Source: Actinomycetota bacterium (GTDB taxonomy: Bacteria; Actinomycetota; Geothermincolia; Geothermincolales; RBG-13-55-18). From it: a DNA stretch of 55,641 bases. Below the pieces are notes generated by a model. It saw only the letters and a program-made list of their open reading frames with translations, searched no databases and had not been told where the DNA came from. Below are positions 1 through 55,641 of this stretch, one piece after another. The position numbers and the translations under genes are program-made. Within the stretch, counting starts at the first letter, position 1. Each line of letters begins with the position of its first letter. The stretch is from positions 95,709 to 151,349 of the forward strand of contig JASEFK010000007.1 in the NCBI GenBank assembly GCA_030019255.1, read 5' to 3'.

Positions 1-918
1 GATGATGCGCACCCCCCTCTCCTCCAGCTTGTCCAGGATGAGGTTCATGCCCAGGGAATCGGAAACGATGTGCCCGGCGATGATCACGTTTATCTTCTGC
101 CTTTCCGCCTCCTCGCGGTGCTTCTCGGAGTAATGCATGGCCACGATGGTCCCCACGCCGGCGGCCGCCAGCTTCTCCAGCACCTCCTGGGGGCCCTCGG
201 TTCCTCCCGTCATGTCCACCATCACCTTGCCGGCGCGGTTCTCCTTCTTGCCCACGATGACCACCGGTCCCGCCTGGCTTTCCGCTGAGGCCTGGTACTC
301 GGGGATCTCCAGGAGGATATCCACCACCTCGCCCACGGTGCGCGGCTTGCGCTTGGCGAAGAGCTCACCCAGGTAGGAATGGACCTGGTTGTCGGCCACG
401 GTGTGCATGCTCATGAAGGGTATGCCCAGGAGGCGGGCGGCGTCCAGGGCCCGCTCGTGGTTGCGGGGGAGGAAGGCGCGGTAGATCTCCTGCATGCGCT
501 TTCCTATGAGGGCCTCTCCGATGTTGATGGGCACGCCGTGGCGGTACCATTCGTCGGCCTGGAGGGCCATGACCTTGTCCAGGTTCACCAGCCCCTTCCC
601 CTCCGGGTGGTGGCTTATGATGAGGTCCACGGGCTCCCCCTTCTCCCGCAGGCGGTCGGCAAGGAGGACCTCCGGCACCTCCATGTCGATGCCCACCAGG
701 GCGCAGCGTACCTCCGTCTCCGGGTCCCCCACCAGGATGCGGGAGTCCGGAAATGGGTTCTCCAGGCTTTCCAGGTCGAAGAACCTCTTTTCCTTTTCCG
801 GGAGCTTCTCGTACTTCTCCCGATTGGCGGCCAGTATCCTCTCGATCTCCTCCTTGCCGCGGGGGTCTTTTTCCATCCCCATCTTCACCGCCAGCTCGTA
901 GATCTCCCTCAGCTTCAA
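1..918 (-). CDS. Nif3-like dinuclear metal-centre protein (3' end cut by window)
   Basis: Open frame with no stop before the left edge, so only the first 306 codons are visible. The start is TTG at 918, chosen because a strong AAGGAGGT Shine-Dalgarno lies 5 nt upstream; no ATG near the N-terminus fits. Visible features are an IISHHPEG segment (about residues 100-107), the metal-binding His pair typical of NIF3/NGG1p-interacting-factor-like proteins, and a later HTVADNQVHSYLG stretch matching the same family. Function in bacteria is poorly defined, probably a metal-dependent hydrolase. It is the last visible gene downstream of the arg-polX run on the same strand. Family assignment is fairly secure, substrate unknown. 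Confidence 0.75.
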   Translation of the reverse strand, partial: MKLREIYELAVKMGMEKDPRGKEEIERILAANREKYEKLPEKEKRFFDLESLENPFPDSRILVGDPETEVRCALVGIDMEVPEVLLADRLREKGEPVDLIISHHPEGKGLVNLDKVMALQADEWYRHGVPINIGEALIGKRMQEIYRAFLPRNHERALDAARLLGIPFMSMHTVADNQVHSYLGELFAKRKPRTVGEVVDILLEIPEYQASAESQAGPVVIVGKKENRAGKVMVDMTGGTEGPQEVLEKLAAAGVGTIVAMHYSEKHREEAERQKINVIIAGHIVSDSLGMNLILDKLEERGVRII

Positions 919-963
919 GGCTTACCTCCTTGGTTCCACAACCTTTTCCGGTTCAGATCAGGT

Positions 964-1356
964 TCAGATAAACAACGTGCCCTGGTCCGCCTCCCTGTCC
1001 TCCTCCCGGGAGAGCACGCGCCGGATGCGGCCCACCAGGTCGTCGATGTCCAGGCCGCTCTCCTCCCGGATGCTCCTGCGGAGCATGGGCCCCACCCTCT
1101 CCATCTCGTGCAGTATCCTCTCCAGGAGCTCGAAGGCCATGGAGGCCTCCGCCTCCTCGCCGGAGACCACCATGTCCCGCAGGATGGTCTCCTCGGTGCG
1201 GGAGGCGATGACTGGCTCCTGCCGCCCCTCCACGTAGACGTAGGTGCGACGGGCCGGACCGCGTTCCTCCCCTATGGGCTCCAGGCCGATGATCTTGTCC
1301 GCCCGGTAATACTTGCCGTACCCCAGCGGAACGATGGCGTTCTTCCTAACCTCCAT
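964..1356 (-). CDS. RemA/DUF370-like protein with C-terminal extension
   Basis: A 130-residue protein. I start at the ATG at 1356 with GGAAGGGG 5 nt upstream; an ATG at 1416 would add 20 Gly/Ala-rich residues. The first 60 residues (LGYGKYYRADKIIGL, then RRTYVYVEG and PVIAS) follow the pattern of RemA/DUF370, the small DNA-binding regulators of matrix genes in Bacillus (IGFGN, ANR, RRTRAVVVMDS, VILSA). About 70 charged helical residues follow that RemA lacks. It lies between polX and the Nif3-like gene. The homology is read by eye and remote; a conserved hypothetical is the fallback. Confidence 0.5.
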   Translation of the reverse strand: MEVRKNAIVPLGYGKYYRADKIIGLEPIGEERGPARRTYVYVEGRQEPVIASRTEETILRDMVVSGEEAEASMAFELLERILHEMERVGPMLRRSIREESGLDIDDLVGRIRRVLSREEDREADQGTLFI

Positions 1357-1428
1357 CTCCACCCCTTCCCCTCCTGCGACCGCTCCCGCGACCCGTCCGG
1401 CGGCCGTGCCGTCCACTACCCGGGTGCT

Positions 1429-3168
1429 CTATGCCTGCCTTTCGCGACCCGCCCACAGCCACCGGAGAAGCTCCTCGGGCTCTTTGGCGTTGAGGACGTG
1501 TTCCCGTCCCAGCCATCCCCTGCGGGCGGTGGCCACCCCGTAGAGCATGAAGGCCAGGTGTTCCCGGCGGTGGGCGTCGGTTCCCAGGGCAATCATCACC
1601 CCGCGGGAACGAGCCTCCATGAGGTTCTCGTCGTTCAGGTCCAGGCGGTCTGGAAAAGCGTTGAGCTCCAGGGCCGTCCCCGTCTCCGCCGCCGCCTCCA
1701 TCACCGCCCGGAGGTCCACCTCGTAGGGCGGGCGCTGCCCGATAAGCCTTCCCGTGGGATGGGCGATTATCTTCACGTGGGGGTTGCGAATGGCCTCCAG
1801 GATACGCCTGGTCATCTGCTCCCTGGGCTGGCGAAATCCCCCGTGGATGGAGGCGATGACCACGTCAAGGCGGGAGAGGACCTCGGGGTCGTAGTCCACC
1901 TCCCCTCGGTTGCCCACGTTCAGTTCCGTCCCCGAGAGGAGCAGGACGGGGGAATCCTTCCTGGCATTCAGCCTCTTGATCTCCTCCACCTGCCGGAGCA
2001 GCCTTTCCCGGTCCAGCCCGTTGGCCACCTTGAGGTTCCCGGCGTGATCGGTGATGGCCAGGTAGCGGTATCCCAGGGCCTCCGCCGCCGCCCGCATCTC
2101 CAGGAGGTCGGCGGTCCCGTCGCTGGCCTCGGTGTGCACGTGCAGGTCTCCACGGATGTCCTCCAAGGTCACCAGGGTGGGGAGCCGGTGTTCCAGCGCC
2201 GCCTCCACCTCTCCCCGGTTCTCGCGCAGTTCCGGGGGCGGGCAGTCCATCCCCAGCTCCGCGTAGACCTCCTCCTCGTCGGCTCCCGCCAGCCGCCGGT
2301 TGTCCTTCACCCAGAACACGCCGTACTCGCTGACCTTCTTCCCCGCCTTCTTGGCGATCTCGCGCACCCTGACGTTGTGCGCCTTGGACCCGGTGAAGTA
2401 CTGCAGAGCCGCCCCGTATTCCTCGGGAGCCACCACCCTGAGGTCCACCTGCAGCCCGTCGACGGTGCGTATAGAGCTCTTGGTATCGCCATGAAGGAGC
2501 ACCCTCTCCACCAGCGGCAGGGAGCAGAAGGCTTCCATGACCTTTCCCGGTTCCCTCGAGGCGGCCAGGATGTCGATGTCCCCGATGGTCTCCTTCATGC
2601 GGCGCAGGCTCCCCGCGGGGCTCAGGGTAAGACCGGGTATCCTCTCCTGGAGGTGCCGGGATATCTCCTCCTGGACGCGGTGGGCCCGGTGGATGGGAAG
2701 CCGACCCGTGGTGGTCTGGAGGTGCCTGATGCCCTCCAGGATGTTCTGCTCCGCCTTGGGTCCCAGCCCGTGCAGCTCGGCCAGCTTGTGGGCTTCCGCC
2801 GCTTCCTTGAGCTCCTCGATGGTGCGCACTCCCAATTCGTCATATACCAGCCTGGCCCTCCTGGGGCCCAGGTTGGGGACCTGGAGGAGGGAGATGAGCT
2901 CCACGGGTATCTCCTCCTTGAGCTCCTCCAGCTTGGAGATGGTCCCGGTGCGCTTGAACTCCAGGATCTTCTTGGCTATACCTTCGCCTATCCCCTTGTA
3001 CTTGCGGAGCTCCTTGATGTCCTCGGCCTTCAGGATCTCCTCGCCCACCTCCCTGACCACCTCGGCGGCCCGGTGGTAGGCGTTAACCTTGAAGCGCACC
3101 TCCCCCTTGATGTCCGAGAGCTCCGCCAGCTCCTCGAAGGCCCGGCTAAGCTCCTCCACCTTTCCCAT
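1429..3168 (-). CDS. polX: Family X DNA polymerase with PHP domain (PolX)
   Basis: A 579-residue protein, typical for bacterial PolX, which fills short gaps in base-excision repair and carries a PHP nuclease/phosphoesterase domain. Seen in order: an N-terminal HhH region with KGIGEGIAKKI (about 58-68) and a second GLGPKAEQNI (about 134-143), the nucleotidyltransferase motif GSLRR...GDIDI (186-200) with its two catalytic aspartates, and the PHP domain starting GDLHVHTEASDGT (about 340) with AITDHAG, ELN and AHPTGR metal-binding motifs. The ATG at 3168 has GGAGAGG 9 nt upstream; a GTG three codons earlier is possible. It follows argH on the same strand, so it may be co-transcribed. Confidence 0.95.
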   Translation of the reverse strand: MGKVEELSRAFEELAELSDIKGEVRFKVNAYHRAAEVVREVGEEILKAEDIKELRKYKGIGEGIAKKILEFKRTGTISKLEELKEEIPVELISLLQVPNLGPRRARLVYDELGVRTIEELKEAAEAHKLAELHGLGPKAEQNILEGIRHLQTTTGRLPIHRAHRVQEEISRHLQERIPGLTLSPAGSLRRMKETIGDIDILAASREPGKVMEAFCSLPLVERVLLHGDTKSSIRTVDGLQVDLRVVAPEEYGAALQYFTGSKAHNVRVREIAKKAGKKVSEYGVFWVKDNRRLAGADEEEVYAELGMDCPPPELRENRGEVEAALEHRLPTLVTLEDIRGDLHVHTEASDGTADLLEMRAAAEALGYRYLAITDHAGNLKVANGLDRERLLRQVEEIKRLNARKDSPVLLLSGTELNVGNRGEVDYDPEVLSRLDVVIASIHGGFRQPREQMTRRILEAIRNPHVKIIAHPTGRLIGQRPPYEVDLRAVMEAAAETGTALELNAFPDRLDLNDENLMEARSRGVMIALGTDAHRREHLAFMLYGVATARRGWLGREHVLNAKEPEELLRWLWAGRERQA

Positions 3169-3249
3169 GGAAACCACCCTCTCCGTCCCCGACTCGAGGA
3201 CGCCCGCATGCGGGACGCCGCCCCGCGACCCTCCCGCGCCGCCACGCTC

Positions 3250-4644
3250 TCAGCGCGGAAGGCGCCGGCCCTCCACCTCCAGCCAGCTGCGCGCCTCCCT
3301 CAGGGCTTTCTCTACCCTCCCCGGGGAGGTGCCCCCCGGAAGGTCGCGTGCCTTTATGCATTCCTGGAGGGAGAGGCGCGGGTAGACGTCTTCCTCGATG
3401 CACGGCTCTATGGCCTGGAGGTCCTTCAGGGCAAGCTCCTCCAGGGGGATGCCTCCCCGGTCCAGGCAGAGCCTGACCGCCTTCCCCGCCGCCTCATGGG
3501 CATGGAGAAAGGGAACCCCTTTTTCCACCAGATAATCGGCCAGGTCAGTGGCGTTGAGATACCCCTCCGAGGCCGCCTCCTGCATCCTCTCCCGGTCGAA
3601 CTCCGCCGTGCGCAGCGCCGCGGCGGTTATCTCCAGCATGGAGCGCAGTTGATCGGCGGCATCGAAAACGCCCTCCTTGTCCTCCTGGAGGTCCCGGTTG
3701 TAGGCCAGGGGCTGTCCCTTCAGCATCACCAACAGGGAAACCAGGTGGCCGATCATCCTTCCCGTCTTGCCCCTCAACAGCTCCGCCAGGTCAGGATTGG
3801 CCTTCTGGGGCATGATGGAGGAACCCGTGGTGTAGGCCTCGTCCAGCCGCAGGAAACCGAACCTGGGGTTCATCCATAGGACGATCTCCTCCGCCAGGCG
3901 GCTGAGGTGCACGGCGGTGAGGGCGGCCGCGTAGAGAAAGTCGGCCGCGAAGTCACGGTCGGAGACCGCGTCCATGGAATTGGCGGTGATTCCCCCGAAT
4001 CCCAGCTCTTCGGCTAGCAGCCAGCGGTCCAGGGGATAGCCCACCCCGGCCAGTGCACCGCTCCCCAGGGGACAGCGGTCCATGCGGGACCTCGCCTGCG
4101 TGAAGCGCTCCACGTCCCGCTTGAACATCTCGAAATAGGCCAGCAGGTGGTGGGAGAGGAGGATGGGCTGGGCCGGCTGCAGGTGGGTGAAACCGGGCAT
4201 GATCACCCCCAGGTTCTCCTCCGCCAGTTCCAGGAGCACCTCCATGAGATCGGCCAGCCGGTGGACGATCTCCGCCGTTTCCTCCATCAGGTAGAGTCGC
4301 AGGTCCGCCGCCACCTGGTCGTTGCGGCTGCGTGCGGTGCGCAGCTTGGCCCCCACCTCACCAAGTCTCTCCACCAGCACCCGCTCCACGGCGGTATGAA
4401 CATCCTCGTCATCGGCGAAGGGGAAAGTCCCCTCCTCCGCCTCCCTGGCCATCTCCCTCAGGGCGGAGACCACCTTCTCATGCTCCTCGGGGGTGAGGAC
4501 GCCGCATTCCCGCAGGGCCAGGGCGTGGGCCTCGGTTACTTTAAGATCCTGCTTGAGCAGGCGTGGGTCGAAGGCAAGGGAGGAGGTGAAACGGTGGACG
4601 ATCTCCGCCGTGTCCTTGCTGAAACGACCTCCCCAGAGCTTCAT
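3250..4644 (-). CDS. argH: Argininosuccinate lyase
   Basis: Splits argininosuccinate to arginine and fumarate, the last step of arginine synthesis. Its 464 residues match the family length. The fumarase/ASL signature GSSIMPQKANPD is at 274-285, including the mobile-loop serine; TARSRNDQ (103-110) and GFTHLQPAQP (151-160) form the other two conserved active-site regions. It is the last arg gene of the operon, 222 nt downstream of argG. That gap is larger than others in the operon but holds no obvious terminator. Confidence 0.98.
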   Translation of the reverse strand: MKLWGGRFSKDTAEIVHRFTSSLAFDPRLLKQDLKVTEAHALALRECGVLTPEEHEKVVSALREMAREAEEGTFPFADDEDVHTAVERVLVERLGEVGAKLRTARSRNDQVAADLRLYLMEETAEIVHRLADLMEVLLELAEENLGVIMPGFTHLQPAQPILLSHHLLAYFEMFKRDVERFTQARSRMDRCPLGSGALAGVGYPLDRWLLAEELGFGGITANSMDAVSDRDFAADFLYAAALTAVHLSRLAEEIVLWMNPRFGFLRLDEAYTTGSSIMPQKANPDLAELLRGKTGRMIGHLVSLLVMLKGQPLAYNRDLQEDKEGVFDAADQLRSMLEITAAALRTAEFDRERMQEAASEGYLNATDLADYLVEKGVPFLHAHEAAGKAVRLCLDRGGIPLEELALKDLQAIEPCIEEDVYPRLSLQECIKARDLPGGTSPGRVEKALREARSWLEVEGRRLPR

Positions 4645-4866
4645 GGCTTTTCATGCCCCCTTCCCAACCTCGGGGAGTGTTCTTCCCCCGGCATGTGGCG
4701 TGAAAAAAACCTTTTCTCGCCCCATTTATTTCCACCTCACAAGCGCCCCTTCCATTCCCCCCTTCCGCGGCGGTCCTCCTGCCCGGGCCGCCTCCGCCTC
4801 GCCCCCTTCCACCACCACGGTCGCATGTCCCACCCGCCCCGCTTCCTGAGCCAGGGCCCCTGCCGC

Positions 4867-6069
4867 CTAAAAGCCGGCCCTTTCCCGCCTCTTTCCCCAT
4901 ACCCGCAGCGGGAGACCCCACAACTCGACGAACCCTCGGCTGGAGGCATGGTCGAAGAGGTCGGAGCGATCGTAGGTGGCCAGGGAATAGTCGTACAGGG
5001 AATAGGGCGACTCGCGACCCACCACGGTGCAGGTTCCCTTGTACAGCTTCACCCTCACCTCGCCGGTCACCGCCCTCTGAGTCTCCTCCACGGCGGCGCA
5101 GAGGGCCGGGCGCAGGGGGTCGTGCCACAGCCCGTAATAGATGAGCTCCGCGAGCTTGGATTCCAGGATGGGCTTGAAGTGCTGCGTCTCCCGGGTCAGG
5201 GTCAAGGACTCCAGAGCCCGGTGGGCCTCGATGAGGATGGTGGCGGCCGGCGCCTCGTAGATTTCCCGCGATTTTATCCCCACCAAGCGGTTCTCGATCA
5301 TGTCTATCCTGCCCACGCCGTGGGAGCCTCCCAGCCGGTTCAGCTCCATTATCAGGCCCACCAGCCCCATCTCCTCCCCCTCCAGGGAGACCGGCCTCCC
5401 TTCCCGGAAACCGATGGTCAGGTAGGCCGGTTCGTCGGGGGCCTCTTGCGGGGAGACCGTCCACTGGTAGGCGTCCTCGGGGGGCTCCACGCCGGGGTCC
5501 TCCAGGACACCCGCCTCGCAGCTCCGGCCCCACAGGTTCTCGTCCACCGAATAGGGGCTCTCCAGGGTTACCGGGACCGGGATGCCGTGCCGGCGGGCGT
5601 AGTCGATCTCCTCCTCCCGGGACATGTTCCACTCCCTCAGGGGAGCGATGATGCGGAGGTCGGGCCCCAGGGCCATGAAGGTGAGGTCGAAGCGCACCTG
5701 GTCGTTTCCCTTCCCCGTGCATCCGTGGGCCACCGCCGTAGCTCCCCGGCGCCTCGCCTCCTCCACCAGCACTGAGGCGATGAGGGGACGCGCCAGCGAG
5801 GTGGCCAGGGGGTACTTGCCCTCGTAGAGGGCGTTGGCCTTGAGGGCCGGGAGAACGTACTGCTCGGCGAAGACCTCCTTGAGATCCAGCGTGACCGCGT
5901 CCACCGCCCCCAGGCGCAGCGCCTTATCCCGCAAGGCGTTGAGGTCACCGGGCTGTCCCAGGTCGGCGGCCAGGGCCACCACTTCCAGGTCGTAGTTTTC
6001 CTGAAGCCAGCGGATGGCCACCGAGGTATCCAGCCCCCCCGAATAGGCCAGGATGACTTTCTCCTTCAT
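4867..6069 (-). CDS. argG: Argininosuccinate synthase
   Basis: ATP-dependent condensation of citrulline and aspartate. The 400-residue protein opens with MKEKVILAYSGGLDTS, the PP-loop ATP pyrophosphatase motif at 9-16. GCTGKGNDQVRF and SPYSVDENLWGRS are standard ArgG segments. I chose the ATG at 6069 because AAAGGA lies 7 nt upstream and the family begins this way; an ATG 12 codons earlier lacks these features. It lies downstream of argR and upstream of argH, the usual distal part of a bacterial arg operon. Confidence 0.98.
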   Translation of the reverse strand: MKEKVILAYSGGLDTSVAIRWLQENYDLEVVALAADLGQPGDLNALRDKALRLGAVDAVTLDLKEVFAEQYVLPALKANALYEGKYPLATSLARPLIASVLVEEARRRGATAVAHGCTGKGNDQVRFDLTFMALGPDLRIIAPLREWNMSREEEIDYARRHGIPVPVTLESPYSVDENLWGRSCEAGVLEDPGVEPPEDAYQWTVSPQEAPDEPAYLTIGFREGRPVSLEGEEMGLVGLIMELNRLGGSHGVGRIDMIENRLVGIKSREIYEAPAATILIEAHRALESLTLTRETQHFKPILESKLAELIYYGLWHDPLRPALCAAVEETQRAVTGEVRVKLYKGTCTVVGRESPYSLYDYSLATYDRSDLFDHASSRGFVELWGLPLRVWGKRRERAGF

Positions 6070-6231
6070 AGGCACGTCCTTTCCGGATCCTTTCCTCATG
6101 AACACCCGCCGGGATTTCCGCTTCCGAGCACATCTTCAGAAGCACCCGGCTTCGGACCTTCTCGATGCCTGCCGGTCTCTATCCCCTCGTCCCCGCCCAG
6201 AAAATCATATCACCACCGGGGGTTCCGAGGC

Positions 6232-6681
6232 TTACGCCAGCCCCGCCTTCTCCCTCCATTCCCGGGCCAGGTCGGCGGCGCGGAATCCCTCCCTCACCAC
6301 CACCAGGATAGTGTCGTCCCCGGCCACTGTCCCCGCCACCCCCTCGTGGCCCGCCCGGTCCATGATGACCGCCAGGGCATGGGCATTTCCGGCCGGGGTG
6401 CGCACCACCACCAGGTTCCCGCTGGGCTCCAGGGAGAGGGCATAGGTGCGGAGCCCCCTTTCCAGCTCCGCTTCCTCCCCTCGCAGACCCTCTCCCTCCG
6501 GCAAGGCGTAGCGCCCGCCGGGAAGGCGGATGATTCCCATCTCCCGGAGGTCCCTGGACACGGTGGACTGGTCCACCCTGACTCCCCGCTCGGAGAGCAT
6601 TTCCACCAGTTCCCTCTGGCTGGAGGGGGGATGGAGGCGGATTAGCTCCCGGATGAGGTCCCGTCTCCTCCTGCGGTCCAA
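6232..6681 (-). CDS. argR: Arginine repressor ArgR
   Basis: A 149-residue arginine-sensing repressor. The winged-helix N-domain includes SQRELVEML and [10 protein letters not shown] (36-45), the DNA-recognition helix. The C-domain carries GTVAGDDTI (117-125), the hexamerisation and arginine-binding signature. The start is TTG at 6681, with GGAGG 9 nt upstream lying inside the end of argF; no ATG/GTG nearby gives a family-length protein. The TTG is only 4 nt from the argF stop codon, so translation is probably coupled. Its likely target is the double operator upstream of argC, giving autoregulation of the whole operon. Confidence 0.95.
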
Positions 6682-6685
6682 GGCC

Positions 6686-7615
6686 TCAATCCTCCTCCCC
6701 GACAAGGAGATGCAGGAGGGCGGCCTGGGCGTGCAAGCGGTTCTCGGCCTGGTCCCAAACCACGGAGCGCGGGCCGTCCAGCACCTCGTCGGTGATCTCC
6801 TGGCCCCGGTGAGCGGGAAGGCAGTGCATGACCACGGCCTCCGGGTCGGCGAGTCCCAGAAGCTCACCGTTGAGCTGGTAGGGTCGGAGGTCCCGCTCGC
6901 GACGGGCCTCCTCGCTCTGGCCCATGGACACCCAGACGTCGGTGTAGAGGACGTGGGCGCCCGAGGCTGCCTCCCGGGGATCACGGACGACCCGCACCGC
7001 TTCCTCTCCCGCCAGGGATCGTGCCCTGCGCAGGATCTCCTCATCCGGCTCGTATCCACCCGGGCAGGCGGCGGTGAAGACGATGCCCGCCAGGGCGCAT
7101 CCCAGGGCCAGGGAGTTGGCCACGTTGTTACCGTCGCCCAGGTAGGTCAGCTTGAGTCCGGAGAATCCTCCGAACCTCTCCCGGATGGTGAGCAGGTCCG
7201 CCAGCACCTGGCAGGGATGCTCCAGGTCGGTGAGGGCGTTGATCACCGGGACCTCCGCCGCCTCCGCCAGCTCCTCTACCTCCCGGTGGGCGAAGGTGCG
7301 CAGGGTTATGGCCTGCACGTAGCGGGAGAGGACGCGCCCGGTGTCGGAAACCGTCTCTCCCCGGCCCAGCTGCATCTCCGAGGCATTCATGTTTATGGGA
7401 TGGCCACCGAGGTGACGCACGGCGGCCTCGAAGGACACCCGGGTGCGCGTGGAGGGCTTCTGGAATATGAGGGCCACCAGCTTGCCTCGCAGGCTGGGGC
7501 GGACCTTGCCCGCCCGCAGGGCGCACTTGAACTCCGCGGCCTCCTCGAGGAGCAACAGCAGTTCCCCCGCCTCCAGGTCCGCCATGCTCAGGAAATCGCG
7601 GCCCTTGAGGCTCAT
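6686..7615 (-). CDS. argF: Ornithine carbamoyltransferase
   Basis: Forms citrulline from ornithine and carbamoyl phosphate. It has 309 residues with the carbamoyl-phosphate motif STRTR (55-59), HPCQ in the middle, and the ornithine-side HCLPAHRG (264-271), whose cysteine is catalytic. The ATG at 7615 overlaps the argD stop codon as ATGA and has GGAGGG 7 nt upstream. An upstream extension in this frame is rejected because it overlaps argD without similarity to the family. Confidence 0.97.
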
Positions 7616-8841
7616 CTCGCCACCCTCCCCTCTCCGGCCCCGCCACGCAGGAGCTCCCGCAACACCTCCACCAGGCCGTCCACCTCCCGGGTGGAGACGG
7701 TGAGCGGGGGGAGGAAGCGCAGGATGCGCTGTCCGATATTGTTCACCACGTAACCCCTCTCCAGGCACTCCTGCACCACGCGGCCGGCATCCATGTCCTC
7801 GAGCTCCACGGCCAGCATGAGACCCATGCCCCGGACCTCGACGATGCCGGGGACCTCGTCCTTCAGGCGCAGCAGCCTCTCCCGGAAATACCCGCCCACC
7901 CGCGCCGCATTCTCCACCAGTTGCTCCTCCTGGAGCACGGTGAGTACCGCCAGGGCCGCGGCGCAGGCCACCGGGTTACCGCCGAAGGTGCTGCCGTGGT
8001 CGCCGGGCTGGAATCCCCTGGCCACCTCCTCGGTGGCCAGCACCGCTCCCAGGGGAAGCCCACCCGCCAGACCCTTGGCCACCGTTATCACGTCGGGCAG
8101 GATACCGTAGTGTTGGTAGGCGAAGAGGGCCCCCGTCCTTCCCATGCCCGTCTGCACCTCGTCCAGGACGAGCAGGGCTCCCCTCTCCTCGCAGAGTTCA
8201 CGCGCCCTCTTCAGGTAGGAAGGCTCCGCTACGTAGACCCCTCCCTCCCCCTGGATGGGCTCGAGGAGCACGGCGCAGGTGCTCTTGTCCACCGCCTCCT
8301 CCAGCGCCGCGGCGTCGTTGAAGGGCACGTGCACGAAACCCTCCGGAAGGGGCCGGAAGGGCTCCGCCTTCTCCGGTTGACCGGTGGCGGCAAGCGAGCC
8401 GTAGGTCCTCCCGTGGAAGGAACGCAGAGCGGAGACCACCTTGTAGCGGTCCTCCCCCCGCACCTCCCTCATGTACTTGCGTACCAGCTTGATGGCCGCC
8501 TCGTTGGCCTCCGTGCCGCTGTTGCAGAAAAAGACCCGATCGGCGAAGGTGCTGCGTACCAGCATCTCCGCCAGCTCCCCCTGGGGCCTGGTATGGTAAA
8601 GGTTGGAAACGTGTATCAGCTGGGAGGACTGGCGGGCCACGGCGGCGATGATCTCCCCGTGGCAGTGCCCGGCTATACAGGCCCCCAGCCCGGACACGAA
8701 GTCCACGTACTCCCGGCCCTCGTCGTCCCAGAGCCGGGTCCCGAAACCCCTGACGAAGAGCACGGGCATGCGCCGGTAGGTGCGCATGAAGAAACGCTCC
8801 TCCGCCTTCAGGGCCCTATCGAGGTTGTAATCGGAATTCAT
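7612..8841 (-). CDS. argD: Acetylornithine aminotransferase
   Basis: PLP-dependent class III aminotransferase converting N-acetylglutamate semialdehyde to N-acetylornithine. Of its 409 residues, NSGTEANEAAIKLVRKY (107-123) binds cofactor phosphate, LDEVQTGMGRTG starts at 226, and the Schiff-base lysine is K256 in VAKGLAGG. It may also act in lysine synthesis, as many ArgD proteins do, but nothing here tests that. It overlaps argF by 4 nt. Confidence 0.96.
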   Translation of the reverse strand: MNSDYNLDRALKAEERFFMRTYRRMPVLFVRGFGTRLWDDEGREYVDFVSGLGACIAGHCHGEIIAAVARQSSQLIHVSNLYHTRPQGELAEMLVRSTFADRVFFCNSGTEANEAAIKLVRKYMREVRGEDRYKVVSALRSFHGRTYGSLAATGQPEKAEPFRPLPEGFVHVPFNDAAALEEAVDKSTCAVLLEPIQGEGGVYVAEPSYLKRARELCEERGALLVLDEVQTGMGRTGALFAYQHYGILPDVITVAKGLAGGLPLGAVLATEEVARGFQPGDHGSTFGGNPVACAAALAVLTVLQEEQLVENAARVGGYFRERLLRLKDEVPGIVEVRGMGLMLAVELEDMDAGRVVQECLERGYVVNNIGQRILRFLPPLTVSTREVDGLVEVLRELLRGGAGEGRVAR

Positions 8842-8918
8842 CTTTCCTCCCGCCTCACAAGCACCCGCCTGCCGGGCTCTCGCCGCCTTTCGGTGCCGTC
8901 ACCCGATCCGCATCAACT

Positions 8919-9791
8919 TCAGGGCCGCACCATGGTCCCGATGCCGGCATCGGTGAAGAGCTCGAGCAGCAGGGCGTGCTCCACGGTCCCATTTATGATG
9001 TGGGCGCGGCGGACTCCCTCCCGCACCGCCTCCACGCAGCTCTGGAGCTTGGGGATCATGCCGCTGCCCAGAGTGCCCCCGCGCACCAGCTCCTCGGCCT
9101 CCTCCAGGCCGAGCTCCGGGATGAGGCTGCTCCGGTCCGCCAGGTCGCGGTAGATGCCGTCCACGTCGGTGAGGTAGATGAGCTTGTCTGCCTTGAGGGC
9201 GGAGGCTAGGGCTCCCGCCACCAGGTCGGCGTTGATGTTGTAGCTCTGCCCCTTCTCGTCCACCCCTATGCTGGCCACCACGGGGATGAACTCCTCCCGG
9301 ATGAGGTTGTCCAGGATGCGCGGGTTCACCGCCTTCACTTCCCCCACGAAACCCAGATCCGTCTCCCCTCCCTCCCCCACGTGACGGCGCTTGACGGCCT
9401 GGATAAGGTTGCCGTCCTCCCCCGACAGGCCCACAGCCAGGGTGCCGTGTCCGTTGATAAGGGAAACGATCTCCTTGTTCACCTTCCCCACCAGGACCAT
9501 CTTGGCCACCTCCATGGCGGCGGCGTCGGTCACCCGGTGGCCGTCCACGAAACGGACCTGCAGTCCCAGCCTCTCCATGTAATGCGTGATCTGGGGCCCC
9601 CCGCCGTGCACGATGATGGGGTTGATGCCCACGTAGCGCATGAGCACAATGTCCGAGGCGAAAAGCTCCTTGAGGGCTTCGCTCTCCATGGCTTTGCCCC
9701 CGAACTTCACCACCACCGTGCGGCCGTAATACTCCTTTATATAGGGAAGGGCCTCCATGAGCACCTTGGCCTTGCGCTTCGCCGCCTCCAT
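8919..9791 (-). CDS. argB: Acetylglutamate kinase
   Basis: Phosphorylates N-acetylglutamate, often the arginine-feedback-inhibited step. It is 290 residues long. VVKFGGKAM (27-35) is the ATP phosphate-binding segment, VHGGGPQI (61-68) the substrate loop, and ITVDG/YLTDVDG-type motifs of the amino-acid kinase fold follow. The long N-terminus with KAKVLMEALPYIKEYYGRTVVVK resembles the N-helix of arginine-sensitive hexameric enzymes, so arginine inhibition is likely (inference). It starts 16 nt after argJ. Confidence 0.96.
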   Translation of the reverse strand: MEAAKRKAKVLMEALPYIKEYYGRTVVVKFGGKAMESEALKELFASDIVLMRYVGINPIIVHGGGPQITHYMERLGLQVRFVDGHRVTDAAAMEVAKMVLVGKVNKEIVSLINGHGTLAVGLSGEDGNLIQAVKRRHVGEGGETDLGFVGEVKAVNPRILDNLIREEFIPVVASIGVDEKGQSYNINADLVAGALASALKADKLIYLTDVDGIYRDLADRSSLIPELGLEEAEELVRGGTLGSGMIPKLQSCVEAVREGVRRAHIINGTVEHALLLELFTDAGIGTMVRP

Positions 9792-9807
9792 CTCCCCTCC
9801 TCAGGTA

Positions 9808-10986
9808 TCAGGTATGGTATTCCGCATTGATGCGCACGTATTCGTAACTCAGGTCGCATGTCCAGACCTCGGCCTCCCCCCTGCCCCGGCCCAGGCTTAT
9901 CTCCAGGTCCACCCGGGGGGAGGACATTACCTTCCTAAGCGCACCTTCCTCCACGTCCACCGGTCCGCCTCCCCGGGCCACAGGAAGGCCCCCGAAGCGT
10001 ACCTCCACCCCCGCCGCATCCAGTTCGGGAAGGGAGGCTCCCAGGGCCTGCACCACCCGGCCCCAGTTGGCGTCCCCGCCGAAGAAGGCCGTTTTAACCA
10101 GGGGGGAATCCGCAACCGCGCGGGCCGCCGCCTCCGCCTCCGCGTCGTCCTCGGCCTCCCGCACGCGGACGGTTATGAACCTGGTGGCTCCCTCGCCGTC
10201 CTCCACTATCAGGCGAGCCAGGCGGGAGCACAGGGGAAGGAGGGCCTCCTCCAACTCCTCGCCTCCCACCCTTCGCCCGGAGAGCCCGCTGGCCATTGCC
10301 ACCACCATGTCGTTGGTGCTGGTGCAGCCATCCACCGTGATGCGGTTGAAGGTGCGGTCCACCACCCGGCGCAGGGCCCGGGAGAGTTCCCAGGTCTCCA
10401 CCCGGGCGTCGGTAGTGATGAAGGCCAGCATGGTAGCCATGCGGGGACTGATCATGCCCGCCCCCTTGGCCATGCCTCCCACCCGGAAGCCGTCCGCCTC
10501 CAGGGACCACTGCTTGGGAAAGGTGTCCGTGGTCATGATAGCCTCCGCCGCCCGGCCGGCACCCTCCCGGCTGAGGGAGGTGGCCGCCTCGGAGATGCCC
10601 TTTCTCACCTTCTCCATGTCCAGGTAACACCCGATGACCCCGGTTGAGGCCACCGCCACCTCCCGTGCCGGTATTCCCAGCTCCCGGGCCGCCGTCCCGG
10701 CCATGTCCCGGGCGTCCTCCAGGCCCCTCCGGCCGGTCCAGGCGTTGGCGTTGCCGCTGTTGGCCACCACCGCCCGCAGGCTTCCTCCCCGCAGGTTCTC
10801 CATGGTGACCAGGACCGGGGCGGCCCGGAAGGCGTTGGTGGTGAAGACCCCGGCCGCCGAACAGCTGACCTCCGAGGATATGAGACACAGGTCCGGCTTG
10901 CCGCTCTCCTTCAGGCCGCAGGCCACCCCCGCGGCCGCGAAACCGAGGGGCGCGCACACGCCGCCCATTATCTCCGTAGATGTCAT
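9808..10986 (-). CDS. argJ: Glutamate N-acetyltransferase / N-acetylglutamate synthase (ArgJ)
   Basis: Transfers the acetyl group from N-acetylornithine to glutamate, recycling it; many versions also use acetyl-CoA. The 392-residue precursor carries the autoprocessing region KGAGMI (174-179) followed by MATML (183-187), with T185 the expected nucleophile. No argA or argE is seen in the window, which fits the cyclic pathway. Whether it is mono- or bifunctional cannot be read from sequence. It follows argC after a 138-nt gap. Confidence 0.96.
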   Translation of the reverse strand: MTSTEIMGGVCAPLGFAAAGVACGLKESGKPDLCLISSEVSCSAAGVFTTNAFRAAPVLVTMENLRGGSLRAVVANSGNANAWTGRRGLEDARDMAGTAARELGIPAREVAVASTGVIGCYLDMEKVRKGISEAATSLSREGAGRAAEAIMTTDTFPKQWSLEADGFRVGGMAKGAGMISPRMATMLAFITTDARVETWELSRALRRVVDRTFNRITVDGCTSTNDMVVAMASGLSGRRVGGEELEEALLPLCSRLARLIVEDGEGATRFITVRVREAEDDAEAEAAARAVADSPLVKTAFFGGDANWGRVVQALGASLPELDAAGVEVRFGGLPVARGGGPVDVEEGALRKVMSSPRVDLEISLGRGRGEAEVWTCDLSYEYVRINAEYHT

Positions 10987-11124
10987 CCTTCGTCTCCTTT
11001 ACCTTTATAAAGTCTCCCGTCTCCTTCGAAAACGGGCATTTCCGCAACCACCGGAAACGGCAACCTCCATACCCCGGTTCCCCGACGGGTCCGCTCGACC
11101 CTTGTCCGGCACCCCGCCATCCTC

Positions 11125-12159
11125 TCAGGGGAAGATGCCCGGATCCTCCAGGCCCAGGGACTCCTCCCAGCCCATCATGATGTTCATGCACTGCACCGCC
11201 TGACCGGAGGCCCCTTTCACCAGGTTGTCGATGGCCGACGCCACCACCAGCACTCCCCTCTCGCGGTCCAGGTGCCACCCGAGGTGGCAGTAATTGCTCC
11301 CCGAAACGCACTTGGTCTCCGGGAAACGCCCCTCCCCGAGGAGGACCACGAAACGGGACCCGGCATAGAAGTCCTCGTAGGTCCCGGCGACCTCCCGCGG
11401 GTTCACCTCGGTCCCCACGGACAGGTAACAGGTGGCCAGGATGCCACGGCTCATGGGCACCAGGTGGGGTACGAAATTAACCCTCACCGGCCGGGAGGAG
11501 AGCTCCGTGAGCCGGCCCTCGATCTCCGGCGTGTGGCGGTGGGAGCCCACCGCATAGGGCTTCACGCTCTCGTCGGCCTGGGCGAAATGGGAGGAGAGGG
11601 AAAGGGTCCTCCCCGCCCCGGAAACCCCCGACTTGGCATCGATGACGCATCCCTCCAGGGGATAGCCGCGCAGGGCCAGGGGTCCCAGAGCCAGCAGGGC
11701 GGCGGTGGGGTAACACCCGGGCACGGCCACCAGCCGGGCCTCCCGAATGCCCGTGGAGTAGAACTCGGGCAGGCCGTATACCGCCTGGGAAAGAAGGTCC
11801 GGGGAGCCGTGTTCCTTCCCGTACCAGCGGGCGTACTCCCGGGCATCGGTCAGCCTGTAATCCGCGGAGAGGTCCACCACCCTGGCCCCGCCCTCCAGAA
11901 GGGACGGCACCACCTCCATGGCCTCCCCATGGGGAAGGGCGACGAAGTGGAGCTCCGCTTCCTCAAGCGCCTCCTGCGGCCGGAAGGAGCGAAACCTCAT
12001 GCCCCGGTAGGCATGCAGGTGAGGGTAGAGCTCATCCACTTCCTTTCCCGCATAAGTATGCGCGGTCACATAAGCCACCTCCACTCTGGGGTGGCGGAAA
12101 AGCAGGCGCATGAGCTCCGCACCGGTGTACCCGGAAGCGCCTATAATGCCTACCTTCAT
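11125..12159 (-). CDS. argC: N-acetyl-gamma-glutamyl-phosphate reductase
   Basis: NADPH-dependent reduction of N-acetylglutamyl phosphate. It is 344 residues long. The Rossmann motif GASGYTG (7-13) starts the protein and the catalytic cysteine is C149 in AVPGCYPT. It is the first gene of the arg operon. The ATG at 12159 has AGAGGTG 5 nt upstream, and the leader is short (about 40 nt), starting from a promoter overlapped by two ArgR boxes. Confidence 0.97.
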   Translation of the reverse strand: MKVGIIGASGYTGAELMRLLFRHPRVEVAYVTAHTYAGKEVDELYPHLHAYRGMRFRSFRPQEALEEAELHFVALPHGEAMEVVPSLLEGGARVVDLSADYRLTDAREYARWYGKEHGSPDLLSQAVYGLPEFYSTGIREARLVAVPGCYPTAALLALGPLALRGYPLEGCVIDAKSGVSGAGRTLSLSSHFAQADESVKPYAVGSHRHTPEIEGRLTELSSRPVRVNFVPHLVPMSRGILATCYLSVGTEVNPREVAGTYEDFYAGSRFVVLLGEGRFPETKCVSGSNYCHLGWHLDRERGVLVVASAIDNLVKGASGQAVQCMNIMMGWEESLGLEDPGIFP

Positions 12160-12200
12160 GCGGACACCTCTTCGTCCTCCGACGAGTTACTCACAACATT

Positions 12201-12226
12201 ATGCCTAATTATGCATAATTTTGCAT
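12201..12226 (-). promoter_or_regulatory. Double ArgR operator upstream of argC
   Basis: Two 16-bp near-palindromes share one half-site. The plus-strand sequences are ATGCCTAATTATGCAT (12201-12216) and ATGCATAATTTTGCAT (12211-12226). Each differs at one position from the perfect palindrome ATGCATAATTATGCAT, and they are offset by 10 bp, one helical turn. They resemble actinobacterial ARG boxes of the TTGCATA/ATGCAA type. The pair covers the -10 box and most of the spacer of the argC promoter, so bound ArgR hexamer should block RNA polymerase. Confidence 0.85.
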
Positions 12227-12235
12227 TTCTGTCAA
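12208..12235 (-). promoter_or_regulatory. argC operon promoter
   Basis: On the minus strand TTGACA (12230-12235) and CATAAT (12208-12213) are separated by 16 bp, a near-consensus housekeeping promoter. Transcription should start near 12201, about 40 nt before the argC ATG. Confidence 0.8.
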
Positions 12236-13219
12236 TCAGGATCCGGCCGAAGCCAGGCGGATTACCGTCCCGGTCAGGGCGTCCTCCGGCTCCGCGCGCC
12301 CCGTCTTGAGGTCCCGTTCCGCCTCCATCAGGGCGGCCAGGGACCGGCGGAGGCCTTCCTCCCCCAGCCGTGAGGCCTGGGGCCGGAGGCGGGAGCTAAG
12401 CGTCCACTCCATGCTCGCCGGCATCTTCAGTTCCACGGCGATCTCCCGGTCGGACAGACCGTCGTCCCGCAGGGCCTTGTAGTGGAGCAGGCGTAGATAG
12501 TGACGGGAAAGGGCGTAGAGGACCCGGTTGGGGTCCTCTCCCTGCCTCAACAGGCGGCGCAGTATCTTCAGGGCCTGGTCCGTGTCCCCCAGCATCACCC
12601 GGTCGGTCAGCTCGTAGACCGCTTTCTCCGCCGAGGGCATCACCAGGGCCACCACTTCCTCCAGCTCCACGGGCCGGTCGCCCTGGTGAAAAAGGGATAT
12701 CTTCTCCACCGCCGCTTCCAGGGCCATGAGATCCTCGCCCACCATCTCCAGGAGATAAGGTATGGCCCTGCCGTTCACCCGCAGCCCCCGCGCTTCGAAG
12801 CGGGACTTTATCCACAGTGGAAACTCGCGGCGGGATATGGCCGCCTCCCTCACCGCGGCCTTTTCCCGGCAGGCCTTGATAAGGGGAGCGTTCTTCTTCA
12901 GACCTGAGGCCAGGATTATAAGAACCGCGCTCTCCGGGGGACGATCCAGGAAGGAGGAAAGCCGTTTCACCTCCCCCGGGGTGAGCCGCTGGGCCTCCTT
13001 TATGACCACGTACCTCCACCCGCCGGCCAGGGGAAGGGTCTCCGCGGCGGCCAGGGCTTCCTCCAGGCCATCCTCGCCCATGCGGAAGACGTCGAGGTTG
13101 AATTCCAGCTCCGGATGGTTACGGGAAGCCTTTTCCAGGATCTTCCTGAGCTCATCCTCCAGGAGGAGGGGTTGTTCCCCGTGAATGAGAACGGCCCGGG
13201 CCCGTTTTCCCTCGCCCAA
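12236..13219 (-). CDS. holA: DNA polymerase III delta subunit
   Basis: Clamp-loader subunit that opens the sliding clamp; 327 residues, family length. It begins with the diagnostic VLIHGEQPLLLEDELRKIL and later carries SRHYLRLLHYKAL, typical of the HolA collar domain. The TTG start at 13219 has CGGAGGGGG 6 nt upstream. An ATG 20 codons earlier would overlap comEC and add unrelated residues. The start lies 1 nt past the comEC stop, so the two are translationally coupled; comEA-comEC-holA is a common bacterial gene order. Confidence 0.93.
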   Translation of the reverse strand: MGEGKRARAVLIHGEQPLLLEDELRKILEKASRNHPELEFNLDVFRMGEDGLEEALAAAETLPLAGGWRYVVIKEAQRLTPGEVKRLSSFLDRPPESAVLIILASGLKKNAPLIKACREKAAVREAAISRREFPLWIKSRFEARGLRVNGRAIPYLLEMVGEDLMALEAAVEKISLFHQGDRPVELEEVVALVMPSAEKAVYELTDRVMLGDTDQALKILRRLLRQGEDPNRVLYALSRHYLRLLHYKALRDDGLSDREIAVELKMPASMEWTLSSRLRPQASRLGEEGLRRSLAALMEAERDLKTGRAEPEDALTGTVIRLASAGS

Positions 13220-13220
13220 T

Positions 13221-15710
13221 TCAAGCCCCCTCCGATGACGGCATACATGAAGCTGCCCGGGTACGAACGTCCCATCCATCCTGGGTCCACCGGCTTGTGC
13301 GATGGCGGAAGGCCATAAGTTGGCCCCTCCCGCCCGGCGAACCGGGGCACCCTCCGGTCACGGTCGCCGGAACCGGGCTTCCGGCCGGGTGGGCGCCGCT
13401 CTCTTCCCGCCGCTCTCCCGGAAGCTCGGGGCCGCGACGGGACACCCCCTCCCGCGAGGTCTCCACCCGAAATCCCCCCTCCACCACACGGATTACTATA
13501 TCACCGCCGAGGTCGGTCCGGTACACGGCGCATCCCTGCGCCCGCAGAGCGCGCAAGGTGCGCGGGGAGGGATGGCCATAAGAATTACCGGCCCCCACGC
13601 TGATGACCGCCAGCCGCGGGCGCAGGGCCAGGAGGAACTCCTCCCACCCCGCCGCATATCCGCCGTGATGGGGGACCTTCAGCAGGTCGCACGGGGGGAG
13701 GGGTTCCCGCAGGAGTCCATCCATGCCCTCCTCCTCCACGTCGCCCGGAAAAAGGAAACTCCTACCGCCCGCTTCCATCCTCAACACCAGCGACCGGTCA
13801 TTGGCGGCGAGCTCGGGCCCGCAGGCGGGATCGGGACCCAGTGCCTCCAGCTTTACGTCGCCCACCTCGAACCGGTCTCCCCGCTTCATCTCCCGCACCG
13901 GAATACCCATCTCCGCGGCCAGGCTGAAGAAGCGATGTCCCTCCTTCCCCTGCAGCGGGGGATGGAGGACGAGGCCCACGGAGCAGGCCCTCAGGGCTCC
14001 CTCCAGCCCACCGGCATGGTCTTCCTCCGGGTGGCTCACGACGACGGCATCCAGGCGGCGGACGTCTCTCGCGCGGAGTTTTCCTTCCAGGACGAAGGGG
14101 TCCTTTCCCCCGTCCACCAGAAGGTTCACGCCCCCGGGGGCCTGGACAAGGCAGGCGTCCCCCTGACCCACGTCCAGAAAGGTAAGGTCGATTCCCCTCG
14201 CGCCCCCCAGTGCGGGGAGATTGAGCTGCAGGCCGCATGCCAGGAGGAGGGAGAGGAGGACGGCGAGGGAAAGCCCCGCCCACCTCCGAACCCTTCCCCT
14301 TCCCATAAGGGCAGCAAGAAGCAGGGGAAAATAGATCGTTATCCAGGCCAGGGAAAAGGGGTAGACGCGGACCAGGCTCCACCTGGCAGAGGAGAAGAAC
14401 CCGGCTACCTTGAGTATCCAGCGGGCCAGCGGGGCGGCGGCGAGCAGGGGGAGGGAGGCTCCCGGAATCCCGAGGGCCGCCAGGCACAAGGAAAACATGG
14501 AAAACCCCATGAGCAGGGGAAGCACGGGAAGCACCAGGAGGTTGCTCACGGGGGCCAAAAGGGGCAGCTCCCCGAAGTGGTGCAGGAGGAAAGGGCCCAC
14601 GGCGGCCTGGGCGGCCAGGGAGGTGACCACGAGGTCCAGGAACCGGGAGTTGCCAGCTCCTATAAGGACTCCAAGTGGACGGCGCAGAAGCACCACCCCC
14701 AGGGCTGCGGCTAGGGATAGCTGGAAACTGGGAGAAGCTGCCAGGTCGGCCTGGCGCACGAACAGGAGGATTACCGCCGCTCCGGCGGCGGAAAGGAAAT
14801 CGAAGTCCCTTCCCAGGAGGAAGGCCGCCCCGGCCACCAGAAGCACCGCCGAGGCCCTCAGGACGGGCACGGAAAGCCCGGCCATCAGGGCATAAACGGC
14901 CAGAAGGGGTACTTGCAGGAATATCGTCGCCCGGCGGGAGAGGGTCAACTTCCTTCCCAGCCAGAGGAGTCCGACGGCCAGAATGCCCACGTGCAGCCCG
15001 GAGGCGGCGCAGAGGTGGATCAACCCCGAGCCGCGGAGGGCCACCAGGTCGCTCAGTTCCAGCCTCCGGTAATCCCCCAGCAGGATTCCGCCAAGGAGAG
15101 CTGCCTCCCGTTTTACCAGGACCCTCTCGGCCAGTCCCTCCCACCTCGTGCGCAGGAAGACGGCGCAGCGCAGCAGAGGATTGCCCGCGCCTCCCAGTCG
15201 CCGGACCTTTTCCGCCCGGAGGCTGCCCGCCACCTGGCCCCCGGAACGGGGGAAGATGTGGAGGTAGCCCTCAACCTCCAGCCGGTCCCCCCATTCCGGG
15301 GACTCGTTTTCCTCCCCCGTCCGCAGGAGGTACCGGTCCCCAGGCATGGCGAAGGGACAGTCTCTTGCCTTCTCCACCCGGAAGAGGAAAACCTCCCCCC
15401 CTGCACCGCCGGCGTTTCCCGGCTCCACCTTCCCTTCCAGGCGCGTCCATCCGGCCTCTCCCCTCCGGCCCTCCAGCCGCCGTTCGCCGTTCCAGGCGAC
15501 GAAAAAGCCGGCATAGAATAGCAGCAGGGCCGGAAGCACCCAGGCCCATTCCTTCCTCCCTCTCCCGGCGGCCAGCAGCAGCATGGCCAGGGTTCCCGCC
15601 GAGAGCACCCATGGAAAGGTCTCCCTGGCGGCGCAGCCCAGCGCCCCGCCCAGCGCCAGGGCCAGGGCGAGGAGGAGGAGGCGGGAGCGGCAAAGGAGGT
15701 CTCTTCCCAT
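13221..15710 (-). CDS. comEC: ComEC/Rec2 DNA-uptake channel
   Basis: Inner-membrane channel that passes single-stranded DNA in natural transformation. It has 829 residues. Seen in order are N-terminal membrane helices, a soluble OB-like domain (DUF4131 region, about 85-175), the competence domain with the conserved ASGLHVGIL and many membrane segments (about 190-500), then a metallo-beta-lactamase-like domain starting FLDVGQGDA with SHPEEDHAGG and PHHGG. The last 75 residues are Pro/Gly/Arg-rich and unlike the family. Together with comEA it suggests competence, though no type IV pilus gene is in view. Confidence 0.93.
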   Translation of the reverse strand: MGRDLLCRSRLLLLALALALGGALGCAARETFPWVLSAGTLAMLLLAAGRGRKEWAWVLPALLLFYAGFFVAWNGERRLEGRRGEAGWTRLEGKVEPGNAGGAGGEVFLFRVEKARDCPFAMPGDRYLLRTGEENESPEWGDRLEVEGYLHIFPRSGGQVAGSLRAEKVRRLGGAGNPLLRCAVFLRTRWEGLAERVLVKREAALLGGILLGDYRRLELSDLVALRGSGLIHLCAASGLHVGILAVGLLWLGRKLTLSRRATIFLQVPLLAVYALMAGLSVPVLRASAVLLVAGAAFLLGRDFDFLSAAGAAVILLFVRQADLAASPSFQLSLAAALGVVLLRRPLGVLIGAGNSRFLDLVVTSLAAQAAVGPFLLHHFGELPLLAPVSNLLVLPVLPLLMGFSMFSLCLAALGIPGASLPLLAAAPLARWILKVAGFFSSARWSLVRVYPFSLAWITIYFPLLLAALMGRGRVRRWAGLSLAVLLSLLLACGLQLNLPALGGARGIDLTFLDVGQGDACLVQAPGGVNLLVDGGKDPFVLEGKLRARDVRRLDAVVVSHPEEDHAGGLEGALRACSVGLVLHPPLQGKEGHRFFSLAAEMGIPVREMKRGDRFEVGDVKLEALGPDPACGPELAANDRSLVLRMEAGGRSFLFPGDVEEEGMDGLLREPLPPCDLLKVPHHGGYAAGWEEFLLALRPRLAVISVGAGNSYGHPSPRTLRALRAQGCAVYRTDLGGDIVIRVVEGGFRVETSREGVSRRGPELPGERREESGAHPAGSPVPATVTGGCPGSPGGRGQLMAFRHRTSRWTQDGWDVRTRAASCMPSSEGA

Positions 15711-16013
15711 TTCCAGGCATTACCAAGCCGATTCCCGGCCGGGGGCAACGGCACATGTGGAACAACCACGGAATACCACGTGCGACGCCCGGCGGCTAAG
15801 GAATTCCGCATGCCACCCACATTCGCGTGCCACGCACGGGCTTTCCTTGCGGGATTGCCGCCGCGGAAAATTCGTGCCCATGCCGCCGCCCCCTCTGCGG
15901 GTATACTCGCAACGAGCCGTCAAGAGCCGAGTTTCACGCTTCCGCCCCGCTCCCAGCGTCAGGCCGTCTTTGCCGCCGGGCGACCCCTGGTCCCGGGGCG
16001 CCTCGGTACGGCC
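15711..16013. other. Intergenic gap between comEA and comEC
   Basis: About 300 bp without a convincing gene. A TTGACG and a TATACC occur on the minus strand near 15898-15925, but they are only 12 bp apart, too close for a promoter. No terminator hairpin with a T-tract is seen. Confidence 0.4.
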
Positions 16014-16616
16014 TCAGATCTCCACCAGGTCCTTCAGCTCCTCGAACTTCTTGGGGCCTATGCCGGAGACCTTCCGGAGTTCCTCAACGCTGCGGAAACC
16101 CCCGTTCGCCTCCCGGTAATCCAGGATGCGCTGGGCCAGGGTGGGACCGATGCCGGGAAGGCGCTCCAGCTCCTCCTTCCCCGCCGTGTTTATGTTCACC
16201 CGGCCCCCCGCCTGTGACGCGGCCCCATCCTGGTCTCCGACGCTCTCCCCCTTCCGGGGCACGGTTATCTTCTGTCCGTCGCGCACCGGCTGGGCCAGGT
16301 TGAGGGAATCCAGGTCCGCGTCCGGGAGGGCTCCGCCGGCCTGCTCCACGGCGTCCATCACCCGCGCGCCGGGATCGAGGAGCACCACACCGGGGTGAAC
16401 AACCGCTCCCGCCACGTGCACGGCCAGCCTGGTTTCCGCGGCTTCGGCCTCCTGCTCCTCCTGTGCCGGCAGGAAATTGCCTTCCGGACGGGGGGCGGGC
16501 CGCAGCAGGAAATAACCGCCCACCCCCGCGGCCAGGAGCAAGGCGACGACCATCGCCAGCTGCCGGTAGGACAGGCCGGAAGCCCAGTCGAGCAGGGAGG
16601 ATAATTTCTCCAGCAT
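16014..16616 (-). CDS. comEA: ComEA-type DNA receptor
   Basis: Membrane-anchored double-stranded DNA-binding protein of natural transformation, 200 residues. One membrane helix lies at about 18-38, followed by an acidic linker. A SLBB-type domain follows at about 60-115 (VHVAGAVVHPGVVLLDPGARVMDAV), then a tandem helix-hairpin-helix domain at 138-200 (VNINTAGKEELERLPGIGP and VSGIGPKKF) that binds DNA. It lies between leuS and comEC on the same strand. Confidence 0.94.
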   Translation of the reverse strand: MLEKLSSLLDWASGLSYRQLAMVVALLLAAGVGGYFLLRPAPRPEGNFLPAQEEQEAEAAETRLAVHVAGAVVHPGVVLLDPGARVMDAVEQAGGALPDADLDSLNLAQPVRDGQKITVPRKGESVGDQDGAASQAGGRVNINTAGKEELERLPGIGPTLAQRILDYREANGGFRSVEELRKVSGIGPKKFEELKDLVEI

Positions 16617-16659
16617 CTCCGTGTTCCGGAGCTCGCCGCGTCTGCTCGCAGCGAGGTTC

Positions 16660-19137
16660 TCAGCGGGTCACGATGTTCACCAGCTTGCCGGGGACCACCA
16701 CCACCCGGGCGATCTCCCTTCCTTCCAGGTTTTTCCTCACCCTGGGCGAGGAAAGCGCCACCCGTTCCATCTCCTCCCGGGTGATGTCGGCGTCCACCTC
16801 GATGCGGTCCCTGACCTTTCCGTCCACCTGGGCCACCAGGGTGATGCGCTCGGAGCGGGCCAGGCGGGGATCGTACTCCGGCCAGGGCTGCTGGTGCACG
16901 CTGAACTCACCTCCCACCTCCTCCCAGAGCTCTTCGGTTATGAAAGGGGCGAAGGGAGCCAGGAGGAGGATGAGGGTGCGGATGGCCTCGTGGCCCTCGA
17001 AGGTGTTGAAGGCGTCGGGGTATTCCTCGATCTCCCGGTAGAGCCCGTTGGTAAACTCCATGATGGCGGCGATGGCCGTGTTGAAGGCGAAACGCTCGAT
17101 GTCCTCGGTGACCTTCTTGATGGTGCGGTGGGTGAGGTGGGACAGCCTCTTGAGCACCTCGGCATCCTCGGGCACTGGCTGGGTCTTGAAGGTGAGGATG
17201 TCCAGGTAGCGGTGGACCAGTCGCCACACGCGGTGCAGGAACCGGTGGGCTCCCTCTATGCCCGCGTCGTTCCACTCCTTGTCCGCCTCCGGGGGACCCA
17301 GGAAGAGGATGAACAGGCGCAGGGTGTCTGCGCCGTAGCTGTCGATGAAACTCTCCGGGGTGATCACGTTCCCCTTGGACTTGCTCATCTTGGCCCCTCC
17401 CATGACCACCATCCCTTGGCACAGGAGGTTGGTGAAGGGCTCGTCGAAGTCCACCATCCCCAGGTCCTTGAGGACCTTGGTGAAGAAGCGGGAATAGAGG
17501 AGATGCATGATGGCGTGCTCGATTCCCCCTATGTATTGGTCCACGGGGAGCCAGTAACGCACCGCCCGGGGATCGAAGGGCCGTTCCTTCTCGTGAGGGC
17601 TGGCGTAACGCAGGTAATACCAGGAGGAGTCCACGAAGGTGTCCATGGTGTCTGTCTCCCGCTCCGCCTCCCCGCCGCAGCGCGGGCAGGTGGTGCGACG
17701 GAACTCCTCCGACCTCTCCAGGGGAGAGGGCCCCTCGAATATGAACTCCACGTCCTCGGGCAGGAGCACGGGCAGGTCCTCCTCGGGCACGGGGACCATC
17801 CCGCACCGGGAACAGTAGATGATGGGGATAGGTACGCCCCAATATCGCTGACGGGAGATCAGCCAGTCACGCAGCCGGTAGTTAACGGTGCGCCTGCCCC
17901 ACCCGTGCTCCTCCAGGTAATCCGGGACCCTGAGCGTTCGCCCCTCCTCGCTGTCCAGCCCCTCAAAGGGCCCCGAGTTCACCATGGTCCCGGGATCCAC
18001 ATAGGCCCCGGTCATCTCCTCCGGGCGCAGCTCGCCTCCCGGTGGCTGAATGACCACCCGGATGGGCAGGCCGAACTTGCGGGCGAACTCGAAGTCCCTC
18101 TGGTCGTGCGCGGGAACGGCCATCACCGCCCCCGTCCCGTACTCCATGAGCACGAAGTTGGCCGTCCAGATGGGCACCTCCTCCCCGTTGACCGGGTTCA
18201 CGGCATGCGCCCCCAGGAAGACCCCGTCCTTCTCCGTTTCCAAGGAGGCGCGCTCGATGGCCGAGACCCCCTTGAGCCGCTCGCGGAAGGCCTCCACCTC
18301 CTTCCGGTAGGGAGTGCCCTCGGTGAGTTCGTCCACCAGGGGGTGTTCCGGGGCCAGGAGGAAGAAGGTCACCCCCCACAGGGTATCCGGCCGGGTGGTG
18401 AAGATGGGTATTTCCTGCCCCGTCTCCTTGACCCGGAAGATCACCTCGCATCCCTCGGAGCGCCCGATCCAGTTGCGCTGCATGGTGAGGACGCTCTCCG
18501 GCCACCCGGAGAGCTGGTCCATGTCCTTAAGCAGCCTCTCCGCGTAGGCGGTGATGCGCAGGAACCACTGGGAGAGAGCCTTCTGCTCCACCAGGGTGTC
18601 ACAGCGCTCGCAGCGCCCTCCGACCACCTGCTCGTTGGCCAACACGGTGCGGCAGGAGGGGCACCAGTTGGCCCAGGCCAGGGCCTTGTAGGCCAGGCCA
18701 CGCTCGTAGAACTTGAGGAAGAACCACTGGGTCCAGCGGTAGTACTCGGGATCGCAGGTGGCCAGCTCGCGGCTCCAGTCGTAGGAATATCCCAGGCGCT
18801 GTAGGCCCTCCTTGAGAAGGGCGATGTTGTCCCAGGTGTACTTGGAGGGATGGACCCCGGAGCGGATGGCCGCGTTCTCCGCCGGCAGCCCGAAGCCGTC
18901 CCACCCCATGGGATGGAGTACGTTCATCCCCCGGCGGCGCAGGTAACGCGCCAGCACGTCACCCAGGTTGTAATTGGCCACGTGCCCCATGTGGGCGGGG
19001 CCGGAGGGATAGGGGAACATGACCAGGACATACTTCTTGGGGCGTTTCTCGTCCTCATCGCACCGGTAAAGATCAGCTTCCTCCCAGCGCCGCCTCCACT
19101 TCTCCTCCAGGCGCGCGAAATCGTACTTCTCCTCCAT
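16660..19137 (-). CDS. leuS: Leucyl-tRNA synthetase
   Basis: Class I synthetase charging tRNA-Leu; 825 residues, usual length. The HIGH-type motif is HMGH (49-52) after FPYPSGPA. The zinc-type CPSC...CERC and CSRC...CPRC pairs, the CP1 editing region ([27 protein letters not shown]) and the KMSKSKGN catalytic loop are all present. The ATG at 19137 follows AGAGG by 5 nt; a GTG two codons earlier is less likely. A 17-bp palindrome lies immediately upstream of the ribosome-binding site. Confidence 0.97.
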
Positions 19138-19146
19138 GTTCACCTC

Positions 19147-19163
19147 TTGGAAACGGTTTCCAA
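19147..19163. repeat. 17-bp perfect palindrome at the leuS ribosome-binding site
   Basis: TTGGAAACGGTTTCCAA is perfectly symmetric around one base. In RNA it would form a 7-bp stem with a 3-nt loop directly before the leuS Shine-Dalgarno; in DNA it resembles a dimer operator. Its role is unknown. Confidence 0.6.
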
Positions 19164-19348
19164 TAGACTCTTACTTCCTTTCCTGCCCTCTCCGCGTCGT
19201 TCAATGATACGTTAAAGTATGCCTTCCCGGCAGTGCAACCCGCCGCGGCAACCGGGCCGCCCGCCAATCATCCGGACGCCCCCGCTGCCACTCGACCCAT
19301 TCACCGGCCTCTTTCCGTCATTTTTACTAATTCATATAACATGTACAT

Positions 19349-19376
19349 AATATATAATATAGGCCGCGGCTGACAA
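19349..19376 (-). promoter_or_regulatory. Probable leuS promoter
   Basis: On the minus strand TTGTCA (19371-19376) and TATATT (19349-19354) are spaced 16 bp apart within an AT-rich patch (19319-19361). A start near 19342 gives a leader of about 205 nt before leuS. No canonical T-box sequence is visible in that leader. Confidence 0.6.
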
Positions 19377-19399
19377 GACCCGTGGCCGGGAAATCAGCC

Positions 19400-20383
19400 T
19401 CAAGGCTGCGGCGGGAACTCCTCCCCCGCCTCGCCCTCCCGGCTGCACGGCACCATCTCCTCCCGGGAAAGAGGCCTTTTCCGCTTACCATATATTCCCA
19501 GAAGGCGCGCCGCCTCCTCAAGAGCCTCCTCCCCGGGCGCACCGCCACGGGGAAAGCGCCGCAGCAGTGCGGTGGGTCCCGGCTGGTCCCTCTCCCGCAG
19601 GAGGAGGTCGGAGGGAAGGGCGGCCTCCCTGAGTCTCAGGTTCTCCTCGTGCCTCCTCCCCAGGACGATGAGGGTGTCCCCCACCCAGAATTGGCGTCCC
19701 AGCTTGACCAGCTCCGCGTCGTGGCGGTCGAACCCGGGAACCCGGGCCATAAGTTCCCGGAGGCGGGAGGTGAAACCGGGGTCGGTGAGCAGACAGCCCC
19801 CGGCCGGGCTCTCGTAGTCCACGATCCCCCACTCCTTGGCCAGCTCCATCTGTCGGCGGCGGGAGCGCCCGCTTATGTCCAGGAGGTCCTCGCGCCTCAC
19901 CCACCCCTCCCTCTCTGGGCGGGTCTCCGGCAGGAGGCGTGCGGACAGAGGGCGCAGAAGGAGGTCGCCTGCCCCCGAGTGACGGGCCACCAGCTCAAGG
20001 GCCTGCCGGTTCTGGGATTTGGGCCGCTCCCCCAGCACCTCCCCCGTGGCGATGAACCAGCCGCCGAGCTCCTCCAGCCTCTCCAGCGCCCTGCCCACCA
20101 TGAGGGCGTGGCAGTCGATGCATGGATTGAGGTTCTTTCCGTATCCGAAACGCGGGTTCTTGACTATCTCCAGGTGGGGCTCGGTGATATCCTCCACATG
20201 GAAGGGGATACCCAGGTGGCGGGCGGCCTTCTCCGCCTTGGCGCTCCCGAAAAAGGGGCTTCGAAAGGCCAGGCCTACCACCTCCACCCCGCATCGGCGC
20301 AGGAGCTCCGCGGCCAGCATGGAATCCAGGCCCCCGGAAAGCAGTACTACCGCACGGGGATTCGCTCCGCTTCGTTTCTCCAC
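19400..20383 (-). CDS. PP-loop tRNA-thiolation-like protein
   Basis: A 327-residue ATP pyrophosphatase-fold protein. SGGLDS (16-21) is the PP-loop. Cysteines C88 and C91 in NPCIDC and C197 in AGGCLLTD match the catalytic and sulfur-relay positions of ThiI/MnmA-like RNA sulfurtransferases. The last third (FWVGDTLIVLGRRHEENLRLRE) resembles the NFACT-R_2 domain fused to short ThiI-like proteins. It lacks the THUMP and rhodanese domains of classical ThiI. Likely role is tRNA thiouridine formation; the exact modified base is not known. It is often annotated as tRNA 4-thiouridine synthase or MnmA-like. Confidence 0.75.
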   Translation of the reverse strand: MEKRSGANPRAVVLLSGGLDSMLAAELLRRCGVEVVGLAFRSPFFGSAKAEKAARHLGIPFHVEDITEPHLEIVKNPRFGYGKNLNPCIDCHALMVGRALERLEELGGWFIATGEVLGERPKSQNRQALELVARHSGAGDLLLRPLSARLLPETRPEREGWVRREDLLDISGRSRRRQMELAKEWGIVDYESPAGGCLLTDPGFTSRLRELMARVPGFDRHDAELVKLGRQFWVGDTLIVLGRRHEENLRLREAALPSDLLLRERDQPGPTALLRRFPRGGAPGEEALEEAARLLGIYGKRKRPLSREEMVPCSREGEAGEEFPPQP

Positions 20384-20600
20384 TTCGGCCTTCCCTCCTA
20401 TCCACCATTACCGATACTTCGGGCACGCGGTCCTCCTTGCTTCCCGATCCCGCGCGGGAACCCGGCGACGACGGCATAATCCTCGCCGGAACCTTTCTCC
20501 GGCAGCGATCCTGCGGCCGGCATCCCGAGGCGCGTATCTTCCGGAGAGGACGCACCGATGCCGTCGTCTGGATCCTACATCACCATCCCGCGTTCCGCGA

Positions 20601-20618
20601 TGCTATCATTATCCCATG
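20601..20618 (+). promoter_or_regulatory. Extended -10 box abutting an ATG (probable leaderless start)
   Basis: TGC-TATCAT (20601-20609) is followed by 6 nt and then the ATG at 20616. There is no Shine-Dalgarno. With a start point about 7 nt after the -10 box, the transcript would begin at the ATG itself. Confidence 0.65.
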
Positions 20619-21173
20619 GAGGACATTCCACGGCTTGCGGATCGCGTGAACTACGCGGACCTCTATTCCCGGGCCCTCCTCCGGGTAGGAAAGGGGTTGA
20701 GCGTTCCGGAGGCCGTTTCCTCCTGTGCCCGGGAGGAATACCCACACGCCTACCGGGATGTCCTGGACACGGCCATGGATATCCTCGAGCGCCTCAAGGA
20801 AAGGCGGGGCTGGGGCTCGCTGCGGGCCCTCCGGGAGCTGGCGGGAAACCCGCGGGCGGTGGAGGAGATACGCGAGCGGCCAAGGAACGCCTCGCCGGGA
20901 GGAAGTGTCAGGGGCTCCGGCACGGAGGTCTTCGCCGACTTCCCGCGCATATTCTCCCTGGCTCAGCGCAAGCGGAAGGCTGGCTTTTCCCTTGAGGACT
21001 GCGTGGACATGGCGGTACGGGAGCTCTACCCCCACACCTTCAGGCGCACCCGGGAGGCGGCCCTCCTATACCTGCGCAGGGCGGCCCACCGCCTGAACAC
21101 CCACGAGCTGCGGGCCCTGCGGGAGCTGGCGGAGGACCCGGGCCTCTTCCGCACCCTCTTCGGAGAGGACTGA
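20616..21173 (+). CDS. Internally duplicated helical protein, unknown function
   Basis: A 185-residue protein I do not recognise. It consists of two copies of one about 70-residue unit: residues 14-84 and 109-182. Both share G-[LF]-S-[VL]-x(2)-[AC]-V early, then YPH, an amphipathic helix, and LRALRELA followed by [GE][ND]P. The linker 86-105 is Gly/Ser-rich. No signal peptide or membrane helix is seen, and the composition suggests an all-helical cytosolic protein. The ATG is 6 nt downstream of an extended -10 box, so the mRNA is probably leaderless. The stop codon touches the left arm of the inverted-repeat element. Confidence 0.75.
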   Translation: MEDIPRLADRVNYADLYSRALLRVGKGLSVPEAVSSCAREEYPHAYRDVLDTAMDILERLKERRGWGSLRALRELAGNPRAVEEIRERPRNASPGGSVRGSGTEVFADFPRIFSLAQRKRKAGFSLEDCVDMAVRELYPHTFRRTREAALLYLRRAAHRLNTHELRALRELAEDPGLFRTLFGED

Positions 21174-21266
21174 GGGGTCAGGTCTTGAATTTTGCAATCG
21201 TGGGCGCTGTGTAAATCCCAAGAAATGCGACATGCCCTGGTATGCAAAATTCAAGACCTGACCCCT
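21173..21266. mobile_element. 94-bp element with 24-bp perfect inverted ends (MITE/REP-like)
   Basis: Perfect 24-bp inverted repeats at 21173-21196 and 21243-21266 (left arm begins AGGGGTCAGGTCTTGAAT) flank a 46-bp centre. It sits between two convergent genes: its left end overlaps the last base of the upstream stop codon, and its right arm supplies the last codons and stop of the response regulator. No transposase is present and only one copy lies in the window. I recall this arm sequence near REP-associated (Y1) transposases, but that is memory, not a search. As RNA it would form a long hairpin and could end transcription from both sides. Confidence 0.7.
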
Positions 21267-21718
21267 TTCTCTTTCTCCCGGTCTATTCTGCTCAGGAGGT
21301 CGAGCAGGTATTCCACGTGCCGGGCCCTTTCCTCCAGCCTCTCCTCGTAGGAACGGGACAGGACCTCCCGGATTATCTCCACCAGCCGGTGGGGGTCGAA
21401 GGGCTTGGTCACGTATTCGTCTGCCCCCCGCCTCCACCCCTCGAACATGTCCCGGTCCTCGGTGCAGGCGGTGAGCATGATCACCGGTAGTTTCTCCGTG
21501 CGCGGGTCCCCCCTCAGGCGGGCCAGGACCTCGAAGCCGTCCATCTTCGGCATCATGATGTCCAAGAGCACCAGGTCCGGACTCTCCTCCTTTACCATGC
21601 GTATGGCTTCCTCTCCGGAAAGCGCCTTCAGGGGCTGGAAACCCTCGAACTCGAGCACCGTGGAGAGAAGGTTGGCCATGGTGGCGTCGTCGTCCACGAT
21701 GAGTATCTTCTCCGCCAT
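21251..21718 (-). CDS. Single-domain response regulator (CheY-like)
   Basis: A 155-residue receiver domain with no output domain. Acidic residues D9-D11 in VDDD, the phospho-acceptor D53 in LLDIMMPKMDG, the conserved Thr in IMLTA and the Lys in TKPFDPH (about 106) are all present. A charged helix of about 30 residues follows. The final GVRS and stop codon are encoded by the inverted-repeat element, so the native C-terminus may have been altered by the insertion. AAGGAGG lies upstream of the ATG. A histidine kinase gene lies 1.5 kb away and could be its partner (inference). Confidence 0.9.
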   Translation of the reverse strand: MAEKILIVDDDATMANLLSTVLEFEGFQPLKALSGEEAIRMVKEESPDLVLLDIMMPKMDGFEVLARLRGDPRTEKLPVIMLTACTEDRDMFEGWRRGADEYVTKPFDPHRLVEIIREVLSRSYEERLEERARHVEYLLDLLSRIDREKEKGVRS

Positions 21719-22357
21719 GCTCTCCCTCCTTCACCCTCAGCTCCACCCGCGAACGTTTCCCCACGCGAAAAGGTCCGGAAACGGAAAGTGACGCCCGCGA
21801 ATGCCGTGTCAATTATGGTAATTAATCGGTCGCGCAATGGCTTTCCTTAATGCCTAATCATGTCTCACCCGAGGCCTGCGCGGCCGCCGTCAGTCTTTTC
21901 CTTATTCCACCATCTCATCCCCTCCCCTCACCGGGCACGAAGACCGATTTCTTGATCCTTGACATTCTCCGTCCTCCCTACTTCGGAGACCGGACGCGGT
22001 ACCACGGTTGCCGTACCGGGTAACGGAGGGAATGCTCCACTCCTTCCCCGGGCCTCACCGGTTTCACAAGTTCGGCAGGGCGGTCCCCCGAAACCTCTCG
22101 ACCCCTAAAGCGCCACCGGAAATTCGCGGCATCAAGGCCATCTCCTCGACCCTCGGCGCCGAGAGGAGGGACGGGAATCAACCCATAAAGGAAGTCCCTG
22201 CCGGGATTAACCTCGCACCTCTTCCCGTGTTAACCTTATCTGGGCAACCGCTGCCGGCAGCGCCATTATCAGAGGGAATCGCAAGTCCATGAAAATGCAG
22301 GGATCACCTGGCGGGGTGCCTGCCTCCGGCGGTTCCCCATAAGCACGGGAGGGCGGA
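21719..22357. other. Intergenic region between divergent genes
   Basis: About 640 bp with no supported gene. A GC-rich stem (CCTCGGCGCCGAGAGG, near 22149-22164) is visible. A 67-codon open frame on the minus strand at 21978-22181 lacks a Shine-Dalgarno and recognisable content. Promoters for both flanking genes must lie here, but I cannot place them with confidence. Confidence 0.35.
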
Positions 22358-23215
22358 TTGCGGGAAAACCTCCATCAGGAACCGGAAGCCGTCCCGGGGT
22401 CGATCGCCTTCATCGCCGCCACCCCCGACGAATCCTCCTGCCTCTTGCCCCTCCTGCGGGATCCCACCTCGCTCCCCGCCCCACGGGGAATGGAGCTTCG
22501 GCGGGGCAGCCTGGGATCCTCCCACGTCCTTGTCCTCACCTGCGGCGTGGGGAAGGTGCCCGCGGCGGCAGGCTCCATGTATCTTCTGGAGCGTCACCGG
22601 GCCCGCGTCCTGGTGCTCATAGGCACCGCGGGCTCCCTGGATCCCCGCCTCCGCCTCGGCGACCTGGTGGTTGCGGACGAGGTGCTCCCCGCGGACGTGG
22701 GGGTAATCCACTCCGGGGGCTTCGGCCACACGGGTCCGGGACTATGCGAAGGGGGCAAGGTGCTCTTTTATCCCTCCTTCCCGGCAGGGGGCGAACTGGC
22801 AGAGATGGCGGGAAGGTCCGCCGCCCGGACGGCCTTGACCTGCCACCGGGGCAGGATCATCACCTGCGACCAGGTGGTCCTGGACCCCGAACTGCGCGCC
22901 CACCTCGGATCGACCTTCCGGGCCCTGGCGGTGGAGATGGAGGGTTCCGCCGTGGTCCAGGTGGCCGCTGGGGCCGGGGTGCCCGCGGCCGTCATCAAGG
23001 CGGTCAGCGACGAGATGGAGCACGATTTCGTGGGCCTGGAGGACCTCCTGCCCTATTCCGGCCAGTCCCGACCCGACCTGTGGTCCAAGCGCTTCCGGAT
23101 GATGGCCGCCGACGGCTCCCTCCTCGCCCGGGCGCGGGATATGCGCCGGGGCATGCGCCGGGCGTTGGCCAGCCTTCGCCGCTTTCTAGAAGCCTTCCTC
23201 CCCGCGCTCTCCTGA
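22358..23215 (+). CDS. MTA/SAH nucleosidase-like (PNP/UDP family) protein
   Basis: A 285-residue phosphorylase/nucleosidase-fold protein. GTAGSLDPRLRLGDLVV is the phosphate-proximal family segment, VEMEGSAVVQVA carries the Met-Glu pair that binds the ribose, and SDEMEHDF contains the catalytic acidic residue region. It is longer than Pfs/MTAN (about 230) because of an N-terminal leader and a basic C-terminal tail. Candidate substrates are methylthioadenosine, S-adenosylhomocysteine or futalosine; sequence alone does not decide. The TTG start at 22358 has GGAGGG 4 nt upstream. Confidence 0.8.
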   Translation: MRENLHQEPEAVPGSIAFIAATPDESSCLLPLLRDPTSLPAPRGMELRRGSLGSSHVLVLTCGVGKVPAAAGSMYLLERHRARVLVLIGTAGSLDPRLRLGDLVVADEVLPADVGVIHSGGFGHTGPGLCEGGKVLFYPSFPAGGELAEMAGRSAARTALTCHRGRIITCDQVVLDPELRAHLGSTFRALAVEMEGSAVVQVAAGAGVPAAVIKAVSDEMEHDFVGLEDLLPYSGQSRPDLWSKRFRMMAADGSLLARARDMRRGMRRALASLRRFLEAFLPALS

Positions 23216-23221
23216 TCCCTC

Positions 23222-24355
23222 TCAACCATCCACGGTGGGGACCGCACCTCTCCCCATTTCGCCGACGGCGGGAACGGTGAAGAAGAAAGCGGAGCCGCTC
23301 CCGGGCTCCGATTCCACCCATATCCTCCCGCCCCAGCTCTCCACCGCCTTCTTCACGATGGACAACCCCAACCCCAAGCCGGGTTCCTCGCAGGAAAGCA
23401 GGCGCCGGAAGGGCTGAAATATCTCCTCCGCCTTCCCCGGCTCTATTCCCGTGCCGTTATCCCTCAGGTACAGGCAGATCATCCTCCCTTCGGGCCTCCA
23501 GCCGAGTCTGACCCTCAGGGGCGCGTCCGGTCTCCGGTACTTGAGCGCGTTGTCCAGCAGGTTGGAGAAGACCTGCTGGAGGCGTACGGGATCGGCCCTT
23601 ACCGGAGGGGTGCCCTCGTCGACCTCCACCCAAGCCTGGAGGTTCTCCAGGTCCAGGGCCCTCTCCATGGCCACCTCCCGGAACACCTCCCCCGGGTCCA
23701 CCACCTCGAGAGACGCGGGCCCGGCGCTCGCCCTGGCATAGGCAAGAAGGGAGCTGATGAGCCGGCCCATGCGTTCCGCGGCCTTTTCCATCCTCTCCAG
23801 GTACTCTTTCTCCTCCTCCCCCAGCCTATCCCCGGCCCTCTCCTTCAGAAGCTCCAGGAATCCGGTGATCACCACCAGGGGGGCATTCAGGTCGTGGGAG
23901 ACGGTCTGGGCGTAGGCCTCCAGTTCGCGGTTTTTCTCCCTGAGCTCGGCGGTTCTCTCCTCTACCACCCTCTCCAGCTCCCGGTAATGGTTCTCCAGTT
24001 CCCCGTGCAGTTGTCCCTGTCTCCGGCTCAGGTAGGCCACCACGCATCCCACCATGATTAAGGATAAGCCGCGGACCACTTCCACCCACATGGAGACCTG
24101 CAATCCGCTCGCGGCATGGGAGAGCAGCAGAAGGGCGAAAAGGGAAGCGGCTACGCTCAACCCCTTCCAGTCCCACCACAGGGCGGCCAGGACCACGGGA
24201 AGGTAGAAGAAGTGGCTGAAGACCACGTCCTTTTTCAGCCCAAGGTGAAAGACCAGCACCAGGGCCAGGGAGGCCGCTAAAAGGACCGCCAGGATTGAAA
24301 AACGCGACCATCTCCCCGGACGCCGCTTCCCGTTACCCTTTGTGGACATCCTCAT
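23222..24355 (-). CDS. Membrane sensor histidine kinase
   Basis: A 377-residue kinase. Four membrane helices lie at about 20-38, 48-62, 66-83 and 92-110 with almost no loops, so it has no extracellular sensor domain. A coiled coil (115-148) leads to the H-box SHDLNAPL with H154, then NLLDNALKY (N-box), DNGTGI (G1) and GLGLGLSIV (G2). ATG at 24355 is preceded by AAGGG; an ATG two codons later is equally possible. No response regulator is adjacent in the operon; the CheY-like gene at 21251-21718 is the nearest. The gene converges on the nucleosidase with a 6-bp gap. Confidence 0.92.
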   Translation of the reverse strand: MRMSTKGNGKRRPGRWSRFSILAVLLAASLALVLVFHLGLKKDVVFSHFFYLPVVLAALWWDWKGLSVAASLFALLLLSHAASGLQVSMWVEVVRGLSLIMVGCVVAYLSRRQGQLHGELENHYRELERVVEERTAELREKNRELEAYAQTVSHDLNAPLVVITGFLELLKERAGDRLGEEEKEYLERMEKAAERMGRLISSLLAYARASAGPASLEVVDPGEVFREVAMERALDLENLQAWVEVDEGTPPVRADPVRLQQVFSNLLDNALKYRRPDAPLRVRLGWRPEGRMICLYLRDNGTGIEPGKAEEIFQPFRRLLSCEEPGLGLGLSIVKKAVESWGGRIWVESEPGSGSAFFFTVPAVGEMGRGAVPTVDG

Positions 24356-24939
24356 CCCCCTATCCCTTTGAAGGCGCCGCTCCTTTTCCTTTTCAAGGGA
24401 GCGGGAAGCATGGCGCTTCTCACCGCGCCTTCCCACGCCGCCCGCGCCCTTCCCGGTCGCACAAGGGAAACCTGCCTTCCGCTGCAGATAAGTTCGCGGC
24501 CTTTACGGGTGCCACTCCGGACGGCGGAGCTCCTCCCGAATGCTGAAGCCCATCCCGTGCACGACGGCAGGCGCCGGCCACGCAAGGGTTCATCTCCCGG
24601 AAAACCACGCCCTCGGCCTCGGAACCGGCATCCCGTCGGGACCCTTTTCCCGAAGGGGGGAGCGATTCGACCAGAATGTGCATCTCCGCAATCCAGGCCC
24701 GGCGACCGCCGGCACGATACGCGATTATTATAATCCCAGAGGTTAAGATCCCGAGGCCTTCCACCACCCCATCCGTAAATCGGCGCCCGAGCGAGCCCGC
24801 AGCCCATTCCCCACGGCCAACGGAGGTATTTCTCCTTGGGTTCATTACCTGCCTGAAACCGTACCACACGCGCCATTCTTTGCTACCGCCCGTCACGCCG
24901 CTTTCACGAGCAGCGGGGGTCGGAAAAGTTCACGTCTGC
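24356..24939. other. Intergenic region between divergent kinase and membrane-protein genes
   Basis: Nearly 600 bp with no supported gene. It contains an isolated TATAAT-like sequence at 24728-24735 that reads similarly on both strands, but no matching -35. A small open frame on either strand lacks a Shine-Dalgarno. Confidence 0.35.
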
Positions 24940-24954
24940 TATAATAAACCCATG
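24937..24954 (+). promoter_or_regulatory. Extended -10 box abutting an ATG (probable leaderless start)
   Basis: TGC-TATAAT (24937-24945), a perfect extended -10 box, is followed by 6 nt and the ATG at 24952. No Shine-Dalgarno exists. The arrangement is the same as at 20601-20618. Confidence 0.75.
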
Positions 24955-25401
24955 TCCGGGGAAGCATCTGGCGTGCGGGGTGGCGAAGCCCTGAAGAGGC
25001 GGCTGCTGGCCGGGCTGCTGGGTTTCACGGGGGCGGCCACCGCCGCATTCTGGATACTCTTCTTCACCGGGAAGATTCAGGCCACCGAGACGGAGCAGGA
25101 CGAAGCCTTCGAGCGCGCTTTCCCCCTGGCCGATTCCTGGATGAGCACCGCCTGCATGCTAGCCGCCTGGCATCTCTGGAAGGGCGAACCGGAGGGCGGA
25201 TTCTTCGGGGTGGCAGCGGGGAGTTCCCTCCTCTTCCTCTCCCTCATGGACATCCTCTACTCCCTGGAGAACCGCAAGTACTGGCCCCTGGACCGGGACC
25301 GCTTCACGATGCTCCTCATCCACCTGTGGACGCTGGGGCTGGGGTCGGCCACGCTTTCCTATTTTTGGAAAAAGACCGTACCGGCGGCCCCCGGGTCCTG
25401 A
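24952..25401 (+). CDS. Four-helix membrane protein, unknown function
   Basis: A 149-residue integral membrane protein with helices at about 18-40, 59-76, 82-104 and 118-138, and a basic N-terminus that suggests the N-end is cytoplasmic. Between helices 1 and 2 is an acidic loop (about 44-56) and between 3 and 4 a conserved-looking NRKYWPLDRDR. I do not recognise the family. It appears to be translated from a leaderless mRNA. It converges on the phaC gene with about 125 bp between. Confidence 0.75.
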   Translation: MSGEASGVRGGEALKRRLLAGLLGFTGAATAAFWILFFTGKIQATETEQDEAFERAFPLADSWMSTACMLAAWHLWKGEPEGGFFGVAAGSSLLFLSLMDILYSLENRKYWPLDRDRFTMLLIHLWTLGLGSATLSYFWKKTVPAAPGS

Positions 25402-25528
25402 AGGCCAGCGTGGCTCACGCCGCAAGGACGAAACCTGCCGTCATCCAGGTATCGGGTCCCGGAATCACCCCCCACCCTCCAGGGCGGTCTTCCATCCGGC
25501 CGGTGAACGCGGTCCGCCACCGGATTCC

Positions 25529-26752
25529 TCAGGTCCCGGAAGGCTTCCCGGGAGCCCTTGTCGCCTTGCTCCCGGGCCTGCCGGCGGTGGAAGCGGAGGC
25601 CTCCCCGCCGGATGCCCCCGCCGGCCTCGCGGAGGCCGCTTTCCCCGAGCTTCCCCTTACCCTGCCGCCCTTTTTCGCGCCGGGACAGCGTTCCACCAAC
25701 CACCCGGAGACCATGGGGGCCAACTCCTTCTGGGATCGGGAGCTCACGTAGATCCCGATATGCCCCCCGGGGAAACCGTACAGCGTCTTGTCCTCGCTTC
25801 CCACCAGGTCGTTGAGGGGGATGGAGGAGGCGGGGGGCACCAGGTGGTCCTCGGTGGCGTAGATGTTGAGGAGGGGCATGGTTATCCTCCCCAAGTCCAC
25901 CCGCCGGCCCCCTATCTCCAGCTCCCCCTTGACAAGCTTGTTCTGCTGGTAGAGCTCCTTGATGAACTTTCGGTAGGCTTCCCCCGCCTGGGCCGGGCTG
26001 TCGAATATCCATTTCTCCATGCGCACGAAGTTGGCCACCGTGGCCGGATCGTCCAGGTTGTCCATGAGGCCCACGTACTTGTCCACCATGAGCTGGAAGG
26101 GCTTGAGCATGAGGAAACCCACGTTCATGAACTCGCCGGGGATGATGCCCATGGTATCCACCATCTTGTCCACGTCCATGTGCCGGCTCCAGACGTTGAG
26201 CAGGCCGTCGGTGACGTGGAAGTCGATAGGGGTGACCATGGTGACCAGGTTGCGTATCTTCTCCGGGTACAGGGCGGCGTAGATCACGGAGAAGGTCCCT
26301 CCCTGGCAGACCCCCAGGAGGTTGATGCGCTCCTCCCCCGACCGCTCCCGCACCAGGTCCACGCAGTCGTTGAGATACACATCTATGTAGTCCTCCAGGG
26401 TGAGGTAGCGGTCACCGTGGTCGGGATAACCCCAGTCGATGATGTAGATGTCCAGGCCCTCCCCCAGGAGGTTGCGGATGAGGCTGCGGTCGGACTGGAG
26501 GTCCATCATGTACTGGCGGTTGACCAGGGCGTAACAGATGAGCACGGGCACCGGGCAGCGCGGCTCCCCCGGCGAGAGGTAGTGGAACAGCCGCATCTTG
26601 TCCTCCTCGAAGACCAGCTCCTTGGGAGTGGGTTCCACGTCCACGTCGGGGATGCTTAAAAGTATCTCGGCCCCCTTGACCACCTTGCGGTTGATATCCT
26701 CCAGCTCCCGGAGGAAGAACTTGGGGTCCAGGAACTCGCGGAACATGCTCAT
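25529..26752 (-). CDS. phaC: Class III PHA synthase, catalytic subunit PhaC
   Basis: Polymerises (R)-3-hydroxyacyl-CoA into polyhydroxyalkanoate with PhaE. Of 407 residues, the lipase-like box GVCQGG holds C149, with D302 in ATEDH and H331 in PGGHIG; these are exactly the catalytic positions reported for Allochromatium vinosum PhaC (C149/D302/H331). The family ends near residue 355, but here about 50 more residues follow, rich in Lys, Arg, Ala, Gly, Ser and Pro. The ATG overlaps the phaE stop codon as ATGA. Confidence 0.95.
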   Translation of the reverse strand: MSMFREFLDPKFFLRELEDINRKVVKGAEILLSIPDVDVEPTPKELVFEEDKMRLFHYLSPGEPRCPVPVLICYALVNRQYMMDLQSDRSLIRNLLGEGLDIYIIDWGYPDHGDRYLTLEDYIDVYLNDCVDLVRERSGEERINLLGVCQGGTFSVIYAALYPEKIRNLVTMVTPIDFHVTDGLLNVWSRHMDVDKMVDTMGIIPGEFMNVGFLMLKPFQLMVDKYVGLMDNLDDPATVANFVRMEKWIFDSPAQAGEAYRKFIKELYQQNKLVKGELEIGGRRVDLGRITMPLLNIYATEDHLVPPASSIPLNDLVGSEDKTLYGFPGGHIGIYVSSRSQKELAPMVSGWLVERCPGAKKGGRVRGSSGKAASARPAGASGGEASASTAGRPGSKATRAPGKPSGT

Positions 26753-27906
26753 CCCTCCCCTCCCGAACCGGTCGGCGCACCCCTCATCTCCCGCAGCTCC
26801 TTCTTCAGGGACCTTACCTCCCGTTTCAGGCGGTCCAGGGTCCGGTAGAGGTGGTCCATCTCGGAGCGGTTGGGGAAGGGCAATTCCTTGGATATCTCCT
26901 CCACGTAAGCCTGGAAGGCGGAGCGGAATTCCATCCCCTTGTCCACCAGCTGCCCCAGGAGGCGGGAGAATTCCTCGGTACGGAAGAGGTCCACGTAGAT
27001 GTCCTCGTTGGTCTGCCACCACAGGCGGTAAAAGTCCCGGAAGGACATGAGCCCGTCACCGCCTTCCTCCCGCATGGAGGCCATCCGTTCCCGCAGCCTC
27101 TCGAAACCCTTGATCCCGGCGCCCTGGAGGGCGGCGTAGAACTCGGCCAGCGCGATGCCGAACTCGTTGAGGGAATCCATTGTCTTGGCATATTTTTCCA
27201 TAGACTCCCGGTAGTACCCCATGGCCGGCATGCGCAGCAGCCGCCCGTAGCTCTCCTCGTAGGCCTTCCTCCATTCCTCGTAGACCTTGAGCGCCGTCTC
27301 CGGGGTGGGACGCTCAAGGCTGAAGCCCCGCCGGGACATGGAGCGGGCGAATTCCGCCCAGGGGGCCCAGAACTGGGCCGTGAGTCCTCCGGCCAGGAGG
27401 GGTATCTCCCCGGAATAGAGCTCCGCCACCCACTGCAAAGGCTCGGGAAGGGCGGGGGTGAAGACCTTGTCCACCAGCTCCCGGTACTTTTCGGCCCACC
27501 TGTCCAGCAAGGCGTGCAGTGCCTCCAGGTCGAATTCCCCCTTCTCCCCCACGGCGCGGCGGTAATCCTCCGCCATCTCCATCCACAGGGAATACAGCTC
27601 GCCGTATATCTCGGCGGAATGGAAGGTCCGAAGGAAGGTCTCCGGCCCCACCCCGGTTACGGGGATCCCGAAACGGGACATGAGATCGCGGTTATATTCC
27701 ATCCATTCCTGGAAAAGGGACACGGCCCCGCCGGCGCCCGCCTCCCTCTCCCCCTCCCCGCCTGAAGGAGTCCTCCAGCCGGGGAAGGCACCGGAAAGGG
27801 TGTTTCCCCAGGCCTCCAGCCACAACCGGAAGGCCTCCGCCTGGAGTTCCTGCCACCTCCTCCAGGTCTCCATCCACTCCAACCGGCTCCCGCCGTTCTC
27901 CGCCAT
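26749..27906 (-). CDS. phaE: Class III PHA synthase subunit PhaE
   Basis: A 385-residue, mostly helical protein, near the about 357 residues of characterised PhaE. Position directly upstream of phaC with a 4-nt overlap, Trp/Tyr-rich helices (WMETWRRWQELQAEAFRLW at the start, FRDFYRLWWQTNEDIYVDLF near 290) and the C-terminal amphipathic coiled coil fit the family. PhaE is needed for PhaC activity in class III systems. AAGGAGGG precedes the ATG at 27906. Confidence 0.88.
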   Translation of the reverse strand: MAENGGSRLEWMETWRRWQELQAEAFRLWLEAWGNTLSGAFPGWRTPSGGEGEREAGAGGAVSLFQEWMEYNRDLMSRFGIPVTGVGPETFLRTFHSAEIYGELYSLWMEMAEDYRRAVGEKGEFDLEALHALLDRWAEKYRELVDKVFTPALPEPLQWVAELYSGEIPLLAGGLTAQFWAPWAEFARSMSRRGFSLERPTPETALKVYEEWRKAYEESYGRLLRMPAMGYYRESMEKYAKTMDSLNEFGIALAEFYAALQGAGIKGFERLRERMASMREEGGDGLMSFRDFYRLWWQTNEDIYVDLFRTEEFSRLLGQLVDKGMEFRSAFQAYVEEISKELPFPNRSEMDHLYRTLDRLKREVRSLKKELREMRGAPTGSGGEG

Positions 27907-27955
27907 ATCGCCCTCCTTGATCCAACCGGGCCGCCCGCGACAGCGGGGGACGATT

Positions 27956-28216
27956 TCAATCCTGCCCCAGGAGCTCCTCCATGCGGCGCAACCCGTCCTC
28001 CAGGTTGCGCAGGAGTTCCTCCCTTCCCTTGCGCAGGTTCTCCAGCCACTCGGCGAGCATCTTCTCGCCCTCCTTCTGCACCTCCCCGGCTTGCTCCAGG
28101 AAGGTCCTCCACATCTTCTCCATCTGCTCCTGAAAGGAGGCCAGGGTGTCGAAGGTCATGCGCAAGAAGTGCCGCATACCCTCCAGGGTCATCCTCTGTA
28201 CCGCCTTGGGATCCAT
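27956..28216 (-). CDS. Phasin-like small helical protein
   Basis: An 86-residue amphipathic coiled-coil protein (repeated FQEQMEKMW, EVQKEGEKMLAEW, ELLRNLEDGLRRMEELL). Size, helical pattern and position as first gene of the phaE-phaC operon suggest a granule-coating phasin. Direct family similarity cannot be shown by eye. The ATG at 28216 has AAGGAGGGG 3-4 nt upstream; an upstream extension in this frame is rejected for lack of a binding site. It ends 50 nt before phaE. Confidence 0.65.
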   Translation of the reverse strand: MDPKAVQRMTLEGMRHFLRMTFDTLASFQEQMEKMWRTFLEQAGEVQKEGEKMLAEWLENLRKGREELLRNLEDGLRRMEELLGQD

Positions 28217-28428
28217 AGTCCCCTCCTTTCCCTCTCGATTTCCGGCGGGGGAAACACCCCCGGCCGACCTCCTATCCCGCACCACCTCGGCAGTCTAACA
28301 ACTCCTCGGCCCCGTCCTATCCGACCCGCCGTGGGAGGGTCGCAGCCCTCCCCGCCCGCTTACGCCGACTCCGCCGGGCCGTTCGGTACAACCTTCGCTG
28401 CCCTCGCGATCACCTTTATGGTTCCTCC

Positions 28429-28444
28429 TTAACCGGTAGGTTAA
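28429..28444. repeat. Inverted repeat, possible operator of the pha operon
   Basis: TTAACC-GGTA-GGTTAA has perfect 6-bp arms. It lies about 215 bp upstream of the phasin-like ATG in the promoter-bearing region. The binding protein is unknown. Confidence 0.4.
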
Positions 28445-28583
28445 ACTTGGACGGAAAAGGAAGCCTCCCTGGCCGAGCCGACCCCCAGGTTAGGGATTCC
28501 ACGTGTACTCCCGCCGAATCAAGGTATTCATGCCCGTTCTCACCGCATTTGATGCCGGCCGGCACGGGAGCGGCTTTCGTCCG

Positions 28584-28660
28584 CTTTCATCGATCATTCG
28601 GCCCGGCCTTAGCCCAGCTGCCGGCGCGGGAGCGTTATTCATTCCCTTTCATCGATCATT
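28584..28660. repeat. 15-bp direct repeat pair
   Basis: CTTTCATCGATCATT occurs at 28584-28598 and again at 28646-28660, start to start 62 bp, close to six helical turns. Exact repetition of 15 bp in non-coding DNA is unlikely by chance. Each copy contains the palindrome ATCGAT. Confidence 0.5.
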
Positions 28661-29033
28661 ACCTTAATGGGATGGGGATTCTTCGCTGCACGCCGACGGC
28701 GCAGGGGCGGTGTTGGCCCTCTCCCATTGGTCATTCCGGAGCCGGAAGAAGGGGCCGTGGCAGGGGAGCATTCGATGGCATACTTTCGGACCGATATCCT
28801 GAGATACACAAGGTCCGCCTCTTTTCGTAGCTCCTTGGTGTATACTATCTCCACGAATGCTCGGAAACTGACCGAAGAAAGCACTGATTATGCAATGCCT
28901 CCGGAACTGGCGTGCCGTTCATGGGTGGCGCGGCATTTTCAGGAGTCATTGCGGGCGTCAAGAGCCGATGTGACGTTAAACTTATAGAGGCCTGAAGCGC
29001 GCTTTCCGCGGGGAAATCAAGGAGTGAACCTGT

Positions 29034-29549
29034 ATGGTCAAGAAAACCGTATCTCTTGTGGTGTCGGCCCTTCTGCTCGGTGCGTTCTTCTCGCTCGCGG
29101 GCTGTGGGAGCGCGGACCGGGAGGATTACTTCCGGGAAATTCGCAAGATCAACGAAAAACTGACCTCCAGGCTCGGAGAACTGGGCGAGGAGGTGGCCGC
29201 CCTGGATCACGGGAACGAGGAGGAACTTAAGGAGGACCTGGCCGGGATCCTGGAGGAGACGGCCCTGATCCTGGAGGAAGGTGTCCGGGAGATGAGCCGG
29301 GTGAGGGTACCGGCCGGTGGCGAGGAAGCCCATCTGAGCTTCCTTGAACTCCTATCCGAAGCGGCTGCGGGTTACCGGGAGTCCGCCACCGCCCTCATGC
29401 CCCGCGCAGTGGAAGAGCACGGGCACGAGAGCGGGGAGGAGGAGGTCCACGTTGAAGAGGCGGGGGATCATGCCACGCAGGAGGGAGCGGAAGAGAATCA
29501 CCCCATTCAAGCCGCCGCCGAGGAAGCGGGTCATTCGGGGGGACACTGA
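29034..29549 (+). CDS. Lipoprotein with His/Glu-rich C-terminus
   Basis: A 171-residue secreted lipoprotein: basic N-end, hydrophobic stretch, and lipobox LAGC with C24 as the lipidation site. Residues 30-125 are predicted helical and charged. The last 45 residues are strongly enriched in His and Glu (HGHESGEEEVHVEE and a terminal HSGGH), a pattern common in metal-binding tails. I do not recognise the family. AAGGAG lies upstream of the ATG. It precedes the Fe-S protein gene on the same strand. Confidence 0.8.
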   Translation: MVKKTVSLVVSALLLGAFFSLAGCGSADREDYFREIRKINEKLTSRLGELGEEVAALDHGNEEELKEDLAGILEETALILEEGVREMSRVRVPAGGEEAHLSFLELLSEAAAGYRESATALMPRAVEEHGHESGEEEVHVEEAGDHATQEGAEENHPIQAAAEEAGHSGGH

Positions 29550-29623
29550 CCAGCAATCGGATGCGCCGGAACCATGTTCCCGTCGAAGGCACCCGTAACC
29601 GTCCCCGGCGGCGGCTCCCGGCT

Positions 29624-29629
29624 TATAAT
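29624..29629 (+). promoter_or_regulatory. Probable -10 box for the Fe-S protein gene
   Basis: A perfect TATAAT (29624-29629) lies 47 nt before the ATG at 29677, leaving a leader of about 40 nt that contains the Shine-Dalgarno. No convincing -35 is seen at the usual distance. Confidence 0.5.
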
Positions 29630-29676
29630 ATCCCTATCGTGTTCTCTCGGTGCAGGATGGAGAAAGGGGAAGGCAC

Positions 29677-30678
29677 ATGAACGACGAGGACCTCTACCAG
29701 CAGTTGGCGAGCAGGGTGCTCATGCCCCAGAGCAAGCTCATACCCGAGCTTTTCCGCATGATCGCCGACGAGGAGGAAGCGCGCATCCTCCTGGCCACTC
29801 CGGGCACCCTCCCGGAGCTGGCGGAGAAGGTGGGGCTTCCCGAGGACGTAGTTAAGGAGAGACTGGATATCCTCTTCCGCAAGGGATTGATCTTCAAGTC
29901 GGAGAAACCCCAGGGGACGGTCTACCGCATGTGCCGGGACCTGGTGCAGTTCCACGACGCCTCCATACTCTGGCCGGAGGCCCCTCCCGAGTACCACCGG
30001 CTCTGGAAACGCTTCATGGCCGAGGAGTGGCCGGAATTCGCCGGGATGGTCTCCAGGATGCTTCCAAAGCCCTTCTCCCGTATCGTCACCGTGCAGCAGC
30101 CAGTGGAGGCCCGCTCGCGCATCCTGGCCTTCGACGACGTGGAGCGCATCATAAGGGATTCCGGAAGGGTGGCGGTCACCAAGTGCACCTGCCGCCTCAT
30201 AGAGGGCAACTGCGACAAGCCCCTGGAGGTGTGCCTGCAGGTGGGAAGGGCGGCGGAATACACCATCGAAAGGGGCAGCGGTCGCGAGGTAAGCGTGGAG
30301 GAAGCCCTGGACATCATCCGGGAGTGCGAGGAGGCCGGGCTGGTGCACGTGACCATGAACCGGACCACGGACAGCCATTACATCTGCAATTGCTGCGATG
30401 ACTGTTGCATGTCCTTCACCCTCATCTCCAAGGGCATCAACCTATGCGATCCCAGTCGTTTCCAGGCCCGGGTGGACGCGGAGAAATGCAGCGGCTGCGG
30501 AACGTGCCTGGAGCGGTGCTTCTTCGGGGCCCTTTCCCTCGCCGGAGAGGAGGGTTCCCAGGTCAGCACGGTGGACCCGGAGAAGTGCATGGGGTGCGGG
30601 CTGTGCATGGTCACCTGTCCCGAGGAGGCCATTTCCATGGAGCTGGTACGCGAGGAGGACTTCATTCCCCGTTTCTGA
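29677..30678 (+). CDS. Cysteine-rich 2x[4Fe-4S] protein with N-terminal HTH-like region
   Basis: A 333-residue cytoplasmic protein. Residues 30-80 resemble a winged helix (TPGTLPELAEKVGLPEDVVKERLDIL). The middle holds C170, C172, C179 and C186, then a dense CNCCDDCC (237-244). The C-terminus is a classical two-cluster ferredoxin with cysteines at 271, 274, 277, 281 and 304, 307, 310, 314. This layout is seen in anaerobe Fe-S proteins of unknown role; electron transfer, sensing or both is possible. The ATG has GGGGAAGG upstream. A strong bidirectional terminator follows it. Confidence 0.85.
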   Translation: MNDEDLYQQLASRVLMPQSKLIPELFRMIADEEEARILLATPGTLPELAEKVGLPEDVVKERLDILFRKGLIFKSEKPQGTVYRMCRDLVQFHDASILWPEAPPEYHRLWKRFMAEEWPEFAGMVSRMLPKPFSRIVTVQQPVEARSRILAFDDVERIIRDSGRVAVTKCTCRLIEGNCDKPLEVCLQVGRAAEYTIERGSGREVSVEEALDIIRECEEAGLVHVTMNRTTDSHYICNCCDDCCMSFTLISKGINLCDPSRFQARVDAEKCSGCGTCLERCFFGALSLAGEEGSQVSTVDPEKCMGCGLCMVTCPEEAISMELVREEDFIPRF

Positions 30679-30802
30679 GCGCAAATCGACAGGAGGATCG
30701 AAAATCGGTCCCCTACCGCGGATGTACCCTTATTCGCCGGTATGACGGCGGGCAGATACCGGGTTCTAGCCGGAGGGGTTCCCTTTCCCGGTAAACCAGA
30801 GT

Positions 30803-30834
30803 AAAAGAGGGGCGGGCAGGCCCGCCCCTCTTTT
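30803..30834. terminator. Bidirectional intrinsic terminator
   Basis: Arms AAAAGAGGGGCGGGC (30803-30817) and GCCCGCCCCTCTTTT (30820-30834) form a very stable GC stem flanked by A/T tracts on both sides. It lies between the convergent Fe-S protein and hydratase genes and serves both. Confidence 0.9.
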
Positions 30835-30848
30835 CACCATAGCCCGCC

Positions 30849-31700
30849 TTACACGTTGAGCCACACCGCGGCGTTGGTGATACAGTACTCCTCCGGACGC
30901 TCCTTGGTGGTGCACCGGAAGATTATTTTGTCCTCGGACTCCTGCCACATCTGGGTGACGATAGTGTCTCCCGGCCACACGGGACGGCTGAAGCGCACCT
31001 TGATGGCCTTGAACTTGGCCGGGTCGTTCCCGCAGTACTCCCTGAGAACCGCCCGACCCGCGTGCCCGAAGGTGCACAGGCCGTGCAGTATGGGCTTGGG
31101 GAAGCCCGCCATGCTGGCGAAGTTGGGGTCAATGTGCAGTGGATTGTAGTCCCCGGACAGGCGGTAGATCATGGCCTGGATGGGGAGTGTTTTCATCTCC
31201 ACCACCTTGTCCGGGTCGCGGTCCGGAGGCTCGTTGCCCGGCTCGGGTCCGCGCTCGCCGCCGAAGCCGCCCTCTCCCCGGATGAAGCTGGAGAACTTGT
31301 TGAAGAAGACCACGTCTCCGGATTCGTCCACCGTCTCCACGTCCAGGTCGATGACCGCGCCCTTGGTCTTGTCCCACACGGCGGCGATCTTGGGCTTGGA
31401 GGTCAGCTTGCCCTGGGTGGGAATGGGGTGCTTGCGGATCTCCAGGTACTGTTCCCCGTGCACCAGCATCACCAAGTTGATGTCCACGCCCTCCACGTTC
31501 ACCAGTCCCATGAGCGCCGGGAAGGGAGGGATTACCCCGAAGGTGGGCAGCACCTGCAGCCCGTTCTCGTAGACGAACTTCAGCTCGTCGTCCTCGTACC
31601 CGGCCCCCACCCCCAGGGCATAGAGGATCACGTCCCGAACCGTGTACTCGTAATCCAGGGCAGGCAGCTCCTTCCCCACTACCGAAAGGTCGATAGGCAT
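30849..31700 (-). CDS. Hydratase 2 (MaoC-like, R-specific enoyl-CoA hydratase)
   Basis: A 283-residue double hot-dog protein. The hydratase-2 motif YRLSGDYNPLHIDP (179-192) contains the catalytic Asp (D184) and His (H189), and HGLCTFGHAGRAV follows as in MFE-2 hydratase domains. It hydrates trans-2-enoyl-CoA to (R)-3-hydroxyacyl-CoA, the PHA monomer stereochemistry. It lies 48 nt downstream of the SDR gene on the same strand; together they match the two catalytic domains of peroxisomal multifunctional enzyme 2. Confidence 0.9.
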   Translation of the reverse strand: MPIDLSVVGKELPALDYEYTVRDVILYALGVGAGYEDDELKFVYENGLQVLPTFGVIPPFPALMGLVNVEGVDINLVMLVHGEQYLEIRKHPIPTQGKLTSKPKIAAVWDKTKGAVIDLDVETVDESGDVVFFNKFSSFIRGEGGFGGERGPEPGNEPPDRDPDKVVEMKTLPIQAMIYRLSGDYNPLHIDPNFASMAGFPKPILHGLCTFGHAGRAVLREYCGNDPAKFKAIKVRFSRPVWPGDTIVTQMWQESEDKIIFRCTTKERPEEYCITNAAVWLNV

Positions 31701-31748
31701 CTTATATTCAACTCCTTCCTCGACTCGCCGTCCTGCCTTCCCGCCGGC

Positions 31749-32660
31749 TCATCCTAGGTTGAGCTTAGAAAGGGCGTTGCCGGTCTGCTCGGTGGCGTTC
31801 TCGAAGGTCCGGGCGCCCTCCAGGGAGACGATCTTATCGATGTTCTCGTCGATCATCTCCAGGGTGATCCCCTGGGCCGGGTCCAGGAAGACCCCCGGGC
31901 CCTCCATGAAGGCGGTGCGGCTGAAGTAACCGGCCCCGGCCACGAAGGTGTAACCGGAGAAGTTGCAGCGGTCAGAGCAAGCCCACACCACCATGGGGGC
32001 CACGTACTCGGGCTTGAGGATCTCCACCAGGTTGGGCGGCAGCACGGTGGCCGTCATGCGCGTTCCGGCGATGGGCACGATGGTGTTGCAGAGGATGTTA
32101 TACTTGGCTCCCTCCTGCTTGAGGACGTGCATTAGACCGATGATGCCCATCTTGGCCGCTCCGTAGTTGGCCTGCCCGAAGTTGCCGTAGACACCGGCAG
32201 CGGAGGCGGCGGAGACGATGCGCCCGTAATTGTTCTCCCGCATGTAGGGCCAGGCCGCCTTGGAGCAGTAGAAGGTGCCGTTGAGGTGGACGGCGATGAC
32301 CTTCTCGTAATCCTCCAGCTCCATCTTGAGGAAGCTCTTGTCGCGCAGGATGCCGGCGTTGTTGATGAGGATGTCGATCTTCCCGTAGTTGTCGATGGCC
32401 GTCTTGATGATGTTCTGGGCGCCCTCCCAGTCGGCCACGCTGTCGAAGTTGGGGACCGCCTCCCCGCCGGCGTCCTTGATCTCCTGCACCACCTTCTCCG
32501 CGGCGGTGGTCCCGGCGCCCGTTCCGTCCACGGCCCCGCCCAGGTCGTTGACCACCACCTTGCACCCGCGGCTGGCCAGGAGCAGGGCGTATTCCCTACC
32601 TAGGCCGCCGCCGGCCCCGGTCACTACTGCGACGCGTCCGTCGAACCTTATCTCCGACAT
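31749..32660 (-). CDS. SDR dehydrogenase, MFE-2 (R)-3-hydroxyacyl-CoA dehydrogenase type
   Basis: A 303-residue short-chain dehydrogenase. The cofactor motif is TGAGGGLG (14-21), followed by NNAG (100-103), a serine near 151-153, and Y166-x3-K170. GREYALLLASRGCKVVVNDLGG is characteristic of the HSD17B4/MFE-2 dehydrogenase domain. Expected reaction is NAD-dependent oxidation of (R)-3-hydroxyacyl-CoA, reversible. The ATG at 32660 has AAAGGAGAGG upstream; the in-frame upstream extension is Arg-rich and unlikely. First gene of a two-gene operon with hydratase 2. Confidence 0.9.
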   Translation of the reverse strand: MSEIRFDGRVAVVTGAGGGLGREYALLLASRGCKVVVNDLGGAVDGTGAGTTAAEKVVQEIKDAGGEAVPNFDSVADWEGAQNIIKTAIDNYGKIDILINNAGILRDKSFLKMELEDYEKVIAVHLNGTFYCSKAAWPYMRENNYGRIVSAASAAGVYGNFGQANYGAAKMGIIGLMHVLKQEGAKYNILCNTIVPIAGTRMTATVLPPNLVEILKPEYVAPMVVWACSDRCNFSGYTFVAGAGYFSRTAFMEGPGVFLDPAQGITLEMIDENIDKIVSLEGARTFENATEQTGNALSKLNLG

Positions 32661-32784
32661 ATACCCTCTCCTTTCTTTCCTCCGGGGTCTCCCCCGACGA
32701 TCCCTTACCACCTCCTCAGGACAGCGGGAAAACTCCTTTCCGCCGTCTCCTTGCGCCCTCCGAGCCGCTGCGCGGCTTTATAAT

Positions 32785-32813
32785 TATATAACGGATTTCG
32801 GCTCATTTACCAA
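32785..32813 (-). promoter_or_regulatory. Promoter of the SDR-hydratase operon
   Basis: On the minus strand TTGGTA (32808-32813) and TATATA (32785-32790; an overlapping TATAAT is at 32783-32788) are 17 bp apart. TACCAAACGGTA (32808-32819) overlaps the -35 as a 4+4 inverted repeat, a possible repressor site. Confidence 0.65.
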
Positions 32814-32819
32814 ACGGTA

Positions 32820-33097
32820 TCTTCAAGGGGCGGCCGTCGCGGGAAAAGGACGGCGCGGCAGGAGAAACCACTCCACGGAACCTCTTCCCGGCTCACACTT
32901 CGCCGCCGGCCGCCGCCAGGCGGCGCAGAAGTCGCGCACCCCATAGGAAATATTTTCCATTTTCTTCCGTAACACGACCAGCTGCCGGCGGGCGACCCCC
33001 AACTTCGATGCAAGGCGCGGCGCCAAGCGAGCGACGCGGAGAGTATGCGCTACGGGCACAAGGTGGTGGGTCGTACGCGCCCGGGCAAGGCGCGGGT
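32820..33097. other. Intergenic region between divergent SDR and PrcB-like genes
   Basis: About 280 bp of GC-rich DNA upstream of the two promoter regions. Open frames on the minus strand lack a ribosome-binding site and recognisable content. I see no gene here. Confidence 0.35.
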
Positions 33098-33123
33098 TAT
33101 AATCATTGCGTAGCATTGCGTAG
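33098..33123 (+). promoter_or_regulatory. -10 box and tandem 10-bp repeat upstream of PrcB-like gene
   Basis: TATAAT (33098-33103) is immediately followed by two exact tandem copies of CATTGCGTAG (33104-33113 and 33114-33123), which would form the 5' end of the transcript. The ATG is at 33186. No clear -35 is seen. Confidence 0.5.
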
Positions 33124-33185
33124 CGTGGACCGGCCTCACCGGCGCACGCGGCAGGAAGACGAAGGTTCGATCGGGACGGAAGGTT

Positions 33186-33773
33186 ATGGGCAGGTCGTCG
33201 ACGAGACGCCCGGCGGCCTTTCTGCTCGCCTTCCTTCTGGCGGCCCTCTCCGCCGTCGCCATCTACGGGTGCGGGGGCGATAAGGCCGGCGAGGAGGAGA
33301 TGGCGGGAAAGGGGGCTCCCGAAAGGGAGATACCCCTGCGGACCCTCATGCAGGGCTCGGTATGCGATTACGGGCGCTTCGAGCAACCGGCCACCGGGGG
33401 AGAAACCGGACCCGCTTTCCTGGTGCTGGAGGACGATGAGGCACTAAAGCGGCTCCTATTCCTCTCTGGCCTGGAACTTCCGGCGGGCGAGATCAACTTC
33501 TCGCGCCAGGTGGTCATCGCCGCCATGCAGGGACCCAGGAGCACGTCGGGATACGCCGTCTCCGTGGTGCGGGCGGTGCAGGTGGGAACCGAGGTCCGGG
33601 TGGAGGTGGAAGTGGTGGAACCGGAATCGGGAAGCATGACCGCCCAGGTGCTCACCAGTCCTTTCCACCTGGTAGTGGCGGAAAGGGAAGATTTCCAGCC
33701 CCGGGGCGAGCTCTCTTTCACCTTCACGGACAGGAAGGGGGAGACGCTAGAGAGGACCACGGCGGAGATATGA
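33186..33773 (+). CDS. Lipoprotein with PrcB-like domain
   Basis: A 195-residue exported protein: Arg-rich N-end, hydrophobic helix 10-26, and probable lipidation at C29 (IYGC, a weak lipobox). The body resembles the PrcB/protease-complex-subunit domain: FSRQVVIAAMQGPRSTSGYAV followed by VEVEVVEPESGSMTAQVLTSPFHLVVV-type strands, where the TGGY-like turn and the P.PG..V.Q..T.P.H pattern are typical. Function is probably structural or inhibitory at the cell surface; unproven. GGAAGG precedes the ATG. Confidence 0.7.
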   Translation: MGRSSTRRPAAFLLAFLLAALSAVAIYGCGGDKAGEEEMAGKGAPEREIPLRTLMQGSVCDYGRFEQPATGGETGPAFLVLEDDEALKRLLFLSGLELPAGEINFSRQVVIAAMQGPRSTSGYAVSVVRAVQVGTEVRVEVEVVEPESGSMTAQVLTSPFHLVVAEREDFQPRGELSFTFTDRKGETLERTTAEI

Positions 33774-34176
33774 GGTTTCAGCAAACGCTCCGCTCTCCCG
33801 TAATATTTCCAGTTACCAGGCGTCATGCCACGTCAGATCGCTCAAAACGACCCCCACGGACACCAGGTGAAAGCGCCGGAAAGCACCGTCCGGAGCGCCG
33901 GGTGTCCCGGGGCATTCGTTCCCCCTTGATCCTGCCGAGGCGGTGCACGGTCGATAAATCCACGTACTTCGAGTGAGAAAAAGGCCCAACAGGGTCGCCG
34001 CTGAGAATCGGCCTTCCGCGGGGTTTCCATTTTACGGATGGCCTTAACGGGGTAGGATAACAATAAGTCTCGGGATAATGGAGATCGGAAAGCGCGGTGT
34101 CCGTGACTGGGCCCGCGGGGAACGCTCGGCGATCGGTCTTCGGAAGGCTAAACCCGGGAGATAAAGGAGGTTCAGG
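33774..34176. other. Intergenic gap
   Basis: About 400 bp between two co-oriented genes. No convincing gene, terminator or full promoter is seen; GATAAT near 34073 could be a -10 box for the downstream gene. AAAGGAGG at 34164-34171 is that gene's ribosome-binding site. Confidence 0.35.
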
Positions 34177-35139
34177 ATGCTCTGTCCGGCTTGTAATCGG
34201 GAAAACGACGACACGGCTTCCTTCTGCCGTTTCTGCGGACAACAGCTGAAAGCGCCTGGTAGCGTCCCCGGAAGCACCATGCCTGACGCGCCTTCCGGGT
34301 CACAAGCCCGGGAGGCTACTCCGGCGCAGGCCCAGGCGGTTTCCGCCCCACCCGCCGCCTCAACCCGTAATGGGGACCTCGCGCCCACTTCGCTGGCGGC
34401 CCTGGTCCGGCAGTCCATGGAGGTGGAAAGCCCCGACGCCTTCAGCCTGCAGAGTAAGAAGCTCTTGCGAGTGAACATGGACGCCTGCGGCGGGCAGGTG
34501 CTGGCCAAGGCCGGTTCCATGATCGCCTACCAGGGAAGGATAAGCTTCGTCCGCCAGGGGAGCGGTGGGGTGGACAAGTGGATCAAGAAGGCCGTCTCCG
34601 GAGAATCCTTCACCCTCATGCTGGCGCAGGGCACCGGGGACCTCTTCCTGGCCGACGCCGCCAACGACATCGTGCTTCTCTACCTGAACAATGAATCCAT
34701 CACCGTGGAGGCCCTTAACCTCCTGGCCTTCACCCCCAGCATCTCCTGGGACATCAAGATGATCAAGGGAGCAGCGGGGATGATGGCCGGGGGGCTGTGG
34801 ACGGTGGAGCTGCAGGGGACCGGCTACCTGGCCCTCATATCCAAGGGAGAGCCCATGACCCTGAAAGTTACCCCGGACCAGCCCGTGTTCACCGACCCCA
34901 ACGCCACCATCGCCTGGTCCCAGAGCCTCAACCCCACCCTGCACGTGGACGCCAACCTCTCCAGCCTGAAGGGGATCTTCGGCTCCACCCACGGCGAGCT
35001 CTTCCAGTTGGCCTTCCAGGGAGAGGGGTACGTGGTAGTGCAGCCCAGCGAGGAGGCTCCCAAGACCAGCCTCCAGCAGCCCAGGACCGGGGACAGCGGT
35101 CCGGCGGGAGGGATACTGGGAGGCCTCCTCGGCCATTGA
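34177..35139 (+). CDS. AIM24-family protein with N-terminal zinc ribbon
   Basis: A 320-residue protein. CPAC (3-6) and CRFC (17-20) form a zinc ribbon. A Pro/Ala/Thr-rich linker follows (31-68), and the rest (about 85-285) has the beta-rich AIM24/TIGR00266 pattern: LAKAGSMIAYQGRISF, GTGDLFLADAANDIVLLYLNNESITVE, and LQGTGYLALISKG. The end is Gly-rich. Bacterial AIM24 proteins have no settled function; mitochondrial AIM24 affects inner-membrane organisation. AAAGGAGG lies upstream of the ATG. Confidence 0.85.
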   Translation: MLCPACNRENDDTASFCRFCGQQLKAPGSVPGSTMPDAPSGSQAREATPAQAQAVSAPPAASTRNGDLAPTSLAALVRQSMEVESPDAFSLQSKKLLRVNMDACGGQVLAKAGSMIAYQGRISFVRQGSGGVDKWIKKAVSGESFTLMLAQGTGDLFLADAANDIVLLYLNNESITVEALNLLAFTPSISWDIKMIKGAAGMMAGGLWTVELQGTGYLALISKGEPMTLKVTPDQPVFTDPNATIAWSQSLNPTLHVDANLSSLKGIFGSTHGELFQLAFQGEGYVVVQPSEEAPKTSLQQPRTGDSGPAGGILGGLLGH

Positions 35140-35219
35140 CCCGCGTCGATAGCCAAGAAGAAGCCTGGGAGCGCGGAAAGTAAGGGCATGGGCCGGGAGC
35201 GGGAAATCCCCCGTTCCGG

Positions 35220-35265
35220 GTGGGGATATCCCCACTTGTACCTGCCCCGGGGGTGAACATAGAAT
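35220..35265 (+). promoter_or_regulatory. Promoter of dehydratase genes with adjacent 16-bp palindrome
   Basis: TTGTAC (35236-35241) and TAGAAT (35260-35265) are 18 bp apart. The perfect palindrome GTGGGGATATCCCCAC (35220-35235) abuts the -35 on its upstream side, where an activator or repressor dimer would sit. Transcription would start near 35272, about 138 nt before the first ATG. Confidence 0.6.
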
Positions 35266-35409
35266 AAACCCGCGTCCGAAAGGCTGTCGCGGCCCGTGCG
35301 GCGGCGAGGGAGGCTTCTTCTCCGGCCCTGATCAACCCGCGGGGGACGGTGAGCCGTTCTCCTCCCATCTTACCGCCGCGAAGAAGCATGCGAAGGCGAG
35401 GGGGAGTCC

Positions 35410-36564
35410 ATGGACGAACTCTGCAGGATGGCCCGGAAACTGGTACCGCCCCGGCTCCGGGAATGGAAGGAAGGTGGCGGGCAAGTGGTGGGATATACCT
35501 GCGTGGCCACGCCGCGGGAGATCTTCGACGCCGCGGGTATATTGCCCTACCGCCTGCGCGCCCTGGGGAAACCGGAGCGCGACCACGCTGACGCCTACCT
35601 CTCCCGCTTCAACTGCGGGTTCTGCCGCGCCTGCCTTCAGCTGGCCCTGGAGGGAGCCTATGATTTTCTGGACGGGCTGGTGGAGACCAACGGATGCGAC
35701 CACCTGCGGGGGATGTTCGAGAACTGGAGCCGCACCACGAACCCCGGGTTCTTCCACTATCTCAAGGTTCCCCACCTGGTGACCGAGGAATCGCTGGAAT
35801 TCTTCGCCGAGGAGCTGGAGCTCCTCCGGGAATCACTTGCCAACTATTTCCAGGTAGATATCGGCGACTCCGCCCTCTCCGAGGCGGTGCGGGCGGCCAA
35901 CCGGCGCCGCGAGAGGATGCGCGAGCTGTTCTCCCTGCGGGAGAGGGAGAACCCGGCCCTCACCGGAAAGGAGGCGCTGGCCGCCCTCCTCCTGGAGTCC
36001 TCCCTGCCCCCGGCGGCGTTCGATGCCCTCCTGGAACAACTCCTGGAGGAGGTCCAGGGAAGGGAGATCCGCGGCTACCGAGCCCGGCTCCTCCTCGCCG
36101 GGAGCGCCACCGACGAGCCGGAGCTGGTAGGGGAGATCGAGGACCTGGGGGGCCTGGTGGTCACCGACGCCCTCTGCTACGGGACCCGTACCTTCTGGAA
36201 GCTTCCGGAGGTGGAAGGGGAGCCCATCCCCGCCCTCGCGGAGGCCTACCTGCGGCACCTGCTGTGTCCCCGCATGTTCGACGATTACCCTTCCCGGCTG
36301 GAGTTCATCCTCCGGGCGGCGGAGAGGGCCAGGGTGGACGGCGCCGTGCTGGTGTACAACAAGTTCTGCGACCTGCACGGGGTAGAGAACGTGCGCCTGC
36401 GCCTGGACCTGGAGGAACGCGGTATCCCGGTCCTGGTCCTGGAGAAGGAATACGGTTCCCCCGCCGACCTGGGACGGATACGCACCCGGGTGCAGGCCTT
36501 CCTGGAGCGCATCTCCGGCCGGAGAGGCTCCGGGGTGGCCGCTTTGCCGACGGGCGGCGTCTGA
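35410..36564 (+). CDS. 2-hydroxyacyl-CoA dehydratase/benzoyl-CoA reductase-type subunit (HgdB/BcrC/BzdN-like)
   Basis: A 384-residue Fe-S protein of the 2-hydroxyacyl-CoA dehydratase D-component family. VVGYTCVATPREIFDAAGILPYRLR is the family's N-terminal signature. Candidate cluster ligands include C31, C69, C72, C75 and C96 (CGFCRAC, then NGCDH) and a later cysteine in NKFCDLHG. Family members use ATP-driven one-electron reduction to dehydrate 2-hydroxyacyl-CoA or to dearomatise benzoyl-CoA. Length is close to BcrC (about 383). It starts with GAGGGGGAG upstream of the ATG and is followed 18 nt later by the second subunit. Confidence 0.85.
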   Translation: MDELCRMARKLVPPRLREWKEGGGQVVGYTCVATPREIFDAAGILPYRLRALGKPERDHADAYLSRFNCGFCRACLQLALEGAYDFLDGLVETNGCDHLRGMFENWSRTTNPGFFHYLKVPHLVTEESLEFFAEELELLRESLANYFQVDIGDSALSEAVRAANRRRERMRELFSLRERENPALTGKEALAALLLESSLPPAAFDALLEQLLEEVQGREIRGYRARLLLAGSATDEPELVGEIEDLGGLVVTDALCYGTRTFWKLPEVEGEPIPALAEAYLRHLLCPRMFDDYPSRLEFILRAAERARVDGAVLVYNKFCDLHGVENVRLRLDLEERGIPVLVLEKEYGSPADLGRIRTRVQAFLERISGRRGSGVAALPTGGV

Positions 36565-36582
36565 GAACGGAGGGGTGAGAGA

Positions 36583-37983
36583 ATGGCCGCACGGGGTTTG
36601 GATATCGGCGACGGGCTCTTCCGCAGGGTGGAGGAGCTTATCGAGGTGGCCATGGATCTTCCCAGGGGGATGAGCGACCAGGAGGTGGAGGGCCTGCTCC
36701 ACCTGCTTCCCCCGGATACCTCGCGCTCCATGCGCGCCCTCCTCTCCCCCCGCTTCCGCGAGGTGAGCCTGGACTTCATAACCATGATCGGGGGCTGGAT
36801 ACGCGAGGCCCGGCGGGCCCGGGAGGAGGGGCGCAAGGTGATCCTGGTCCCCTTCAACTTCCCCCCCGAGATAATCTACCTCTTCCGGAATGCCGTTCCC
36901 CTCACCAGCGAGGTGCTCACCACCCTGGGAGTCTCCGTGCTGGAGGGGCAGGGGGAGCGTTACTGGGACTACGCCATGGGCCTGGGGATACCCGATTTCC
37001 TCTGCTCCTCGTCCACCATCGAGCTGGGATCCGTCCTCACCGGCCGGGACTTCGAGCCGGACATCATCGTCCAGTCCGCCCCCGGCGCCTGCGACGCCAA
37101 CTCCAAGATCCACGAGTTCGTCTCCCTGCACATGGGCATACCGCAGGTGATCCTGGAGAAACCCACCGAGACCGGGCCGCGGGGGAGGAAGCTCCACCGG
37201 CGCTACTTCCTGGGCTTCCTCCGCCGCCTGGAGGAGATGATCGGTGAGGAGCTGGACGAGGAGCGCATGCGCGAGGTGCTGGAGGAGGCCAACCGCGCCG
37301 CGGAGCTCTACTACGAGCTGTACGACTTGAAAAAATTCTCTCCCTGCCCGGTGCCCAACATCTTCTCCCTCTTCACCTACGGGACCCGCTTCACCCGCTG
37401 GGGCCGCCCGGAGGGAACGGAGATGATGCGCGCCATGGTGAACCTTTCCAGGAAGCGCCTGGAGGCCGGGGAGTACCCCGCCTCGGAGGAGGTAGCCCGC
37501 TGTATATGGCTTTATATCGGGTACTACTTCGACTTCCTAGGCTTCTTCAACTGGATGGAGGAGCGGGGCATAACCTACCTGAACGACGTCCTCTCCCTGT
37601 GCCAGCCCCGCTTCGTGGACACCTCCTCCCGGGAGAGCATGCTTGAGGGCCTGGCGGAAACCTGCTTCGAGTATCCCATGACCAGGCAGATGGGGTCCTC
37701 CTCCATGTCCCTTACCTGGATAGAGGACATGTGTGGGTTCATCCGTGACCTGCGCGCCGACTGCGCCATCTACTCCGGGCACCACGCCTGCAAGCAGACC
37801 TGGAGCGTCATCAACCAGGTGCGCCAGGAGATAATGAAGCGCACCGGGGCCCCCGTCCTCTGCCTGCAGGGAGATTCCTGGATCCGGCGTATGACCCCCA
37901 CCAGCGTGCTCCAGGAGGAGATAGAATCCTTCGTGGCCAACGTGGTCCGCAGGCGTAGCCGCCGGGCAGGGAGGAGTGCATGA
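36583..37983 (+). CDS. 2-hydroxyacyl-CoA dehydratase/benzoyl-CoA reductase-type subunit (HgdA/BcrB/BzdO-like)
   Basis: A 466-residue partner subunit of the same fold. Typical segments are VPFNFPPEIIYLFRNAVPLTSEVL (N-domain), PGACDANSK, and HHACKQTWSVINQVRQEI near the C-terminus, where the Cys is a probable cluster ligand. PCPVPN, LCQPRF and DMCGFIRD give further cysteines. The length is nearer to BcrB/BzdO (about 440-450) than is usual for the smaller dehydratase subunit. GGAGGGGTGAG precedes the ATG. It ends about 90 bp before a separate promoter for the activase operon. Confidence 0.82.
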   Translation: MAARGLDIGDGLFRRVEELIEVAMDLPRGMSDQEVEGLLHLLPPDTSRSMRALLSPRFREVSLDFITMIGGWIREARRAREEGRKVILVPFNFPPEIIYLFRNAVPLTSEVLTTLGVSVLEGQGERYWDYAMGLGIPDFLCSSSTIELGSVLTGRDFEPDIIVQSAPGACDANSKIHEFVSLHMGIPQVILEKPTETGPRGRKLHRRYFLGFLRRLEEMIGEELDEERMREVLEEANRAAELYYELYDLKKFSPCPVPNIFSLFTYGTRFTRWGRPEGTEMMRAMVNLSRKRLEAGEYPASEEVARCIWLYIGYYFDFLGFFNWMEERGITYLNDVLSLCQPRFVDTSSRESMLEGLAETCFEYPMTRQMGSSSMSLTWIEDMCGFIRDLRADCAIYSGHHACKQTWSVINQVRQEIMKRTGAPVLCLQGDSWIRRMTPTSVLQEEIESFVANVVRRRSRRAGRSA

Positions 37984-38073
37984 GAGGAGGTCGTTCCCGA
38001 GGGGTGAGGGGAAACGATTCCCGTTCAGCGGGAGACCTTCCAGAGCTTCCGTTCTACCTCGACGGAGACGAGA
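37984..38073. other. Short spacer between dehydratase and activase operons
   Basis: About 90 bp without a gene or strong terminator. Some read-through from the dehydratase genes into the activase operon is therefore likely. Confidence 0.35.
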
Positions 38074-38102
38074 TTGACAGAAAATGACCGCGGTCATATC
38101 AT
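38074..38102 (+). promoter_or_regulatory. Near-consensus promoter with palindromic operator in the spacer (activase operon)
   Basis: TTGACA (38074-38079), 17 bp, TATCAT (38097-38102). The perfect 14-bp palindrome ATGACCGCGGTCAT (38084-38097) fills most of the spacer and touches the -10, a classic place for a repressor. Transcription should start near 38109, giving a leader of about 200 nt. Confidence 0.8.
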
Positions 38103-38134
38103 ACAACCGCCCCGTAAAGATCCGGCTGCATTCG

Positions 38135-38211
38135 CGGGGAGGAGGCTCGGATGAGCCACCCATCGCACCTTCCCCAATTCGCGATGGCTCATCCTGCCTC
38201 CTGAATCCCCG
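38135..38211 (+). ncRNA. Long hairpin in the 5' leader of the activase operon
   Basis: Nested pairings: CGGGGA (38135-38140) with TCCCCG (38206-38211), GGAGGC (38141-38146) with GCCTCC (38196-38201), GGATGAGCC (38149-38157) with GGCTCATCC (38186-38194), and ATCGC (38162-38166) with GCGAT (38181-38185). About 26 pairs with small bulges. There is no T-tract after it, so it is not a simple terminator. It could be an mRNA-stability or cis-regulatory element; no known riboswitch is recognised. Confidence 0.6.
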
Positions 38212-38312
38212 GAGACGGATGGGATAAAATTGAAGGTGGGGACATAAAGAAGCAGGCCAGGACCTTGTGCACGGACCCAGGGGACCGGCAAGTCGGCAGA
38301 GGGAGGTGAGAC

Positions 38313-39104
38313 ATGCGCTTCGGGGGTATCGACGTGGGCTCCCTCACCGCCCAGGCGGTGATCATGGAGGACGGAAAGATCGCCGGCTTCCGGAGCATAA
38401 GGGTGAAGCCCAACCCGGTGGAATCGGCGGAGACGGTGATGGGGGAGCTCCTCTCCGAGCTGGGCCTCCGTCCCGGGGACATCGACTTCACGGTGAGCAC
38501 CGGGTACGGCAGGGAGCAGGTGCAGGCCCGCGGCCTGGCCCAGGCCAACGTGAGCGAGATCTCCTGCCACGGCACGGGCGCCCTGTGGCTCCTCCCCGGG
38601 GTGCGCACCATCATCGACATCGGGGGCCAGGACGCCAAGGTCATCCGCATGGAGCCCACGGGAGAGCTCAAGGATTTCGTCATGAACGACAAGTGCGCGG
38701 CGGGAACCGGTCGCTTCCTGGAGGTCATGTGCCGCACCCTGGGCATTACCCTGGACGAGCTGGGCACCCTGTCCCTCAAGTCCCGGCACCCGGTGGACCT
38801 CTCCAGCCGCTGCAGCATCTTCTGCGAGACGGAGGTCCTGCACTACATGCAGCGGGGCGTGGACAAGGCGGACATCGCCGCAAGCGTCAACCGGGCCATG
38901 GCCGAGCGGGTGGCCGCCCTGGCCCGACGGGTGGGGGTGGAACCTGAGGTGACCATGTCCGGCGGGGTGGCCAAGAACGCCGCGGTGAAGGCGGAACTGG
39001 AGCGCATCCTGGGAGTGAGGATGGTGCCCTGCCCGGTGGATCCCCAGATCGTGGGGGCGCTGGGCGCCGCCATCCTCGCCCGTCGCATGGGAGGGACGAG
39101 ATGA
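38313..39104 (+). CDS. ATP-dependent dehydratase/reductase activase 1 (ASKHA family)
   Basis: A 263-residue HgdC/BcrA/BadF-type activase: an ATPase dimer with one [4Fe-4S] cluster that injects an electron into the dehydratase or reductase. GIDVGSLTAQAV (5-16), STGYGR, DIGGQDAKVI (102-111), NDKCAAGTG (125-133) and MSGGVAKNAAV form the ASKHA motifs. C128 and C167 (SSRCSIF) match the cluster ligands C127 and C166 of Acidaminococcus HgdC. GGGAGGTGAG precedes the ATG. First gene of the operon; overlaps activase 2 by 4 nt. Confidence 0.93.
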   Translation: MRFGGIDVGSLTAQAVIMEDGKIAGFRSIRVKPNPVESAETVMGELLSELGLRPGDIDFTVSTGYGREQVQARGLAQANVSEISCHGTGALWLLPGVRTIIDIGGQDAKVIRMEPTGELKDFVMNDKCAAGTGRFLEVMCRTLGITLDELGTLSLKSRHPVDLSSRCSIFCETEVLHYMQRGVDKADIAASVNRAMAERVAALARRVGVEPEVTMSGGVAKNAAVKAELERILGVRMVPCPVDPQIVGALGAAILARRMGGTR

Positions 39105-39871
39105 AGGCGCTGGGTTGCGACATCGGGAGCCTCTTCTCCAAGGCGGTGGTCATGGACGGCGAGACCCTGCTCGCCTGGAAGATAATGGAGACCACCGGCA
39201 ACATCGCCGGGGAAGTGGACGGGCTCATCGAGGAGGTGTGCCGCGAGGCGGGGGTGAGCCGCCACAACCTGGACGGCATGGTGACCACGGGAAGCGGAGC
39301 CGAGTTCCTCAAGGAGGCCGACTTCCTGGAGGACGAGGTGGCCTGCATCGGCTGGGCAGCGCGTTGCCTCCTTCCCGAGGTGGACCTGGTGGTGGACATC
39401 GGGGGACAGAGCATCACCTCCATGCTCCTGGACCCGGAGGGCGAGGTCGTAGACTTCATGCGCAACGACAAGTGTGCCTCGGGCTCCGGCCGCTTCCTGG
39501 AGGTCATGGCCGCGGCCCTGGGCATCCCCGTGGAGCGCATCGACGAGGAGGCCTCGCGGGCCGCGAAGCGCGTCCCCATAAGCTCCCAGTGCGGTGTCTT
39601 CGTGGAGAGCGAGGTCATCACCCACGTCAACAACGGGGAATCACCCCAGGACATCGTGGCCGGCCTGTGCGACGCCGTGGCTCGCATCGTCACCTCCCAG
39701 GCCCGCCGCTTCGGGGGCGGCAACCGCTACACCTTCACCGGCGGCGTGGCCAGGGTACACACCGTGGTGGACCTGGTGCGTGAGCGCATGGAGGGAGAAT
39801 TCCAACCCTTCCCCCTGGACCCCATGCTGGCCGCGGCGGTGGGCGCCGCCCTGCTGGTGGAAGCGAGCTGA
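39101..39871 (+). CDS. ATP-dependent dehydratase/reductase activase 2 (ASKHA family)
   Basis: A 256-residue paralogue of the preceding gene. GCDIGSLFSKAVVM (5-18), DIGGQSITSMLL (99-110), NDKCASGSG (122-130) and TGGVARVHTV keep the ASKHA core; cluster cysteines C125 and C164 are present. It is clearly diverged: DIGGQS replaces DIGGQD, and the final motif lacks the Lys-Asn of copy 1. Two non-identical adjacent activases suggest a heterodimer, as in benzoyl-CoA reductase (BcrA/D, BzdP/Q), whereas dehydratases use one activase homodimer. Confidence 0.92.
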   Translation: MKALGCDIGSLFSKAVVMDGETLLAWKIMETTGNIAGEVDGLIEEVCREAGVSRHNLDGMVTTGSGAEFLKEADFLEDEVACIGWAARCLLPEVDLVVDIGGQSITSMLLDPEGEVVDFMRNDKCASGSGRFLEVMAAALGIPVERIDEEASRAAKRVPISSQCGVFVESEVITHVNNGESPQDIVAGLCDAVARIVTSQARRFGGGNRYTFTGGVARVHTVVDLVRERMEGEFQPFPLDPMLAAAVGAALLVEAS

Positions 39872-39872
39872 G

Positions 39873-40607
39873 TTGGGACTCTTCGAGGAACCCCTGAAGG
39901 ACATCCGGCGCTACCTGGAGGAAAAGCGCTCCCTGGGAAAAGCGAGGGAGTTCTCCTATACCCCCGTGCTTCCCCGGGCCTCCTCCCCCCAGGTCATCCT
40001 GAGCGAGGACACCGGCCTGGAGCTGGGAAGCCCAGGCACGTCCTCCCGTTCCCTCCTTCTCTGGGACGACTCCGGAGCCGTGGCGGACGGGAGGATAACC
40101 CTGGTGGGACCGGACTTCCCGGAGATCGGCGGCGGAAGGGCGCCCCTGGCCCAGGTGGTCATGGTGGGCGGCCGCTTCAGCGACGAGTACGACTGTTACC
40201 GCGACCTACGTGACGCCACCTACAACCTCGGCCTGCTCGGCTTCATGACCCGCGTCCTCCCCGGGAGACAGAGCGTGTGGTGCCGCATCAGCCGGGAAGC
40301 CATGGCCCGGGGCTTCAACGCCCAGGTGCTGGGGAGCGCCCTCATCCAAGCGGTGAAGAGCCTGGACTTCGTGGACGCCGCGGAGGTGCTCCTGGTAACC
40401 TCCTCCCCGGAGGACATCGAGGAACTGTCCGGCGCCGCCGACCTGGTCCAGGAGATCGTGGAGGCGCTGATCAAGATGTACGAGGAGATGAACTTCGACT
40501 GCGACACCTGCGAGTACGTGGAGGTCTGCGACAGCGTGGTCGAGCTGCGGCGCATCCGCGAGCGCCTGCAGGCGGAACGGGGCGGTGGGGAGGTCGATCC
40601 CGGGTGA
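39873..40607 (+). CDS. Stand-alone protein resembling acetyl-CoA synthase (AcsB/CdhC) C-terminal domain
   Basis: A 244-residue protein starting at TTG 39873, 1 nt after the activase 2 stop. By eye it follows an acetyl-CoA synthase beta-subunit domain: LELGSPG near 49-55 for the ELGGP segment, DGRITLVGPDFPEI (72-85) for DGxVxxIGPDI, PLAQVVMVGGRFSDEYD (91-107), and VWCRISREAMARGF (135-148) for WxRISKxAxxKG. The C-terminus has C210, C213 and C219 (DCDTCEYVEVC), a possible metal site that differs from the CLCQ..C A-cluster site. It lacks the CO-tunnel-interacting N-domain, so it cannot be a full acetyl-CoA synthase. Role unknown; an electron or metal-cofactor partner is inferred from the CooC-like neighbour. 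Confidence 0.6.
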   Translation: MGLFEEPLKDIRRYLEEKRSLGKAREFSYTPVLPRASSPQVILSEDTGLELGSPGTSSRSLLLWDDSGAVADGRITLVGPDFPEIGGGRAPLAQVVMVGGRFSDEYDCYRDLRDATYNLGLLGFMTRVLPGRQSVWCRISREAMARGFNAQVLGSALIQAVKSLDFVDAAEVLLVTSSPEDIEELSGAADLVQEIVEALIKMYEEMNFDCDTCEYVEVCDSVVELRRIRERLQAERGGGEVDPG

Positions 40608-41365
40608 ACCAGAGGACGGTGGTGGCCGTCTGCGGCAAGGGCGGGGTGGGCAAGACCACCGTGGCCGCCCTTCTGGCCAGGCTCCTCCGGGAGGACGGCC
40701 GGCGCCGCGTCCTGGTGGTGGACGCCGACCCGGCCGTGGGACTGGGCATGGCCCTGCGCATCTTCCCGCCCAGGACGGTCAACGACGTGCGCAAGGAGAT
40801 CATCTCCACGGTGCGGGAGCACGCCGCCGACCAGGTGGACCTGGCGGCCTCCGTGGATTACAAGATGATGGAGATCCTGGAGGAGGAGGGCAACCTGGCC
40901 TTCCTCTCCGTGGGGCGCCCGGAGGAGGAGGGATGCTACTGCCAGCTGAACATGCTGCTGCGGGAAGCCATCGAGTTCCTCTCCTCCCACTTCGACCTCA
41001 CCCTCATCGACGCCGAGGCCGGGGTGGAACAGGTGAACCGGCGGGTGATGCGCTCCGTCTCCCACCTCCTCCTGGTCAGCGACGTAACGGCCAAAGGCAT
41101 TAAAGTGGCGGAGTCCATCCGGGAGGTCGCCGAGGAGGCCGTGGACTACCGGAAGCTGGGCCTCATCGTCAACCGGGTGAGGGACCCGGAAGAGGCCCGG
41201 GCGGTGTGTGAAAGCACTGTCCTTCCCCTGCTGGGATTCCTCCCGGAGGACGAGACGGTCCGGGAATTCGACGCCGGGGCTGAAAACTTCCTGGAAATTC
41301 CTTCCTCCCCGGCCCTCGAGGCGGCGCGCGAGTGCCTTCTCGCAAGCGGTTTTCTTTCCTCCTGA
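40604..41365 (+). CDS. CooC/AcsF-type nickel-insertion ATPase
   Basis: A 253-residue MinD-like ATPase. The deviant Walker A GKGGVGKTT is at 11-19, VVDADPAVGLG at 38-48, and the CxC metal-binding motif GCYCQLN has C111 and C113, matching C112/C114 of Carboxydothermus CooC1. CooC and AcsF load nickel into CO dehydrogenase or acetyl-CoA synthase, yet neither full enzyme is in the window. The GTG start at 40604 overlaps the upstream stop as GTGA, so it is coupled to the acetyl-CoA-synthase-like gene. It ends 15 bp before the convergent acyl-CoA ligase. Confidence 0.85.
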   Translation: MNQRTVVAVCGKGGVGKTTVAALLARLLREDGRRRVLVVDADPAVGLGMALRIFPPRTVNDVRKEIISTVREHAADQVDLAASVDYKMMEILEEEGNLAFLSVGRPEEEGCYCQLNMLLREAIEFLSSHFDLTLIDAEAGVEQVNRRVMRSVSHLLLVSDVTAKGIKVAESIREVAEEAVDYRKLGLIVNRVRDPEEARAVCESTVLPLLGFLPEDETVREFDAGAENFLEIPSSPALEAARECLLASGFLSS

Positions 41366-41380
41366 GCTGAAGGTTCCGCC

Positions 41381-43237
41381 TCAGCCCTCCGTGGCCTGGT
41401 CGGGCTGCAGTTTCTTTACTTGCATCTCCCGCAGGGCCTTCTTGTTGACCTTGAAGACCTCGGTGAGAGGCATCTCGTCCAGGAAGATCACCTCACGGGG
41501 CACGGCATACTTGGCCACCTTCTCCTTGAGGTAGTTCATGTAATCCTCTTCGGTGACCTTTCCCTTGTACTCCTCCTTCACCTGGACGAAGACCCACACC
41601 CGCTCGCTACCCGGCCTCTCCGGGTCGGGGACCCCGATGGTGGCCGCCAGCTCGGTGGCCGGGTGATCGTAAAGGATGTCGTCCACCTCGCGGGTGTACA
41701 CCTTGTACCCGGAAACGATGACCATGTCCTTGGTCCGGTCGACGATGGAGAAGTAGCCGTTCTCGTCCATCTTCACCACGTCCCCAGTGTGGACGAAGCC
41801 TTCCTCGTCCAGGCCCTTGCCCGGCTCCGGCCAGTAACCCAGCATGCGCTGGGGTCCCTTGAGGAGCATTTCGCCCACCTTGCCGTCCCGGTAAAGCTCC
41901 TCGAAGGAGAGGACGCGCCCGCTGTCCACCTCCACCACCCGGACCTCGGTGTCCGGCAGGGGGATGCCGATGGTGGCCTTCTTCTCCACCCTGCGGGCCT
42001 CCTCGGACTTGCGGGAGCGCTTGGCCAGGAAGCCGATGATGCCGGTGAACATCTTGCCGAACCTCCTGGGACCCAGGAGCCTGGCCTGGGCCCTGGTGAG
42101 GGCGATGCTCACCGGGTTAAAGAGTACGGCGTTGAAGATCCTTACCCCCTTCCTTCCCCCCATGACCCGCAGGTTGGTGGAGACGTTGAAGTGGGTTACC
42201 GGGGAGAGCTCGGAGAGGCCATATCCCTCGGATACGTACCCTCCCCCGCTGGATTCCTCGAACTTCTCCTGGACCGTGGGGGGCAGCGCCGCTGAGCCGG
42301 AAATGCCGATGACCCGGGCGGCCCGCAGGTCCTCCTCAAGCATCTTCATGAACTGGGTGGGAACCCCGAACTGGATCACCGGATTGTACTTGTGCATGAT
42401 GTCCAGCATGGCCTTCACGTCCCGGGGGTCGGGGACGATGAGCATGGTGGCGGCCATGCCCCCGATCATGGTGTGCATGATGCAGTGACCGTAGCTGTGG
42501 AAGAAGGGAAGCCCCATGATGACGTTGATATTCCCCTTGAGCACCTTGGTCACGGGGCCGAAGACGGCGATGTTCTGGAGTACGTTGGCCACCAGGTTGC
42601 GGTGGGTGAGCATGCATCCCTTGGGAAGTCCCGTGGTCCCGCCGGTGAAGAGCAGGGTCTCCAGGTCATGGGCGGGATCGATGTCCACCTTGGGGGGCCG
42701 GGGATCAGCCTGCTCGATTACCTCCGGAAGCCAGAGTACATCCGGAAGGCTGGAACGCTTGGTGGACCACCCGGAATAATCGTCCAGCTTGGTAATGATG
42801 ATGTTGGGGGCGGCCATGAACTCCCGCAAGTACTCGGCGGTGGCCAGGTGTTCCTCCAGGCAGATGATGGCCTTGGGAGAGCTCTCGGTGAACTTGTGAG
42901 CCAGGGTTTCCCGGGCCTCGAGGAAGCTGCAGGGCACGTGCACCGCCCCCGCCTTGGAGATCCCGGAATCGGCCACCACGTACTGGATAGAGGAGGGAAG
43001 CAGGGTCACCACACGGTCACCCTTCTCCACCCCCAGGCCCGCCAGGGCGTTAGCCAGGCGGTCCGCGTGGTCCTTAATCTCCCCGTAGGTCATCTCCAGG
43101 CCCAACTGGACGCAACCCATGCGGGGAAATTCCTCCGCCACCCGGTCCAGGAACCCGTGGGTGGGGATGGAGGGATAGGGCTCCAAGGTCCTGGGAATGC
43201 CGCAGAGATCATATTCCTTGAACCACGGGTACTCCAT
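41381..43237 (-). CDS. Long-chain-type acyl-CoA ligase (AMP-forming) with unusual insertion
   Basis: A 618-residue adenylate-forming enzyme. TGGTTGLPKG (198-207) is the AMP-binding P-loop, GYGLSELSP (338-346) the A5 motif, HTGDVVKM the A7 motif, and the C-terminal lysine lies in EVFKVNKKAL. Between A5 and IGIPLPDTEV (423-432) are about 70 residues (352-420), basic and partly hydrophobic, where most family members have 15-20. It activates a carboxylic acid as its CoA thioester, possibly the substrate of the dehydratase/reductase module. Ribosome-binding AAAGGGGGG is upstream of the ATG. Confidence 0.88.
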   Translation of the reverse strand: MEYPWFKEYDLCGIPRTLEPYPSIPTHGFLDRVAEEFPRMGCVQLGLEMTYGEIKDHADRLANALAGLGVEKGDRVVTLLPSSIQYVVADSGISKAGAVHVPCSFLEARETLAHKFTESSPKAIICLEEHLATAEYLREFMAAPNIIITKLDDYSGWSTKRSSLPDVLWLPEVIEQADPRPPKVDIDPAHDLETLLFTGGTTGLPKGCMLTHRNLVANVLQNIAVFGPVTKVLKGNINVIMGLPFFHSYGHCIMHTMIGGMAATMLIVPDPRDVKAMLDIMHKYNPVIQFGVPTQFMKMLEEDLRAARVIGISGSAALPPTVQEKFEESSGGGYVSEGYGLSELSPVTHFNVSTNLRVMGGRKGVRIFNAVLFNPVSIALTRAQARLLGPRRFGKMFTGIIGFLAKRSRKSEEARRVEKKATIGIPLPDTEVRVVEVDSGRVLSFEELYRDGKVGEMLLKGPQRMLGYWPEPGKGLDEEGFVHTGDVVKMDENGYFSIVDRTKDMVIVSGYKVYTREVDDILYDHPATELAATIGVPDPERPGSERVWVFVQVKEEYKGKVTEEDYMNYLKEKVAKYAVPREVIFLDEMPLTEVFKVNKKALREMQVKKLQPDQATEG

Positions 43238-43335
43238 AGTCGCAACCCCCCCTTTTTTAACATCGGCCCTACGGTCGGCGGATCCGGTTCTCGGAAATCC
43301 GGTACCGTGCCCTTGGTGCTCCTAAGATAACATAC

Positions 43336-43364
43336 ATGCTAATTCCATATGTTCACAATATCAA
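43336..43364 (-). promoter_or_regulatory. Candidate proximal promoter of the acyl-CoA ligase gene
   Basis: Minus-strand TTGATA (43359-43364) and TAGCAT (43336-43341) are 17 bp apart. AACATA/TATGTT arms flank the -10. A start near 43329 gives a leader of about 90 nt. Confidence 0.45.
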
Positions 43365-43653
43365 CCTCTGGGTCAAGAATTCCGCCACATAATCTTGGCC
43401 TTGGAAGTTACCCTCCCCTTTGCAGGTACGTGAGACTCTCAAGCCAGCTGATTTTCCTTCTTCACCGGCAATCACCGCGCGGTTATCTACCCGGTGAAGA
43501 CACGTCTTCCATCCCCTCCCAGCCTCCCTCCCTTCCGTACCTTTACTCAAGGGCTTGACCCCGCCCCCGCAGCCCTTTAAAGTTCCTTCCCCGGCTCCGG
43601 GTCACGCCGGAAGAAGGCTAGACCTTTCCTCGATTCTGAACTGACGCGTCATT
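43365..43653. other. Gene-free stretch upstream of the acyl-CoA ligase
   Basis: No supported gene. A 65-codon minus-strand frame ending at 43353 has only a TTG start with no Shine-Dalgarno and is not called. Confidence 0.35.
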
Positions 43654-43682
43654 ACTATATATTTTAGTTACCTGGGGGTCAA
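43654..43682 (-). promoter_or_regulatory. Candidate distal promoter reading toward the acyl-CoA ligase
   Basis: Minus-strand TTGACC (43677-43682), 17 bp, TATAGT (43654-43659): a good match to consensus. The leader to the ligase ATG would be about 410 nt with no evident gene in between. Confidence 0.6.
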
Positions 43683-43692
43683 TATCCACAAG

Positions 43693-43711
43693 TCGAATAC
43701 CAGGTATTCGA
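43693..43711. repeat. 19-bp palindrome upstream of the distal promoter
   Basis: TCGAATACCAGGTATTCGA is perfectly symmetric around one base. It lies just upstream of the -35, at about -46 to -64 from the predicted start, a typical activator position. The binding protein is unknown. Confidence 0.6.
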
Positions 43712-43848
43712 TGACGGCATCCCCGACCGGAACTATCGAGAAACGGCCCCGAGCGACCGCGTGGTTATATCCTCCAGCCTGCGGGCGTGAAATCAAACGG
43801 GGCGAGAACGGCGCTCCGGGCGCCGGCTCGAACCACGCCCCACCAGAC

Positions 43849-45402
43849 TCACCAGAGAAGGACCCTGCGGAAACCCTCGTAGATGCCTTGGGCCACCAGC
43901 TTTCCGCTCAGGGCAGAGAAGACGATCCCGCCCGGCCAGATGGAATAATGACCCGCCAGATAGAGGTTCTTCACCGGCGTGGTGAAGCGGGCGAACCTTC
44001 CGAAGAGGGGGGTGCGGTACATGTCGTAGGACCATCCCATGATGGACCCCCGTGGGTTAAGGGTGAAGCGGGCCAGGGTACGAGGGGTGGCCAGGTCGCT
44101 GCATTCCACCCTGCTCCCCAGGCCGGGAACGATCCGTTCCGTATCCGAGATGACCTCCTTGAGGACCTTTTCCTTCAACCTCCAGTATTCCTCGTTGCGC
44201 ACGCAGGGGTCGGATGAACCGGTGCCCCAGCCGTTGAGCCAGTCGTAGGGCATGGGGATCTGTATGATGATGGAATTCTTTCCCGGGGGAGCCAGAGTCT
44301 TGTCGTGCCGGGAGCACCAGCTGATCATGGCCCACCTCTTGCGGTGCAGGTCGGGATCGTAGACATCCTCCTGCGCCCCGTAGGTTCTCCAGTGGATCAC
44401 GTGATGGGTCTTGAGGTAGCCCTCCAATTCCCGGTCGGGGATGTCCAGGCCCAGAAAGGCGGTGATTACCGAGATGCTCACCGGACCGTTCTCCATGACG
44501 GACCGGAAGCGGCGGGGAAAGAGCGCGGGGTCGCACATCACGGAAACCAGCCTCCTCGGATTCCCGGTATTCACCACCTTTTCGGCACGATAACGCTCGC
44601 CCTCCCGGGTCTCCACCCCCACCGCCAGGTCACCCTCAGTGAGGATGCGGTCCACGGTGCAGGAGGTCCTCAACTCCCCCCCGTGTTCCTGGAAGCTCCG
44701 GGCCAGGGACTCGGCCAGGGAGACCAGGCCGCCCTTTGGATACACGTAATCGTGGAGGAAGCTGTACCAGAAGGAGTAATGCATGAAAAGCAGCATGTTG
44801 CTGTCGCCGAACTCCCCGAAAAGAAAGGCCAGCCTCGGGTCGCGGAAGATACGGCGCGCCAGTTCGCTCCCCGGAATCCTCAAGGTCCTGGGCATGGTCC
44901 CGGTAAGCGGGAGGCCGAGGCGAAAAACCCTTGCGGTGAGGCGCAATTTCTCCGCCCCGCGCTTGACCAGGGGGAAGGGATGTTCCCCGAGCATCTCCAC
45001 CATCAGCCGGCAGCCCGGCTCCAGGAAGTCGAACCAGGCGTCGATGTCCCGGGAAGACTCCGGGAAGCAGGCCTTGAAGTCCGCCCGCACCTGGGAGAAA
45101 TCGCGCAGCACCACGTCGCAGTCCGGGGTCACCCACCGCCAGTCCGCGCGCTCCCAGTCCTCGGGGTTGAATATCCCCAGTTCCTCGAGGATGGGAAAGA
45201 GAATGCCCACGTTCTCCGTGGACTGGGACCCGGCGTCGAAGAAAAAGCCCCGGCGTCGGAAGCCGGAGATGTTGCCGCCCACCGACTTTCCGTGCTCGAG
45301 GAGGAGCACCTTCTTGCCCATGCGCACCAGGTAATTGGCGCACACCAGGCCGCCCACGCCGGCCCCGATGACCACGACGTCGTATTTCCTTCCCTGCCCC
45401 AT
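43849..45402 (-). CDS. FAD-dependent oxidoreductase, CrtI/CrtISO-like
   Basis: A 517-residue flavoprotein of the phytoene desaturase/carotene isomerase superfamily. VVVIGAGVGGLVCANYL (9-25) is the dinucleotide-binding motif, followed by LLLEHGKSVGGNISGF, and the C-terminal NLYLAGHYSIWPGGIVFSALSGKLVAQGI is the second FAD segment. No phytoene synthase or other carotenoid gene is nearby, so the substrate could be another lipid or isoprenoid. The ATG at 45402 has AGGGGG 5 nt upstream; a 33-codon upstream extension is basic and unlikely. Confidence 0.85.
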   Translation of the reverse strand: MGQGRKYDVVVIGAGVGGLVCANYLVRMGKKVLLLEHGKSVGGNISGFRRRGFFFDAGSQSTENVGILFPILEELGIFNPEDWERADWRWVTPDCDVVLRDFSQVRADFKACFPESSRDIDAWFDFLEPGCRLMVEMLGEHPFPLVKRGAEKLRLTARVFRLGLPLTGTMPRTLRIPGSELARRIFRDPRLAFLFGEFGDSNMLLFMHYSFWYSFLHDYVYPKGGLVSLAESLARSFQEHGGELRTSCTVDRILTEGDLAVGVETREGERYRAEKVVNTGNPRRLVSVMCDPALFPRRFRSVMENGPVSISVITAFLGLDIPDRELEGYLKTHHVIHWRTYGAQEDVYDPDLHRKRWAMISWCSRHDKTLAPPGKNSIIIQIPMPYDWLNGWGTGSSDPCVRNEEYWRLKEKVLKEVISDTERIVPGLGSRVECSDLATPRTLARFTLNPRGSIMGWSYDMYRTPLFGRFARFTTPVKNLYLAGHYSIWPGGIVFSALSGKLVAQGIYEGFRRVLLW

Positions 45403-45872
45403 CTTCACCCCCTGCTCAAACCTCCGCACCCATCGCCGCCGCTGACCATCCTCCTTGCATCGTCGCGGGATGAAACCCGTACCTTTTATCGAGTATTTCA
45501 CCCTCCATTTGTGATGTTAATCTATGATGACCTATAAGTTAATATTACTAACCAATTTAAGATGGCGACCTTACCCGCGCATACGGTGTCCCCCTGCCCT
45601 GCCCACTTTTTCCTTTTAACCGGGCAAATCCGGTCGGCCCGTCTCCATGGGAGGTTGACCGAATGCGGAAAGGAGAGGGAATTTAGCTGAATCCGGTGCC
45701 CAATCCGAGCGTAAGAGCTACCCTCTCCAACAACCCGGTGAACAGATCTCCGCCGGGCTTGCCCTTTCCGGCCGGGGACCCTCATGGTCGGGAAAACTCC
45801 TCTTTACCCGGCTGGTTAAAGCGCCCCCGGCCGGTAAAAGGGTCCACAACGCCCTAGCCGGCGCATCACGAT
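45403..45872. other. Intergenic region
   Basis: About 470 bp without a supported gene. An AT-rich patch near 45510-45565 may hold the promoter of the flavoprotein gene (minus-strand TTAACT and TAACAT 17 bp apart). An imperfect stem near 45810-45848 (TTTACC/GGTAAA arms) could end the downstream lipoprotein transcript. Confidence 0.35.
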
Positions 45873-46472
45873 TCAGGGGGTGAGGAGTTCGGTGTTCCCC
45901 TGCAGGGAGTAGATTAGGATCACCGTCTCGCCGCCCTCCCTCCGGATGCCGACCACCACCATGCGGTCCCCCTCGGCGCGGTTCCAGGTGGCCAGGGCCT
46001 GCTGGGGGTTGCACATGGTAGGATCTCCCAACCTCTCCCGGTACCAGTAATACACAGCCTCGAAGCTGTCCGCGCTGCGGAATTCTCCTCCCACGGTGGC
46101 GAACTCGCCCTCGGGAGCGTTCCCTTTGACGCTCCCCCCGCTCCCGGGTACGTAAGCGGCTCTGGGATAAACGGGCACGCCCAGCATCTCCTCGGGCGGC
46201 GCCTCCTGGCTCACCTGGTAGGTCACCACGCTCCCGTCCATCGTGTAGGTCACGCTTTCCCCGCCCTCCACGGCACCGGTTTCGGGATCCGGTGCCTTTT
46301 CTTCCCCCGCTCCCGCGGTATCAGGTGCAACCTCTTCGGCCGCGGGTTCCCCCGCGGAGGGAACCTCCTTTCCGCCGCAGCCCGCCGATAAGAGAAGGAA
46401 GGCGGTTAAAAGAATCGTTCCCACCGTCAAGGTGGTCATACGTCGCCATCCCCGTGCCGTTCGCGCCTTCAT
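45873..46472 (-). CDS. Lipoprotein, paralogue of the next gene
   Basis: A 199-residue lipoprotein with lipobox LSAGC (C32) and an acidic Pro/Ala/Glu-rich linker (about 37-75). The C-terminal domain (about 85-199) contains LGVPVYPRAAYVPGSGGSVKG and SFEAVYYWYRERLGD, which align with the neighbouring lipoprotein (LGAPIYPGAEYVEGTGGTVKG and GIEEVISWYESKLGA). This domain recurs in actinobacterial lipoproteins of unknown function. AAGGAAGGG precedes the ATG. Confidence 0.8.
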   Translation of the reverse strand: MKARTARGWRRMTTLTVGTILLTAFLLLSAGCGGKEVPSAGEPAAEEVAPDTAGAGEEKAPDPETGAVEGGESVTYTMDGSVVTYQVSQEAPPEEMLGVPVYPRAAYVPGSGGSVKGNAPEGEFATVGGEFRSADSFEAVYYWYRERLGDPTMCNPQQALATWNRAEGDRMVVVGIRREGGETVILIYSLQGNTELLTP

Positions 46473-46676
46473 AATCCCTTCCTTTCAGCGGCGGCAACCC
46501 CAGTTCCTTCCCGATTCTAACCCACCCCGGCTCCGATGCCCAAACCGCGTGTTCTCCTCCTGCCGCACCGGAACGTCCGCCATCCCTTGCCCTGCAGCCA
46601 TGCCCATGGGCAGCGCTTATATAACATTCGCCCGTCTGCAGGACGCTCTACCTCTATCTGGAGGCAACCATGAAAA

Positions 46677-46697
46677 GGGCCGGCGGAAGGCCGGCCC
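46677..46697 (-). terminator. Intrinsic terminator of the second lipoprotein gene
   Basis: Perfect 8-bp GC arms GGGCCGGC and GCCGGCCC around a 5-nt loop, followed on the minus strand by TTTT (46673-46676). It lies 28 bp after the stop codon at 46725. Confidence 0.85.
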
Positions 46698-46724
46698 GTG
46701 CGCAACATTCCCGCCGCGAAGGTT

Positions 46725-47225
46725 TTATTTCGTCCCCGACAGCCTGGCGATGGTGATGCTGGTCTTCCCGTCTTCCTCGGTCACGGAAACGGTGACTACG
46801 TGGTCCTCGCTGCTCATCATCCAGCTGGCCTCCCTGGGAGAGGTGCTCTCGTACATGGGAGCGCCCAGCTTGCTCTCGTACCAGGAGATGACCTCCTCAA
46901 TGCCATCCCCGGTGGTGAACTGTCCACCGGCAGTGGTGATGGCCTGACCCTCGGAGGTGCCCTTCACCGTGCCGCCGGTTCCCTCCACATACTCGGCACC
47001 GGGATAGATGGGGGCTCCCAGTTCCTCCTCGGTGGGAGCCTTCTCCGTGGCCTCGTAGGTGACCTCTCCTTCCTCGCCGCGGAAGGTCACCTTGCCCTCG
47101 CCCTCTTCCACGCTTACCTCGCCCTCAGGGGTCTTAATGGTAGTCTCCTTCTTCCCGCATCCCGCCAGTACCAGCAGGACGGACACCAATCCCAGACAGA
47201 CAACGATGGCCAGTAATTTCTTCAA
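46725..47225 (-). CDS. Lipoprotein, paralogue of the preceding gene
   Basis: A 166-residue lipoprotein with lipobox LAGC (C23), an acidic beta-rich segment (28-62), then the same C-terminal domain as its neighbour: EELGAPIYPGAEYVEGTGGTV and EEVISWYESKLGAPM. The TTG start at 47225 has GGAGG 7 nt upstream. It has its own promoter and terminator, so the two paralogues are expressed independently. Confidence 0.82.
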   Translation of the reverse strand: MKKLLAIVVCLGLVSVLLVLAGCGKKETTIKTPEGEVSVEEGEGKVTFRGEEGEVTYEATEKAPTEEELGAPIYPGAEYVEGTGGTVKGTSEGQAITTAGGQFTTGDGIEEVISWYESKLGAPMYESTSPREASWMMSSEDHVVTVSVTEEDGKTSITIARLSGTK

Positions 47226-47302
47226 CGTCCTTCCTCCTTACTCTCGCGCTCCTCGATGAAAAGGCCCACCATCTCGAAGCGACCGCCTTTTGGTATTCCT
47301 TA

Positions 47303-47331
47303 AATATGGCACATTCACCACTTTTTGTCCA
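47303..47331 (-). promoter_or_regulatory. Promoter of the lipoprotein gene at 46725-47225
   Basis: Minus-strand TGGACA (47326-47331), 17 bp, CATATT (47303-47308). Start near 47296 gives a leader of about 70 nt. Confidence 0.55.
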
Positions 47332-47625
47332 CGAGGCCATCGAGGGATTGGCCTCTCTTAGTAACTATTCCCAGCATTCCGATGGCTGAAGGATGCGTAT
47401 GCAAAGCGAGAAAAATCGAGTTTGTCACTGCGTTGTCTCGCCCTCCTCGGGGCGGGAAAGACGGAGGCGCGGTGGGTGTGGATCAGAGAAGACGGGGACG
47501 CGGAGGTGAGGGCGGGCAACATGGGCGGGCTCACGAAGCGGTATGCCCCTGGATGAGGGGAGGGACGACCCCAGCAAGGCAAGAAAAAGCCGGGGTTCCG
47601 CTTTCGCGTTTTCCCGGCCAAATCC
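47332..47625. other. Gap between lipoprotein promoter and tRNA-Ala
   Basis: About 290 bp without a supported gene. An open frame here that encodes a VEPTGLEPVTSTMPR-like end is the well-known translation artefact of a tRNA and its flank. Confidence 0.5.
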
Positions 47626-47700
47626 TGGTGGAGCCGACGGGACTTGAACCCGTGACCTCTACCATGCCAAGGTAGCGCGCTCCCACTGCGCCACGGCCCC
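47626..47700 (-). tRNA. tRNA-Ala (anticodon GGC), CCA encoded
   Basis: The minus strand folds as a complete tRNA: acceptor GGGGCCG pairs with CGGCTCC (one G-U), the anticodon stem CTACC/GGTAG encloses loop TTGGCAT with anticodon GGC, and the T-arm contains GGGTTCAAGTCCC. The 3' CCA is encoded (47626-47628). It reads alanine GCC/GCU codons, GCC being the preferred alanine codon in this GC-rich window. Confidence 0.97.
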
Positions 47701-47856
47701 GTTAAAGACTCTATCAGTGAAGAAGTATAAGGATACGCCCTTTATGCGTCAACGATCCCGACCGTCATGGCTCCTCTGTCGGAGCGTTATAGGGTCATGC
47801 CGCCGTGAAGGTATGCGTATTTCCCCTGACGCTCTCCATCCGAGCGGGCGGAAATT

Positions 47857-48276
47857 TTAAAGCCCGGTGGCGGCCCGGTCCTTTTCCTCCTCCCATTCCA
47901 CAGGAGGGGCGTCCTTCCACAGCCTCTCTATCTCGTAATACTCCCTCTCCTCCTGGCGGAAGATGTGGACCACGATATCCAGGTAGTCGAGGAGAATCCA
48001 ACGCCGGTGCCGCACTCCCTCGCGGCGCACCGGCCTCACGCCGAGGGCGGCCAGCCTTTCCTCCACCGCCTCCTGGATGGCGGCCACCTGGCGGTCGGTG
48101 TTTCCGCTGCAGATAACGAAGAAGTCGGTGAGGATGAATACCTCCCTCATGTCCAGGACCAGCACGTCGCGGGCCTTCTTCGCGGCAGCCGCCCGCGCCG
48201 CGGTAACGGCTATCTCCCTGCTTTCCGCCGGTATCCACCTCCTTCCGTGATTCCGAGTTACGCGGCCCTTTCCCAC
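47857..48276 (-). CDS. rsfS: Ribosomal silencing factor RsfS
   Basis: Binds ribosomal protein L14 and blocks subunit joining in starvation. The RsfS core is clear: KKARDVLVLDMREVFILTDFFVICSGNTDRQVAAI, then RRWILLDYLDIVVHIF and YYEIERLWKDAP. The frame allows a GTG start at 48276 (139 residues) but its Shine-Dalgarno is poor. A strong GGAAGGAGGT lies inside this extension and points to the codon ATA at 48234, which would give a family-length protein of 125 residues starting (M)PAESREIA; the true start is unresolved. Position after the LCP gene matches the usual nadD-LCP-rsfS order. Confidence 0.92.
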   Translation of the reverse strand: MGKGRVTRNHGRRWIPAESREIAVTAARAAAAKKARDVLVLDMREVFILTDFFVICSGNTDRQVAAIQEAVEERLAALGVRPVRREGVRHRRWILLDYLDIVVHIFRQEEREYYEIERLWKDAPPVEWEEEKDRAATGL

Positions 48277-48365
48277 CCTATCCTTTCCCGGGCGGCGATT
48301 CGGATCTCGCTTTACTTCAGGGAAGAACGTTTCCTTCCCTCCCTTAGGTTACCACATGAGGCCGT

Positions 48366-49652
48366 TTAAGAGGCCATATCCCTCCCGGCTATCACCACCA
48401 CTTCCGCCCCCGGTCCCACCTCCTCTCGGACCTCCTTCACCGAAAGCTGCACGCCCAGGTACCTGGCGAAAGCCAATGCCCGGGGATCGGCGCTGCGGCA
48501 TATGATAAGACTCTCCTGGTGGCTGAAATCGTTGACCTCCTCCCCATTCACCACCACCTTGGCGTTTTTACCCGTTTCCCCCAGGGGAACCCCCATGTCC
48601 GCCAGGCGTTCCCCGACCTTCCTGCCCAGGTCCGGAACCCCGCAACCGTTGAGAACATCCACGCGCGGAATCCCGCGACAGGGTATCTCCCTCCCGGCGG
48701 CAGTCACCGCCGCCTGCAGCATGGAAACTAGGTAGGAGGCGTCCCGAGCCTCCGACCCCGTGCCGGGGACCAGGGTCATGCCGCCTTCCTCCCCCGGGAA
48801 ACCCTCCGGGACGACCCCTCCCGTTCGTGCGGAAAGCGTCTCCAGGGCCCGGGGCAGGAATTCCTTCAGCCGCTCCACACGATGCAGGTATCCGTCCCAG
48901 TAATCAGAACGGTCCGTGGCCAAGAGATGGCAAAGCAGGCGATCCGCGTCGCTGATCCGCTGGCCGGCGAAAACGGTCTGGGTCTCCCCGGTCAGCGGAT
49001 TGCGGAACCGGGCGTCCTCCTCGAGGACCACCGGCGGAAGCTCCAGAGCCTGCATGACCCGGACCGCCTCCCGGAAGTCACAGAGGAGGAGGTAGTGGAC
49101 CTCCGTTCCGGAAAGGTTCTCCACCGTGGAGCGAAGGAGGTCCGTTCCCTTGTCCCCCCACAGGCACTCCCGCAGGCGCACGGGATTCCCGGATGCGTCA
49201 TAGGTCATGAGCACTTCCGGGACCAGATAGACCTCCAGGCCGCCCTGGCCGGGAAGAAGGGTGAAGAGGACCAGGGACAGGAGTTCTCCCGGACCCTCCT
49301 CATCCGGTTTCCCGGTCACGCCCAGGAGCACGGACACGCCGCCTTCCAGTCGCTTACCGGTCTGGGGATGGGTCTGGAAAAGGTACTCCGGGAGCTCCTC
49401 GCCCCCGCTGCCCCCTGAGGAGGCCACCCGTTCCAGCAGCCAGTTCCAGGCGCGCCGTGGAAAGTTGATAGCCGGAAGGTCCACAACGGTGCCTATGGTG
49501 AGGGCGGCCACCAGGATGATCAGAAGGCCGATGACCAGGCGCTTCCTCAGCCGTGCCTCCCGCTTGCGGTGGCGGGCCAGGCGCGAGGGCTTCTCCCTCG
49601 CCCGGGCCGCGGAAATGCTGTCCCGGTCACTATCGGGTACTTTGCTCATCAT
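48366..49652 (-). CDS. Degenerate LCP-like protein with LytR_C domain
   Basis: A 428-residue membrane-anchored protein. A basic cytoplasmic N-end and one helix (about 38-56) lead to an extracytoplasmic LytR-CpsA-Psr-like domain (about 103-290), recognisable from VSVLLG, the VYLVPEVLMTYD strand, DLLRSTVENLSGTEVHYLLLCDFREAVRVM. The C-terminal LytR_C domain (about 329-420) begins PRVDVLNGCG. The catalytic Arg of the usual IPRDT motif is replaced (VPEVL) and the RSDT motif is missing (LSLVL), so glycopolymer-transferase activity is doubtful. It sits between nadD and rsfS, where LCP genes are common. Confidence 0.82.
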   Translation of the reverse strand: MMSKVPDSDRDSISAARAREKPSRLARHRKREARLRKRLVIGLLIILVAALTIGTVVDLPAINFPRRAWNWLLERVASSGGSGGEELPEYLFQTHPQTGKRLEGGVSVLLGVTGKPDEEGPGELLSLVLFTLLPGQGGLEVYLVPEVLMTYDASGNPVRLRECLWGDKGTDLLRSTVENLSGTEVHYLLLCDFREAVRVMQALELPPVVLEEDARFRNPLTGETQTVFAGQRISDADRLLCHLLATDRSDYWDGYLHRVERLKEFLPRALETLSARTGGVVPEGFPGEEGGMTLVPGTGSEARDASYLVSMLQAAVTAAGREIPCRGIPRVDVLNGCGVPDLGRKVGERLADMGVPLGETGKNAKVVVNGEEVNDFSHQESLIICRSADPRALAFARYLGVQLSVKEVREEVGPGAEVVVIAGRDMAS

Positions 49653-49697
49653 CCTCCCGGTCAGCGGTCTTGCTCCATGGAGACAGGTGCGCGTCCC

Positions 49698-50327
49698 TCA
49701 CCTGTAAAACCCGTGCTTCTCGATGAACTCCCGCACCCCCTCCGGCACCAGGTAGCGGATGGGCTTTCCCTCCCTGACCCTCCTGCGGATGTCCGTGGAG
49801 GAGATGGCCAGGGCGGGTATCTCCATGACCAGCACCCGGGGGTTGGTGGTGTGGCGTACCCTCTCCGCCTCGGGCAGGGATTCCTCCAGGCGCCGCAGGT
49901 CGTAGCCGGGACGGGTGGCGGCGATGAAGGTGCATTCCTGGAGGACCTTTTCCGGTTCCTTCCAGGTGAGAATCTCCAGTATGGCGTCTGCACCAGTGAT
50001 GAAAAAGATCTGGGTGTTTTTCCCGTAGACACGGTGCAGTTCGCGGACGGTGTCTATGGTGTAGGAGGGGCCAGGGCGGTCGATCTCCAGGCGGGAGACC
50101 TGGAAATGGGGGTTGTCGGCGGTGGCTATCACCGTCATGAGGTAGCGGCTCTCGGCATCCAGGCTCCGGCGGTCCTCCTTGTGGGGAGGATGGCCGCTGG
50201 GGACGAAGAGGACCAGGTCCAGCTGGAACTGCTTCCAGGCCTCCTCGGCGGTCACCAGGTGCCCGTGATGGATGGGGTCGAAGGTCCCCCCCATCACCCC
50301 AATCCTCTTGTAGCGCAGCCTGCCCAT
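49698..50327 (-). CDS. nadD: Nicotinate-nucleotide adenylyltransferase
   Basis: Converts nicotinate mononucleotide to its adenine dinucleotide in NAD synthesis. It has 209 residues, with GGTFDPIHHGHL (13-24) containing the nucleotidyltransferase HxGH site and PSGHPPHK following. ISSTDIRRRVREGKPIRYLVPEGV is the C-terminal family signature. Starts 1 nt after the proA stop codon. Confidence 0.96.
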   Translation of the reverse strand: MGRLRYKRIGVMGGTFDPIHHGHLVTAEEAWKQFQLDLVLFVPSGHPPHKEDRRSLDAESRYLMTVIATADNPHFQVSRLEIDRPGPSYTIDTVRELHRVYGKNTQIFFITGADAILEILTWKEPEKVLQECTFIAATRPGYDLRRLEESLPEAERVRHTTNPRVLVMEIPALAISSTDIRRRVREGKPIRYLVPEGVREFIEKHGFYR

Positions 50328-50328
50328 C

Positions 50329-51576
50329 TCAGCTCCGAATCTGCCCCTCCCCCCAGATGATGAACTTGGTGGAGGTCAGCTCCCGTAGGCTCATCGGTCC
50401 ACGGGCGTGCAGCTTCTGCGTGGAGATGCCGATCTCCGCCCCCAGCCCGAACTGCCCACCGTCGGTGAAGCGCGTGGAGGCATTCACGTAGACGTCCGCG
50501 GAATCCACCATGCTCACGAAGCGGCGGGCAGCCTGGTAATCCCTGGTAACGATGGCCTCGGAGTGCTTGGACCCGTAACGGTTGATGTGCCCGATGGCCT
50601 CCTCGAGGTCGGAAACTACCTTCACCGCCAGGATGAGGTCCAGGTATTCCCGGTACCAGTCCTCCTCGGTAGCCTCATCCGCCTCGGGAATGATCTCCCG
50701 GGTGCGGGGACAGCCGCGGATGGTCACCCCCCTCTCCCCCAGCGCCTCCGCCGCCCGGGGCAGGAACTCCCGGGCCACCGCTTCGTGCACCAGCATGGTC
50801 TCCATGGCGTTGCATACCCCGGGGCGCTGGCACTTGGCGTTGATAACGATCTCCAGGGCCATGTCCAGATCGGCGGAGGCATCCACGTAGGTGTGGCAGT
50901 TGCCCACCCCGGTCTCGATCACCGGGACGCTACTCTCTTCCACCACGGTCCTGATGAGCCCCTCCCCTCCTCTGGGGATGAGAACGTCCAGGTATTCCCG
51001 CATGCGCATGAGCTCTTTCGCCGATTCGCGGTCCGTCAGGGGCACCAGCTGGATGCTCCCGGCGGGAAGGCCCGCGCTCTCCCCCGCTGCGGCTATGACC
51101 TCGGTGAGCACTCGGTTGGAGTTGATGGCCGAGGAGCTGCCCCTCAGGATCACCGCGTTTCCCGACTTTATGCAAAGTCCCGCCGCGTCCACGGTCACGT
51201 TGGGACGGGCCTCATAAATGATGCCCACCACGCCGAGTGGTACCCTTACCTTCTGGATCTCCAGGCCGTTGGGCAACCTCCACCCGGCGACCACCTCCCC
51301 CACCGGGTCCGGCAGCGCGGCCACCTCGCGCAAGCCCTGCGCCATCTCCCCGATCCTCTTGGGGTTTAAGGTGAGGCGGTCGATGAGTGCGGAGCTCATG
51401 CCGCTCGCCCTCCCGGCCTCCAGGTCCAACCGGTTGGCGGCCAGGATGTCCTCCTCCCTGGAGAGGAGTGCCTCGGCCATCTCCTCCAGGGCCCGGTTCT
51501 TGACCTCCGCGGTCAGCGCCCCGAGATGCAGGGCCGCTTCCTTGGCTTTCTTTCCAATCTCTTCCAGAACCTCCAT
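50329..51576 (-). CDS. proA: Gamma-glutamyl phosphate reductase
   Basis: Second step of proline synthesis; 415 residues. The aldehyde-dehydrogenase-like fold has its catalytic cysteine C255 in [13 protein letters not shown], and [21 protein letters not shown] is a ProA signature. GGAGG precedes the ATG. The 174-bp gap to proB includes no clear terminator. Confidence 0.97.
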
Positions 51577-51750
51577 ATCCCCTCCTTGCCAGCTTAACGT
51601 CGATCACCTCTCCACTCGCGAACCCGTCCCGGGGAGGCATCGCCGCCTCGGCGAACAGCCCCCCGCAAAGAGGAGGGCAACCTTAAGACTCTTTCCCAGC
51701 GTCGGCCGGTCCTCCTCCCCGCCGCCCGCCTCCACGTCGTGCCGGCGCGC

Positions 51751-52896
51751 TCAGCCTCCGCTCCCGGCGTCTCTCTCCTCCAGGATGACCAGGTAATCGC
51801 GGTGGATGACCTCCTCGCATTCACCGCCGAGGCGCCCGGCGGCCTCCCTGGTATGCAGGCCCTTGACCCGGTTGACCTCCAAGGAGGACATGCCGCATAT
51901 CCCACGTGCTATATGCCGGCCACTGGCATCCACCACTTCCACGGCATCCCCGGCGTTGAACTCACCCCGGCATTCGATAACCCCGGCGGGCAGGAGGCTC
52001 TTTCCTCCGCTCAGCAGCGCCTCCCGCGCCCCGTCGTCAACCACTATGGTCCCCCGGGGCGTGGCGCCGAAAGCTATCCAGTGCTTCTGGCTCCGCAGGC
52101 GCCGGGGGGAGGGATGGAAATAGGTGCCCACTCTCTCTCCCTCCAGTACCCGCCTCAGCACCTCCGGCTCCCTCCCGGGAGCCACCACCGCCCCGATGCC
52201 CGCCGCATTGGCGATACGTGCCGCCTCCAGCTTGGCGCGCATCCCTCCCGAGGAATGCTCCCCGCCCGCCTTTCCGGCCGCCCGGACCAGCTCCGGCGTG
52301 ATCTCCTCCACTTCATGGATGATGCGGGCCTTCGGATCCCGCCGAGGATCCCCGGTGTACAGCCCCTCGATGTCCGAGAGCATGACCAGGAGTTCCGCCC
52401 CGGTGAGCACCGCCACCAGGGCGGCTAGGCGGTCGTTGTCCCCGAATCGTATCTCCTCCACGGCCACGGTGTCGTTCTCGTTGACCAGCGGCAGCACGCC
52501 GTGCTCGAGGAGCTTGCGGAAGGTGTTCCTGGCGTTTAGATACTGGCGACGGTGGGCGAAGTCGTACTGGGTGAAGAGGACCTGCCCCACCAGTATCCCG
52601 TGCCGGGCGAAGAGATCGGCGTAGGTGCGCACCAGGAGCCCCTGCCCCACCGAGGAGGCGGCCTGCAGGGTGGGGATGTCGCGGGGCCGTTCGGGCAAAC
52701 CCATGAGCTCCACGCCGGCGGCAATGGCTCCCGAGGAGACCAGGATGACCCGGGGACCCCGGGCGCGCACCCCGGCAACCTGGTCCACCAGGTTCCGCAC
52801 CTGCTCCCTGTCCAGGCGGCCCCGGGCATCACTCAGGGTGTAAGTACCCACCTTGACCACCAGGACCTTTACCGAGGGAAGTTTTCTCTCGCCCAT
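51751..52896 (-). CDS. proB: Glutamate 5-kinase
   Basis: First, usually proline-inhibited, step of proline synthesis; 381 residues. The amino-acid kinase domain has VVKVGTYTL, LVSSGAIAAG, and NENDTVAVEEIRFGDNDRLAALVA; a PUA domain forms the C-terminus (about 290-370, ECRGEFNAGDAVEVVDASGRHIARG). The ATG at 52896 has AGGAG 8 nt upstream; a GTG three codons earlier is less likely. It lies between obg and proA. Confidence 0.97.
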   Translation of the reverse strand: MGERKLPSVKVLVVKVGTYTLSDARGRLDREQVRNLVDQVAGVRARGPRVILVSSGAIAAGVELMGLPERPRDIPTLQAASSVGQGLLVRTYADLFARHGILVGQVLFTQYDFAHRRQYLNARNTFRKLLEHGVLPLVNENDTVAVEEIRFGDNDRLAALVAVLTGAELLVMLSDIEGLYTGDPRRDPKARIIHEVEEITPELVRAAGKAGGEHSSGGMRAKLEAARIANAAGIGAVVAPGREPEVLRRVLEGERVGTYFHPSPRRLRSQKHWIAFGATPRGTIVVDDGAREALLSGGKSLLPAGVIECRGEFNAGDAVEVVDASGRHIARGICGMSSLEVNRVKGLHTREAAGRLGGECEEVIHRDYLVILEERDAGSGG

Positions 52897-53254
52897 TCCC
52901 TGCACTCCTCAGGAATCGCCTTCCGGACCCGCCCTCACCGACATTCCATCGCGGCCGCGGGTCGAGCTCACTCCCGGCTATGGGCCAGCCCGGCCGATTT
53001 TACATTTAGGTTAACACAACCATCCCCGCCGGCGAGGTACCCCATGCTCCCATGCTCAGGCGCGTCCACCGTCCATCCCCCTCGGCGGGGGACAACCCGT
53101 AAGCTTGAAAGGCGTGATGCCCATTCTTTTCTTCCATCCTTTCGCCGGGGGACATCCCCCTGGTTCTAGGAATAGCGCGCCCGCATGTCCCGGGGATATG
53201 GAGGATAGAATTCGTTTCCCGAGGACCGTGGCAATTGAACCCTTGCCACCATGC
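52897..53254. other. Gap between obg and proB
   Basis: About 360 bp without a gene. A minus-strand TAAAAT (52997-53002) may be the -10 of proB; no strong -35 is seen. Two small GC hairpins (near 53078-53095 and 53147-53162) lack T-tracts. Confidence 0.35.
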
Positions 53255-54535
53255 TCACAGCTCGGGGAGGAAATCGAACACGTAATCGCCTATGACCACC
53301 GTGTCCCCCTCCCTGGCCCCCTGGCGCAGTAGCTCTTCTTCCACCCCCATCATCCTGAGCCGGGACTGCACGTAGGCCAGGGCCTGCGGCCTATTCAGGT
53401 CCAGCCGCTCCACCAGCCTCTCCACCGACTCGCCCAGCACGCGGTAATAACCCTCCTCCCGCACCACGCGGAAGCCCCTCTCCCGCCGGGGATCGAAGAC
53501 GTAGACCACCCTTTCCTCGACCTCCGGGTACCTCCCCCGGCTCCTGTGCTCCTCCACCAGGTCCGCGAGGCAGCCCACCAACTCCGGTATCCCCTGCCCG
53601 GTGACGGCGGAAACAGGAAAGAATTTCCATCTCCTCCTCTCCGCCTCCCCCCGTGCCTCCTCCAGGTAGGTCTCATGGACCACGTCCGTCTTGTTGGCCG
53701 CCAGAAGCTGGGGCCTCCGCAGGAGGCGCGGGCTGTAGGCCTCCAGTTCCCCCAGGACCGTCTCCAGGGCCCGACCCGGTGGCTCCATGGCCGCCCCGGA
53801 GACGTCCACCAGGTGAAGGAGGACCGCAGTCCTCTCTACGTGGCGGAGGAACCTCAACCCGAGGCCCCTCCCCTCGTGGGCTCCCCGGATGAGACCCGGC
53901 AGGTCGGCGATGACGAAGCTGCGCTCCTCGTCCACGCGTACCGTTCCCAGGGCCGGCTCCAAGGTGGTGAAGGGATAATCCGCTATGCGCGGCCTGGCGG
54001 CGGAGACGCGGGAAATGAGGGTGGACTTTCCGGCGTTGGGAAGGCCCACTACTCCCACGTCGGCCAGGAGCTTAAGCTCCAGCCTGATCCTTTTCTCCTC
54101 CCCCTTCTCCCCCTTCTCCGCGAAGTCGGGAGCCCTCCGCGCCGGTGTGGCGAAGGAGGCGTTGCCACGCCCTCCCCGCCCTCCCCTGGCCACCACCACC
54201 TCCTGCCCGGGACGGGAAAGGTCGGCCAAAAGGCGGCCCTCCCCGTCCCGGACTTGGGTGCCCACCGGTACGTCGAGGATTAGGTCCTTCCCGTCCGCTC
54301 CGCGGCGGTCGTTGCCCGAGCCGTTGCCTCCCCTTCCAGCCCGGAAACGCGCCCGGCGCGTGAATTCCACCAGGGTGTTCACGCTGTCCGATGCGCGCAG
54401 GATGACCGATCCTCCCCGCCCTCCGTCTCCTCCGTCGGGACCCCCCATTGGACGGTATTTTTCGCGGTGGAAGCTGACGCAGCCGTCGCCTCCGTCGCCC
54501 CCCCGCACCTGGATCTCTACCTCGTCTATGAACAA
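53255..54535 (-). CDS. obg: GTPase Obg
   Basis: Ribosome-assembly GTPase; 426 residues. The Gly-rich Obg fold (MFIDEVEI...GGDGGDGCVSFHREKY) spans about 1-158, the G domain has GLPNAGKST, DLPGLI and NKTD, and the C-terminal OCT domain (about 345-426) is complete. The TTG start at 54535 gives the family N-terminus and has GGAGG 9 nt upstream; an upstream ATG would add unrelated basic residues. It follows rpmA beyond a terminator, so it is probably expressed by read-through or its own promoter. Confidence 0.95.
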   Translation of the reverse strand: MFIDEVEIQVRGGDGGDGCVSFHREKYRPMGGPDGGDGGRGGSVILRASDSVNTLVEFTRRARFRAGRGGNGSGNDRRGADGKDLILDVPVGTQVRDGEGRLLADLSRPGQEVVVARGGRGGRGNASFATPARRAPDFAEKGEKGEEKRIRLELKLLADVGVVGLPNAGKSTLISRVSAARPRIADYPFTTLEPALGTVRVDEERSFVIADLPGLIRGAHEGRGLGLRFLRHVERTAVLLHLVDVSGAAMEPPGRALETVLGELEAYSPRLLRRPQLLAANKTDVVHETYLEEARGEAERRRWKFFPVSAVTGQGIPELVGCLADLVEEHRSRGRYPEVEERVVYVFDPRRERGFRVVREEGYYRVLGESVERLVERLDLNRPQALAYVQSRLRMMGVEEELLRQGAREGDTVVIGDYVFDFLPEL

Positions 54536-54613
54536 CGTCCCGTTCCTCCGTGGTGGCCCTTTTTTACCCGGCGCCTTTCGCCCCATCCCCGGCCTTGCCG
54601 AAGGCCGAAAATG

Positions 54614-54638
54614 AAAACCCCGGTACACCGGGGTTTTT
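54614..54638. terminator. Intrinsic terminator after rpmA
   Basis: AAAACCCCGG (54614-54623) and CCGGGGTTTT (54628-54637) form a 10-bp stem with A/T tracts on both sides. On the minus strand it lies 40 bp after the rpmA stop and before obg. Confidence 0.85.
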
Positions 54639-54677
54639 ACCGCTGAAGCCCTCCGGAGGACCTTCCGCGTCCGCGGA

Positions 54678-54938
54678 TCAGGCACCCTCCACGGGAATGA
54701 CGCTCACGAAATGGCGGTCGCCCGAGCGGTGGTACCTCACGTACCCGTCGACCTTGGCGAAGAGGGTGTAATCCTTTCCCAATCCCACGTTATCGCCGGG
54801 TTTTATCCTGGTACCCCGCTGCCGGACCAGGATGGAACCCCCGGTCACGAACTGGCCCCCGTAGCTCTTAACGCCCAGTCTCTTGGACCGGCTGTCCCTG
54901 CCGTTACGAGAACTCCCTACGCCCTTCTTGCTGGACAT
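54678..54938 (-). CDS. rpmA: 50S ribosomal protein L27
   Basis: An 86-residue ribosomal protein: [23 protein letters not shown] near the N-terminus and [17 protein letters not shown]-type C-terminus are diagnostic. The ATG at 54938 is 2 nt after the rplU stop and has GGGGAG 9 nt upstream; a TTG two codons earlier is too close to that site. No long cleavable N-extension of the Firmicutes type is seen. Confidence 0.97.
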
Positions 54939-54940
54939 GC

Positions 54941-55324
54941 TCAATCACTCCCCTCGGAGCTCCGTTCTCTCTCCTCCTTGCCGCTTCCCTTCGCGGCGCC
55001 CTTCTTCCCCGTGGTGGCCGCGCTTATGCGGTCCACCCGGACCTCGGTGAAGAGCTGCCGGTGGCCACGCTTGCGGTGGTAACCCTTCTTGGGCCGGTAC
55101 TTGAAGACCACTATCTTCCGGCCCTTACCGTGCCCCAGGACGGTGCCCTCCACCTTGACCTTGCCGGCTTCCGGCCCCACCAGTACCTCTCCTTCTCCGC
55201 CGGCCATGAGCACCCGCTCAAAGATGATCTTCCCCCCCACCGGTATGTCGAGCTTCTCCACCCGGATCACCGAGCCGCTCTCCACCCGGTACTGCTTTCC
55301 TCCCGTCTCTATGACCGCATACAT
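54941..55324 (-). CDS. rplU: 50S ribosomal protein L21
   Basis: A 127-residue ribosomal protein: [16 protein letters not shown] at the N-terminus and [21 protein letters not shown] near residue 77-97 are diagnostic. The final 25 residues are a charged Lys/Gly/Glu tail beyond the usual length of about 103. GGAGG lies 10 nt before the ATG. First gene of rplU-rpmA. Confidence 0.97.
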
Positions 55325-55345
55325 CTCTATTCAACCTCCAGGGTC

Positions 55346-55354
55346 ATTTTAGCA
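55346..55354 (-). promoter_or_regulatory. Extended -10 box for rplU-rpmA
   Basis: Minus-strand TGC-TAAAAT (TAAAAT at 55346-55351) has the same TGn extension as the two leaderless starts. Transcription would begin near 55339, leaving a very short leader with the Shine-Dalgarno. The -35 region is weak. Confidence 0.5.
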
Positions 55355-55407
55355 CGGTTCAATAAGATAACACGGAGTCAGTGCCATGTAAAGGAAGGGA
55401 AAGGGGC

Positions 55408-55434
55408 GGGGCCGCCCGGAGACCGGGAGGCCCC
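55408..55434 (-). terminator. Terminator-like hairpin after the surface-protein gene
   Basis: Arms 55408-55419 and 55423-55434 pair over 12 bp with one mismatch around a 3-nt loop. It lies 21 bp past the stop of the upstream minus-strand gene. The following tract is C/T-rich rather than pure T. Confidence 0.55.
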
Positions 55435-55454
55435 TATATAAAACCCTCAACCGG

Positions 55455-55640
55455 TCAAAGCACGCAGCCCTCGGCGAAGTACCAATCCGTGGAGGGCTGT
55501 CCAGCCCCCACGGAGCTGTTGCCGTCGGTGATGCCTCCGAAGTTGAAGTAGGTTGCCAGTTCCGCCACCACGGGGAGCGAGGCCTTCACCTGGGTGGAGA
55601 CGTCGGTGGACTCCAGGCCGGGTATCTCGTCCACGTGCAC
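55455..55640 (-). CDS. Secreted surface protein, C-terminal fragment (5' end outside window)
   Basis: The last 61 residues of a longer protein. LPVVAELATYFNFGGITDG and STDWYFAEGCVL match the repeat pattern (ERPMYFNY, then WYFAEG) of large extracytoplasmic repeat proteins in Actinomycetota and Chloroflexota, where the domain has been grouped near DUF5719. This copy ends right after WYFAEG, so the final repeat is truncated. The gene is complete at its 3' end, with a hairpin after it. Function (adhesion, cell-wall hydrolase targeting) is unknown. Confidence 0.7.
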   Translation of the reverse strand: MHVDEIPGLESTDVSTQVKASLPVVAELATYFNFGGITDGNSSVGAGQPSTDWYFAEGCVL

Positions 55641-55641
55641 C

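Follow-up and report, generated by a model that had tools for sequence, protein, structure and literature searches.

The stretch of DNA analysed here (the window, 55,641 nucleotides) comes from a genome of the Actinomycetota whose genus-level relatives belong to Candidatus Solincola. On the + strand of the window, two neighbouring genes encode large subunits of the HGD-D type (35410–36564 and 36583–37983; both PF06050). They are followed by two activases of the BcrAD/BadFG ATPase type (38313–39104 and 39101–39871; PF01869 and TIGR00241 in each case), a CdhC-domain protein resembling the acetyl-CoA synthase beta subunit (39864–40607, start provisional; PF03598), which is conserved in 16 of 18 genomes of the order, and a CooC/MinD-like ATPase (40604–41365, with a GTG start at 40604; PF01656 CbiA and Fer4_NifH). 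An ATP-dependent activase is known to be required by those HGD-D enzymes that belong to the 2-hydroxyacyl-CoA dehydratase and benzoyl-CoA reductase families. Several further activase paralogues are present elsewhere in the window genome. Before the genes of other activase paralogues of this family, with 48–53% identity (L132, L122–L127, L129 and L130), there is a conserved extended −10-like element, (T/C)TGGTAGAAT, or a close variant of it.

A palindrome in the spacer of the activase promoter

The promoter that the first-pass annotation had placed in front of the activase operon is present as described. Read directly, the + strand sequence is TTGACA-17-TATCAT (38074–38102, here P1), with the −35 hexamer at 38074–38079, the −10 hexamer at 38097–38102 and the perfect palindrome ATGACCGCGGTCAT (38084–38097, no strand assigned; core TGACCnnGGTCA) between them. 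Within the 17-nt spacer the palindrome takes up the 3′ portion, and its final T doubles as the opening base of the −10 hexamer. The description of P1 as the best promoter in the window holds for the + strand, where its score of 11/12 is the highest; on the − strand the number of matches is equalled once, by TTGACA-16-CATAAT (12235–12208, 16-nt spacer). This − strand promoter (12200–12235) lies upstream of a run of argC-like and argJ-like genes and also holds a 14-bp palindrome, AATTATGCATAATT (12207–12220), which looks like a site of the arginine-repressor (ARG box) type.

Taken alone, a 14-bp palindrome is weak evidence and is not improbable, because the window contains eight perfect palindromes of at least 14 bp; 0.23% of its 29-mers contain one. 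What goes beyond chance is the placement of the palindrome, its single second copy in the genome and its conservation.

A second copy beside a TetR-family gene

In the 2.93 Mb of the genome (43 contigs searched), ATGACCGCGGTCAT occurs without mismatch exactly twice, both times between a −35 and a −10 hexamer at identical spacing. The other copy lies on contig 10 and is framed in the same way, as TTGACA-AAAAATGACCGCGGTCA-TAATAT. Some 180 bp 5′ of it ends a TetR-family gene (contig 10, 8903–9535; 210-residue product), and 3′ of it lies an acyl-CoA dehydrogenase gene. The suggestion that further copies be sought near a gene of the TetR, GntR or MarR type was thus borne out, with a TetR gene adjoining the only other exact copy. 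No site-like sequence was found upstream of the TetR gene itself in the window genome (the best had four mismatches), and autoregulation there was rejected on this ground.

In three genera the contig-10 operon keeps one gene order, in which the TetR gene and the operator are followed by genes for acyl-CoA dehydrogenase-family proteins, four proteins without clear family and two HGD-D proteins. In the genus of the window genome there are three acyl-CoA dehydrogenase-family proteins, and a ferredoxin-type protein comes after the HGD-D pair, which is paralogous to the pair in the window. The four conserved proteins without clear Pfam family (253, 231, 138 and 569 aa) are encoded at L005:14069–18066 on contig 10, after the acyl-CoA dehydrogenases and before the HGD-D pair. 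No activase was found in this operon at E ≤ 1e-40, the nearest on the contig being ∼20 kb further on.

Conservation of the promoter and operator

The orthologous interval, from the second HGD-D gene to activase 1, was located in three further species of the genus by gene order, independently of the motif. In each of the three, the interval contains TTGACA-17-TAATAT, and the spacer carries either ATGACCACGGTCAT or ATGACCATGGTCAT. Across the four species the activase promoters are invariant at 6/6 positions of the −35 hexamer and 12/12 positions of the palindrome arms, compared with 0/2 positions of the central dinucleotide and 3/60 of the 60 bp upstream. The region had been put forward for comparison in related genomes, with loss of the palindrome beside conserved hexamers as the pattern that would speak against an operator; that pattern was not seen in the orthologous promoters. 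Instead, all four members of the genus have the operator-promoter at both loci, and the activase copies vary only in the two central bases. In two species of a sister genus (G007 and G011) the gene order is kept across a shorter gap that lacks P1, and these genomes have neither a close TetR relative nor the site.

At the TetR locus, orthologues of 59–87% identity occur in three genera (g1, g6 and g4), each time with the site after the TetR gene and ahead of the acyl-CoA dehydrogenase gene. The site thus also accompanies the TetR orthologues of two sister genera. We also searched 31 genomes of the class with a 29-bp promoter-operator pattern, allowing three mismatches, a search that weaker sites may escape. 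It returned 21 sites in 12 of the 31 genomes, and none with a reversed control pattern. Every one of the 21 precedes or adjoins a TetR, acyl-CoA dehydrogenase or activase gene: ten at TetR-linked acyl-CoA dehydrogenase genes, five at a second acyl-CoA dehydrogenase gene, four at the activase operon, one at a TetR gene (G014) and one beside a 44% identical TetR homologue (G027). Since the pattern takes hexamers and arms as given, it is the intervals located by gene order that test conservation fairly.

The activase sites are limited to the window genus. The site and the TetR gene adjoin in ten genomes, and six of the 18 genomes of the order, those without a TetR relative of at least 49% identity, have no site. 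No site passes the 29-bp pattern in G016, where the TetR protein is 49% identical. In G014 an extra site lies upstream of its own TetR gene, in an autoregulation-like arrangement, and a 51% identical TetR paralogue is found near a promoter with the changed palindrome ATGAACGCGTTCAT at the same promoter position.

The P1 leader and a second promoter-like element

The likeness between the two loci continues past the hexamers. A downstream box, AAGATCCGGCTGCATTCGCGGGGAGG (38117–38142, + strand), is common to P1 and the TetR-linked promoter by alignment. In the window genus the box AAnGTCCGGCTGCATTCnnGGGGAGG stands ∼15–40 nt after the −10 hexamer at both promoters, and a search of four genomes of the genus matched it at these two promoters only. 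The form GTCCGGCTGCATTCnnGGGGAGG (38117–38142) is common to the activase and TetR-linked promoters in three of four species. The alignment shows no such box at the TetR-linked promoter of G001, nor in the other genera. This is most simply explained if a promoter-operator module of ∼70 bp was copied, as it probably was, in the ancestor of the genus; the TetR locus would be the source and the activase locus the recipient, since the TetR-linked site is the more widely distributed.

Further into the leader, a stem-loop without a terminator U-run is predicted on the + strand (38140–38202), with a fold z of −4.1 in the window and a weaker −1.7 in two relatives. In G003 and G001 the leader can likewise form stems from partly different sequence, e.g. 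GGAGGTCCGG/CCGGACTTCC, a hint of a conserved structure. An RNA family was rejected, as an Rfam search of the leader gave no match. A leader peptide was likewise rejected: the window has a 17-codon reading frame at 38151 (MSHPSHLPQFAMAHPAS) after GGAGGAGG, and the relatives have no ATG there.

About 100 bp downstream of P1 lies a putative proximal promoter missed in the first-pass annotation, P2 (CTGAAT-18-TAAAAT, 38201–38230, + strand), which has no operator. Its TAAAAT is found 51–88 nt before the activase start codon in all six genomes compared, from two genera, and two of the six lack the operator and P1. We read P2 as an older, operator-free promoter. Between P1 and P2 a terminator was rejected, the stem having no U-run and the sole terminator-like match there lying on the − strand, overlapping the operator. 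Nor was a + strand terminator found anywhere between the HGD-D large-subunit genes and the activases. With P2 outside the operator and conserved in six genomes, and no such terminator, basal transcription and read-through into the activase operon are likely.

The TetR-family regulator

The product of the contig-10 gene has an N-terminal helix-turn-helix domain (PF00440, E = 1.3e-20), and its predicted structure is all-helical (pLDDT 87) and matches TetR-family entries in the PDB, the top matches including KstR2, PfmR and FadR. Two traits of a TetR regulator with a cognate operator are thus present: the helix-turn-helix with an all-helical C-terminal domain and, in the promoter next to the gene, a palindrome that is conserved along with it. 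Its close relatives in the named-genome collection are all metagenome-assembled genomes of the Actinomycetota, with Candidatus Solincola and Candidatus Geothermincola among them, and the matches that rank after these are ∼33% identical.

The sequence scores below every cut-off of the curated equivalog models, so that the effector class is a guess. For FadR of the Bacillus type (NF053878) it reaches 67.8 bits, where the cut-off is 200. Acyl-CoA degradation genes are among its predicted targets, with putative sites before acyl-CoA dehydrogenase-family genes in ten genomes. The protein is therefore FadR-like in its likely role and is not filed as FadR, given the scores. In the literature searched we found no paper containing TGACCGCGGTCA and none on gene regulation in Solincola or Geothermincola.

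A proposed switch and its alternatives

Going by all the comparative evidence, the palindrome is a real operator. The proposal that it serves a dimeric repressor is strongly supported by the TetR gene beside the only other exact copy and by the conservation in relatives. We consider it very probable that the palindrome is the operator of this FadR-like TetR protein, encoded elsewhere in the genome, and that the protein represses both the activase operon and the acyl-CoA dehydrogenase/HGD-D operon. The regulon originally envisaged, the activase operon, is thus retained and was incomplete, as the same site stands before the operon on the other contig. A TetR dimer would bind TGACCnnGGTCA between the −35 and −10 hexamers and block RNA polymerase both at P1, which serves the two activases, the CdhC-like protein and the CooC-like ATPase, and at the promoter beside the TetR gene, which serves the three acyl-CoA dehydrogenases and the HGD-D pair.

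It had also been claimed that the repressor would shut off the activase operon as a whole, separately from the large subunits. The separation stands, as the operator lies before the operon and the large-subunit genes lie upstream, outside the control of P1. Full shut-off goes too far: with P2 conserved in six genomes and no + strand terminator between the HGD-D genes and the activases, binding at P1 should lower activase expression and not abolish it. A dimer bound at P1 might also impede read-through from upstream.

The likely inducer is an acyl-CoA intermediate. With the operator before the activase operon, one signal could raise both this operon and the contig-10 HGD-D operon, and induction would increase the supply of activase while the second HGD-D enzyme is being made, its operon having no activase of its own; P2 would maintain a basal activase level. 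We infer from this arrangement that the window activases may serve the remote HGD-D enzyme. Put together, these elements would make a two-target TetR switch, arisen in one genus by copying of a module, in which a single activase operon, its CdhC-like and CooC-like genes included, works for two enzymes of the HGD-D type: P2 gives a basal supply for the neighbouring enzyme and P1, induced by acyl-CoA, a supply for the remote one. We offer this fuller picture tentatively, as somewhat less than an even bet.

Several other explanations have to be weighed against repression by TetR at P1. P1 could be minor or silent, most transcription of the activase operon starting at P2 or reading through from the HGD-D genes, in which case the P1 site would matter little. 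The conservation of P2 in six genomes, its presence where P1 is absent and the lack of a + strand terminator in the gap all fit such a view, but the strong constraint on P1 and its operator in four species implies a use, and we think it unlikely. It is more doubtful still that the operator is bound by some other dimeric regulator, the TetR linkage being incidental or TetR having other sites. Linkage is no proof of binding, and the genome has many TetR-type candidates (30 at a first look); against this, the site and the TetR gene co-occur across genera and adjoin in ten genomes, and G014 has both a site preceding its TetR gene and a paralogue that goes with an altered palindrome.

Some TetR proteins activate, FasR in mycobacteria being an example, and activation or dual regulation at the site might be considered. 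However, P1 is close to consensus, and a dimer at the site, between its two hexamers, would on established knowledge be expected to exclude RNA polymerase. The sites of Thermus thermophilus FadR overlap core promoter elements likewise (PMC5597230), and we regard an activating role as improbable. A chance origin of the palindrome in a GC-rich promoter spacer might be entertained in view of the eight perfect 14-bp palindromes in the window, but it is ruled out for practical purposes by the arms conserved in four species, together with the identical placement at the second locus and the TetR linkage.

Repression by TetR at P1 is an ordinary, well-known kind of bacterial switch; what is new is the link between two gene clusters of unknown role. 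For the specialist, the interest lies in this link and in the apparent copying of a module rather than in the mechanism. The finding also offers a first regulatory handle for a cluster that is itself uncharacterised and occurs across the Geothermincolales, with its HGD-D proteins, two activases, CdhC-domain protein and CooC-like ATPase. In the window genus, expression of the cluster appears tied to acyl-CoA oxidation and a second HGD-D pair, a tie that points to CoA-thioester chemistry, not CO, as the trigger. The sharing of one activase operon by two dehydratase-like enzymes becomes testable, and the case is an example of a regulon gaining a member, probably through a copied whole promoter-operator module.

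Comparison with known systems

KstR2 and PfmR control small regulons of CoA catabolism. Both (PDB 4w97 and 3vpr) are top structural matches of the TetR model, yet they are only 22–28% identical to it and have other operators and other target genes. FadR of Thermus thermophilus and Bacillus (PDB 3whb, 3whc and 5gpa) shares with the predicted system the TetR fold, targets in acyl-CoA catabolism and a palindromic operator overlapping core promoter elements, and Bacillus FadR is among the top matches by both sequence and structure. Identity is only 22–25%, however, and the predicted targets here include HGD-D enzymes and activases. The operators differ too, the T. thermophilus consensus TTRNACYNRGTNYAA being 15 bp long (PMC5597230), in contrast to the even palindrome TGACCnnGGTCA. 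A further parallel is FadRSa of Sulfolobus acidocaldarius, a TetR repressor of an acyl-CoA degradation cluster with only four genomic sites, from which acyl-CoA releases it (PMC6449355). The predicted kind of target and the small number of genomic sites are common to both systems, whereas FadRSa acts in an archaeal promoter context, on semi-palindromic operators and with no activase target (PMC6449355).
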